Of a stretch of 45,046 nucleotides of DNA, positions 1 to 45,046 are shown piece after piece. The notes under the pieces were generated by a model that was not told the DNA's origin, ran no database searches, and saw nothing but the letters and a program-made list of their open reading frames with translations. The stretch comes from Verrucomicrobiota bacterium (GTDB taxonomy: Bacteria > Verrucomicrobiota > Kiritimatiellia > SS1-B-03-39 > UBA6053). Position 1 is the stretch's first letter. Each line of letters starts with the position of its first letter. The position numbers and the translations under genes are program-made. The stretch spans positions 1-45,046 of the forward strand of contig JAFIGC010000030.1 in NCBI GenBank assembly GCA_020831635.1, read 5' to 3'.

Positions 1-2
1 AA

Positions 3-122
3 CTGCAAAAACTCGTGCGCGACCTCGAAAAATGCCGCATGCCCTACACCACCCCTTACGGACGCCCCACCCTCATCCACATGGGCTTCCGGGAACTGCG
101 CCGAAAATTCGGGCTCCTTTAG
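3..122 (+). CDS. mutL: DNA mismatch repair protein MutL, C-terminal end (partial)
   Basis: Only the last 39 codons are inside the window, and the gene enters from the left edge. The visible peptide has the cysteine of 'LEKCRMPYTTPYGRPTLIH' followed by the conserved GRPT, then an ending like that of the MutL dimerisation domain (residues ...FRELRRKFGLL). In the family this C-terminal domain holds the endonuclease/zinc site region and dimerises the protein in mismatch repair. The usual second metal-ligand motif CPHGRPT reads PYGRPT here, so the His of CPHGRP is a Tyr and the Cys is a Pro-Tyr pair. Whether the protein is a nicking MutL cannot be judged from this end alone. The stop is TAG at 120-122. 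It is not obviously part of the polysaccharide island. Confidence 0.8.
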   Translation: MQKLVRDLEKCRMPYTTPYGRPTLIHMGFRELRRKFGLL

Positions 123-159
123 ATTGACCCGAAAAACCATATGGTTATGGCGAAAACCC

Positions 160-480
160 ATGAAAAACCATATTCTACATCGCGTCTTATTTTTCTGTGG
201 AACCTACGTGGCCATCCTGTTGATTTACTCGTATTTCACCAGCTCAATGGGCGATCACCTCTACTCAAGGATGCAATCCAGACTGCGGGGCTTGGAGATG
301 CATTTTGTATGGATTTCAAGAAATCAGGTCACAACGAAATCGCACAAGGAAACTCAATCATGGGCAGGATTCGTTCGCACAAATGCGCCAACGCCTCGTC
401 CTCGCTCATCTCATCCGTATTCACCACCCAATCCACATCCCCATCTTCGGGGGGCTCAAAACTGGAACCATGTCCGGTGA
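160..480 (+). other. Possible small membrane ORF, probably broken or spurious
   Basis: The 206-nt gap between mutL and the end of cysC contains an ATG at 160 that opens a 106-codon frame. Its first 30 residues look like a signal anchor: MKNHILHR followed by a hydrophobic stretch with FFCGTYVAILLIYSYF. After about 55 residues the frame runs antisense through the 3' part of cysC and loses protein character. It could be the N-terminal stub of a lost membrane protein or chance. I recognise no family, and otherwise see nothing in this gap. Confidence 0.15.
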
Positions 481-946
481 ACTCTTTGATTTGCCCTTTT
501 TCAGCCTTGGCGTACAGCCCGTGCACATCGCGCTTGGCACAAGTTTCGAAAGAGGCCCGGGTGTACACGGGGGTCAATGCGGCTTCCCCCACCACCTCTT
601 GGGCCAATTTGCGCAATTCACGTTTGGGGGTGATGAAAGAGCAAATCACCACGATCCCCGCCTCGTGAAATAACCGGGCCACATGGGCGATGCGACGAAT
701 GTTTTCCGCCCGATCCGCATCCGAAAACCCCAAATCCGCGTTGAGCCCGCTGCGAATATTGTCCCCGTCCAAAATCTTCGTCTTGTACCCCATCGACGTC
801 AACCGCTGCTCCAACGCCGTGGCCAACGTGGTTTTTCCCGACCCTGAAAGGCCGTAAAACCAGAACACATGCGCTTTTTGTTGCAGCAAAATCTCTTTGG
901 TGGCGCGATCCTGCATACGATGAAATTCGGGATGTAAATTCGACAT
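329..946 (-). CDS. cysC: Adenylylsulfate kinase (APS kinase)
   Basis: This 205-aa protein phosphorylates adenosine 5'-phosphosulfate to PAPS, the universal sulfate donor. It has the P-loop GLSGSGKTT (about residues 32-40), the DGDNIR substrate motif, RAENIRRIAHVARLF, and the lid-region segment ICSFITP. Length is normal for the family. I chose ATG at 946 because the N-terminus MSNLHPEFHRM aligns with the usual start of CysC, while an upstream in-frame ATG at 982 adds 12 residues with no family counterpart. No sulfurylase genes (cysD, cysN or sat) lie beside it, so PAPS for sulfotransfer rather than assimilation is plausible. A sulfotransferase-like gene at 13029-13832 is a possible PAPS user. 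It is convergent with mutL. Confidence 0.9.
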   Translation of the reverse strand: MSNLHPEFHRMQDRATKEILLQQKAHVFWFYGLSGSGKTTLATALEQRLTSMGYKTKILDGDNIRSGLNADLGFSDADRAENIRRIAHVARLFHEAGIVVICSFITPKRELRKLAQEVVGEAALTPVYTRASFETCAKRDVHGLYAKAEKGQIKEFTGHGSSFEPPEDGDVDWVVNTDEMSEDEALAHLCERILPMIEFPCAISL

Positions 947-952
947 ACCCCA

Positions 953-981
953 TACATACCAAAACCATTTCCGTTTGTCCA
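953..981 (-). promoter_or_regulatory. Candidate promoter of cysC, leaderless geometry
   Basis: On the minus strand TGGACA (981-976) is followed after 17 nt by TATGTA (958-953), which ends 6 nt before the ATG at 946. The -35 matches 5 of 6 consensus bases, but the -10 matches only 3 of 6, so on its own this is weak. It is listed because the spacing matches several better promoters in the window. Confidence 0.3.
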
Positions 982-1043
982 TAGTAACAGAATGAACTGA
1001 CGCTGTGACGCTGTGAAACGGGCTCAGGTTTACTTGAAGCGCT

Positions 1044-2168
1044 TCAGGAACTACGGTTCCTCACATGTTCCTCCAGTAGGGCCAGGGTGTTCTCGGCCGT
1101 TTTTTCCCAGGTGAAGGTTGCGGCCCGTAGGCGTGCTTTTTCGCGGAAGGCCGCTGTTTCCGCCTCCGGTGCTTTGAGTCGCCGCAGGATCCCTTCGGCG
1201 AGGGTTTCGGGATCGGGGGGATCGACGTAGGCCACGGCGTCGCCCCCGACTTCGGGAATCGAACCTTGTCGGGTGGTCAACACGGGCAAGCCCGCCTGCA
1301 TGGCTTCCAGCACGGGCAAGCCAAATCCTTCATAAAGGCTCGGAAAAACAAACAGCGCCGCGCCCGCATAGACCTGACAAAGTTCGGCACGGCTGAGACC
1401 GGATTTGCGCAGGACGCGGTGGGGATCGGGACAGCTTTCCAGAGCGGCCTGAAAGGCGGCTTCGCCCCGTCGGGGACGTCCGATGATCCACAGTTGATGC
1501 GGGATTTCGTTGGAGATCAGCCCAAAGGCGCGCACCAGGCGATCCACGGCTTTGTGCGGATAGGTATTGGCCACGCAGAGCAAATATGGGGCCTGGTCGT
1601 CGGGCGTATCCGCCGTCCGCGGGGCGAACACGGGGTCGGCGGCAAGGGGGGTCACGGAAATTTGCTCGGGGCGGGCCGGGGTAAAGCGGAGAATTTCCTG
1701 TCTGGAGAATTCGGAAATGGTGAGAATGCGGTGGGGACGACGACGGGTGCATCCCTGCAACAGCGCTTCGGTGGTCCATCGCGCCAAGAAAGACAGGTCT
1801 TCGGGGTGGTGCTTGTACTGCATGTCGAGAATGCTGACCGCCTGGGGACAGGCCACGTGAAAGGGGGCGGTGTAGCCGGGGGACCAAAGCAGGTCGCAAC
1901 CCGCTTTTTTCACCCGGCGGGGAAGTTCGATCTGCTCGCGGAGTATGCGGACAAAGCGGTTTTCGGCCCGAAACGCACAGCATGGGACGTCCCAGCCGTC
2001 CCCGGCAAAGTTTTCCCGCAGCAGGGTGTCATTCTCCAATTGCGAGAAGAGGACGAACTCGTGGGGGAGGGCCTGCTTTTTCCAGACGCGAAGGATTTCC
2101 AGCAGATAGGTTTCGCTGCCACCCACCTGACCGGGAATGAAAAAAAGGGTATTGATGCCGATTTTCAT
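1044..2168 (-). CDS. GT4-family glycosyltransferase
   Basis: This 374-aa GT-B enzyme starts MKIGINTLFF with the N-terminal acceptor-side motif GGSETYLLEI. The C-terminal nucleotide-sugar site reads YEGFGLPVLEAMQAGLPV, the conserved E-x7-E of family GT4, followed by GSIPEVGGDA. It probably adds a sugar to the polysaccharide repeat on the cytoplasmic face of the membrane; donor and acceptor cannot be read. The start at 2168 forms an ATGA overlap with the stop of the upstream GT2 gene (2165-2962), so the two are translationally coupled. A longer frame extends to 2225, but those residues lie inside the upstream gene and precede the canonical MKI start. Confidence 0.85.
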   Translation of the reverse strand: MKIGINTLFFIPGQVGGSETYLLEILRVWKKQALPHEFVLFSQLENDTLLRENFAGDGWDVPCCAFRAENRFVRILREQIELPRRVKKAGCDLLWSPGYTAPFHVACPQAVSILDMQYKHHPEDLSFLARWTTEALLQGCTRRRPHRILTISEFSRQEILRFTPARPEQISVTPLAADPVFAPRTADTPDDQAPYLLCVANTYPHKAVDRLVRAFGLISNEIPHQLWIIGRPRRGEAAFQAALESCPDPHRVLRKSGLSRAELCQVYAGAALFVFPSLYEGFGLPVLEAMQAGLPVLTTRQGSIPEVGGDAVAYVDPPDPETLAEGILRRLKAPEAETAAFREKARLRAATFTWEKTAENTLALLEEHVRNRSS

Positions 2169-2962
2169 GCGCGGCCCTTTCGCGACGGGGCGTTCATGAG
2201 GCTGTAAATGCCGAGAATGCCCCATTTAACCCCCAGGTGCAGGGCCGACTGCGGGGACCATTTTCCGGCATCGTCTCTGGCAATTTGCAGTTCTTCGTCG
2301 AACTGCAGGCGAAAATGTTGCCCGCTGATGGATGCGCTGTGCCATCGGAATTGCGCCAGGGGCGGATCCCCAATGGCAATTCCCGGACCCTGCCGCCAAA
2401 GGCGGAGCAGAAATTCGTAATCCCAAGCCGCTTTGAAGTCCAGGCGCAACGGTCCGGCGGCCTCGGCCGCCTCCCGTCGGTAAAAACTGGCCGGCTGGGA
2501 AATATAATTGATGCTCTGATGGGTGAACCGGCTGGAGAGCGGATAAAAGAAGCGTTTGACGCGGGTGACGCCCCGTCGGATTTCGGTGCCCGACGCGTCA
2601 ATGATCGGGCAGTGTCCAAAGCAGAAGGCCGCCTCGGGATGGCGTTGGAAGGTTTCCACCACCCGAGCGAGGGCGCCGGGCAGATATTCGTCATCGGCGT
2701 TCAACCAGGCGAGCACATCGCCGGTGGCACGTTGAAAACCCTTGTTGATCGCGTCCGCCGGTCCCTGATCCGGCTCGGAAATCACCTGATCCACCTGATC
2801 CCCGTAGGCGCGGACCTTTTCCAGGGTACCGTCGGTGCTGCCGCCATCGATGAAAAGATATTCCAGATCGACGCCGTCATGCCGTTGGGCCAGCACGCTG
2901 TCGACACAACGTTCGAGGAAGGGGGCGGATTGAAAGGAGGGAGTGATGACCGAGATTTTCAT
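2165..2962 (-). CDS. GT2-family glycosyltransferase (WfgS-like)
   Basis: This 265-aa single-domain GT-A enzyme begins MKISVITPSFQSAPFLERC. Conserved points are IDGGSTDGT near residue 38, the acidic NADDEY motif that binds the donor and metal, and a late WDYEFLLRLWRQG segment typical of the acceptor side. There are no membrane segments, so it should act at the inner membrane surface. It is the first gene of a minus-strand pair whose second member (GT4) overlaps it by 4 nt. The ATG at 2962 was chosen because it opens the standard KISVITP strand; the frame extends 23 codons further without homology. It is divergent from the 3061 gene with 98 nt between. Confidence 0.85.
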   Translation of the reverse strand: MKISVITPSFQSAPFLERCVDSVLAQRHDGVDLEYLFIDGGSTDGTLEKVRAYGDQVDQVISEPDQGPADAINKGFQRATGDVLAWLNADDEYLPGALARVVETFQRHPEAAFCFGHCPIIDASGTEIRRGVTRVKRFFYPLSSRFTHQSINYISQPASFYRREAAEAAGPLRLDFKAAWDYEFLLRLWRQGPGIAIGDPPLAQFRWHSASISGQHFRLQFDEELQIARDDAGKWSPQSALHLGVKWGILGIYSLMNAPSRKGRA

Positions 2963-3060
2963 AAGCAAGTGGGCGTTCGGAAACCGAAAGGTCCCCGGAC
3001 ACCCCATAAAGGATTTCAAAAACGCTTGCAATCCCCGTGTGAAAATCCGAATAGAAAAGG

Positions 3061-3810
3061 ATGGCTGAACTCCTGAGTCAATCTATTTTACTGATCCCCG
3101 CTTTCAATGAGGAAGAGGCGCTTCCGCCGCTATTGGTGGAGATTCGGGAGCATTGTCCGGGGCTGAAAGTGGTGGTGATCAATGATGCGTCCCAGGACCG
3201 GACCTGCGAAGTGGCCCGGGCCGGCGGGGCGGTGGTGCTGGATCTGCCCGTCAATCTGGGGGTGGCCGGGGCGATGCAGGCCGGGTTTCGCTGGGCGGTG
3301 CAACACGGGTACCGCTATGCCATCCGATGTGACAGCGATGGCCAGCATCCGCCCGCGGGCATCCACAAGCTGGTCGCGCACATGGAGGAGACCGGGGTCG
3401 ATTTGGTGATTGGCTCCCGGGCTCTGTGCGAGAATTCGTTTTCCAACAGCCTGGCCCGTCGCATCGGCATCGGCTATTTGAGTGTATTCCTCAGTTTCAT
3501 CTGTCGCCACAAAGTGACAGACCCGACTTCGGGCTTTCAGATGGTGAACCATTTGCTGATGTATTATTTCGCCCACGAATATCCCTCCGACTATCCGGAA
3601 CCGGAATCGCTCGCCCTCTTGCGACGTCAGGGCTACACCTTCAGCGAGGTGGGGGTCCCCTTCCGGGCCCGCACGGCGGGCACATCCTCTTTGCATGGCT
3701 TTTCCAGCCTGTATTTCGCCGTAAAAGTGACGTTTGCGCTCATGATTGACCGGGCCCGATCCGTGGATCAGGCCTATTCCCGCAGCAAACTGGAGGCCAA
3801 AGGCCTATGA
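3061..3810 (+). CDS. Polyprenyl-phosphate glycosyltransferase, dolichyl-phosphate-mannose-synthase-like GT2
   Basis: This 249-aa GT2 has the DPM1-type sequence ILLIPAFNEEEALPPLL, VVINDASQDRT, NLGVAGAMQAGF, and CDSDGQHPP as its DxD site, then DLVIGSR and DPTSGFQ. In this subfamily the enzyme moves a sugar from a nucleotide donor onto a polyprenyl phosphate. It lacks C-terminal membrane helices, but the next gene, a DUF2304 membrane protein, overlaps it by ATGA and is the usual anchor partner. Together they would supply lipid-linked sugar to a GT-C enzyme, and such a protein is encoded convergently at 4343-6961. ATG at 3061 is preceded closely by AAAAGG. Confidence 0.88.
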   Translation: MAELLSQSILLIPAFNEEEALPPLLVEIREHCPGLKVVVINDASQDRTCEVARAGGAVVLDLPVNLGVAGAMQAGFRWAVQHGYRYAIRCDSDGQHPPAGIHKLVAHMEETGVDLVIGSRALCENSFSNSLARRIGIGYLSVFLSFICRHKVTDPTSGFQMVNHLLMYYFAHEYPSDYPEPESLALLRRQGYTFSEVGVPFRARTAGTSSLHGFSSLYFAVKVTFALMIDRARSVDQAYSRSKLEAKGL

Positions 3811-4367
3811 ACCCTTGGCTGAGTTACGGACTTCCCGGCGCGGTCATGCTTCTGGTGGGGCTGGTGCTGTTTGGGCAGGCCCGCTCGGTCCGCCTCCTGG
3901 CGGCATTCTTCACCGTGATTGGCTTTTTATTGATCTTGGTGGCGATTTTCCCGGGACTGCAACGCGCGGTGCTACCCAATCAGATCCGATTGTTCATGGG
4001 CCTGATCAGCGTGACCCACCTGTTCATCACAATGGAGGCGGTACGGCGAAACCGCCTGAAAGAGCGTTACGCGCTCCTCTGGATCGGCACGGGTCTGGTG
4101 CTGTTCGCGTTTGCGGTCCAACCGAATGTGATTGCCTGGCTGGTACAGGTGACCGGCATGCACTATACCTCGGCGATTATGCTGGTGGTGTTCAGCTTTC
4201 TCCTTCTGATTGCCTTTCACATTTCGCTGGTCCTGTCCCAATACGAAAACGAGCGCAGGAAATTTTCGCAAAAAATCGCGTTGCTGGAGGCGCGCATCGA
4301 GGGCCTGGAAAAATCGGAGCGGGAGCGAAACCCGGAGGAAGATCAGGGAACGACCGCAAAGCGATGA
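3807..4367 (+). CDS. DUF2304 family membrane protein
   Basis: This 186-aa protein has four hydrophobic segments at about residues 5-22, 28-47, 83-102 and 115-140. A charged, coiled-coil-like tail follows (LLEARIEGLEKSERER). The pattern and its position directly behind a DPM-like GT2 identify the DUF2304 family. Members are thought to partner with polyprenyl-phosphate GT2 enzymes, probably tethering them to the membrane; that role is known by association, not seen here. ATG at 3807 overlaps the stop of the preceding gene by 4 nt. Its last 25 nt overlap the 3' end of the convergent GT-C gene. Confidence 0.75.
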   Translation: MNPWLSYGLPGAVMLLVGLVLFGQARSVRLLAAFFTVIGFLLILVAIFPGLQRAVLPNQIRLFMGLISVTHLFITMEAVRRNRLKERYALLWIGTGLVLFAFAVQPNVIAWLVQVTGMHYTSAIMLVVFSFLLLIAFHISLVLSQYENERRKFSQKIALLEARIEGLEKSERERNPEEDQGTTAKR

Positions 4368-6961
4368 ATGCGAAAGCCCAAATTCGCAGGAAAGTTGCTT
4401 AATTGCGGGTCGTAGGGGGGCTCGGTGTTCAGTTGAAGCCATTGAAAGGTCCCGGTCGCGTCCTCCGGGGAAACCAGACGCACGGGGTGCCATTTCCATT
4501 CGGCGGTCAGATGAATTTCGCCAGAAGAGGTCCCGTCATGGTCTCTGATGCTTACCGTCACGGGCTGATCTTCACTCCGGCTGTGTTGGGCGAACACCCA
4601 GCCCCACGAGGTTCCGGCGTGCGCGGGGGCAAGCAGCGAAGCCTCCGCCCGCAGCCACTGGGAATCCAAATGCGTCATGCCAAAAACTTCCGCATCCCCG
4701 GTCGTTTGCCGCGACAGGTCCGCGGGCACCATCTCCTCCCCGGCCAAGGAAAAGGCTTGGACGAGATACCCCGCCCGTGAGCTGGTCATTTCCACCATGG
4801 CGTCTCCCGTAGGTGTCAATGCGAGCCCTTCCCAATACGCCCCCAGATGCACGTGCCGGGCCTTGGCGCCGGATACGGTGATGCTTTCCGGGGATCTTCC
4901 TTGGGGAAACGCGAGGAAAATCATCATTTCAGAGGAAAAGGCACCAAGGTGAAGGGGTTCGTTTGCCGCGAAAGGAATGCCGTGGAGTTCGAAGGGGCGC
5001 GTGCCCATCCGGTTGGCCTCGCCCTGAATGCCCAGGCGACTGCCATGAAATTCGCGCACATACGGTTCCCGGGGAGCGACGGCGCCGGGCGGGAGAAGAC
5101 GGTTCACGTGAAGCGTGCGCGTCCAGCGGCGCACATTCCGGGGAACGTCGCGCCGCGCCCGCCCCAGCGTGCGCGTTCGAACCGAGGAGGTGATCAGGGG
5201 TTCAAAGGCAACCCCGGGGATCGCGGAACCCGCAAAGGGAGAAATGAAGACGTGCCTGCGTTGGGGATGTTCCGCCACCAACCTTTGCCAAACCGACTCA
5301 ATTTCCCGGATTTCACCGGTGCTTCGATACTCCCAGGCCAAGGGCAACAAGGGCAATTCCGTCATTTTTTCAATCGGCACCGCCGTCTGCGTGTATTCGG
5401 CAAAGAGAAAGTCCGCCTCGGGTGCGATTTTGCGCGAAAGGTCTTGGTAAAAGCCGTGGATCCCCTTCAAATTCCAGGTGCGGTACAGCGGCATGCGTCC
5501 ACGCATGGCCACGCCTATCAAACAAAGGGTCGCGAGCGTGGCGCCTGTCAGGGGAATCCAGCGCTTGACGGCGGGATGAACAGGAAGCCGGCGACTGGCG
5601 GCCTGCACGACCAAGTCAAGCAGGCTGACCGTAGCCAACAAAAGCAGCGGGACCAAAAAGGTGACCATGCGCCGGGTTTCGAACATGTAATTCACCACCC
5701 AGCCAATGGTCAGGGAGGCCGGGGCGAGCAGAAAGAACAGCCAACGACCCAGCGGACCGCGCAGACAAAGCGGAATCAATCCCAGCAGGGCCACGGAGAA
5801 CCAGACCCTGGACATGATGCGCAGGACGCCTTGGAAATCGGTGAGACTGATGTAGGCGGCGGTCCACTGGGGGATAAAATGAATCTGGCCGTGTTCATCC
5901 CGAAACCGAAGCGTCAGGAAAACCACGACAAGAAACCCCAGGCTCATCAGTAGTCCCATCGCCGTGCCGCTCCAAGGTTTCGGTTGCAGGCGCGCATGGA
6001 GGGCACGGGCGAGCAAGGAAAAGAAAACCAGTAGGAACAGTCCGCCCAGCGCGAGCGGTCTTCGGTTGGGCATCCGCAGCGTATCGACGATCCAGTACGG
6101 ATCGGTGACCAAAAGGGTTTGCATGACGAAAAGGGCCAGCCCAAGCAAAAGCCCTGTCCACCAGCCTTGCCAAAACCGTTCCCGTCGCGTCAAGATGATG
6201 CCGGCCACCAGCGCGGGAATGACCACGTAAATCGCGGTCATGTGAAACAGCACCGCCCCCCTCAGGGCCACGCCGGCACAAAAGCCGTTCCAGCGTGTTC
6301 CGGGGCGCTCGCCCGGCACCCTTGGCAGCCAAAGCGAAATGCCGCACAATACCAGCAGCGAAGCGACCCATTCGGCGCGAAGGGCGCGGGCATTCCAAAT
6401 CACGGCCGGATGCGCCAGGAAAAGGAGGTAGGTCAGCCATCCCATCCACGGACAGTTCGTCAATTTCCGGCTCAGACCCGCCAACAGCACCCCCACCCCC
6501 GCGGCCACCAGACTGGAGATCCAAAACGCCCCGTATGGAAACCCCGGCAATGCGGGGATCCCGAGCAGCAATGAATAGGCGGGAAAGAAAAAGACCGAGA
6601 CCGGCTCCATGCTCAAATCCCGGGCCCAAAGCGTGTGATCCTTGGTAATCATGAACCGATCATCGCCGTACCGGAACAAAAGACGCTCCGCATCGGAAAG
6701 TTCCGCGAGCGCCTTGTCCGCATGATGAAACGCCCCCGTGGACAAGTATACCTGCGCCGCATTGTAATACGCGGCCGCATCTTCCCCGGCTTCGATTTCC
6801 TCGTCGGGACGAAAGAGCAGCAACACGGTCAGGATGCCCAACGCACCCGCCATCCACAAATTTTTCCGACGGCCCCCCCCATGAAACCCCAAGGCGCGGA
6901 CCCCGCCAAAAAACAGCACCCCCAAGGTCAAAAAAGTGATGATCGAAAACAGAACAATCAT
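4343..6961 (-). CDS. GT-C-fold membrane glycosyltransferase (GT39/ArnT-like) with C-terminal extracytoplasmic domain
   Basis: This is an 872-aa protein. Roughly the first 490 residues carry about 12 hydrophobic segments. An acidic first loop (GEDAAAYYNAAQVYLSTG) sits where GT-C enzymes carry their catalytic Asp/Glu. The last ~370 residues are soluble and beta-rich, with FELHGIPFAANEPLHLG and a tail that resembles a carbohydrate-binding sandwich, though I recognise no named domain. In the family these enzymes use polyprenyl-phosphate sugars on the periplasmic side. The neighbouring DPM-like GT2/DUF2304 pair could make that donor. Its stop overlaps the convergent DUF2304 gene by 25 nt, leaving no room for a terminator between them. 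Confidence 0.7.
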   Translation of the reverse strand: MIVLFSIITFLTLGVLFFGGVRALGFHGGGRRKNLWMAGALGILTVLLLFRPDEEIEAGEDAAAYYNAAQVYLSTGAFHHADKALAELSDAERLLFRYGDDRFMITKDHTLWARDLSMEPVSVFFFPAYSLLLGIPALPGFPYGAFWISSLVAAGVGVLLAGLSRKLTNCPWMGWLTYLLFLAHPAVIWNARALRAEWVASLLVLCGISLWLPRVPGERPGTRWNGFCAGVALRGAVLFHMTAIYVVIPALVAGIILTRRERFWQGWWTGLLLGLALFVMQTLLVTDPYWIVDTLRMPNRRPLALGGLFLLVFFSLLARALHARLQPKPWSGTAMGLLMSLGFLVVVFLTLRFRDEHGQIHFIPQWTAAYISLTDFQGVLRIMSRVWFSVALLGLIPLCLRGPLGRWLFFLLAPASLTIGWVVNYMFETRRMVTFLVPLLLLATVSLLDLVVQAASRRLPVHPAVKRWIPLTGATLATLCLIGVAMRGRMPLYRTWNLKGIHGFYQDLSRKIAPEADFLFAEYTQTAVPIEKMTELPLLPLAWEYRSTGEIREIESVWQRLVAEHPQRRHVFISPFAGSAIPGVAFEPLITSSVRTRTLGRARRDVPRNVRRWTRTLHVNRLLPPGAVAPREPYVREFHGSRLGIQGEANRMGTRPFELHGIPFAANEPLHLGAFSSEMMIFLAFPQGRSPESITVSGAKARHVHLGAYWEGLALTPTGDAMVEMTSSRAGYLVQAFSLAGEEMVPADLSRQTTGDAEVFGMTHLDSQWLRAEASLLAPAHAGTSWGWVFAQHSRSEDQPVTVSIRDHDGTSSGEIHLTAEWKWHPVRLVSPEDATGTFQWLQLNTEPPYDPQLSNFPANLGFRIHRFAVVP

Positions 6962-7062
6962 GATAGGGAAAAAAGCGGTTTCATGGGGAGGAAGTGCGAC
7001 TGGGACAGCATACCGTGAAGTCGCGGCAATTCAATTACAGAAAACGTCCGTGTGAAGGGAGA

Positions 7063-8088
7063 TCACAACAGAGAGGCGACCTCCGGGTCCACCAAAGGAT
7101 GTTCGACCCGCTGGTTGGTGGCCACTTCCACCACCACCGAGGTGTTCAAAGCCGCTTTGAGACGGTCCCCGTTGCCGTCCGTGGGCAGAATGAACCCCAG
7201 GGGATCGGCGACATCGCTGAACGAAAGCGGGCGTTCACCGGAAAGGGCGGCGACCTCCTGCTGCTCCCGAATCCGGTAATAAAAGGGTTCCTCCGGCGGA
7301 GGCATGTAATCGCCAAAGCGGTAGCTCCCCCTCACCTTGGCTTTGCAGCCCAAGGGATCGGTGACAATGTCCGCCGCCACGGGAATTTCCAAATGAGCCA
7401 TTTGCAGGGGACGCCCGGAGCGGTAAAAGGTTTCCACCATGAGATCCTCCGCGCCCAGGGACGAATCCACCAGATCGCCGCTCCCTTCCCGGGTTCTCCA
7501 ACCGCCCAATTCTTTCCAGAGGGAGGTTCGGGTAAGGGTGGGAATTCCGGAACCGCACACCCCGGGCATGGCGCCGCCCAAAGTGCGCAACGCAAAGCCG
7601 CGCGAGGAGGTCACCCTGCGGCTGTTTCTGACGCGGCGAAAACACTTCAGGTCCCGAAGCGCCCATTCCGCGCGGGCGCGGGGGGACGGCGAAAACAGCC
7701 TTTGATTGGTGACCTTGCGCTGGCCGTCCAGGCCCACCGACCCGATGTCGGGATTGGCTTCCAGCACCTCCACCACATCCCGGAGCCAATCCCCCTTTAC
7801 CACGAACTGCACATCCTCCGGCCAGATGAAAATATACTCCCCGGAAGCGATCTCCACCAACTCATTCATGGCGGCGGCGTGGGACTGTTTTTTGCGCAAA
7901 ACCCGGTCCAGTCCCTCGTGCGCTTGCAAATATTCAGTCAACCCCGGCTCCACGGAATCGTTGTCGGATACCACCCATTCCATGTTGGGATAGTCGATGC
8001 ACGCGAATGCCGACTCAAGCGTGGCCTTGAGATATTGCAAACGGTTCCAGCTCAACACGGCAAAGGTGACTTTGGGTAAATGGTCCAT
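7063..8088 (-). CDS. GT2-family glycosyltransferase, atypical
   Basis: This 341-aa protein starts near MDHLPKVTFAVLSWNR and carries a GT-A N-terminal half: EWVVSDNDSVEPG in place of the usual DGGSTDG, and IWPEDVQF at the donor/DxD position. The acidic pair is therefore retained (PED) in an unusual setting. The C-terminal half is not a domain I recognise. The ATG at 8088 is preferred because a perfect TTGACA lies at 8124-8119, placing the promoter over the 12-codon upstream extension. It is separated from the GT-C gene downstream by 101 nt in which I see nothing. It stands alone between the GT-C gene and a repeat region. Confidence 0.7.
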   Translation of the reverse strand: MDHLPKVTFAVLSWNRLQYLKATLESAFACIDYPNMEWVVSDNDSVEPGLTEYLQAHEGLDRVLRKKQSHAAAMNELVEIASGEYIFIWPEDVQFVVKGDWLRDVVEVLEANPDIGSVGLDGQRKVTNQRLFSPSPRARAEWALRDLKCFRRVRNSRRVTSSRGFALRTLGGAMPGVCGSGIPTLTRTSLWKELGGWRTREGSGDLVDSSLGAEDLMVETFYRSGRPLQMAHLEIPVAADIVTDPLGCKAKVRGSYRFGDYMPPPEEPFYYRIREQQEVAALSGERPLSFSDVADPLGFILPTDGNGDRLKAALNTSVVVEVATNQRVEHPLVDPEVASLL

Positions 8089-8095
8089 GGGGTCC

Positions 8096-8124
8096 ACGTA
8101 ACAAAGACCCGGTGGAAATGTCAA
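8096..8124 (-). promoter_or_regulatory. Candidate promoter of the 7063-8088 GT2 gene
   Basis: On the minus strand a perfect TTGACA (8124-8119) is followed after 17 nt by TTACGT (8101-8096), ending 7 nt before the ATG at 8088. The -35 is ideal but the -10 matches only 2 of 6, so the call rests on geometry shared with other promoters in the window. Confidence 0.35.
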
Positions 8125-8154
8125 GTCAGATGGAGAGTAGGAAGCACGGCTGAC

Positions 8155-8562
8155 TTATTGAGATTCAACCGATAAGGATACCGGAAGAAGGGTTCCCGGG
8201 ATGATAAGGGATGTCAATCTTTCAGAAATCCTAACGCAGACTTTCGCCCGCAACCCAATCAACCACCCGCTCGCAAGCTCGCTGGAGCGCACGGAGAAGC
8301 ACGGAGGCCAGCACGACGGCAGGGTCCGCGTGGAGCCCCGGAACTCACCCCAACCCCCACGCGGCACCCTGCGGAGAAGCTCAGACAGCGGGGGTTTACG
8401 CGCCGGGGGGCGCGCGGCTGCTGGATAGCGTTCGGCTCTTCGGGGTGAATTCAGGGGCTCGCCGAACGCTATCCCACAACCCAAGCCTCCGTGAACCTCC
8501 TCCGTGATCTCCGTGTCTCCGTGGTTGAACAACCGCAAATCATGCCCAATCCGAATCCACAT
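8155..8562. repeat. Interspersed intergenic repeat of the 'HGDTEITE' kind
   Basis: The 673-nt gap 8089-8761 holds no credible gene. Its minus-strand translation includes FNHGDTEITEEVHGG, and the plus strand carries near-repeats of CTCCGTGA and CTCCGTG (8488-8524). I recognise this as a frequent non-coding repeat that is often mis-annotated as small ORFs in PVC and related genomes. The block also contains LSELLRRVPRGGWGEFRG-like translations and a long perfect hairpin (8423-8474). No inverted termini or transposase are seen, so I cannot call it an insertion sequence. Confidence 0.6.
8423..8474. repeat. 14-bp perfect hairpin inside the repeat region
   Basis: GGATAGCGTTCGGC (8423-8436) is the exact reverse complement of GCCGAACGCTATCC (8461-8474), with a 24-nt loop. 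It could fold as RNA or be an inverted-repeat unit of the surrounding element. There is no T-run, so it is not a standard terminator. Confidence 0.75.
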
Positions 8563-8761
8563 CTTACATACACCCTGTCAAAACCTTGTGGAAAATTCTG
8601 CGGAAAGATAAACGCTTTTGTGTATCATCCTTTATCAGAAGATTCTAACTCATCCCAATCGGAATCGCATGCCACCGAAATTTTTTGAACAGGAGGACGC
8701 GGACAGCGCAAAGGGCAACGCGGTGAAACATTCCCAAAGCACCGAATTCGCGACCTTCTGT

Positions 8762-9880
8762 TCAAAATTGAGGGGAAAGCGCCCGCAGGATGTCCTCCAC
8801 CCGGGATACAAAAGCGGACCACGCGAAATCCTGGACCGCGTGTGCCCTGGCCCGTGCGCCCAGTGCCGCGCGTTCCGCCTCGTCTGCCAACAACCCGATG
8901 ACCGCCTCCGCCATCTCTCCGGGGGAATCCGGCGCCACCAGTCGGCAACTGTCCCGGGTTTCGAATCCGTAGCCCTCCCGGATCGCCCCCACCCGGCTGA
9001 CCACCACCGGCAAGCCCATGGACATCGCCTGCAGCAACGTGGTCGTCGCCCCGGAATAGGTGTTCTCCTTCACGGGCAACGTCACCACCTTCGCCGCCGC
9101 CATTTCCCGGGGGATCTCCTTCAGCGGCACCGGCGGGGAGAGGCGGACGTTGGACGGGAAAGGTCCGGCCTTCTCCGCAAGTTCCGGACTGGTGATGAAT
9201 TTGAGGCGGAGATCGGGGCGGGATTCGGCCAAATGACGCAACGCACCGAAATCCCGTTGCCAGTCCATGCCAAGGGAAAGCACGTCAACCGTTTTGGCGG
9301 TTTCCAGAGGTTGCCAGGCTTCCGTATCCACCCCGTAAGGAACAAATCGGATTTGCTCCGACATCTCGGGCAGGATCTCGCGAAGGCGGCGCGCCTCTTC
9401 CCAGCCGAAACACAGCATCCGGTCACAGGTCCCCAGTGCCCGGAGCAGTCGGTCCCGCCCTTTGCCGGGACGCAGGCCGTCGAGCCGTTCCGGCAGCCCA
9501 ATGGATGTGTACACGAGCGGCGGATGCAAGCGCCCCACGCGCTTCAGCCATGCCAGGGGAATCCCGGTGGTATCCACGGTGGACCAAACGACGTCGGCAT
9601 GATTTGCACGGCCGAGGTTTGCGAGGCAGGTGGGGAAATCCCCGCCATAGGCCCCCGTCCGAAACAGGAAATTGGAAACGCGGGTGCCCAGTTGGTGCGC
9701 GAAGCGCCCCGGCTCCCGGGGGATGTTGGTCTCCAGATGCCACCCGTGCCGCTGCAAAAGGTCCGCACCCATGAAAAGATGGGAGCCATGCCCGCCGAGA
9801 TCTCCTGACCGCAAGGCCTCCGTTCGCGCCTCGGTGCGTCGATAAAAAGCGAAAAGGCTCGGTTTCGGGGCCTCGTTCAC
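8762..9880 (-). CDS. GT4-family glycosyltransferase
   Basis: This 372-aa GT-B enzyme has the C-terminal donor-site segment YSGATTTLLQAMSMGLPVVV followed by SRVGAIREGYGFE, and an N-terminal half with LGGHGSHLFMGADLLQRHG. The first Glu of the usual E-x7-E is replaced (SGATTTLLQ), so catalytic detail may differ from standard GT4. The start is taken as GTG at 9880, because it forms a GTGA overlap with the stop of the upstream methyltransferase gene; a TTG one codon earlier is also possible. It is the last gene of a three-gene minus-strand run (GT2, methyltransferase, GT4). Confidence 0.8.
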   Translation of the reverse strand: MNEAPKPSLFAFYRRTEARTEALRSGDLGGHGSHLFMGADLLQRHGWHLETNIPREPGRFAHQLGTRVSNFLFRTGAYGGDFPTCLANLGRANHADVVWSTVDTTGIPLAWLKRVGRLHPPLVYTSIGLPERLDGLRPGKGRDRLLRALGTCDRMLCFGWEEARRLREILPEMSEQIRFVPYGVDTEAWQPLETAKTVDVLSLGMDWQRDFGALRHLAESRPDLRLKFITSPELAEKAGPFPSNVRLSPPVPLKEIPREMAAAKVVTLPVKENTYSGATTTLLQAMSMGLPVVVSRVGAIREGYGFETRDSCRLVAPDSPGEMAEAVIGLLADEAERAALGARARAHAVQDFAWSAFVSRVEDILRALSPQF

Positions 9881-10575
9881 CAAACCCCCTTGGGGTAAAC
9901 ATACGTTTGCCGTCCCACGCGCTGTTCGGGGGTCCAGGGGCTGGCAGGCAACTCCGGGTATTTTCCGGGATCACGCACACCCACGGCGGTGAGGTACACC
10001 GGATACCACGGGGTGTCGTTGGCGTTCAGGTACACCATCTGAAACCCGTGTGCCTCATACAAGGCCTTCAACCCCAAGGGCGTGTAGCGCCAGTAATCGC
10101 CAAAAATCCCGGGACGGTAATGCTCGTCCTGCAAAAAGGGCACCACGATGATCAACGCGTCCCGGGTCAAATGCGACAAATTCTCGAAGGCGGGACCGAT
10201 TTTCTCCACGTGTTCGAGGACGGTGTGACAGAATGCGGTGTCAAAGCGCCGCTGGAAATCCGCGGAAGGCGTCCCCTCCAGATCCAGATAGATGGACCCC
10301 TCGGAGCCATCGCCCACCTCTCCCGATCCGGCGTAATTGGTGATGGTGTAGGATTCGGCGGCGGTGAAATAGTCGCGATAATGTCCGCCTTCCTTGTCCT
10401 CGTCCATAAACCCGGACACGTTGACGACATCCCCACCGAAAAATGGGGCGAGTTTCCGCAACTCGGCGTTGGACCAACGCCGGGGATTCATGTGCAGGCA
10501 ACGCCGCCGGGCGATGTTGGTGATGAAGCGGCGAACGGTTTCGAGGTGACGGAGGGTGAATTCGGGAGGGATCAT
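9877..10575 (-). CDS. Class I SAM-dependent methyltransferase-like protein
   Basis: This 232-aa protein contains FDTAFCHTVLEHVEKIGPAF, the post-motif-II/III region of type 11/23 methyltransferases, followed by GDYWRYTPLGLKALYEAHGF, typical of sugar or small-molecule methylases. The glycine-rich motif I is degenerate (GGDVVNVSGFMDED), so SAM binding is likely but not certain. The ATG at 10575 shares one base with the TGA of the upstream GT2 (TGATG), which fixes the start. Its place between two GT genes suggests methylation of a sugar in the glycan; that is inference. Confidence 0.7.
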   Translation of the reverse strand: MIPPEFTLRHLETVRRFITNIARRRCLHMNPRRWSNAELRKLAPFFGGDVVNVSGFMDEDKEGGHYRDYFTAAESYTITNYAGSGEVGDGSEGSIYLDLEGTPSADFQRRFDTAFCHTVLEHVEKIGPAFENLSHLTRDALIIVVPFLQDEHYRPGIFGDYWRYTPLGLKALYEAHGFQMVYLNANDTPWYPVYLTAVGVRDPGKYPELPASPWTPEQRVGRQTYVYPKGVW

Positions 10576-11459
10576 CAGGAAGTGGTCCTTCGCGGGTTGA
10601 GGAGGTAGGCGAACTGGCGGGGCCATTCGGCATGGCGAAACCCCGCGCGACTAAATGCGAGAAAGTCACGAAGCCGTTCCCGCGCGGGCGCGTCGGGACG
10701 TCGGTTGGCGATCACGGAAAGCAAGACCCGGTTCCGGGCTTCGTCACGCGCCTCGCGGGCCACCTCGGGCGGGTAAAGCTCCGGAAAGGCCTGAATGAGC
10801 AACTCCACGATCGCAGGCTGATCGTAACGACGGCGCACCCGCCCGGTGATGCTGTCACTGTGCACCCGGTATTCCAAAAGGGGCTCGTCCAGGCGCTGCC
10901 CCACCCAGCCGTCCCGCAGCAGGGACAGGAAAAACGCGTGGTCGCCCCGCCCGCGGTTGAAGGTTTCGTCAAAGCCCCTGCCCTTCACCAGGTCCATGCG
11001 AATCAAAGCGCCCATGTCCACGAAATTTCGAAGCGGCAGCAAGGCGGGGTCAAAATCCGGAAACGCGGAGACGCCACTTTCGTCCCCGAAATAACTCCGC
11101 TGGGTGTACACATACCCCACCCTTTCCGGGGCGGACCGCAGGACGGCGAGGGTTTTCTCGATGTAATCGGGACGCAAACGGTTGTCTGCGTCCACATTCA
11201 GAAAATAGTCACCGGACAGGTGCGGGAGGCTGTCGTTTCGGGCCCCATAGGCGCCCCGCCCCTCCACGCGGATGGATTTCACCGCGTTTCCAAATCCCTG
11301 GATCACCGCCGGGGTTTCGTCCGTGGAGCCATCGTCCACGATCAGCACTTCATGCGCGGGCACGGTCTGCGCCAACACGCTTTTCACCGCCTCCGCGAGA
11401 AAGCGGCCGTGGTTGTGCGTGGGGACCACGACGGATACGCTGCCGGTGTTTTTGGACAT
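10575..11459 (-). CDS. GT2-family glycosyltransferase
   Basis: This 294-aa GT-A enzyme begins VSVVVPTHNHGRFLAEAVK and has VDDGSTDET and the NVDADNRLRP acidic motif for donor and metal binding. Late residues FDETFNRGRGDHAFFLSLL match the acceptor-side ED/H region of the family. It is the first gene of the GT2-methyltransferase-GT4 run and is linked to the next gene by TGATG. ATG at 11459 follows directly from a divergent 78-nt spacer shared with the GT-C gene at 11538. Confidence 0.88.
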   Translation of the reverse strand: MSKNTGSVSVVVPTHNHGRFLAEAVKSVLAQTVPAHEVLIVDDGSTDETPAVIQGFGNAVKSIRVEGRGAYGARNDSLPHLSGDYFLNVDADNRLRPDYIEKTLAVLRSAPERVGYVYTQRSYFGDESGVSAFPDFDPALLPLRNFVDMGALIRMDLVKGRGFDETFNRGRGDHAFFLSLLRDGWVGQRLDEPLLEYRVHSDSITGRVRRRYDQPAIVELLIQAFPELYPPEVAREARDEARNRVLLSVIANRRPDAPARERLRDFLAFSRAGFRHAEWPRQFAYLLNPRRTTS

Positions 11460-11537
11460 ATCCGGGGTATATCCGCAAACACCGCCCCGTGAAAGAAATT
11501 TTTCTTGGAAAGCCGTCCCGACGATTTAAAAAAAGGC

Positions 11538-13019
11538 ATGGAAAACACCCCGCCCACTTCATTTCATCAAGGCCGACCCTGGCTCTGGTTTTTGATATTC
11601 GCCCTCTTTCTGACCTCCCACCATTCGATTTTCACGGGTGAATTCGTTGGGGAGGACGAAGTGATGCAGTGGCAAACCTCCAGGAATCTTTTTGACGTCA
11701 TGCTGACGGGCTCCTTGTCGGACCGGATTCGCGGGGTCGGCAACCTCCTTGCCATGGAATGGCACCCTCCCCTGCGGTATTTGCTCAGTATCCCCGGTTC
11801 GGTACTGTTTCCATGGCAGGAGGTGGGCGTGCGTCTCGGCGCGGTCCTCTGTTCCTTGGTCATGACCCTGTTGTTGATGAAACAGGCGGCAAAGGAGGGC
11901 GGTGTCGCCGCGCGAAACATCACCGGCTTGCTGGTGGCCGCCTCGGGCGTCTACAATTGGACCTCCATGGCCTTCGCCTGGAGTCTGTTGGTCGCCGCGG
12001 TTTGCGTCTGCGCGTTGATCATGGACGAATCGTCAAAGTTGGAGCTGCCCAAAGAGAAATCGTTTTCTTGGCGGGTGCAATGCGCGTTTGGCGCCCTTTT
12101 CGTGGCCTACTTGATCAATTCCGGGGCGATCCTGTTTTCCGGGGGACTTGGCTTGGCGTTGGTGAGTGCCAACCGGAAGCGGTTGCCCTCTTTGGCACTC
12201 AACCTTGTGCCCATTGCCGCGGTATATGTGCTCTATTGGTATCTGTTTCTCGTCTTCCCGGAAATGTCGGGCCAACTGCTACAAACGCGCGCCAGGGCGG
12301 GCATGTCGGGGCTATCCGTGTCGCCGTTTCTGGAAAACCTCATGGGATGGAACGCCTACGGACTCCCCTTTCTATTCAATGCCATTTGGATGATGGGCCT
12401 GTACCGGGCCCTCAAGCGCAAGCAACCACTGGTCTGGATCGTGTCCCCGTTCGTGTTGGCCTGGAGCTTTTACCTCAGCGGACAGTCCCATCAATATTTT
12501 CTTCTCGGCACGCTTCCGCTCATCCCCTTCGGTGTGGCCCAGGTTCTTGCAGCCCTCAAACGGAAACAGTTCCCCACCCTCGCTTTCGCGGTTCCCTTCG
12601 TGATGCTGACCTTGATCTGGAACCTCTACCTCTTTCAATGGCCCTATCCCGCCCGCAAAGGAGATCTGGGGACCGCGCGACCGCCCTTGCGTTTCTTCCT
12701 TGGGTACGCGGGACGCTACCATAACGCCCGCCACGATTGGCGCGGGATCGCCCAAACCCTGAAACAAGAACTCCAACCGGGCGAAACCTACGCCCTCGAT
12801 TTCGGCGGTGCCTTCCAGGATTTCTATATGCGCGGAAATTCCGCTTTCGTGCCCATGCAAACCCAAGCGGATTTTTTGCTGACGTTTGCCGAACCCGAAG
12901 CGGTGGAATATGTATTCCACAAAAGCTTTCCCCGGAATGCCTTGAAAATGTACAAACGTTCAACCGCTTCCGAAAAACATAACCCGCTTTCCCTTGACGC
13001 ACCTGAAAGCGTTCGTTAA
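11538..13019 (+). CDS. GT-C-like membrane protein (GT39/ArnT-type)
   Basis: This 493-aa protein has about 10 hydrophobic segments spread over residues 15-400. An acidic first loop, EFVGEDEVMQWQTSRNL, corresponds to the conserved Asp/Glu pair of GT-C enzymes, and EWHPPLRY follows as the usual histidine-proline motif. The C-terminal ~90 residues are soluble. It probably transfers a lipid-phosphate-linked sugar in the periplasm. ATG at 11538 was chosen over an upstream TTG (11505) because the latter lacks a binding site and adds 11 poor residues. The sulfotransferase-like gene follows after 9 nt. Confidence 0.65.
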   Translation: MENTPPTSFHQGRPWLWFLIFALFLTSHHSIFTGEFVGEDEVMQWQTSRNLFDVMLTGSLSDRIRGVGNLLAMEWHPPLRYLLSIPGSVLFPWQEVGVRLGAVLCSLVMTLLLMKQAAKEGGVAARNITGLLVAASGVYNWTSMAFAWSLLVAAVCVCALIMDESSKLELPKEKSFSWRVQCAFGALFVAYLINSGAILFSGGLGLALVSANRKRLPSLALNLVPIAAVYVLYWYLFLVFPEMSGQLLQTRARAGMSGLSVSPFLENLMGWNAYGLPFLFNAIWMMGLYRALKRKQPLVWIVSPFVLAWSFYLSGQSHQYFLLGTLPLIPFGVAQVLAALKRKQFPTLAFAVPFVMLTLIWNLYLFQWPYPARKGDLGTARPPLRFFLGYAGRYHNARHDWRGIAQTLKQELQPGETYALDFGGAFQDFYMRGNSAFVPMQTQADFLLTFAEPEAVEYVFHKSFPRNALKMYKRSTASEKHNPLSLDAPESVR

Positions 13020-13022
13020 ATT
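12994..13022 (+). promoter_or_regulatory. Candidate promoter of the sulfotransferase-like gene
   Basis: TTGACG (12994-12999), a 17-nt spacer and TAAATT (13017-13022) end 6 nt before the ATG at 13029. It sits over the last codons and stop of the upstream gene. The -35 matches 5 of 6 and the -10 matches 4 of 6. Transcription would begin at or within a base of the start codon, giving a leaderless mRNA. Confidence 0.5.
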
Positions 13023-13028
13023 ATAGAC

Positions 13029-13832
13029 ATGGATGATGTGAATGACAGGATACCCGTTGGGTACAGGGTCATGGGGTGGCCCCGGAACCTCCGCAACTGG
13101 ATCGTGTGGAACGCCGGCTTTTGCCGCCGTCTGGGACGATACGAACCGGTCTTTGTCTACCAAATGGGAAAAGTGGCCTCCCGCTCCATTCACGAACCGC
13201 TGGACGAGATTTATCCCGGGGCGGTGGTGCATGGCCATCGATTCGATCCGGAGTATCCTCAAGGAGAAGTTGTCGAATTGTACAAAAGATGGGAGCGGGG
13301 CAAACTCAAACTCCCCTTGCATATCATCTCCCTTGCCCGTAATCCCATCGACCGGAATGTGTCCGCTTTTTTTCAAAACTTCGAACACTACACCGGGCAA
13401 AAACCACGGGAATGGCGGGGGAGCATGAGGGATTTGCTTGATTGCTTCCTCGAGGTCTTTCCCCATCACATTCCCCTCATTTGGTTTGACCACAGTCTGA
13501 AACAAAATTTCGGGGTGGATGTCTACGCCCGCCCCCTGAAAAAAGAAGGATGGTCCGTCCATGAAACCAAGGACGTTCGGGCCCTGGTCATGCGGGTGGA
13601 AATCCCGGACGAGGAAAAAACCCGCGCGGTACGGTCTTTTTTGGAACTCGACGAATTCAGCGTCGCCCGGAACAATAAATCCGGCAAAAAAGATTACGGA
13701 TCCTTGTACGCGAAATTCAAAAAAGAAGTGAAGTTACCCCGCGATTACGTGCTCCGAATGCTGGATTCCAAATATTTCCGACACTTTTATGATTCGAAAG
13801 AGGCGGCGCGCACCTTGCAGCGCTGGTGTTGA
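13029..13832 (+). CDS. Sulfotransferase-like putative capsular polysaccharide synthesis protein
   Basis: This 267-aa protein has VYQMGKVASRSI at about residues 43-54, in the position of the 5'-phosphosulfate-binding loop. SLARNPIDRNVSAFF at about 101-115 matches the 3'-phosphate site (Arg and Ser of the RxxxxxxxS pattern). This layout belongs to sulfotransferase-fold families that include the 'putative capsular polysaccharide synthesis protein' group. It would transfer sulfate from PAPS to a sugar; the APS kinase at 329-946 could supply PAPS. No Shine-Dalgarno is visible, and a promoter abuts the ATG. The substrate is unknown, and a role other than sulfotransfer is possible. Confidence 0.65.
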   Translation: MDDVNDRIPVGYRVMGWPRNLRNWIVWNAGFCRRLGRYEPVFVYQMGKVASRSIHEPLDEIYPGAVVHGHRFDPEYPQGEVVELYKRWERGKLKLPLHIISLARNPIDRNVSAFFQNFEHYTGQKPREWRGSMRDLLDCFLEVFPHHIPLIWFDHSLKQNFGVDVYARPLKKEGWSVHETKDVRALVMRVEIPDEEKTRAVRSFLELDEFSVARNNKSGKKDYGSLYAKFKKEVKLPRDYVLRMLDSKYFRHFYDSKEAARTLQRWC

Positions 13833-13837
13833 GCCTT

Positions 13838-14815
13838 TTAGAGGTACTCTATTTCAACGCCCTTGGCCCTCGCGGCCAACCTGTGCGCCAAGGCGCGCAG
13901 TTTCCACGCCTTGGCCCGCAAGGGGTGGTTCGCCCGTTCACAAAGGCCCGCCGCGTGACGGGACGCGAACACCAGACTGGAGGCGCGCAGTTCCCGCAGG
14001 GGATCGTCTTCCGGCATAGCGGCATACACCCGGTCAATGATGAGGAATTTTTCCCTGATCCGCTCGTCGAGCAGCACCGTACTCTGCTGTCCGGGATGAA
14101 CGCGGAAAAGAATGCCGGGGCCGTCCAAATAATATCCCGGCCCCCGCATCCGAAGCTTCATCATCAGTTCTTCGTCCATGCAGCATTTGAAGGACTCGTC
14201 CACTCCGCCGGCCTCCCGCACCGCGTCCATGCGCATCAGCCCGCCGGGTTGCGCCCCCGGACAGGCGGAAATCAGCGCCCGCCGGATATCCACCACCCCC
14301 GGCCGGGGACGGTTGGGCTTTTCTTCCTCCCGTCCATCCGTGTGCAACAACTTCCGGTGACGGCTGATATACATGGCGTCGGGATGCGTTTCGAATCCCG
14401 CGAGCGTCTCCCGAAGGGACCCCGGCAAAAGCACGTCGTCCGCGTTGTGCCAGTTGAAATAGTCACCCGTGGCCAACGCCAATCCCTTGTTGATCGCGTG
14501 GCTCTGCCCTCGATCCGGCTTGCTTTCCATCCGCGCAATCCAAGGTTGATACTTCGCAAGAATTTCCGGGGTGTTGTCCGTGCTGCCGCCGTCCATGACG
14601 ATGATTTCCAAGTCGGGATGGTTTTGCAAAATCAGCGAACGCAAGGATTCCTCCAGATAGTCCCCGCCTTGATAGCAAGGCACCACAATGCTTACGCGTT
14701 CCCCGTTCGTTTTGGAAGGCGACGCCAAGGTGTTTTCCCAGGGCCACCCCGATTTCCCCGTAGGGGCCGCCGGAAAATCCAAGGCCATGGCGTTTTGATT
14801 CGCGGCTGTGGTCAT
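13838..14815 (-). CDS. GT2-family glycosyltransferase
   Basis: This 325-aa GT-A enzyme has VSIVVPCYQGGDYLEESL, IVMDGGSTDNTPEILAKY, the donor motif NADDVLLPGS, and DEELMMKLRMRGPG as the acceptor-side acidic segment. About 50 residues with no clear homology precede the catalytic core. The ATG at 14815 gives an ATGA overlap with the preceding gene. It ends 5 nt from the stop of the convergent sulfotransferase-like gene. The C-terminal ~90 residues are helical and do not match a second domain I know. Confidence 0.85.
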   Translation of the reverse strand: MTTAANQNAMALDFPAAPTGKSGWPWENTLASPSKTNGERVSIVVPCYQGGDYLEESLRSLILQNHPDLEIIVMDGGSTDNTPEILAKYQPWIARMESKPDRGQSHAINKGLALATGDYFNWHNADDVLLPGSLRETLAGFETHPDAMYISRHRKLLHTDGREEEKPNRPRPGVVDIRRALISACPGAQPGGLMRMDAVREAGGVDESFKCCMDEELMMKLRMRGPGYYLDGPGILFRVHPGQQSTVLLDERIREKFLIIDRVYAAMPEDDPLRELRASSLVFASRHAAGLCERANHPLRAKAWKLRALAHRLAARAKGVEIEYL

Positions 14816-15693
14816 TGGGTCACCCACTCTTGTTCCAACGTCCAGGACTGTTTGGCAAAGGACCAGCGAATGTTGCGGACCGGTTGGATCCACCCCATGG
14901 AAGGCAGGATCTTCAAGGGCCATCGTTTTCCCCAGCCCGCTTCGCGAATCCAACTCGCCAAGCCCTCTTCGGAGCCTCCTCCGGACTGTTGAAGCGCCGC
15001 CTTCGCCTCCTCAAGATATGCGTCCCGCTCATTCAGCGACCGTTGATTTCCATGTTGACGAAATCCGGCCAGCAAGGTCCCCACCCCGACCAAATCGCTG
15101 TGCGCGAAAAACCGCAGCCACAGGTCGAAATCCCCTGCCAGCGAATATTCATTCCGAAAACAGGCCCCGGCTTTTTCCCAAAGACTCCGCCGCCAAAAGG
15201 TGGATTCTTGCTGAATGCATCCCCGGGTCGGATGTTTGGGATCACTCAGATAAAGGCCTTTTTGAAAAAAACGCCGATTGAACCCCGCTTTTTTTCCCAC
15301 ATGGTAAGGCTCGCCATGCTTGTTCCAATTCGCGGGGTATAAACCGGTGATCCAATCCACCTCGGGAAACTGGGCGAAAATCTTTCCAACCGTATGTAGA
15401 GTCCATGGAAAATACATGTCATCCGAATTCAACCACCCCATGATTTCACCCGTGGACCGCGCGAACCCCGTTTCGATCGCATTATACTGGCCCCCGTCTT
15501 TTTCACTCCGCCACTCCGCCAACCGATCCGCATGACTTTCGATAATATCCCGGCTTCCATCCGTCGACCCGCCATCCATCACAATATATTCGAGACGGGG
15601 ATAGTTTTGGTCCAGCACGGAACGCAGCGTCGCCTCTAAAAAAGGCGCCTGGTTGAAACTGGGCGTTACGATGGAGATTTGGGGCAGGTTCAT
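14812..15693 (-). CDS. GT2-family glycosyltransferase (WfgS-like)
   Basis: This 293-aa enzyme starts MNLPQISIVTPSFNQAP and carries YIVMDGGSTDGSRDIIE, the metal/donor motif NSDDMYFPWT, QQESTFWRRSLW, and AGDFDLWLRFF near the acceptor site. It is the same subfamily as the 2165-2962 gene. It reads into the next GT2 gene with a 4-nt ATGA overlap, so the pair should be co-translated. ATG at 15693 was chosen because it precedes the first beta-strand directly. Confidence 0.88.
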   Translation of the reverse strand: MNLPQISIVTPSFNQAPFLEATLRSVLDQNYPRLEYIVMDGGSTDGSRDIIESHADRLAEWRSEKDGGQYNAIETGFARSTGEIMGWLNSDDMYFPWTLHTVGKIFAQFPEVDWITGLYPANWNKHGEPYHVGKKAGFNRRFFQKGLYLSDPKHPTRGCIQQESTFWRRSLWEKAGACFRNEYSLAGDFDLWLRFFAHSDLVGVGTLLAGFRQHGNQRSLNERDAYLEEAKAALQQSGGGSEEGLASWIREAGWGKRWPLKILPSMGWIQPVRNIRWSFAKQSWTLEQEWVTQ

Positions 15694-15754
15694 GGGGAGG
15701 CTTTCAAACAAGGTCTTTCTAAATGCCCAATTTGCATACACAAGAAAATAAGCT

Positions 15755-17821
15755 TCACAATGGCTGTATCAGGTCCTCTGCGGAACAGTCTTCTAAGAAA
15801 GGGAAAGCCAAGGTTTGGGAAGGGAAGTTGAAGCCCAAATCCCGATGCCAGGTCCCCCGCCGCAATTGAGAAATCAATCCCGGATCCCGGGCGAGGGCTC
15901 TCAGAATTGCCCGCCCGCGTTGAAGATACGGGGGCCGCTCATAAACAGCATGGGTAAACGCCTGCAGACGATACCGCAATCCCGGGGCGCAGGCGGGGAG
16001 CTTGTTCGCGAGTTCCCCGTGCGGTGCCATGATCCGGGGCCACGCGTCCCGCACCATTTCCCAAAGTTGCCAACTGTATTGCCAATTGGCCGTATGTGAA
16101 CTCGCCTGCTCATCATGCCACCTCCAGGTTCCATAATTTTCGGGCAGATAGACCGTATTGCATCCCGCGCCCAGACGCAGATGAAAGGCAAAATCACCTG
16201 CGTTTCCATACTCACTGGAAAAATCGCCCGTTTGCTTCAGGGCCTCCCGGGTGTACATCAACTGGGTGACGGACAGATACATGCTGCCATACAACCCAAA
16301 CACCAACGCGTCATAAGGGGCCTTCCGGATGTGAGGCAGATACGCCCACTTCCCCAACACATGAAAGCCCGCATTCCAATACTCTAAACTTTTGAGAAAA
16401 TGCCCCTGCTCATCAATCGCAATCAAAGGGGTATGACAAAGGCCACAATCCGGATGCGCGATCAATGCCCTGGCCATGGCCTCGATTCCCCGGGCATGCA
16501 GCGTATCATCCGCAGTGGCAATGTACACATAGTCTCCTGACGAAAGTCGAATCGATTCATTAAACGCCGGATAAATCCCCTCCCGGGGACGATCAAACAA
16601 TCGAATCCGCGGATCCTCGTCCGCCGCTTCCCGCCACAGTTCCAAAGATCCATCCGTGGAGCCCGAATCCACCACCACACATTCCCAATTTTTCCAGCTC
16701 TGTTCACGGATCGACTGGATCCGTTCCCGCGTAAACGGCATGCTGTTCAAATGGGGCACGCACACACTCACCAACGGATCCCCGTCCAAAGGTCCCGTCC
16801 AAAGGCAAGATTCCGGCACCGCGGCCGGGGCCAACAGAAACGCCGCCAATTCCTGCAAAGAAGCGGCCCAATGCTCATACCCTTCTTTCGCGTCTCGTCG
16901 CGCCTTTTCCCCCAACGCCTTGAAATCCAACCCCTTCAACCCTTCCCAATCCTGATCATCCGACAGTAGAAAATCATCCCCAATCGTCCACCAGGCGCCC
17001 TTTGATCGATCCGCCGTTTTTTGATCCTGACGGGAACGGGCGAACAACACCCCGTTTTCACCATGGCGGATGTAATTCGTGGCCGTCGCATAGGGCGCCG
17101 CCAGCACGGCCGCCCCTTTGGCCATCCCGTCGAGCATCACCAACCCAATCCCCTCCAAGGGCCTTGGCGCCAAAAGGATATTGACCTGTTCCAGTTGTTG
17201 ATCATATTGCGCTTTGTTCTCATAAAACGGCACCCGTTCCACCTCCGTGTGCCCCAATCGCCCGGGAAGATCGTATCGACGGCCCTCCGGAATTTTCGGG
17301 TCCAGATCCGGGCGGAAAAGCAGGCGGTCAATTCGGCAACTTTCACAAAGACGTCTTAAAAACTCGGGACCCACCAGGCCCACGCGGTTCCAATAATACA
17401 AGGTGCGCGGACCCGTCCAATCCACGGGCCCGCGGGTTGCCGGGTCCCGATAAAAAACCCGTTTCAGCACATGTTGGCGTCCCGCGGCCAACTGCGCGAC
17501 TTCATCCGAAAAGGCCACGATTTTCCAGCACGCCGGCAGCCCCCTCCACCAATCCGGATTCCGATTTTGGGCCGCGGAGTGATCCCACATCGGAATCCAA
17601 GTCAACGGCGTACGCCGCCAATCCGGATCAAACCACGGAGGCGGAAACTGGAAAAACCCCACCGCTTCCCCGTTCGACGGCGGACGAGGCGCATGCTCCC
17701 CGTCCCAAGGCACCAGTTCAATTTCCAACCACGGGGCCAACGGACGAATCAACGCCTCAAGTACGGCATCGCTTTTTTCCAGATGCCAGGCCAAACCATA
17801 AAGCAACATTTTAGGCTTCAT
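15755..17821 (-). CDS. GT4-GT2 fusion glycosyltransferase
   Basis: This 688-aa protein joins two glycosyltransferase folds. Residues ~1-335 are GT-B-like, ending with RPLEGIGLVMLDGMAKGAAV in the GT4 donor site. Residues ~348-600 are GT-A-like, with LVSVCVPHLNSMPFTRERI, VVVDSGSTDGSLELW and IATADDTLHARG as the acidic donor motif. A bifunctional enzyme adding two sugars in sequence is the simplest reading. It follows the 17811 methyltransferase with an 11-nt overlap at the chosen ATG (17821); a second ATG at 17809, just after the stop, is an alternative. It lies downstream of the ABC exporter genes on the same strand. Confidence 0.85.
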   Translation of the reverse strand: MKPKMLLYGLAWHLEKSDAVLEALIRPLAPWLEIELVPWDGEHAPRPPSNGEAVGFFQFPPPWFDPDWRRTPLTWIPMWDHSAAQNRNPDWWRGLPACWKIVAFSDEVAQLAAGRQHVLKRVFYRDPATRGPVDWTGPRTLYYWNRVGLVGPEFLRRLCESCRIDRLLFRPDLDPKIPEGRRYDLPGRLGHTEVERVPFYENKAQYDQQLEQVNILLAPRPLEGIGLVMLDGMAKGAAVLAAPYATATNYIRHGENGVLFARSRQDQKTADRSKGAWWTIGDDFLLSDDQDWEGLKGLDFKALGEKARRDAKEGYEHWAASLQELAAFLLAPAAVPESCLWTGPLDGDPLVSVCVPHLNSMPFTRERIQSIREQSWKNWECVVVDSGSTDGSLELWREAADEDPRIRLFDRPREGIYPAFNESIRLSSGDYVYIATADDTLHARGIEAMARALIAHPDCGLCHTPLIAIDEQGHFLKSLEYWNAGFHVLGKWAYLPHIRKAPYDALVFGLYGSMYLSVTQLMYTREALKQTGDFSSEYGNAGDFAFHLRLGAGCNTVYLPENYGTWRWHDEQASSHTANWQYSWQLWEMVRDAWPRIMAPHGELANKLPACAPGLRYRLQAFTHAVYERPPYLQRGRAILRALARDPGLISQLRRGTWHRDLGFNFPSQTLAFPFLEDCSAEDLIQPL

Positions 17822-18659
17822 CTTGTCCGTCTTGAGGAAGTAACTTTTCCTTCAAATACACATGATCCGCCCAGGTCAAACAGTCCTCACGGTGTTCTTC
17901 CAGAATTTTCCGGATGAGTTGAGGCGCTTTTTTGTGTTTCGAGATGATTTTCGCGGTTTCAGGCGGAAAAGGTTCTTTTTTGAGAATATGCAGGTTCCCC
18001 TCCACACGGGAATGAATCAAGTCCAGTTTGGACGCAATGACTTTCAAGGTGCTTTCTTTCATAAACGAAAGATGCTGACCCGATTCGAACATATAGTACC
18101 ACCAACTTGAATCCGGGAAATCCCCTGAATAAAGCTCCGTGCTGAAAACAAGGGTGTCCGCACGGTATTTTTGCATCAGTTCCCGAAGAAACACCAAAGG
18201 ATTTTCGACATGCTCAATCACCTCAAACAAGGTCAACACCGAAGCTTGAAAAGTGCCGTCCGAAGCGGCTTCACTCGCGTCATCAGGTTCAAACCCTTTT
18301 GCAAAAAGATTTTCACAATAGGGGTCGGTGGTGAAAAAATTCAATCCTTTGTCCCGCATCAGTCTGCAAAATACCCCATATCCGCCACTGACGTCCAGAT
18401 AGAGGCCGTTATTGGACGGGCAACCGTGGAAAATGGGCAGCAATTTATCCCTGAAGAACAGGTTTCTGGACAGCACTCCCGTATCCAGATCGGAAATGGC
18501 ATTGGCATACGCTTCATCCAGCCAATAGGGTTTTTCAGTGGTAATGTACCCGCATTGATCACAGCAAAAATACGCGACCGCATACTTTCCCAAGACTTTC
18601 TTTTGGAAAAGCGCCCTCATGGAAGCGTTGCAGATATCACAAAGGTGTTCTGAATGCAT
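17811..18659 (-). CDS. SAM-dependent methyltransferase with N-terminal zinc ribbon
   Basis: This 282-aa protein has paired cysteines at residues 7/10 and 33/36 (CDIC and CDQC), forming a likely zinc ribbon, as in C-methyltransferase-type sugar enzymes. SAM-binding LYLDVSGGYGVFCRLM follows near residue 87, and LTLFEVIEHVENPLVFLREL is the post-I region. It lies just behind the ATP-binding exporter gene (3-nt gap) and before the GT4-GT2 fusion. In ABC-dependent O-antigen systems a methyltransferase near wzt often caps the chain. Capping is therefore a good hypothesis, but its target is not shown. Confidence 0.75.
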   Translation of the reverse strand: MHSEHLCDICNASMRALFQKKVLGKYAVAYFCCDQCGYITTEKPYWLDEAYANAISDLDTGVLSRNLFFRDKLLPIFHGCPSNNGLYLDVSGGYGVFCRLMRDKGLNFFTTDPYCENLFAKGFEPDDASEAASDGTFQASVLTLFEVIEHVENPLVFLRELMQKYRADTLVFSTELYSGDFPDSSWWYYMFESGQHLSFMKESTLKVIASKLDLIHSRVEGNLHILKKEPFPPETAKIISKHKKAPQLIRKILEEHREDCLTWADHVYLKEKLLPQDGQDEA

Positions 18660-18662
18660 ACG

Positions 18663-19928
18663 CTACTCCGAAAGATTCCGCCACGCGCAATCCACAAGAA
18701 ACGATCCGTAATCATCCTTGGAGTATGAAAATTCAGAACCCGTGTCCACGATTTCAAAATGACAGACGGAGTGGAGATAATCGTACATTTTCACCCTCGG
18801 CAAGTGCAAAGCAATCTGAAACGAAAACCCGCCCGGGGCGAGCAGTTTTTCGGGGAGGCGGACCAAAAAGGAAACGCGGCCCGCACGCCGTTCTTCTTCC
18901 GACAATGGGTGCTGGGTGGTGAAAAGCCTGCGGTCCATCGCATCTTTCAGCGAAGCGCCGACAACCGTCCCGATCGGGATCTCCCGCAATTCCAGGCGTA
19001 TTTCGACGCTAACGCCTTCTTTATAGTCAAATTTCGACCGCCGCTCCTGATTGGCGTCCAAAACCATTGCCTGTGCGATATAGCCCTGCTGGTCCAGTTT
19101 TTCCTCTGGATTCGCGCGATAAAAACTGGCATGGTCCGTATTGCTCTCGAGATACCCTTTGATCAGCTCATCCGTAGGGCCTTCCGCGTGAACCGAACCT
19201 TTTTGCATCAGAATCGAACGATCGCACAACTCGGAAACCGCACTCATTTGATGGCTCACAAACAACACCGTCCGCCCCTCCTTGGCCACCTGGCTCATTT
19301 TTCCCAGACAACGCTTCTGAAACTCCGCGTCGCCCACGGCAAGCACTTCATCCACAATCATAATCTCCGGATCCAAATGGGCCGCCACCGCAAAGGCCAG
19401 GCGCACATACATCCCGCTCGAATACCGCTTCACCGGCGTATCAATGAATTTCTCAATTCCCGAGAACGCGACGATCTCATCGAATTTCAGCGCCACTTCC
19501 CGTTTTCGCATCCCCAAAATCGTTCCGTTCATGAACACATTTTCCCGTCCCGTCAGTTCCGGGTGAAAGCCCGTCCCCACTTCCAGCAGCGACCCCACCC
19601 GGCCCCGGATGGTCGCCTTCCCCGATGTCGGCTCCGTGATCCGGCTGAGGATCTTCAACAGGGTCGATTTCCCGGCCCCGTTTCCGCCGATCACCCCCAG
19701 CACTTCCCCCGTCCGCACCTCAAAATTCACATCCTTCAAGGCCCAGAACTCCTTGTCCGTTTGCACCGGAACCGAGCCCCCGCCCACTTTTCCCAAATAC
19801 GCGTTCGAATCCCGTCCGCGCAATTTGCACCACAAGTGCTGCACCTCATCCACCAGGGTGTGGCGTCCAATCGCCCCCAGTCGATAGCACTTTGACAATC
19901 CTTCCACACGTATCGCCGGTTCACTCAT
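18663..19928 (-). CDS. wzt: Polysaccharide ABC exporter ATP-binding protein with Wzt-like C-terminal domain
   Basis: This 421-aa protein has Walker A GGNGAGKST (about residues 81-89), signature RYSSGMYVRLAFAVA, Walker B IMIVDEVLAVGD and the switch SHQ. The N-terminus has the extended loop of the TagH/Wzt subfamily. Residues ~265-421 form a beta-rich tail (GTVVGASLKDAMDRRLFTT, FSFQIALHLP) like the Wzt C-terminal domain, which in some systems recognises the chain end. It powers export of a lipid-linked glycan across the inner membrane. The ATG at 19928 overlaps the permease stop by ATGA; the frame continues upstream only as antisense-like sequence inside the permease gene. Confidence 0.9.
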   Translation of the reverse strand: MSEPAIRVEGLSKCYRLGAIGRHTLVDEVQHLWCKLRGRDSNAYLGKVGGGSVPVQTDKEFWALKDVNFEVRTGEVLGVIGGNGAGKSTLLKILSRITEPTSGKATIRGRVGSLLEVGTGFHPELTGRENVFMNGTILGMRKREVALKFDEIVAFSGIEKFIDTPVKRYSSGMYVRLAFAVAAHLDPEIMIVDEVLAVGDAEFQKRCLGKMSQVAKEGRTVLFVSHQMSAVSELCDRSILMQKGSVHAEGPTDELIKGYLESNTDHASFYRANPEEKLDQQGYIAQAMVLDANQERRSKFDYKEGVSVEIRLELREIPIGTVVGASLKDAMDRRLFTTQHPLSEEERRAGRVSFLVRLPEKLLAPGGFSFQIALHLPRVKMYDYLHSVCHFEIVDTGSEFSYSKDDYGSFLVDCAWRNLSE

Positions 19929-20806
19929 AGCGTATCCACAAAGGTTCGTTGAATCCGGTTGAACAACATCAATCCACTCACCAACATGAACAGCGTGACC
20001 CCCCAACTCAACGCCAGTCCGCCCAGGTACACCGATCCCTGTCCCGTAAAACCGTGCCGCCCGAACTCCACCACCGCCGTCATCGGATTCAGCCACAAAA
20101 TTTTCCGGTACAGCGGTGTCACCACCAATGCCGCCGGATACACAATCGGGGTCGCATACATCCACAACTGAATCATAAACGGCAACGCGAATTTCAAATC
20201 CCGGTACTTGATGGTCAACGACGACACCCAAAGCCCGAACCCCAGCCCCATCAGTGCGCACTGCAACACCAATACCGGCAGGAACAGCAGCCATCGGTTC
20301 GGCTGTAAATCCGCCCCCTGCCAAAAATACCAGGCATAAAACCCCAGAAACGTCACGAAATTCAAGGCCAGATGCGCCAATTGCGTGATCACCCCCGAAA
20401 GCGGAATGATCAGCCGCGGAAAATAGACCTTTGACAACACATTCGAATTGCTGATCAACGATCCCGCCCCGTGATTTAAGATCCCGGCAAAATAATTCCA
20501 GAACACCAGCCCGCTCATGTAAAACACAAAATGCGGCACTTCGCCCACATCAATCTGCGCCACCGTCCCGAAAATCACCGTGAAGACCACTGTCGTCACT
20601 AGAGGCTGAATAATAAACCAAAGCGGCCCCAGAATCGTCTGCTTGTACACCGCCGTCAAATCGCGCTTCACCAGCAGCATCAATAGATCCCGGTATTCGA
20701 ACAGTTCCCGCACATTGATTTTCCACCAAGCTTGCCCCGCACGGATCTCCGTGACCATCAGGCCATCGTCGGGTGTGGAATTGGAACTGGAGACAGAGGG
20801 AGGCAT
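19925..20806 (-). CDS. wzm: Polysaccharide ABC exporter permease (ABC-2 type)
   Basis: This 293-aa membrane protein has six predicted helices between residues ~55 and 285. Family motifs include LVKRDLTAVYKQTILGPLWF, SNVLSKVYFPRLIIPLS and MIQLWMYATPIVYPA, characteristic of the Wzm/KpsM/TagG group. With the ATPase encoded next (ATGA overlap) it forms the exporter of the island. It heads the minus-strand operon permease, ATPase, methyltransferase, GT4-GT2 fusion. The ATG at 20806 is not preceded by a clear Shine-Dalgarno. The 129-nt divergent spacer to the gene at 20936 holds a TTGACA (20853-20858) but no good -10. Confidence 0.92.
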   Translation of the reverse strand: MPPSVSSSNSTPDDGLMVTEIRAGQAWWKINVRELFEYRDLLMLLVKRDLTAVYKQTILGPLWFIIQPLVTTVVFTVIFGTVAQIDVGEVPHFVFYMSGLVFWNYFAGILNHGAGSLISNSNVLSKVYFPRLIIPLSGVITQLAHLALNFVTFLGFYAWYFWQGADLQPNRWLLFLPVLVLQCALMGLGFGLWVSSLTIKYRDLKFALPFMIQLWMYATPIVYPAALVVTPLYRKILWLNPMTAVVEFGRHGFTGQGSVYLGGLALSWGVTLFMLVSGLMLFNRIQRTFVDTL

Positions 20807-20935
20807 GGAAAAAGGGAGGGCCGGGCAAGGCGGGAGTCAAGCGGGTTGGGAATTGACATTTCGGATGACCCTCATTAAGCAAAACCCCATCACTTGTAAA
20901 CGACAAAATCGGCTCCATCCGACGCTCTTTCCCTC

Positions 20936-21985
20936 ATGCGCATCCTTCTCTACGAACCCCATCTCCTCCAAAAAGGGGGCTTTTACAGCTTCGTCTATCA
21001 GGCCCTCCAAACGGCACTCGGCGCACAATTCGCGGACGGGCCCCGTCCCCTCCCCGCGCTCAAGGAACCCCGCGAGCACAGCAGCGCCTGGATCGATTTT
21101 GACGGCAAGCTCATCCTCATCGACATGAGCGACCACGTCTTTCATTTCGACACCGCCGCCCTGCATCACTGCTTTCTCTATTTCAAAACCAATCTGCACC
21201 CCCCCACCGCCCGGCGCGTGTTGGCGGAAGCGGGCCTCGGCGACCAGGAATCCAAACTCCGCCCCTTTTTCTCTTTTGCCGGCTACCTCGAGGAATATCT
21301 GCGCCCGGCCCCGCTCCGTGCCCTCTACGACCGCTTTCGCGGACGCACCGAAGATCTCTGCGATGTGGTCGGGGTCTATGAACACCTCCGCCGCGACGGC
21401 GAAATCTCCGTCTTCGCCCCCGGCGGACCGGAACCCACCCCCAGCCGCGTCCACTACTGGGCCCGCGTCCACACCCTCGAAGCGCTCACGAAAGCGGGCC
21501 TCGGCGGAACCCTGCGCCTCACCAGCCGTTACAATTCCACCCTCGAAGACGGGTCCCTGATCAAAGGGAACCTCAGCCAAAAAGCCTACCGCCGCGCCAT
21601 TCTCCGCGCAAACATGCTGGTCATCAACACTTTGCCCCACGCCCTCCCGCCCTGGAAGGTCAGCGAATGCCTCGCCCTCGGACGCCCCTTTCTCTTCGAC
21701 ATCCCCCCGCTCATCGAGTTCCCCGAACCCTACCGCCTCCGCGAGGGCGACCATTACCTCACCCTCCTGCCGCCCGCCGACTTCGACCCCGACACCCCCG
21801 GGCGCGTCCTCCACCGGTACCGCGTCGAGGATTTCGAGGCGGGCTCGGAAAAAGTCGCCTCCGCGCTCCGCGATCCGGACACCCTCGCCCACCTCAACGC
21901 CCATGTGGACCAATTCCGCCGCGAAGCCTTCCGCCCCGAGACCCTCGCCAACTACCTGTTGGATTCCATCCGGGAGGCGGAGTGA
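20936..21985 (+). CDS. Unrecognised GT-B-like protein
   Basis: This is a 349-aa soluble protein. It begins MRILLYEPHLLQKGGFYSF, like the N-terminal strand of a GT-B fold. Near residue 240 it has WKVSECLALGRPFLFDIPPL, which resembles the donor-site helix of GT-B enzymes with the Glu retained. I cannot place it in a named family, and the middle third has no recognised motif. It is divergent from the exporter operon and leads the plus-strand operon with a GTGA overlap into the next gene, so a sugar-transfer role is likely by context only. Composition is very C-rich, as in its downstream neighbours. Confidence 0.45.
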   Translation: MRILLYEPHLLQKGGFYSFVYQALQTALGAQFADGPRPLPALKEPREHSSAWIDFDGKLILIDMSDHVFHFDTAALHHCFLYFKTNLHPPTARRVLAEAGLGDQESKLRPFFSFAGYLEEYLRPAPLRALYDRFRGRTEDLCDVVGVYEHLRRDGEISVFAPGGPEPTPSRVHYWARVHTLEALTKAGLGGTLRLTSRYNSTLEDGSLIKGNLSQKAYRRAILRANMLVINTLPHALPPWKVSECLALGRPFLFDIPPLIEFPEPYRLREGDHYLTLLPPADFDPDTPGRVLHRYRVEDFEAGSEKVASALRDPDTLAHLNAHVDQFRREAFRPETLANYLLDSIREAE

Positions 21986-22920
21986 ACTTTTTTCGGCAAA
22001 CCCCGGCTGACCTGTCGGTATTCCACGAATTCGCCCCGCCCCCCACCGGCGGCGGACACCAGTTCATGCGCGCCCTTTGCCGCGGCATTGAGTCCAGGGG
22101 ACTGCGCATCGAATACAACCGGCTCTCCCGCGGCACCCCCGCCTGCCTGTTCAATTCCTACAATTTCGATTTCCGAAAGCTCGCCCGCGCCCTGCGCGCC
22201 CGGCCCGACGTCCGCGCCGTCCACCGCCTCGACGGCCCCCTGCAAACCTACCGGGGCATGGACGACGGCACCGACGCCCGCATCTCCGAAATCAACCACA
22301 ACCATGCCACCGCCACCATTTTCCAGTCCCGCTTCAGCCTGGACGCGCACCTCGCCCTCGGCCTCTCCGCCCGCGCACCCGTGGTCATTCCCAACACCCC
22401 CGACCCCGAAATCTTCCACCCCCGCGACCGCCTCCCCTTCGATGCCAACCGAAAATTCAAACTCATCTCCGTCTCCTGGTCCGACAACCCCAACAAAGGG
22501 CTCGAAACTTACCTTGCCCTCGACACGCTGCTCGATTACAGTCGCGTCGAGTACACCTTCGTGGGCCGCATCCAAACCACCTTCCGCAACATCCGGCTGC
22601 TTGCCCCCATGCCCTCCGCCCCCCTCGCCGATCTCCTGCGCCAACAGGACGCCTACCTCACCGCCAGCCGCAACGACCCTTGTTCCAATTCCCTGCTCGA
22701 AGCGCTTGCCTGCGGGCTTCCCGCCCTGTATTTAAACAGCGGCGGACACCCCGAACTCGCCGCCGACGCCGGACTGCCCTTCGATGCCCCCGAAGAGGTG
22801 CCCGCCAAACTGGAAACCCTCGCCCGGGACCACGCCACCTACCGGGAACGCATCGCCGTCCCCTCCTTGGATGACACCGTGGACGCCTATCTCAAGCAAC
22901 TTTTCCCCGAAACCCCCTGA
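21982..22920 (+). CDS. GT4-family glycosyltransferase
   Basis: This 312-aa short GT-B enzyme has FAPPPTGGGHQFMRAL at the N-terminus (the GGG loop), VHRLDGPLQTYRGMDDG, and the donor site DPCSNSLLEALACGLPALYL followed by SGGHPELAADAG. The start is GTG at 21982, giving a GTGA overlap with the upstream stop and a good GGGAGG site 4 nt away; frames further upstream are antisense-like extensions. It is shorter than most GT4 proteins, mainly in the N-terminal Rossmann half. Confidence 0.85.
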   Translation: MNFFRQTPADLSVFHEFAPPPTGGGHQFMRALCRGIESRGLRIEYNRLSRGTPACLFNSYNFDFRKLARALRARPDVRAVHRLDGPLQTYRGMDDGTDARISEINHNHATATIFQSRFSLDAHLALGLSARAPVVIPNTPDPEIFHPRDRLPFDANRKFKLISVSWSDNPNKGLETYLALDTLLDYSRVEYTFVGRIQTTFRNIRLLAPMPSAPLADLLRQQDAYLTASRNDPCSNSLLEALACGLPALYLNSGGHPELAADAGLPFDAPEEVPAKLETLARDHATYRERIAVPSLDDTVDAYLKQLFPETP

Positions 22921-22923
22921 TCC

Positions 22924-24036
22924 ATGCCCCGCATACTCACCATCTTCGGCACCCGCCCCGAGGCCATCAAACTCGCGCCCCTCGTTCACGCCTTTGGCGA
23001 CCACCCCGACATCGAGTCTTATGTCTGCGTGACCGCCCAGCACCGGGAAATGCTCGACCAAGTCATGGACTTTTTCGAACTGCGCGCCGACCACGACCTC
23101 GACCTCATGACCCCCGGCCAAACCCTTTCCGGACTTGCCGCCCGCATCCTCACCGCCCTCGATCCCGTCATCGCCGATCTCCGTCCCGACTGGGTCGTGG
23201 TGCAGGGCGACACCACCACCAGCATGGCCGCCGCCCTCGCCGCCTTTCACCGCGGGGCCCGCGTCTGCCACATCGAAGCCGGCCTGCGCACCGGAAACCG
23301 CCACTCCCCCTTCCCAGAGGAAATCAACCGACGCCTCACCAGCATCCTCGCGGATCTCCACATGGCCCCCACCGACCGCAACCGCGACGCCCTCCTCCGC
23401 GAAGGCGTGCCCGCCGACCGCGTGCACATCACCGGCAACACCGTCATCGACGCCCTCCTCCTCGCCCGCGAACGCGTGAACGCCTCCCCGCCCGCAGCCC
23501 TGCGAGAATTCGCCGGAAAAGACCTGGTGCTCGTCACCGGACACCGCCGCGAAAGCTTTGGCGCAGGCTTCGAAAACATCTGCGCCGCCCTCCGCGAGCT
23601 TTCCGACCGCTTCCACGAAACCCTTTTCGTCTATCCCGTGCACCTCAACCCCAACGTGCTTGAACCCGTGCACCGCGTCCTCGGCGGACGCGCCAACGTT
23701 CGCCTGATCGAACCCCTGGCCTATCCCGGCTTTGTCTGGCTCATGGACCAGGCCAAGGTCATTCTCACCGACTCCGGCGGCGTACAGGAAGAAGCCCCCT
23801 CTCTCGGCAAGCCCGTGCTCGTCATGCGCGACACCACCGAACGCGAGGAGGGCGTCACAGCAGGAACCGCCAAACTCGTGGGCACCGACCGGGAGGCCAT
23901 TGTCCGGGAAACCGCCCGACTGCTCACCGACCCCGCCGCCTGGCGAACCATGTCCGAAGCCGGCAACCCCTATGGCGACGGCAAAGCCTGCGAACGCATT
24001 CTCCGCCTGCTGCTGGAGGAGGAACATGCGGATTGA
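22924..24036 (+). CDS. wecB: UDP-N-acetylglucosamine 2-epimerase (non-hydrolysing)
   Basis: This 370-aa enzyme interconverts UDP-GlcNAc and UDP-ManNAc, supplying ManNAc or ManNAcA for the glycan. Diagnostic motifs are [46 protein letters not shown] and [10 protein letters not shown]. These carry the Asp, two Glu and His known as active-site residues in E. coli WecB. Length is typical. It follows the GT4 gene by 3 nt, and its 3' end overlaps the next GT by 11 nt, so the operon is tight. No dehydrogenase (wecC) is seen nearby, so ManNAc itself may be used. Confidence 0.95.
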
Positions 24037-25192
24037 TCCCCGTGCCCCCGCCCGCCTGCTCCTGCGCGCCCGCACCGTCCCCTGGCCCGACCACTCGCGG
24101 CTCTTCCTGGTCGAAGACCGCTCCAGTTGGGTGATCCACTGGGAAATGCGCGCCCTCGCCGACAGCGCCAAACGACTGGGCGTCCGCACCGCGACGCCCT
24201 TTTGGATGCCCCACGCCCGCCGTCAGTCGATCTTTTACGGGAGCCAGTTTTTTCTGCTCGCCGACGACTGGCTGGCCCGAGACCACCGCGTCGCCACCGC
24301 CTACTTTCATGGCAAGCCCGGCAGCGGGTATCCCGATTTCGACCGCCTGTACGAACAGGTCCGCCGACACCACGAACGCATCCACCGCCTGCAGGTCAGC
24401 CATTCCGAAATGGAAAACATCCTCCTCGAAACCGGCATCGCCCCCGAAAAACTCCACCGCATCCCCATCGGCGTGGACCTCTCCATGTTTCCCTTCCGTA
24501 CCCCGGAACGCCGCCTCGCCGCCCGTCGAGAACTCGGCATTCCCGAGGACGCCTTCGTCGTCGGTTCCTTCCAAAAAGACGGCGACGGATGGGGCGAAGG
24601 CCTCGCACCCAAATACATCAAAGGGCCCGACCTGCTCACGGACACCCTGGAAATCCTGCACAAACGCGTGCCAAAGCTGCACGTCCTCCTCAGCGGACCC
24701 GCCCGCGGCTTCGTGCGCAATAGGCTGAGCCGGAGAGGCATCCCGCACACCCACCGCATGCTCGACCACTATCCCGACATCCGCGGTCTCTACGACGCCC
24801 TCGACGCCTATCTCGTCAGCTCCCGCCAGGAAGGCGGCCCCAAGGCCGTGCTCGAATCCATGGCCTGCGGCGTCCCCCTCGTCACCACCCGCGTCGGTCA
24901 GGCCATGGACCTCGTGCGCGACGGGGAAAACGGCTTCATGACCGAAGTCGGCGACAACGAAGGCCTCGCCGAACGACTCGAACACGTTTTCCGACGCTCG
25001 GAAGACCTCGCCCCCATGCTTTCCGACGCTCGGAAAACCGCCGAGGCCCATGATTACGTTCAACTTGACCCGCTTTGGAAGACTTGTTTCGATGGGTTTG
25101 TAACGTGTGGAAAATCGAAAGAAAATGAGTTGCGGGAATGTAAAGGCAAAGTTGATCTGGACATCGACCTGAACACGTTAAGGAAACGTTGA
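24026..25192 (+). CDS. GT4-family glycosyltransferase
   Basis: This 388-aa enzyme has an [12 protein letters not shown] start and a donor site [19 protein letters not shown]-type segment (written here as [15 protein letters not shown]), followed by [36 protein letters not shown] is the central nucleotide-binding strand region. The ATG at 24026 has an excellent GGAGGAGGAA site ending 2 nt before it, and overlaps the wecB stop by 11 nt. The last ~45 residues are lower in GC than the body and look unlike the family. The vapB promoter overlaps its stop codon. Confidence 0.85.
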
Positions 25193-25216
25193 CATCGATC
25201 TCATGCAATGTATAAT
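25189..25216 (+). promoter_or_regulatory. Consensus sigma-70 promoter of vapB (locus 1)
   Basis: TTGACA (25189-25194) and TATAAT (25211-25216) are both perfect consensus hexamers separated by 16 nt. The -35 overlaps the TGA of the upstream glycosyltransferase (25190-25192). The -10 ends 7 nt before the antitoxin ATG at 25224, so transcription would start at or beside the A of the start codon. This is the best promoter in the window and implies a leaderless antitoxin mRNA, expressed independently of the operon it sits in. Confidence 0.85.
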
Positions 25217-25223
25217 TTACATC

Positions 25224-25475
25224 ATGATTAGAACGCAAATCCAATTACCAGACGACATCTACAAAAGAGCAAAGTCCCTTTCGCGGAAGCGTCAGGTTTC
25301 GCTTGCGGAACTCACCCGGCGTGGCCTCGAATACATGCTCTCCGTTTATCCCGAAGGCCCAGAGGACGATACCCCTTGGAACCTGCCTGCCCCCAAATCA
25401 CTGGGTTGGAAAGATTTGACTGATGAAGAACTCAAACGTGCCGCCCAAGAGCCTTCAGCGGAACGTCTGCCATGA
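25224..25475 (+). CDS. vapB: VapB-type ribbon-helix-helix antitoxin (locus 1)
   Basis: This 83-aa protein starts MIRTQIQLPDDIYKRAK with a ribbon strand, then two helices (SLAELTRRGLEYML), the RHH fold. The acidic tail should bind a VapC toxin. The ATG at 25224 is chosen because it opens the ribbon strand and lies 7 nt from the -10 box; an ATG at 25203 would lie upstream of the -10 element. Its stop overlaps the start of a vapC remnant by ATGA, as in an intact vapBC pair, but that toxin is destroyed (see 25472-25574). The locus is inserted between two GT genes, and its lower GC suggests separate acquisition. Confidence 0.8.
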   Translation: MIRTQIQLPDDIYKRAKSLSRKRQVSLAELTRRGLEYMLSVYPEGPEDDTPWNLPAPKSLGWKDLTDEELKRAAQEPSAERLP

Positions 25476-25574
25476 TTTCAGTGGACACCAACATCCTTTT
25501 CTAATTGCAACACCAAGGATTTTGAAGGGTTCGGGTTTCAAAAGGTCTGGGATCCCACTCAAGCTGTTCGGTGA
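25472..25574 (+). pseudogene. vapC: vapC toxin remnant with internal deletion (locus 1)
   Basis: From the ATG overlapping vapB (25472) the frame reads MISVDTNILF, the classic first strand of a PIN-domain toxin with its catalytic Asp, then hits TAA at 25502. Immediately afterwards, in another frame (25503-25574), the sequence reads NTKDFEGFGFQKVWDP before TGA, which is the conserved C-terminus of VapC proteins (NTKDFEG...WDP). About 100 codons between them are missing, so the toxin should be inactive. The next GT gene begins 1 nt after the remnant stop. Confidence 0.85.
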
Positions 25575-25575
25575 C

Positions 25576-26691
25576 ATGAACGCCCTCACCCGCCTCCACA
25601 TCCAACTCCTGCGCCTGCAAAGCCGCCTCCAAGCACCGCGCCGTTGGAACGGGGCCCGGGTGCGCGATGGCATCCGGGTCGATTACGGCTATGACCTGGT
25701 TCCGGGACGCGACGACATCCTCTGCGGTGGCCTCGTGAAATGCCAGGACCTGATCCCACGTTTCCCCTCTCGCCGCGACGCGCCCAACCTCCTCTACCTC
25801 GTCAGCAGCGCCCTCCCTCACGATGCCGCCGAACAAATCCGCGCCTGCAAACGCGCCGGGGGCGTCTTCGTGCTCAACCAGAACGGGGTCGGCTACCCCG
25901 CCTGGCACGGACCCGGTTGGCAAACATTCAACCGCCCCCTCTCCCGTGCCCACGAAGCCGCCGACCACGTCATTTACCAAAGCGCGTTTTGCCAGCGCGC
26001 GGCGGAACAGTGGCTGACCCCGCGACGGGGTGGTCACTCGATTTTGCACAACCCGGTGGACTGCGCCGTGTTCACCCCCGCCGACGAACCGCCTCCCGCC
26101 GGCCCGGTTCTGCTCACCGCCGGCACCCACCAGTTTCAATACCGCGTCGAAATCGCCCTGCGCACCCTCGCCGAGGTGAAGTCCACCCTCCCGGAGGCGA
26201 GGCTGCTCCTCGCCGGACGCCACACCTGGGCCGCCAATGAAGAAGCGGCCCGCGACGAACTGAACCGTCTCGCGGAGTCCTTGGGCGTGCGCGAATCTGT
26301 GACGCATCTTCCCGCCTATCGCCAAGAGGACGCCCCGGACCTGATGCGCGGGGCGCACATCCTCCTGCACACCCAGGTGATGGACGCCTGCCCCCGTCTG
26401 GTCGCGGAGGCCCTCGCCTGCGGACTGCCGGTGGCCTATCAAGCCACCGGAGGAACCCCCGAACTCGTCCCCTCCGGCGCCGGGGCGGGCGTGACGGCCC
26501 AAGAGGACTTTGAAACCCTGACCCTCCCCAGCCCCGAATCCATGGCCGACGCCGTTCGTGAGATTTGGAGCGATTACCCCGCCCGCAGGCAAAACGCCCG
26601 CGAACACACCCTGCGTCACCTCGACCTGCCCGCCTGGCTGGACGCGCACGCGGATCTCTTTGCAGACCTGCTCGGAGGGCCTTCGCAATGA
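25576..26691 (+). CDS. GT4-family glycosyltransferase
   Basis: This 371-aa enzyme has VFVLNQNGVGYPAWHGPGW in the N-terminal domain and the donor-site DACPRLVAEALACGLPVAYQ followed by GGTPELVPSGAGAGV, with the E-x7-E pattern partly kept. LLTAGTHQFQYRVEIAL is the central strand. The ATG at 25576 is two codons past the vapC remnant; the longer upstream frame reads through the antitoxin in another phase and is not real. It overlaps the next GT2 by ATGA. The vapBC remnant separates it from the wecB group, so it may have depended on the upstream promoter before the insertion. Confidence 0.82.
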   Translation: MNALTRLHIQLLRLQSRLQAPRRWNGARVRDGIRVDYGYDLVPGRDDILCGGLVKCQDLIPRFPSRRDAPNLLYLVSSALPHDAAEQIRACKRAGGVFVLNQNGVGYPAWHGPGWQTFNRPLSRAHEAADHVIYQSAFCQRAAEQWLTPRRGGHSILHNPVDCAVFTPADEPPPAGPVLLTAGTHQFQYRVEIALRTLAEVKSTLPEARLLLAGRHTWAANEEAARDELNRLAESLGVRESVTHLPAYRQEDAPDLMRGAHILLHTQVMDACPRLVAEALACGLPVAYQATGGTPELVPSGAGAGVTAQEDFETLTLPSPESMADAVREIWSDYPARRQNAREHTLRHLDLPAWLDAHADLFADLLGGPSQ

Positions 26692-27701
26692 GTACCCCCC
26701 AAGTCACCATCCTGCTGCCGGTCCTCAACGCCGCCGCCACCCTCCCGGAAACACTCGACAGCCTCCTGACCCAAACCTTCACCGACTTCGAACTCCTGGT
26801 GATCGACGACGGCTCCACCGACGACACCCCCGAAATTCTCGCGGCCGCCGCCGATCCTCGCCTGCGCGTATTGCGCAACCCAGAACGTCTCAAGCTCGCC
26901 GGTGCCCTCAACCGGGGACTCGACGAAGCCCGCGCCCCCCTCATCGCCCGCATGGACGCCGACGACATTGCCCGTCCAGAACGTCTCGCCCGCCAAGTCG
27001 ATTTCCTCGCCAAACATCCGAAAATCGCCCTTTGCGGCAGTTTCACCCGACATTTCGGGGCAAAAGAAAAAGCCCGTGAGACCTACCCCGTGCAGGCCGA
27101 AGACATCCGCGCCTTCTCCCTGTTCAACTGTCCCTTCGCCCATCCCACGGTGATGTTTCGCGCCGAAGTGTTCAAGCAACACGACTTGCGGTACGACGGT
27201 GCCTATTATCCCACCGAAGACTACGAACTCTGGACCCGCGTCGTGCACCGACACCCCTGCGCCAACCACCCCGAAGTGCTGCTCGACTACCGCGTGCACG
27301 AAAAAAGCATGACCGGGTCCGACTGGGAGAACATGGACTTCCAGGCCCGACGCCTCATGCAAAACCAATTCGCCGCCCTCGGCGTGCCCTGCACCGAAGC
27401 CCAGAGCAAAATCAACCGAGACATCGGCATGGCCCGGGTCCCCTGCGTCGAACTCCCCGCCGCCCGCGACTGGCTGGCCGGCCTACTGGACCGCAACCAG
27501 AAAACCCCCTTCTGCCCCGCCGTCGCGCTCGAGCAAGAAATCCGCGAACGCTGGTTTCACGTCTGCATGAACGCCCGCGGACCCGGACCCAACCGCGCCG
27601 CCCTTTACGCCAGTCCCGAAATCTGGAAAGGAACAAAACCGCCGCTCTCCCGCACCCTGCTCCTCAAAGCCTCCATTCTTCGTGCCTCCGTCCGTGGATA
27701 A
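26688..27701 (+). CDS. GT2-family glycosyltransferase
   Basis: This 337-aa enzyme starts MSTPQVTILLPVLNAAATL and has LLVIDDGSTDDTPEIL, the donor/metal motif ARMDADDIARPERLARQ, NCPFAHPTVMFR and TEDYELWTRV. These match closely the classic WcaA-type GT2 profile. The ATG at 26688 overlaps the preceding stop by 4 nt; the longer frame is inside the previous gene. It ends the plus-strand operon that begins at 20936, and the non-coding repeat region follows. Confidence 0.9.
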   Translation: MSTPQVTILLPVLNAAATLPETLDSLLTQTFTDFELLVIDDGSTDDTPEILAAAADPRLRVLRNPERLKLAGALNRGLDEARAPLIARMDADDIARPERLARQVDFLAKHPKIALCGSFTRHFGAKEKARETYPVQAEDIRAFSLFNCPFAHPTVMFRAEVFKQHDLRYDGAYYPTEDYELWTRVVHRHPCANHPEVLLDYRVHEKSMTGSDWENMDFQARRLMQNQFAALGVPCTEAQSKINRDIGMARVPCVELPAARDWLAGLLDRNQKTPFCPAVALEQEIRERWFHVCMNARGPGPNRAALYASPEIWKGTKPPLSRTLLLKASILRASVRG

Positions 27702-27779
27702 AGCTCGTTCGAAAAGAGTTTCAAGATTTTAGGATTAGGATTCCTGTCAGGGCCGTAAGTCACGAATCTACAAGAATTG

Positions 27780-28120
27780 TGTATAAAAGACAGGACAAGC
27801 GGAGGGGCGGCGGGGGACAGGAGCGCCAATCGCCGTATTGGCGGAGCTTACAACCAAACCCGTCTGAACACGAGTTGAACCCGTTCCCTCCCGAGGCGGT
27901 TTAGGCCCAACGGGCCGACATTCCAAAGCGAAGGCCGAAGGCCTGGTAAAAAGTTCAACGGCAACCGATAGGCCTGAAAGGCTGACATACCGATCCCGCT
28001 ATATGTCGGCCATTCATGCCTATGTTTTTTGGGGGGCATCATTTCAGCCCTTCCGCTTCGCGGAATGGCTTCGCCTTGGAATGACGGCCACTCAGGCCTG
28101 GGATTACATCTCGTTCAAAA
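27780..28120. repeat. Intergenic palindrome-rich repeat region
   Basis: The 522-nt gap 27702-28223 contains no credible gene. It is packed with short inverted repeats: CGCCAAT/ATTGGCG (27824-27843), GGCCC-aac-GGGCC (27904-27916) and AGGCC-gaa-GGCCT (27932-27944). GGCCGACAT (27913-27921) also pairs with ATGTCGGCC (28003-28011). The layout resembles clustered REP-type elements. Small frames in it, such as 27848-28042 on the minus strand, are spurious. Confidence 0.55.
27824..27843. repeat. Hairpin repeat, copy 1 (CGCCAAT-loop-ATTGGCG)
   Basis: The 7-bp stem CGCCAAT/ATTGGCG with a 6-nt loop sits in the context ACAGGAG-stem-GGAGC. A second copy at 44935-44954 has the same flanks and a compensated base pair. 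Confidence 0.65.
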
Positions 28121-28187
28121 GTTATTGGTGGCAGAAATAGAACCTTTCGATTCAAAATGAATACCTCCCGCATTTCTCAGTCCCGGA

Positions 28188-28216
28188 TTGACCTGAGGCC
28201 CTCCAATCGGCATAAG
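28188..28216 (+). promoter_or_regulatory. Candidate promoter of the 28224 operon
   Basis: TTGACC (28188-28193), a 17-nt spacer and CATAAG (28211-28216, 4 of 6) end 7 nt before the ATG at 28224. This would start transcription at the start codon, although a weak GACGGGAA just upstream of the ATG could act as a ribosome site if the real start lies further up. Confidence 0.45.
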
Positions 28217-28223
28217 ACGGGAA

Positions 28224-29492
28224 ATGAAAATTCTCATCGTCAACACCTTTGACCGCGATGGCGGGGCCGCGCGCTCCGCGCGGCGGCTTCACCTCGGTCT
28301 GCGCGCCGCCGGGGTGGACTCGCGGATGCTGTCACTACACAAAACCGGAGACGATCCGCACACCGACGTTCTGCGCGCCCCGTTTCGCCAGAGGTTGCGC
28401 AACCACCTGCATCTCTTGGACGCCCTCCCGTTGTCTTTGTACCCGAAGCGGGAGGTCACCCACTGGTCCAATACCTTCCTGCCGGGCTCCATTCTCCGCG
28501 AAGTCAACGATTTCGATCCGGATATCGTACACCTTCACTGGATCAACCGGGGTCTGCTGTCGGTCACGGATTTTGTCCGCTGGCAAAGACCGATTGTCTG
28601 GACCCTGCACGACTGCTGGCCCTTTACGGGAGGATGTCATTATCCTGCACAGGGCTGCGGGCGCTACGAAAACGCCTGCGGAAGCTGTCCCGCGCTCGCC
28701 TCGCATCGGGAACGCGACCTCAGCCGACTGAACTGGACGCGCAAAAAGAACGCCTGGAAAGACATCAACCTGCACGTCATCGGACCCAGCCGCTGGCTGA
28801 CCCAAAAGGCCACCAAAAGCGCGCTTTTCCGAGAGCGCCCCTGCACGGCGCTGCCCAATGGCATCGACACCGATCTCTACACCCCCGCCGACAGTGCCGA
28901 GGACCGTGCCGCCGCCCGCGCGTTCCTGGGTCTGCCTCCCGACAAACCCCTGGTGCTCATGGTGGCCATGAATCCCCATTTTGACAAAAACAAAGGCGGA
29001 TCCCTCGCTCTCGAAGCGGTGCGCATCGCGGCGGAACAACTTGGACCCGAAGCGGCGGAGATTCTCATCGCCGGTGAAGCGGACGGACCCGACAAACCCC
29101 GCACCCCTTGGCCCGTGCACCGCATGGGTGTGATTCGCGAAGAAGCGGACATGGTGCGCCTCTACCAAGCGGCGGACATTCAAGTGGTCCCCTCCTATCT
29201 GGAAAACCTGTCCAACGCCATCATGGAAGCCTCCTCCTGCGCCCTCCCCTGTGTCGTGTTCCGCACCGGAGGCAACGGGGACATGGTCCTGCACGAAAAA
29301 ACCGGATTTCTCGCCGAACCCTTCGACTCCGCCTCGCTGGCCAAAGGGCTGGTGGAATTGATTCAAAATCCCGACCTGCGCCGCACCCGGGGGGATGCCG
29401 CGCGCGAACACATCCTCGGCTTCAGCCGCCTGGACCTCATCGCCCGCCGCCACGTCGAGTACTACAACGCCATTCTGGAGTCCGCGCCGTGA
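28224..29492 (+). CDS. GT4-family glycosyltransferase (WcaC-like)
   Basis: This 422-aa enzyme begins MKILIVNTFDRDGGAARSA, then IVHLHWINRGLL and WTLHDCWPFTGGCHYPAQGC, a sequence typical of the WcaC-type GT4 group. The latter carries conserved cysteines of unknown role. The donor site is PSYLENLSNAIMEASSCALP and then GGNGDMVLHEKTGFLAEP. It begins a plus-strand operon whose members are joined by 4-nt overlaps. It is the gene closest to the repeat region and carries its own promoter. Confidence 0.87.
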   Translation: MKILIVNTFDRDGGAARSARRLHLGLRAAGVDSRMLSLHKTGDDPHTDVLRAPFRQRLRNHLHLLDALPLSLYPKREVTHWSNTFLPGSILREVNDFDPDIVHLHWINRGLLSVTDFVRWQRPIVWTLHDCWPFTGGCHYPAQGCGRYENACGSCPALASHRERDLSRLNWTRKKNAWKDINLHVIGPSRWLTQKATKSALFRERPCTALPNGIDTDLYTPADSAEDRAAARAFLGLPPDKPLVLMVAMNPHFDKNKGGSLALEAVRIAAEQLGPEAAEILIAGEADGPDKPRTPWPVHRMGVIREEADMVRLYQAADIQVVPSYLENLSNAIMEASSCALPCVVFRTGGNGDMVLHEKTGFLAEPFDSASLAKGLVELIQNPDLRRTRGDAAREHILGFSRLDLIARRHVEYYNAILESAP

Positions 29493-30205
29493 AGGTGAGT
29501 ATCGTCATGGCCGTGTTCAACGCGGCTCCGCATTTGCCGGAATGTCTGGCCTCCATGGCCGAACACGCCCCGGACGTCCCCCTGATCGTCAAAGACGGCG
29601 GTTCCACCGATGATACCCTCGAAGTTTTGGCCAAAAGCCCCAAACCCGTCACCACCCTGATCAGCGAACCGGACCAAGGCATTTACGACGCCCTGAACCA
29701 GGCGATTTCCCGTGCGGAAAGCGATTTCGTTTACATTCTCGGGGCCGACGACCGACTGCTGCCGGGATGGGCCAAGGCGGTCGCCAAGCTGGAAGACCGC
29801 TCCACCCTCTACTACGCAAACGTCCGGCGGGTCTCCGATGGCGGCGTGTATGACGGCCCCTTTGACACCGCGAAAATGGCCCGCACCAACATCTGTCAGC
29901 AAGCCGTTTTTTATCCGCGGGCACTGTTCGACCGCAAACAATTCCAGGTTGCCTACAAACTGCAGGCCGACTGGGCCTTTCACATGGACTGTTGGGACGA
30001 TCCCGCCGTTTCCTTCGTCCATCTCCCCGAAGCCGTATGCCTCTACAACGACCGGGAGGGCAGCAGCGGGCGGGGCTATGACAAAACCTTCAACCGCGAC
30101 TATCCCGGGCTGCTGCGAAAACATTTTTCCTTTCCCCTCTTTTTACGATATGGGATTCCCGCCTTCCTCGCGCATCATTCCCGTCCCCTCCGGGGCCGCC
30201 CATGA
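29489..30205 (+). CDS. GT2-family glycosyltransferase
   Basis: This 238-aa compact GT-A enzyme starts VKVSIVMAVFNAAPHLPEC with GTG at 29489, overlapping the upstream stop as GTGA. It has IVKDGGSTDDTLEVLAKS and the acidic donor motif LGADDRLLPGWAKA, plus KLQADWAFHMDCWDD near the acceptor. It is the smallest complete GT2 in the window. Frames extending upstream lie inside the previous gene and are not used. Confidence 0.85.
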   Translation: MKVSIVMAVFNAAPHLPECLASMAEHAPDVPLIVKDGGSTDDTLEVLAKSPKPVTTLISEPDQGIYDALNQAISRAESDFVYILGADDRLLPGWAKAVAKLEDRSTLYYANVRRVSDGGVYDGPFDTAKMARTNICQQAVFYPRALFDRKQFQVAYKLQADWAFHMDCWDDPAVSFVHLPEAVCLYNDREGSSGRGYDKTFNRDYPGLLRKHFSFPLFLRYGIPAFLAHHSRPLRGRP

Positions 30206-31434
30206 AACCTTTTCCCCCCGCATTTCAAGTTCCGTTCCATCCCCGGGCGCTTGCGCTGACGGGCATGGCCCTGGTTTTTTCGTTGCCGTATCGCGCCACC
30301 CTGTTGATCTCCCCGCCCTGGCTGGCCTACCTCTGCCTCACCCTGATTCTCTTCGGACTGGTGCCGGTCTTTCTGTTTTGTCCGACCTATGCAAAACGTG
30401 ACCCCGTTCCCGAACAACGGCTGTCCTTCCTTTGGTTCCTGCTTCCGCTCATCGCCGCGGGCTGGGTCCGCTTTCATTGGATTCGCCTCCACCCCGTGGA
30501 ACCCGAACTCGGGGACATGCTGCCGCTGATCTCATTGGCCGGACAAAACTTCCTCGCGGGCAACTTTCCCTACACCGAATACCAAGTGCCCTGGCCCTTG
30601 CCGCTCACGTTTTTCCCCCTGCTCTGGATGAGCTACCTCCCCGCCATCCTTCTTGGAATCGATCTGCGGTGGACGGGGTGGATCGCCACGCTCGGGGTTC
30701 TCGCCCTCCTCATCCGCCATCGCCCCCGCGCCCCGCTTCCCTTTCTCGCCTTCGCCCTCCTGCCCGTATTCACCTTTTTCACGGTAAACGGACACACCCA
30801 GCCTTACTGGCTCGTCCTCTGTCTGCACCTGTATTTTCTCGCCCGCGGAAAACCTTGGCTCTCCGCCCTTTTTCTGGGGCTGACCCTTTCCAGCCGTCAA
30901 ACCGCCTTGATCATCGTCCCCTTCACGGGCCTGGCCTGGTACCGAACCCACGGCCTGAAACCCGCCATGCTGTCCATGTGCATCGCCGGCGGGGTGACCG
31001 CCGCGTTTTGCCTGCCCTTTTTCCTGCTGGATCCGGATGCGTTTCTGCTGGAACCCCTCCGCCACTACGGCGAACTCGCCCAATCCTACAGCCAGGCGTA
31101 CAGCCAAGCCCACGCCGAAGGCGCCGCCGCTTCCGCCCGCCTCTTGGAGACCCTCGGGTTTGCCAACCTATTTTATGTTTTGGGCGCGCCCCATCTGCTG
31201 TCGCCTTTGCGCATTCTGGTCTTTCTTTTGGGGCTTTCCGGCTGTATCGTTTTCGCGCGCACCCCCAAAGACCATATCGCCTGGATCAGCGCCACCGGCA
31301 TCACCTTCACCTTTTTCACCCCCATTCCCTGGATCTACGCCTATTTTCCCTTTTGGCTGGCCGGACTCTTTGCCATCCCCGGCCATGACGACACTTCGCC
31401 ACGCGACGACCTTCCCGCCCCCTCCCTCCCATGA
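30202..31434 (+). CDS. GT-C-like integral membrane protein (GT87-like)
   Basis: This 410-aa protein has about 10 membrane segments. The first loop after helix 3 contains PVEPELGDMLPLISLAGQNF, with acidic residues in the GT-C catalytic position, and NFPYTEYQVPWPLPLTFFPL. The late part has FTFFTPIPWIYAYFPFWL. The pattern is closest to mannosyltransferase-type GT87 proteins, but I cannot exclude a polymerase or ligase. It is joined to the preceding GT2 and following GT2 genes by ATGA overlaps (30202, 31431), so it belongs to the same glycan assembly line. It likely acts on the periplasmic side. Confidence 0.6.
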   Translation: MKPFPPAFQVPFHPRALALTGMALVFSLPYRATLLISPPWLAYLCLTLILFGLVPVFLFCPTYAKRDPVPEQRLSFLWFLLPLIAAGWVRFHWIRLHPVEPELGDMLPLISLAGQNFLAGNFPYTEYQVPWPLPLTFFPLLWMSYLPAILLGIDLRWTGWIATLGVLALLIRHRPRAPLPFLAFALLPVFTFFTVNGHTQPYWLVLCLHLYFLARGKPWLSALFLGLTLSSRQTALIIVPFTGLAWYRTHGLKPAMLSMCIAGGVTAAFCLPFFLLDPDAFLLEPLRHYGELAQSYSQAYSQAHAEGAAASARLLETLGFANLFYVLGAPHLLSPLRILVFLLGLSGCIVFARTPKDHIAWISATGITFTFFTPIPWIYAYFPFWLAGLFAIPGHDDTSPRDDLPAPSLP

Positions 31435-32450
31435 AACCAACACCACCTGATCAAGCCAACCCGACTTTGGGCATCGCCATCCCCACCTACAAACGCCCGG
31501 AACAGTTGCTCCCCTGCGTCCGCTCCGTCATTCGCGCCGCCGAACCCCACCGGGTGCCCGTGTATCTGCTGGACGACGCCACCGACGACACCAACACCGC
31601 CGCCATCGCCGAACTCCGCGAGGCCTATCCGCTCGTTCATCATATCCGCAACGAAAAAAACCTCGGCATCGACCGCAACATCCTCAAATCCGCCGACACC
31701 TGCCCCTGCGAATACGTCTGGCTGCTCGGCGAGGACGACCGCATGCACCCCCACGGCGTGGAATCCGTTTTGGCCGCCATCCGGGAACGCCCCAATCCCT
31801 TTGTGTTCGCGAATTACAGCGCCGTGGACAACGACATGCGCTTCCTCATCAAAGAACGCTCCCTGCCCGCGGATTTTCCCGGCGAACTCGACGGAGAAAC
31901 CTTCTTCCGCTCGGTGGCCTGGTCCATGGGCTTCATCGGCGCCTGCGTGATCCGCAAAGCCGAGTGGGACCGCGTGGATCCGGCCCCCTATCTCGACTCC
32001 TACTTCGCCCATGTCGGGAAAATCATGGAAATGATTCACGGCAAACGCGTCACCCTCATCACCGACCCCCTGATTCTCAACCGCTGCGGCTCGCCGGAAA
32101 TCTTCACCTGGACCGGTGACGCCGCCAACGTGTTGGGCGGATGGGCCCGCATGACCCGCGCCCTCGAACCCGTCTACGGCCCGGAAGCCGGCAAGGATTC
32201 CCTCGCCGCCTTCCGGCGCGCCCACGGCATCGGCACCCTGAAATTTTACGCCTACCTTCGCGCCGACGGCGTCTTCACCCCCTCGTTGTGCAAAGAGATG
32301 GTCACCCCCGAAAACAGCTCCGCGTCCGCGCGGTGCGCGGCCTGGCTGATCGCCCGCACCCCGCCCGCGTTGTTCCGCGCCGCCCGGGCCCTGCTGATGT
32401 GGGGCCGCAAACTTCGCTCGCCGGATCTTGACCCCCTGACCACGGGCTGA
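31431..32450 (+). CDS. GT2-family glycosyltransferase (abequosyltransferase-like)
   Basis: This 339-aa enzyme has LGIAIPTYKRPEQLLPCVRS, YLLDDATDDTNTAAI and YVWLLGEDDRMHPHGVE as its acidic donor motif. The GEDDR variant and the ending recall RfbV-type enzymes that add dideoxyhexose side branches to O-antigen. The relation is by sequence pattern only, and no abequose pathway is seen nearby. The ATG at 31431 overlaps the upstream stop by 4 nt. The C-terminal segment ending at residue 339 is hydrophobic and may contact the membrane. Confidence 0.8.
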   Translation: MKPTPPDQANPTLGIAIPTYKRPEQLLPCVRSVIRAAEPHRVPVYLLDDATDDTNTAAIAELREAYPLVHHIRNEKNLGIDRNILKSADTCPCEYVWLLGEDDRMHPHGVESVLAAIRERPNPFVFANYSAVDNDMRFLIKERSLPADFPGELDGETFFRSVAWSMGFIGACVIRKAEWDRVDPAPYLDSYFAHVGKIMEMIHGKRVTLITDPLILNRCGSPEIFTWTGDAANVLGGWARMTRALEPVYGPEAGKDSLAAFRRAHGIGTLKFYAYLRADGVFTPSLCKEMVTPENSSASARCAAWLIARTPPALFRAARALLMWGRKLRSPDLDPLTTG

Positions 32451-32476
32451 TCCCCAAGCCTACTCCCCGCAAACCC

Positions 32477-34360
32477 GTGCACGAAATCCTTTCGGATAGC
32501 CTGAACGCCCTGTACACCCTCCTGATTCAGCTCGGGGTGTACGCGGGTTTGCCCGGATTGTATCTTTGCATTCGGAACGGAGGGCGAAACGGGGGGCTGA
32601 ACAGGGGACCAAACCCGCGGCAATTCCCCGCCTTCGCAACCGTCTGCCTTTCCACCGCATTGCTGATGGCGTTCCAAGCGATTTTCAGCACCATTTTGGC
32701 CTTCCTTCTCCCGGCTTTCTCGTCCGCGCAGCACCTTGCCCTGCTGTTGCCGGGAACGGTTCTGGCGGGAGAATGCGCCCGCAGACTCGCCCCGGAGCGG
32801 GCGCCGCCGGATCCCTGGCTTCCGTGGATTCTCCTGCTGGCCGTGACCGTCAGAATGCTGCCCGCCGTTCAGGCGGCCGCGTTGGGACAATCCGACGCCT
32901 ACAGTCACCTGCAGTTTTTGCGCGACGCGGTCAACACCGGCCACTTGCGGCACGGCTTTTATCCCCCCGGTCACGCCCGGGTCACCGCCGTGGCCGCGTG
33001 GGCGGGCGGACTCTCCCCGCACGTGCTCGCCCGCCACGGCGGCGCATTTTACGGACTGGGGCTGGTGGCGGGCATTTATGTGCTCACCGCCAAAGCCTCA
33101 GCCCCCGTCGCCGCCCGAACCGCAGCCCGTACCGCCGGGCTTCTGGCCGCCGCATTTCCGGGCATCGTCCCCTTGCTGCGCACCGGGGTGGGACTTTTCG
33201 CCAACCAACTGGGCCTTTTGTGGATTCCCTTTCTCCTGTTCATGACCCTCGGGGACCGCGAAACCCGCAAGGTTCGCCTGATTTCCGGTACGGTGTTGGG
33301 CCTGGGACTGCTGCTCACCGTGCCCATGATGCTGCTCGATCTCGCCCCCGTTTTGCTCTTGTGGGCCTGCCTACGCCTCTCCCCGCGGGTGAGCGTGCCG
33401 TTGGCCCTCTCCGTCCTCGTCGCGGGTGTCATCGCCTCCCTCCTGCTCCTCGCGCAATTCGCGCCCGAAAGCCGCGAGGCCATGGTCCGCATGTTGACCC
33501 TTGGCGACTTGGAATCCCCCGGAATCCGGGAAACCTTCGTCCATCTCCTCAGCGATTATTTGCTACCCGGTCGCACCGCCCACCCCGTTTGGGTTCGCAT
33601 CCCCGTCCTCGGGTTGGCCCTCCTCGCCCTGGCCGCCACATGGCCCTGCAAAAACCGGCCTCCCGCCTGGATGCCCCTTTTGATTTTATGCGGAATCAGC
33701 GGCATCCAATCCGCCACCGCCATCCTGCAATTCACCACCTACCAGCGCGCGGGTTGGTTTTTTCTGCTTTCCGCCTGCGCCCTCGGCGGCGTCTGCCACG
33801 CGGGCATCCGCAACCGATTTCCCCGACCCCGCCTTTGGGATGCGGCCTTGGTCTGCGTGTGCCTGATCTCCCTGATCCATCCGCCCCAACATCGCCCGCA
33901 TTTAAGCGGAAACGAAGAGCAACTCGTGCGGACACTGCTCGAACTTCGATCCCGGCACGCTGTCTGCACCCATGATGTGTGCGTGACCCATGAGGCCCCC
34001 GTTCATCTGCACGCCCGCGCCTTCACTCGCTTTGACGGCGCCCAGGGAGATCCAGTCCCCGCGTATTTGGAAGACATCCCCTGTTTCCGCTTCCACCGCT
34101 ATCTGCCCGGCGACCTCGTCCCGCCCCCTCCGGCCGGGTTGAATATTTTCCTGCTTGACCCCGACCCGCCTCCGCCCACGGGCGACGAAATTTTCGACCG
34201 GGAAGTGACCTTGCTCGTCGAGATCAACAAAAAAATGCGCGCCACGCTTAACACCCTCCGGGAAGATGAGGCAACCTGGCTGGACGCGGACCTTTCAACA
34301 GGCCCCCATGGCTTTGAAATCCACACCGGGATGGTACCCGAAAGTCACTCAGACCAATGA
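32477..34360 (+). CDS. Large GT-C-like integral membrane protein
   Basis: This 627-aa protein has about 12 hydrophobic segments over residues 5-480, then a ~130-aa soluble C-terminal tail (LSGNEEQLVRTLLEL onward). Loop 1 contains ALGQSDAYSHLQFLRDAVN and GFYPPGHARVTAV, reminiscent of the acidic catalytic and YPPG motifs of GT-C enzymes. The start is GTG at 32477, 26 nt after the previous stop. I see no named family with confidence; a glycosyltransferase or O-antigen polymerase/ligase role is inferred from context. It ends the operon that began at 28224. Confidence 0.55.
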   Translation: MHEILSDSLNALYTLLIQLGVYAGLPGLYLCIRNGGRNGGLNRGPNPRQFPAFATVCLSTALLMAFQAIFSTILAFLLPAFSSAQHLALLLPGTVLAGECARRLAPERAPPDPWLPWILLLAVTVRMLPAVQAAALGQSDAYSHLQFLRDAVNTGHLRHGFYPPGHARVTAVAAWAGGLSPHVLARHGGAFYGLGLVAGIYVLTAKASAPVAARTAARTAGLLAAAFPGIVPLLRTGVGLFANQLGLLWIPFLLFMTLGDRETRKVRLISGTVLGLGLLLTVPMMLLDLAPVLLLWACLRLSPRVSVPLALSVLVAGVIASLLLLAQFAPESREAMVRMLTLGDLESPGIRETFVHLLSDYLLPGRTAHPVWVRIPVLGLALLALAATWPCKNRPPAWMPLLILCGISGIQSATAILQFTTYQRAGWFFLLSACALGGVCHAGIRNRFPRPRLWDAALVCVCLISLIHPPQHRPHLSGNEEQLVRTLLELRSRHAVCTHDVCVTHEAPVHLHARAFTRFDGAQGDPVPAYLEDIPCFRFHRYLPGDLVPPPPAGLNIFLLDPDPPPPTGDEIFDREVTLLVEINKKMRATLNTLREDEATWLDADLSTGPHGFEIHTGMVPESHSDQ

Positions 34361-34641
34361 AAGGGAGAAGAGGAATGGAAGCGGGCCTTGGCCTTCAAGG
34401 AGCCGGAAATTTTCGATGTAAATTGGCTGCTGTTTCCCCAAGCCCGAATACCTTCTTTCCTGATCGCCCCAAAGGGTAGCATGATTCCACGGAACGCCCC
34501 GATTTGGGCATGAGCATTGTCGAAAGGCGATTCCTTAAAAAATTGTCCCCACAAATGAGTTGAAATCCCCGCATTTTTCAACGAAAGAAAGTCTCCACCA
34601 CTTTCACAAGATTTTCCCACTCCTTTTTGAGGTTTTCCGAT
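34361..34641. other. Intergenic stretch with no recognised gene
   Basis: These 281 nt separate the GT-C operon from the GT2-fusion gene. The minus-strand frame reads with some protein-like stretches (GQFFKESPFDNAHAQIGAF) but has no family I know, no start signal and no partner. A plus-strand 40-codon frame at 34357 also lacks support. I see no repeats, promoter or terminator here. Confidence 0.4.
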
Positions 34642-35913
34642 ATGAAATGCTCCATTTACATCCCTGTTTTCAACGAACGCGAAGGTTTGCGCCGCACCCT
34701 GCGGGCCCTGATTCCTGAAAAAGGAAACCATGAGGTGTTCGTGGTGGACCGCGGAAGCCAGGACGGCACCGAAGAAGTCGCCAAGGCCCACGACTGGGTG
34801 CAATGGGTGGCTTCGGGCAAAGGGACCCTCGCGGAAAGCCTCAACCAAGCGGCGGAAAAAGGCGATGGCGACCTCCTTCTGTTTCTGCAAGCGGGCGCGG
34901 CCCCGGTTCGCGGTTGGTCGGAGGCCGTTGACAAGGTCTTCAGTCAGGATGCGGATGCCGGCCACTTTCAACTTGTGGAGGCGGATCCCAGTTCCAAACT
35001 CGCCGCCGGTCTCCGCAAACTCGCCCTCAAAGCCGGTCAACAACTGATTGGCGGACCCGCCGGACTCAGCGGCCTCGTGGTCAAGCGCAGCACCTTCAAC
35101 GAAGTGCACGGCTTTATTCCCGTCCCCGATTTCGAGTGGCTCGCTTTCGCCAATCGCATCAAGGAAGCGGGCGGCAAAGTCGTCCCCATCCCCCACGACG
35201 TCCAGCGCGCCCCCCTGCCCGGCAGCCGTCAATCCGATCCGTGGGAGGATTTGATCGACGACCTCCGCGCCGCCTGGCGCTACCGGAAAACCGACAGCTT
35301 CGACCCCGTGCGTTGTCGCAGAAAAAGCTCGGCCGCCATTCTCCTCGCTCACGACCTTTTCGACGAACCCGAAGCCGACGAATATTTCGCCTATGCCCGC
35401 GAAGCCCTGCTCACCTTCAACCTGGAACGCCTGCAATCCTACCGCGGCGCCCACAAAGTGGTGTTCATGGGCGGAAACGACACCACGAAATTCGTTGGAC
35501 AACCCTCCGGCGTCCAGGTTTGCCCCCACGTTCGCACCGGCTTGGCCAAACGCTATCAAAATCTATTCCAACAGTTGGAAACCGACGGGATCGACGGCAT
35601 GCTCCTCGTTCGTTCCATTGCCAAGGACATCACCCATGCCCGGCTCAAACAAATCAGCGAACAGTCCGGCGACACGCCCTGCACCATTGTTCCGGACGCG
35701 GAAGGAAAGGAATGGCTCGCCCTTTGGATCAACACGCCCGCATTCGATCTTTTCCGCAACTGGGAACCGGATCTCTCCATCGCCAAATTGGAAAGCGCCT
35801 TTTTCGACGCCGGTCTTGGACTGAACATGACAGACCCCGTGGCCAGGCTGAAAACCCATCATGACGCCCGGGCCATGTATTACGCGGGCATGGTCGACCG
35901 TATTCCCGCCTAA
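34642..35913 (+). CDS. Two-domain GT-A-like protein (TIGR04283-like plus TIGR04282/DUF2064-like) with degenerate sites
   Basis: This 423-aa protein starts MKCSIYIPVFNEREGLRRTL and has EVFVVDRGSQDGTEEVA and GDLLLFLQAGAAPVRGW. The latter aligns with the TIGR04283 motif LLFLHADTxLPxGW, but the metal-binding HAD is QAG. Residues ~228-423 align with the TIGR04282/DUF2064 fold (PDAEGKEWLALWI in place of the usual DGGYYLIGL), without the KTRL start. Both catalytic sites thus look altered. The ATG at 34642 is used; a TTG 15 nt upstream is poorer. It lies 8 nt before larC, in which case the two may be co-transcribed. Confidence 0.6.
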   Translation: MKCSIYIPVFNEREGLRRTLRALIPEKGNHEVFVVDRGSQDGTEEVAKAHDWVQWVASGKGTLAESLNQAAEKGDGDLLLFLQAGAAPVRGWSEAVDKVFSQDADAGHFQLVEADPSSKLAAGLRKLALKAGQQLIGGPAGLSGLVVKRSTFNEVHGFIPVPDFEWLAFANRIKEAGGKVVPIPHDVQRAPLPGSRQSDPWEDLIDDLRAAWRYRKTDSFDPVRCRRKSSAAILLAHDLFDEPEADEYFAYAREALLTFNLERLQSYRGAHKVVFMGGNDTTKFVGQPSGVQVCPHVRTGLAKRYQNLFQQLETDGIDGMLLVRSIAKDITHARLKQISEQSGDTPCTIVPDAEGKEWLALWINTPAFDLFRNWEPDLSIAKLESAFFDAGLGLNMTDPVARLKTHHDARAMYYAGMVDRIPA

Positions 35914-35921
35914 GGCCAAGC

Positions 35922-37250
35922 TTGAACCTGCTCAAACTCGAACCTTTTTCAGGCATCAGCGGGGACATGTTCCTCGGTGCCTTGGCTCCTTTGCTGGACG
36001 CGGAAGCGGAAATCGCCGCCCTCCCTGCGCGCCTGGGCCTCCAAGAGGTCACGGTCTCGTTTTCAGATGTCATCCGCTCCACCATTCGTTGCCGAAAGGC
36101 CACGGTGACCCTCCGGGGACATGCCCCCGAAGAGGCGCACGGACATGACCACCCGCACCACCATCACGGACACGAACACCCCCACGAGCACGCGCATCCC
36201 CACACGCATGGCGACAATCACCACCATGACCATGGCCACGATCAGAAACACGATCATGTCCATACCCATGATCACGACCACGGACATCACCACCACGCGC
36301 ACAGGGCCTACATCGATATCGTCAAACTGATCCAAGATTCCGACCTCAGTGACGGGGTGAAAACCCTCGCGTTGAACATGTTCCGCGAACTCGGCGAAGC
36401 CGAGTCCGAAATGCACGGCATGCCCTTGGAAAAGGTCCATTTCCATGAAGTCGGTGGCGAGGACGCCATCATCGACCTGGTGGGGGCCGCGATTCTCATC
36501 GAAAAATTGTCACCGGCCGCCGTCTACTGCACGCCCGTTTGCGTCGGTTCGGGAACCGTCAAAACCGCGCATGGTCGCCTCCCGGTTCCCGCCCCGGCCA
36601 CGCAACGTCTTTTGCAGGGCATGCCCGTTTTTGCCGGTCCCATCGAAATGGAAATGACCACCCCCACCGGGGCCGCGATTCTCAAAACCCTGTCCCCCGC
36701 CTTTACCGCCCCCACCCTCTCCGTCCACCGCACCGGCATGGGCGCGGGCACCCGCGATCCCGCCAGCCAACCCAACGCCTTGCGCGTGAGTCTTTGCAGC
36801 CAAACCGAATCCGACCCAAACGTGGAAAGCATCACCTTGCTGCAAACCAACCTCGACAACGTGACCGCCGAGGATTTGGGCGCGGACTTGCTCCAGGATT
36901 TGATCCGGGAGGGTGCCTTGGATGCCTGGTTGCAACCCGTGATCATGAAAAAAGGCCGACCAGGCAACGTGCTGGAAGTGCTCTGCACCTCCGAAACCGC
37001 CGAGGCCTTGAGCCAAATCATCCTCACCCGCTTGCCCACCCTGGGGGTTCGACGGTTTGAAGGCACCCGGCAAATATTGCCCAGAGACATTCGGGAAGTG
37101 GAGACCGACTACGGCGTCATCCAAGTCAAATGCCACCACCTCCCCGACGGCACCCTCCGCAAAATCCCGGAATACGAAGACTGCCGCAAAGCCGCCCAAA
37201 CCCACGGCGTAAGCATAGACACGGTACGAAACGCGGCGCAATTGCCGTAG
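35922..37250 (+). CDS. larC: Nickel-pincer cofactor chelatase LarC (DUF111)
   Basis: This 442-aa protein matches LarC, the CTP-dependent nickel-insertion enzyme for the nickel-pincer nucleotide of lactate racemase and relatives. It has EPFSGISGDMFLGALAPLL, KVHFHEVGGEDAIIDLVGAA, CTPVCVGSGTVKTAHGRLPV and TPTGAAILKTL. A His-rich linker at residues 73-127 holds about 30 His and is the likely metal-binding region. The N- and C-terminal parts lie in one continuous frame, unlike species with a programmed frameshift between larC1 and larC2. The start is TTG at 35922. No larA, larB or larE is in the window, so its client enzyme is unknown. Confidence 0.92.
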   Translation: MNLLKLEPFSGISGDMFLGALAPLLDAEAEIAALPARLGLQEVTVSFSDVIRSTIRCRKATVTLRGHAPEEAHGHDHPHHHHGHEHPHEHAHPHTHGDNHHHDHGHDQKHDHVHTHDHDHGHHHHAHRAYIDIVKLIQDSDLSDGVKTLALNMFRELGEAESEMHGMPLEKVHFHEVGGEDAIIDLVGAAILIEKLSPAAVYCTPVCVGSGTVKTAHGRLPVPAPATQRLLQGMPVFAGPIEMEMTTPTGAAILKTLSPAFTAPTLSVHRTGMGAGTRDPASQPNALRVSLCSQTESDPNVESITLLQTNLDNVTAEDLGADLLQDLIREGALDAWLQPVIMKKGRPGNVLEVLCTSETAEALSQIILTRLPTLGVRRFEGTRQILPRDIREVETDYGVIQVKCHHLPDGTLRKIPEYEDCRKAAQTHGVSIDTVRNAAQLP

Positions 37251-37301
37251 ATCGGCAGTCCCTTGCCGATAACCTTCCCCTTCGCGACAAGGACTGTCGC
37301 G
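37251..37301. repeat. Pair of intergenic hairpins after larC
   Basis: Directly after the larC stop, ATCGGCA/TGCCGAT (37251-37270) and CGCGACA/TGTCGCG (37283-37301) form two 7-bp hairpins with 6- and 5-nt loops. The text CGACAAGGACTGTCGCGCTACG looks like a frequent intergenic repeat in related genomes. There is no T-run, so a rho-independent terminator is not claimed. Confidence 0.6.
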
Positions 37302-37396
37302 CTACGACCGCCTTGTGGCGTAGGGGTGCGGTGATCGCATCAGGAGATGCCCCCCCTAACAAGGTCGAACTCATTTATAGGGCAATCGTCCAAAAG

Positions 37397-37429
37397 TATA
37401 CTTGCAAATATACTTGCATTGGTTATGTT
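37397..37429 (+). promoter_or_regulatory. Candidate operator (direct repeats) and promoter for vapB (locus 2)
   Basis: TATACTTGCA occurs at 37397-37406 and 37409-37418, a perfect 10-nt direct repeat with 12-nt spacing, suitable as an RHH antitoxin operator. Overlapping it, TTGCAA (37402-37407), 16 nt and TATGTT (37424-37429) form a weak promoter (4 of 6 each) ending 6 nt before the ATG at 37436. Autoregulation and a leaderless start are predicted, not shown. Confidence 0.45.
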
Positions 37430-37435
37430 ATATAT

Positions 37436-37675
37436 ATGCCACAATTAACGATTTATTTAGACAAAGACAGTGAGCGCGCCGTGGTGAATGCGGCCCGCAG
37501 GGAGTCCGTGTCGCGTTCCAAATGGGCACGAAAAGTCTTGATCGAAGCTGCGGAAAAAGGCCAACACTGGCCCGCCGAATATTCGTTCGTACTTGGGAGC
37601 GTTTCCGACGAAACATTCCAGCCACCGGATGATCCTCCCGAAACTTCCGATCAACACGCGGATTTCGGAAAATGA
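37436..37675 (+). CDS. vapB: VapB-like ribbon-helix-helix antitoxin (locus 2)
   Basis: This 79-aa protein starts MPQLTIYLDKDSERAVVNAA, a ribbon strand then helices (SRSKWARKVLIEAAEKG) of the RHH fold, and an acidic C-terminal tail ending PPDDPPETSDQHADFGK. It is a different subfamily from locus 1 (CopG/MetJ-like). The start at 37436 is the first ATG of the strand and follows an AT-rich operator. Its stop overlaps the start of a broken vapC by ATGA. It sits between larC and the large secreted module, with hairpin repeats on both sides. Confidence 0.75.
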   Translation: MPQLTIYLDKDSERAVVNAARRESVSRSKWARKVLIEAAEKGQHWPAEYSFVLGSVSDETFQPPDDPPETSDQHADFGK

Positions 37676-37823
37676 CATATGTTCGCTTCAACGCAAAGGG
37701 CTTTTGATCGGGGCCAATGATCTTTTCATTGCCGCCAGCGCCCGTGCATATGCACATACCTTGGTGACCCGGAACACCAGCGAGTTCAAACGGGTACCGA
37801 AGCTTAGAGTCGAGGAATGGTGA
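37672..37823 (+). pseudogene. vapC: vapC toxin remnant lacking its N-terminal domain (locus 2)
   Basis: The ATG at 37672 keeps the ATGA overlap with vapB but its frame reads only MTYVRFNAKGF before TGA. In another frame the segment to 37823 reads KGLLIGANDLFIAASARAYA, then HTLVTRNTSEFKRVPKLR and VEEW. This is the conserved C-terminal half of a PIN-domain VapC, including the GANDL Asp and TRNTSEF motif. The first ~85 codons with the catalytic DxN motif are gone. The toxin should be dead while the antitoxin is intact. Confidence 0.85.
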
Positions 37824-37865
37824 AAATTCCGTTCGGTCATACCCGGACATGCCCCCTTTCACATT

Positions 37866-37979
37866 CGTCGCGTAGCGACGTCACACGCATAGCCGTGGAT
37901 TTCAATCCACGGACCCGCGGGAAAACCCATCCGGGTGCGCCGCGTAGCGTCGCCTGACGGACCGGGGGATTTCAATCCC
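37866..37979. repeat. Palindrome cluster with two GGATTTCAATCC units
   Basis: CGTCGC-gta-GCGACG (37866-37880), CCGTGGAT-ttca-ATCCACGG (37893-37912) and GGGAT-ttca-ATCCC (37966-37979) lie in the 202-nt gap before the secreted module. The two GGATTTCAATCC cores are 70 nt apart. This looks like an intergenic repeat block rather than a gene. Confidence 0.6.
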
Positions 37980-38025
37980 ATTTTCATTTGACGACAACCC
38001 AATCCTCCCCCAGTGTAAAGGTATT

Positions 38026-40449
38026 ATGATGAAATTCAGTACTTTTACGCCGTTTAAGCCCGCAAAATATATCCGGTCAATGGTTGCCGCAATGTGTGTA
38101 TTGGGTCTCTTGTTGCCAACGATGACACAAGCCCGCGAAGCCTTGATGTCCGTCGAAGAAATGGAACGGGAGGTGATCGAACCCATGGAAATGGGCTTAA
38201 AGCTGTTCCGCAAAGCGGCCCGATCCGTTCCCCGCACTTCCTTTGATCCCGCCGCCTTGTCGGAAAAATTGTCGGCGGACGCAGAGTCCACCCCAGCGGA
38301 CGCCTACCGTTGGGTTCGCGATCAGACCGAACTCCTGCCGTATGCGGGCAATCTCCGCGGCCCGGCGGGCACGCTCATGGAACGCTCGGGCAACAGTCTC
38401 GACCGCGCCCTTTTGTTGGACGCCCTTCTGGCCCATCAGGGCATCGAAAACCGACGATTGGTCCTAATACGCCTGGACGAGGCCACCGCCCGGGAATTGT
38501 GGAACGACTGGGAAGCCCACGCCACCCATGACTTTCCCTGTCAGGATTCGGACGAAAACATCGATCTGGCGGACATCGCGCGACAAGTCGCGGAAGACAT
38601 CGGCATGGACCCGGAAACCCTTGCCAGAGATTTGAGGGATGCCAAGGTACGTGGTGAAATCTTGCAGGCGGAGATGTCCGCTTCCATTGGAATACAGGCG
38701 GAGATGCTCCGGGAAGCGTTGCCCATGGAGACGGCGGAACACCGTGCCGACGCCACTGCGGATCTGCGGCATCATTGGTACCTGGAAGCGGAAATCAACG
38801 GAGAATGGCAAGGCTTCGACCCCGTTCGACGGGATCACGAACCGGGAGATCTGCTGGAGGGCACCGTCGAAACCCGGGTGGCACCCGATGAAATTCCGGG
38901 AGAGTGGCGACATCAGGTGCAAATCAAAGTCCTTGCCGAACAATGGAAGGAGCGTGCGCTCGAAGAACGCACGCTGCTGGAACACCGCTTCAATGTCACC
39001 GATCTTGAACAACCGAATTTCGCCATCCAACTCGTTCCCCCGCGTGACAACCCGCTGGATAATTTGCTCAGTGAAAACCTCACCCGCGCCGAAATCCTCG
39101 GAAAAATCGCCGAAAACGAAGAATGGGTGCCCATCCTTCGCATCGACGACGAAACCATCATCCAATTTTCCGTGCTGGCCAATGGTGACATCAACGAAGA
39201 CCCGGAAGCACCGCCGCAAGCGCGGGCCATGGGCGATGCCGTGGGCGCCCTGCGAGGATTGGGCAGACTCGGGGACGAAGAGACGCGCGAATTGTCTGCC
39301 GTCCGCCTGAAAATCACCCTCCATGCACCCGGACAAGATCCGGAAAGTCACACCCGATATTTCACCGACATTCTGGGCCCCGCCATTCGCGAGGGGGATC
39401 CCGCGAACTGGGAACCGAGCGACCGGGATCGCAAAAAACGCGCCCTGGCCATGTTGGGCGGCATCACCGTCATGCCCCTCACCCATATCCCGCACCCGGA
39501 CTGGACAAATCTACAAAGCTTTCGGGCGATGTTGGAAAACCGGGATCCGTTTCTCAGCGTGGTGGGTGGGGCGATGCAGGGGAAAATGGACGAAGTGGAC
39601 CGTGGCTTCGGAAGTTTGCGGCTTCAGCCACTGGATTTATATCAAATCGCCACCGGTCGACATCAAGCCCATCCCCTTGGCAAGGTTACCTTTGCCAACG
39701 GCATCAATTTGCTCGCCCGCGGCGAAACCCTGCAACTCAGCGGCGAAAATGACTTCATCACCTTGCGAACCCAAGACTGGATCCGCAACCAAACCCGGGC
39801 ACGGCCGGGAGTAGACGATCCGCAAACCGCCGTCTTCCTTCAGGGCATCGTGGACACCCATGTGGAGGATTTTCTCACCCGGGACGAGTCCGAACCCGAA
39901 AGACCCCGCCTGAACACCGCCCGGCAATACACCGAAGACCTGCTGGAGGGCATGGAATGGATTCGGGTGACCGACCCCACCGAACTCCAAGCACTCTCGG
40001 ACCATTTTTCAGACGACGACCTGGCCCGGTTCCGTAACATGCTAGCCGTGGGGAAACACTTACTGGTCCGCCCAAGAAAGGTCGCCCTCATGGAGGACCT
40101 TGCGCCTGCTCCAGTATGGTGGATCCTGCACCCGGAAACGGGCGTCATGCTCGGTTACGCCCTGGACGGGCGCGGGGTTACCGCCGAATACGCCCTGCAA
40201 ATGGCCTCCAATGTGTTGACGGTGATCACGGCATTGATTGATGTGGCCATTTGTGCCGGTGAAGAGGGCTGGAGTCAGGTTTGCTGTTTCGCAACCGCGG
40301 CGGCCAGCAATGCGATTGGCATGGGAATTGGAACTAAATTGAGCGGTTTGGTGGCTTCGGGAGCGATGGAAGCTGTCACCGCGTATTATGTCGGCGTCGG
40401 CTATGCGGCCGGGGCCGCCTTTGGAGGGGGGATGGTGCCATGTCCATGA
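38026..40449 (+). CDS. Secreted transglutaminase-like protein with Ser at the Cys position
   Basis: This 807-aa protein has a signal peptide (hydrophobic core AAMCVLGLLLPT, cleavage near TQA-REA at ~36). Residues ~91-145 and ~245-268 form a transglutaminase-like core: AYRWVRDQTELLPYAG, LMERSGNSLDRALLLDALL and HHWYLEAEINGEWQGFDP. The normal catalytic Cys is Ser124, while His249/250 and Asp265 are kept. The remaining ~540 residues match nothing I know. The last ~80 are hydrophobic and cysteine-containing, possibly membrane-inserted. ATG at 38026 has AAAGG 6 nt upstream. Its last 10 nt overlap the next gene. A serine hydrolase/acyltransferase or a non-catalytic binding fold are both possible. 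Confidence 0.6.
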   Translation: MMKFSTFTPFKPAKYIRSMVAAMCVLGLLLPTMTQAREALMSVEEMEREVIEPMEMGLKLFRKAARSVPRTSFDPAALSEKLSADAESTPADAYRWVRDQTELLPYAGNLRGPAGTLMERSGNSLDRALLLDALLAHQGIENRRLVLIRLDEATARELWNDWEAHATHDFPCQDSDENIDLADIARQVAEDIGMDPETLARDLRDAKVRGEILQAEMSASIGIQAEMLREALPMETAEHRADATADLRHHWYLEAEINGEWQGFDPVRRDHEPGDLLEGTVETRVAPDEIPGEWRHQVQIKVLAEQWKERALEERTLLEHRFNVTDLEQPNFAIQLVPPRDNPLDNLLSENLTRAEILGKIAENEEWVPILRIDDETIIQFSVLANGDINEDPEAPPQARAMGDAVGALRGLGRLGDEETRELSAVRLKITLHAPGQDPESHTRYFTDILGPAIREGDPANWEPSDRDRKKRALAMLGGITVMPLTHIPHPDWTNLQSFRAMLENRDPFLSVVGGAMQGKMDEVDRGFGSLRLQPLDLYQIATGRHQAHPLGKVTFANGINLLARGETLQLSGENDFITLRTQDWIRNQTRARPGVDDPQTAVFLQGIVDTHVEDFLTRDESEPERPRLNTARQYTEDLLEGMEWIRVTDPTELQALSDHFSDDDLARFRNMLAVGKHLLVRPRKVALMEDLAPAPVWWILHPETGVMLGYALDGRGVTAEYALQMASNVLTVITALIDVAICAGEEGWSQVCCFATAAASNAIGMGIGTKLSGLVASGAMEAVTAYYVGVGYAAGAAFGGGMVPCP

Positions 40450-43400
40450 AGCACCTACGGAGAAAAATGATGTTTCGCCTCTTCCCCCCGCTGATCGTTT
40501 CGTTTCTGCTGTCCGTCGTCTCCACGGTCCGGGGCGACCTGCTCGCCACCGCCGACCTTCGGGGCAACAGTCGTCCCGCCCACCCTGGTCCCGACGCCCC
40601 CAGTCGTCTCGCGCAACTGGCCGAATTGCTGGAACAAACCCGTCGGGCGGACGCCACCTTGCTTCTGGACGCCGGAAACGCGTTTCACGGCCGCGCGGAC
40701 ATCGAAAATTCGCGGGAAATGATGGCCACCTTTTTCGACACCGTCGGCTTCCATGCCCTGAATATCACCCCGGCGGATGTTTCCGACAACCCCGAGGAAC
40801 TGGTTGAACGCTTGCGCGAACACGAACTGCCCGCCATTTCCGCCAATCTCGTGCACCGCGACACCCGTGAACCCCTTTTGCCGGGTTACGTCCGTCTGGA
40901 ACACGGCGGTCGCAGCATCCAGGTCATCGGTCTCAGCGCCGACATGTCCGACGAAACCCTGCGCACCCTCGCGCCCGACGTCGCACTTTTGGACCCTGCC
41001 GAAGCCCTGCATCGTGCCCTCTCTGACGCGGATGCCGTGGACCGTGTCCTGATCATGTTCCATGGAACCCCGCTGGCCGCCATGCAAGCGATCACCCCGG
41101 TTCGGGACCGGATTCACGCCGTGGTGCTCAACGGACACGGCAACGCCAAAACCCTGGCCGGGATCCCACTGCTGTTCGCGGGAGAAAACGGCCAACAAGT
41201 GGCCCGCCTCCGCTTGGATGAGGACCCGCCCACACCGCAAATTCTAAAAATCACCCAAGACACGCCGACTCACGCGGGCGTGCAACACCAAATAGATACC
41301 GTCATTGCCTCGCACATTGAAATCCAAAACGAGCGCATGGATGATCGCGGGGTCAGCCGCCATGGTGCCCAATCGTTTGACCCCGGCGATGCCCAAGTCC
41401 AAGAGGACGCCGTGGAAGAACCGGACCGACCGGAAACGCTGCCCCGGGAAACCACTGCCGCTCCCACACCCCTGGAAGATCATCCCATCCCGCCAACGGG
41501 CAGTCTGGTGGACTTCACTCCTTCGGCCTTGGACGAGGACCCCTTGGAAAATCCGCCCGAGGGGGGACAGGCCCTCGATGCGAGCGCCACCAACCGACAA
41601 TTCCGCTTTCGTGCCTCCCATGTCTATTTTTTCGACCAAGTTGAGGGTGATGAATGGGAGGAAGGCCACATTCTGCTTGGTATTCGGCTTGAGGTCTCTC
41701 GCATACCCGATGCCGCGCAAGGCGAAATCGATCTGCGGGATCTGGATGAACGGCTGTTCGGCGTGCTCAACGGACGCACCCTCAAACGATGGAACCGTGA
41801 TCTCCGCCGAAATCCCATCGCCTTCGGCAGCCAACGCCTCCGCCTGCGCATGGACGAGGACGAAGACACCAAAGAAGGTCTGGTGTTTTATGAAGTCCCC
41901 GCCGATCAACTCGCCGCCTTTGAACTGCATGGGTTGGATCCCGAATACGGGAATGTGGTTTTGCCAATTCTGCCTGTCGGAGAAGAGATCCGGAAAAAAA
42001 CGCCGATTCACGCCCTCGAAAACCCGTTGGTCCGCATGGAAATCCACGGCATGGAATTCCGCGAATCCTTTCTCGGTGAATCCCCGAGCCGCGGCACTTG
42101 GTTGGTCTTTGATCTGCGCGGACGCGGCAATCGACAGACCGTTGCCCAAAACGATTCCGACGACGGAACCGATCCCGTGACCCTCGCCACCCAATGGCGG
42201 GATTGGCAGCCCCGGGCTCAAATCGTGATCGACGGCAAACATGCCTTCCCCTTGCAACGCGAAGGAACCGCCCTCTCGAGGGATCCCTTCTTCTTTTTGC
42301 CCGAACGCAGCGTCGGCGGAGAAATCGCCTTTGACTTGCCCCCGGACTTGTTGGAGGACGCCGCAAGCGTGGAACTGGTCCTCGGCTTCCATCCCGCCGC
42401 CATTCCCGGAGAACAAGTCCATCCCATGGACCCCATCCGTTTTGTCCTCAAGGGAACCTCGAACACACCCTCCCCCGCCGAAGACCCCTTGTTTGAAATC
42501 GATGATCTGGATTTGACCGCCCGCGTCCTCAACGCCAAACAGCCAGAGGATTTGGATGGAAGCGGGGCAGGTCGGCGAAGAAGCTGGCACGTTCTAGACG
42601 TGGAAATCACTGCCAAGGCCGACGAAGGCGTCGACTTTTCCCCGGAAGAATATTTGGAACTCGTCCACCCAAACCGAGAGTCCATCAGCATGTCCGCCAT
42701 TCACTGGAGCGGACATCCCGACACCGCCCGTTCCTCCGACCGCCTTTGGATTCCCTCCGGCGACCGACGTCGGGCCAGGGTGATTTGGCGGCCCCGCCTG
42801 GACCCCACCGAAACCGCCGTCCAATTTCGCTTCAACGGTCTGCTGTATTACCGCACCCATCCCCTGCCCTACACCGACGGCGTGGCCCTCCCCGAAGACG
42901 CCCCCGACCCGGAAACGAAAAAAAACATTTCCGAACATGGCCGCATGGTCTTCCCGGAAGCCCCCGAGCCCCAAGGCATTGCCGGCGTTGACCTGGAGCC
43001 CGAGCAAGTCAATCAAGCCATTGACCGTGGCCGCGATTACCTCTGGGCTTTCATGAAGGAAATTATCGACGACGAAGGGTACATTCCCCAATCCGGTCGG
43101 GGCGCCCGGTATAATTTTCCGGCCGTGTACGCCCTCATCAACACCGATGCCCACCTCAAATATCCCGAATTCGACGATGCCCTGCGCCACTTTCTGCGCC
43201 GCTACGACCCCCGGGAACACAACGTCTACGTCAATGGCCTCATGGCCATGATTCTCCGCGCCTACAACGACCCCGCTTTCCTCGATCAATTCGAAGAAAT
43301 CACCCGCTATTTTATCGAGGCACAGGGATTGAACGGCACTTGGGACTATAACGCCCCCGTACCCGATCATTTTTTCTCCACCTACGAACCACCCGCCGAA

Positions 43401-44909
43401 ATCGACTCAGGCGGACTCCGCATTACCGGCGGCAGCGCCCCGCCCGAAGAACCGCATGAACTGCCGGACCATCCGTTGCCACGCACACAGTCATTTGCCC
43501 TCGGCAACGAAGGCGACAATTCCACCACGCAGTTCGCCATTCTCGGCCTTTGGTCGGCACAACGGGCGGGCATCGAAGTGGACCCCGACGTCTGGCGCCG
43601 CGCCCTCCGCTCCGCCTCCAGATTTCAGAATGTCCGCGGCGACCGCTTCGGTGGTTTCGGCTACCGCGGGCGTGGCGCCCCCAGGGGCTCCATGACCGCC
43701 GCCGTGGTCAGCACCCTCGCCCTCTCCATGCGACAGCTCGACGACGAAATCGATCCCCTGCATCACCAACGCATCCGCAACGGACTCCACTGGATGACCG
43801 AACATTTTTCCGTGGAGGAAAACCCCGGACAACGCTCCGGGCGCTACAACTATTATTACCTCTATTCGCTGGAACGGCTGGGCCAAATTCTCGGCACCGA
43901 GTTCATCGGTGAGCACGAATGGTATCCCCTGGGGGCCCGTTTCTTGGTGGATTTGCAAAATAACGACGGCAGTTGGCCGGAACGCAGCGCCGAAAGCGAT
44001 CCCCGCATGACCACCGCCCTGCCGTTGCTTTTCCTGCTGCGGGCCACCCCAGGCGCGGACGAGGAACTCCAACCCGAACCCGAAGGCCCCGGCCAACTGG
44101 TCACCGTGTATGATCCTCCCGAGGACGCCCCTTCCCTCTATTTCATTTTTGACGCCTCCGGCTCCATGCGCGCCGAAATCGACGGGGTCAGCATGTTCGA
44201 TCTTTCCCGGGACGCCCTTTCCGCCCTGACCGACGAACTCCCCGACGACAGCATCGTCGGGCTGCGCGCCTTCGGCCATCGGTATCACGCCCTGCACGAC
44301 CTGGCCGACGAAGACACCGAACTGCTCGTCCCCGGCGGTCCGCTGGATCGGGAAGCCTTCGCCGACGCCATGCGCAGATTGCGCCCCCGCGGCAAAACCC
44401 CGCTCGCCCTCACCCTCGAAGAAGCCGCCGGCGATCTTCGCAGCCGCCGCTGGCGGGGAGACCGCATGACCAAAGTCATCATGTTCACCGATGGCGCCGA
44501 AGACACACGCGAAGATCCCGTTGAAGCCGCGCAAAACTTCGCCGAACGCACCGACGTGGAATTTTTCATGCTCGGGTTTGGCATCGAAAACCCCGTCTGG
44601 CTCCAGCAACTCGAAGAAATCGCCTCTACCGCCGGCGGATTGTATCACAACGTCGAAGACCTCACCAAACTCCTGGAAGAATTGCAGGCCTTGATTCATC
44701 CCCCCGCCCCAGAATTCGAACTTTTCGATGCCGAAGGGCAACGCATCGCCACCGGAACCTACGGTGATGACACCCTTGAACTCGAACCCGGCGAATATCG
44801 CCTGCGTAGCGAATTGGGCGACGAAATCCACGAAAGCCAATTCTGGATCCGACCCAACGCCACCACCCGCGCCCGCTTCGACTGGTCCGCCGCCGCAAGG
44901 CATGAGTAA
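40440..44909 (+). CDS. 1489-aa secreted protein: degenerate metallophosphoesterase, three beta repeats, alpha/alpha-toroid, VWA
   Basis: After a signal peptide (~1-32), residues ~33-262 match the 5'-nucleotidase/metallophosphoesterase N-domain: ATADLRGN (DxHG with Arg), LLLDAGNAF (GD now GN), no GNHE, FHGT kept, and NGHGN (GHxH now GHGN). Residues ~385-510, ~528-672 and ~683-815 are three related beta-rich units. Residues ~852-1205 form a prenyltransferase/terpene-cyclase-like alpha/alpha-toroid (GRDYLWAFMKE, NSTTQFAILGLWSAQ, NNDGSWPE). Residues ~1232-1418 are a VWA domain with an intact MIDAS (DASGSM, GKTP, FTDGAED), then a short Ig-like end. The ATG at 40440 has GGAGGGGG 7 nt before it; ATG at 40446 (ATGA overlap) is an alternative. 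It is likely a cell-surface or periplasmic adhesion or assembly factor. Confidence 0.75.
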   Translation: MSMKHLRRKMMFRLFPPLIVSFLLSVVSTVRGDLLATADLRGNSRPAHPGPDAPSRLAQLAELLEQTRRADATLLLDAGNAFHGRADIENSREMMATFFDTVGFHALNITPADVSDNPEELVERLREHELPAISANLVHRDTREPLLPGYVRLEHGGRSIQVIGLSADMSDETLRTLAPDVALLDPAEALHRALSDADAVDRVLIMFHGTPLAAMQAITPVRDRIHAVVLNGHGNAKTLAGIPLLFAGENGQQVARLRLDEDPPTPQILKITQDTPTHAGVQHQIDTVIASHIEIQNERMDDRGVSRHGAQSFDPGDAQVQEDAVEEPDRPETLPRETTAAPTPLEDHPIPPTGSLVDFTPSALDEDPLENPPEGGQALDASATNRQFRFRASHVYFFDQVEGDEWEEGHILLGIRLEVSRIPDAAQGEIDLRDLDERLFGVLNGRTLKRWNRDLRRNPIAFGSQRLRLRMDEDEDTKEGLVFYEVPADQLAAFELHGLDPEYGNVVLPILPVGEEIRKKTPIHALENPLVRMEIHGMEFRESFLGESPSRGTWLVFDLRGRGNRQTVAQNDSDDGTDPVTLATQWRDWQPRAQIVIDGKHAFPLQREGTALSRDPFFFLPERSVGGEIAFDLPPDLLEDAASVELVLGFHPAAIPGEQVHPMDPIRFVLKGTSNTPSPAEDPLFEIDDLDLTARVLNAKQPEDLDGSGAGRRRSWHVLDVEITAKADEGVDFSPEEYLELVHPNRESISMSAIHWSGHPDTARSSDRLWIPSGDRRRARVIWRPRLDPTETAVQFRFNGLLYYRTHPLPYTDGVALPEDAPDPETKKNISEHGRMVFPEAPEPQGIAGVDLEPEQVNQAIDRGRDYLWAFMKEIIDDEGYIPQSGRGARYNFPAVYALINTDAHLKYPEFDDALRHFLRRYDPREHNVYVNGLMAMILRAYNDPAFLDQFEEITRYFIEAQGLNGTWDYNAPVPDHFFSTYEPPAEIDSGGLRITGGSAPPEEPHELPDHPLPRTQSFALGNEGDNSTTQFAILGLWSAQRAGIEVDPDVWRRALRSASRFQNVRGDRFGGFGYRGRGAPRGSMTAAVVSTLALSMRQLDDEIDPLHHQRIRNGLHWMTEHFSVEENPGQRSGRYNYYYLYSLERLGQILGTEFIGEHEWYPLGARFLVDLQNNDGSWPERSAESDPRMTTALPLLFLLRATPGADEELQPEPEGPGQLVTVYDPPEDAPSLYFIFDASGSMRAEIDGVSMFDLSRDALSALTDELPDDSIVGLRAFGHRYHALHDLADEDTELLVPGGPLDREAFADAMRRLRPRGKTPLALTLEEAAGDLRSRRWRGDRMTKVIMFTDGAEDTREDPVEAAQNFAERTDVEFFMLGFGIENPVWLQQLEEIASTAGGLYHNVEDLTKLLEELQALIHPPAPEFELFDAEGQRIATGTYGDDTLELEPGEYRLRSELGDEIHESQFWIRPNATTRARFDWSAAARHE

Positions 44910-44934
44910 AATACGGTTTCCCGAAGAACAGGAG

Positions 44935-44954
44935 CGCCGATCTCCGCATCGGCG
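44935..44954. repeat. Hairpin repeat, copy 2 (CGCCGAT-loop-ATCGGCG)
   Basis: The 7-bp stem CGCCGAT/ATCGGCG with loop CTCCGC sits in the same ACAGGAG...GG context as the copy at 27824-27843. The A-T pair there is replaced by G-C here, a compensatory change that supports a conserved stem. After it, the window edge (to 45046) shows no further gene. Confidence 0.7.
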
Positions 44955-45046
44955 GGGCGAAGGGGGGGATGCCTTTGTCACTTTAACCTGAACCTGAATC
45001 CGTGAGATCTTTGCTGTGAATCCGCACAATCTCATGGGCTACAAGG

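Follow-up and report, generated by a model that had tools for sequence, protein, structure and literature searches.

At the end of the window, i.e. the whole 45,046 nt stretch of DNA analysed, two overlapping open reading frames encode large proteins that look exported and whose enzyme-like domains have lost residues of their active sites. The question is what such a pair does. The window is the entire contig C65 of a 6.0 Mb genome consisting of 308 contigs.

The gene pair

The region had been read, from its letters alone, as two overlapping genes of 807 and 1489 aa, and an open reading frame check returns exactly these coordinates:

38026–40449, + strand: gene 1, 807-aa exported pseudo-transglutaminase protein (open reading frame, homologues, AF2 model)
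40440–44909, + strand: gene 2, 1489-aa exported UshA-like/beta/toroid/VWA protein (open reading frame, homologues)

The overlap is 10 bp and both open reading frames start with ATG. The GC content by codon position is of the coding type (gene 1, 0.66/0.44/0.67; gene 2, 0.69/0.44/0.70), which together with the presence of close homologues indicates that both are real genes. Homologues of both keep the same layout. A second syntenic copy of the pair, in the same order, is found on contig C226 of the same genome, with amino acid identities of 58% for gene 1 and 45% for gene 2. Contig C65 ends 137 bases past gene 2, and the downstream flank lies outside the view of the assembly.

Gene 1, a transglutaminase fold without its cysteine

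Gene 1 displays a signal-peptide-like start, a transglutaminase (TG)-like core, a beta/alpha body that yields no recognisable family, and a hydrophobic tail:

38026–38136, + strand: N-terminal signal-peptide-like segment (hydropathy; hydrophobic stretch from about residue 15)
38287–38841, + strand: transglutaminase-like core, residues ~88–272 (Pfam PF01841, Foldseek 3isr)
38389–38406, + strand: GNSLDR motif, with Ser124 replacing the catalytic Cys (alignments)
38773–38820, + strand: His250 (38773–38775) and Asp265 (38818–38820), the kept remainder of the triad (alignments)
40186–40446, + strand: hydrophobic C-terminal tail, residues 721–807, with four Cys, a possible membrane anchor (low model confidence)

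The transglutaminase-like assignment, also part of the sequence-only reading, finds support in both sequence and structure comparisons. The Pfam Transglut_core match is sub-threshold in the window copy (E-value = 0.097) and reaches 5e-4 in the C226 paralogue; the Pfam scan of gene 1 gives no other match. An AF2 model based on 22 homologues has a pTM of 0.81, residues 721–807 being uncertain, and its best Foldseek match in the PDB is the transglutaminase-like cysteine protease 3isr (probability 0.99, E-value = 0.15, about 270 columns). Foldseek on the full model recognises the TG core alone, with poor E-values, and a PDB sequence search with gene 1 gives nothing meaningful. The signal peptides proposed earlier for both proteins agree with N-termini that are signal-peptide-like as judged by hydropathy.

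The catalytic Cys-His-Asp triad is incomplete in all gene 1 homologues compared. At the nucleophile position the 38 homologues show Ser (32), Ala (4), His (1) or Gln (1) and never Cys; to some extent the search itself favours Ser, as the wide gene 1 scan used a pattern demanding S, Q or H at this position. Homologues collected with an HMM that makes no such demand have Ser or Ala, and again no Cys. The His and Asp are kept in most members and lost in three (G003, G001, G002). Alignments thus mark the TG fold of gene 1 as a predicted, maintained pseudoenzyme.

Gene 1 homologues in Acidobacteria and Gemmatimonadales (L145, L149, L151, L148) carry long N-terminal extensions, which are hydrophobic and multi-helix in L145, L148 and L151. 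Where these sequences are complete, Gly- or Pro-rich C-termini replace the four-Cys tail. Further Acidobacteria proteins of about 700 aa (L185–L192), with a TG core mostly of the GNA[IL]DQ type, are apparently a sister group of gene 1.

Gene 2, a modular exported protein

The domain order first proposed for gene 2, phosphoesterase-like, beta-repeat, toroid and VWA, is recovered by comparison with NF041198, Foldseek and Pfam, and a C-terminal beta tail can be added to it:

40515–41294, + strand: UshA-like (NF041198-related) domain; the CxxC of relatives is lost in this genome
41580–42899, + strand: telokin/DUF4352-like beta domains (model and Foldseek)
42972–44084, + strand: alpha/alpha toroid (model and Foldseek, homologues)
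44136–44687, + strand: VWA domain with intact MIDAS (Pfam, alignments)
44151–44165, 44397–44399 and 44490–44492, + strand: MIDAS residues D1238-x-S-x-S, T1320 and D1351, respectively
44700–44906, + strand: C-terminal beta tail, PEGA-like in one other-phylum partner

The N-terminal domain aligns with the UshA-like (seleno)protein (PCGU) family NF041198 at an E-value of 8e-12, but its 44.4 bits are far below the cut-off of 275, which places it outside the family proper. Seven relatives carry a CxxC in this domain and it is gone in both copies of the present genome. The VWA domain is a clear Pfam match (1.7e-11). Alignments bear out the earlier view that the enzyme-like domains of the pair lack key catalytic residues and that the VWA MIDAS is intact. 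In some gene 2 relatives the beta tail is followed by a zinc ribbon.

A model of residues 290–1225 has a pTM of 0.50. The best Foldseek matches of the toroid are the alpha/alpha toroids of AprG (E-value = 4e-4), GH76 and A2M/C3, and those of the beta domains are MPT63/YjhA-type sandwiches. Homology of gene 2 to A2M/complement C3 was considered and rejected; the matches are weak, of low probability and spread over the whole model, and no thioester motif is seen in the toroid. The window copy is unusually short: close relatives measure about 1850–1980 aa and have an additional beta block, of about 430 aa, that it lacks. Gene 2 as a query against the genome contig collection returned zero relatives, and a PDB sequence search with it gave nothing meaningful.

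Recurrence of the pair

Gene 1 and gene 2 are found together in near relatives of the same genus, family and order, and a search of 388 genomes of the phylum adds two families from other classes (G333, G384). In a wide scan, the gene 1 alignment picked up 25 loci among 84,980 species. With taxon labels as given in the records, these are in Verrucomicrobiota, Planctomycetota, Acidobacteria, Aminicenantes, Gemmatimonadales, Deinococcota, Myxococcales, alpha- and gammaproteobacteria and a Clostridiales-labelled MAG.

After removal of duplicates, 30 distinct loci have adequate flanks, and in 22 of them a VWA gene detected with the module VWA profile adjoins gene 1 on the same strand. These 22 pairs span Verrucomicrobiota, Planctomycetota, Acidobacteriota, Aminicenantes, Pseudomonadota and the Clostridiales-labelled MAG. 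Since the loci were collected via gene 1 alone, the VWA partner was not selected for. The gap between the two genes is usually −40 to +150 bp; either gene order occurs, always on the same strand. The remaining eight loci (L049, L145, L149, L150, L155–L158) show no detectable VWA neighbour of gene 1. Homologues of the two genes that never co-occur would have spoken against a system, and adjacency over so many phyla shows the opposite. The pair is co-inherited, and it combines synteny with conserved changes, i.e. the absent Cys and a MIDAS (DxSxS...T...D) that is complete in 18 of 19 VWA partners. On the strength of these alignments the VWA domain of the partner is probably a maintained contact domain.

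The module is rare. At full length it is present in 1 of 249 Pseudomonadota genomes and 1 of 149 Acidobacteriota genomes, both of them seed genomes. An orphan gene 1 paralogue without gene 2 is found at positions 11782–14112 of L049 (G004:C99), and the same genome also has a full pair.

The rest of the partner varies. The VWA and the C-terminal beta tail are its constants, while the UshA and toroid/discoidin modules are swapped between lineages; the domain order first described for gene 2 is thus not a fixed one. A UshA domain is found in Verrucomicrobiota and Planctomycetota, plus one gammaproteobacterial neighbour gene, and a toroid in the window's family, Phycisphaerales and L143. Elsewhere the partner has a discoidin F5/8C domain, often with a second VWA. 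Modules of carbohydrate or ligand type in the partners are F5/8C and PPC.

Over 19 loci, the distances between gene 1 sequences correlate with those between VWA domains at r = 0.42, a value reached in 1 of 5000 permutations. When one member of the window's family is kept, r drops to 0.24 (165 of 5000), so part of the correlation is due to phylogeny.

A CsgG-family lipoprotein with matching zinc ribbons

A third partner, an A4-type CsgG-family lipoprotein, shares the cluster with the pair in 10 of the 15 Verrucomicrobiota/Planctomycetota loci. These are C226, with two copies in tandem, G002, also with two copies, and G001, G003, G008, G011, G333, L141, L144 and L146. Its matches to PF03783 are 64.9–75 bits, well above the cut-off of 20.8, and in G008 the match spans 5–203 of the 210 profile positions. 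The GC pair of the lipobox is invariant in A4. The A4-type subfamily is absent from the two module-free family members tested (G005, G007). Outside Verrucomicrobiota/Planctomycetota, no CsgG-like gene was found beside the pair among the loci scanned. A PDB search with the protein or its sequence profile gave nothing meaningful.

A C-terminal zinc ribbon is common to the CsgG-like protein and the VWA protein of G008, G333, L146 and G004, the ribbon-bearing CsgG-like copy of G004 being on another contig; neither protein has one in G003, L141 and L144. The concordance is thus 7 of 7 evaluable genomes, with an exact P of about 0.03 at an n of only 7. In G008 (one contig) and G333 the two C-termini are the only Zn_Ribbon_1 matches above cut-off in the genome. 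Sequence comparison thus offers in the paired ribbons a sign that the CsgG-like and VWA proteins may work together.

At L050, L091, L146 and L048 the C-terminal zinc ribbons belong to two exported proteins of one cluster and are nearly unique in their genomes. Paired ribbons of this kind are possibly a docking or sorting tag.

Proposed function

That the fold is retained although its Cys is gone, alongside a partner that keeps its MIDAS, suggests binding rather than catalysis. On balance, gene 1 and gene 2 seem to encode an envelope-located binding complex, with a putative part in adhesion or recognition. Gene 1 would be an exported pseudoenzyme that holds a peptide or glycan-peptide in its nucleophile-less TG cleft, and the hydrophobic tail with its four cysteines would fix the protein to a membrane or to a partner. 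Gene 2 would form a long exported rod with the beta domains as spacer. Its VWA would use the MIDAS for a divalent-metal-dependent contact with either gene 1 or the ligand, and its toroid, in other lineages a discoidin domain, would be a second site of ligand binding. The CsgG-family lipoprotein would tie the complex to the outer membrane in Verrucomicrobiota and Planctomycetota. A physical complex, a ligand and a surface location are what this proposal would predict. The surface or periplasmic scaffold or recognition role first guessed at agrees with the exported proteins, the discoidin, PPC and toroid modules and the CsgG-like neighbour.

A more specific proposal is put forward tentatively, and we hold it somewhat less likely to be right than wrong: that the module is an unrecognised multi-phylum envelope system of a pseudo-transglutaminase and a MIDAS-bearing VWA protein, in which, in Verrucomicrobiota/Planctomycetota, a CsgG-family outer-membrane ring docks the VWA protein via the matching zinc ribbons. 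No description of a TG-VWA(-CsgG) module was found in the open-licence literature. The claim that no system of this architecture has been described thus stands for the module in that literature, but not for the dead TG core, which has a described relative (PMC3482391).

The CsgG-like neighbour admits another explanation, in which the module serves export or assembly of the CsgG type through an outer-membrane channel ring, the TG-like and VWA proteins being periplasmic capture or gating parts or an exported appendage. The Pfam match covers nearly the whole CsgG profile, and docking of the VWA protein to such a ring could proceed via the paired zinc ribbons. However, no curli-type small repeat subunit, CsgE, CsgF or other accessory gene is recognised by eye among the neighbours inspected, the sequence profile has no PDB match, and most phyla having the pair have no CsgG-like gene beside it. 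This explanation is unlikely.

A serine at the nucleophile position in most gene 1 homologues could also mean an active enzyme, a Ser124-His250-Asp265 hydrolase or acyltransferase acting on cell-envelope substrates that the VWA protein positions. The conservation of GN-S-LDR and of the downstream DHWWV...DLDP motif over several phyla fits this. However, members with Ala, Gln or His retain the protein otherwise, and two such members adjoin a VWA gene (L179, L050); related RHS-type domains have mostly D, A or S at that position; and both the three members without His/Asp and the search pattern behind part of the Ser excess count against it. The appearance of Ala among the HMM-found homologues lowered our estimate of a catalytic serine, which is now improbable.

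Least likely is a contact-dependent conflict system akin to polymorphic toxins, in which the dead TG would anchor the system at the surface and the effector would be a separate protein. Gene 1 and RHS-associated proteins do share a dead-TG superfamily (PMC3482391), and one Acidobacteria locus has a TIR-TPR-S gene (L145:7046–8365) located 18 bp upstream of its gene 1 homologue. However, the TIR neighbour is seen once, Pfam finds neither RHS repeats nor a toxin domain in gene 1, gene 2 or the homologues scanned, the PADLOC models of anti-phage defence give no match for the window proteins and one weak hit for the Thiofilum gene 1, and the latter has no match in plasmid and phage collections.

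Two "hypothetical proteins" thereby become a gene module that is defined and makes a claim open to testing, namely that a catalytic fold is kept minus its nucleophile beside a contact domain that keeps every metal ligand. If confirmed, this would be a new kind of envelope recognition complex and would give a function to a stand-alone dead transglutaminase family. Thiofilum flexile DSM 14609 is a named strain that carries the pair, at L147, and offers a test organism.

Likeness to known systems

The inactive TG of polymorphic toxins was proposed to anchor proteins at the surface by binding peptides (Zhang et al. 2012; PMC3482391). RHS-type proteins are distant HMM matches of gene 1, and the exported N-terminal TG fold that follows a signal peptide and has lost its catalytic residues in these toxins (PMC3482391) is found in gene 1 as well. 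The toxins, however, fuse the inactive TG to RHS repeats and toxins, whereas gene 1 stands alone, at about 800 aa, and has a beta/alpha body and a hydrophobic tail of its own as well as a VWA neighbour. From the CsgG/curli secretion family the lipoprotein neighbour differs in the zinc ribbon that some members carry at the C-terminus.

RloB, from the Pseudomonas rlo operon, shows that an inactive TG facing the periplasm can be functional within an envelope system (PMC12239564). Like gene 1, it is a dead TG encoded with other envelope genes. It differs as an inner-membrane protein of seven TM helices whose partners are an aspartic protease and a protein of the ATP-grasp type, and no VWA or CsgG partner is mentioned in the passages concerned (PMC12239564). 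The vWA-MoxR ternary conflict systems also have a VWA protein in a conserved gene group, with occasional TG-like or TIR domains, but they rest on a MoxR ATPase (PMC7159879, PMC8195603); here none is recognised among the listed neighbouring open reading frames and both proteins look exported.

Surroundings in the window

Positions 329–35913 of the window carry many glycosyltransferase genes, an APS kinase (332–982) and an NKWYS capsular polysaccharide protein (13029–13829). This region upstream of the module looks like a locus for a surface, possibly sulfated, polysaccharide. It is followed at 35922–37250 by a LarC-type nickel insertion protein (PF01969, E-value = 5e-124), which displays a long His-rich insertion at about residues 73–126.
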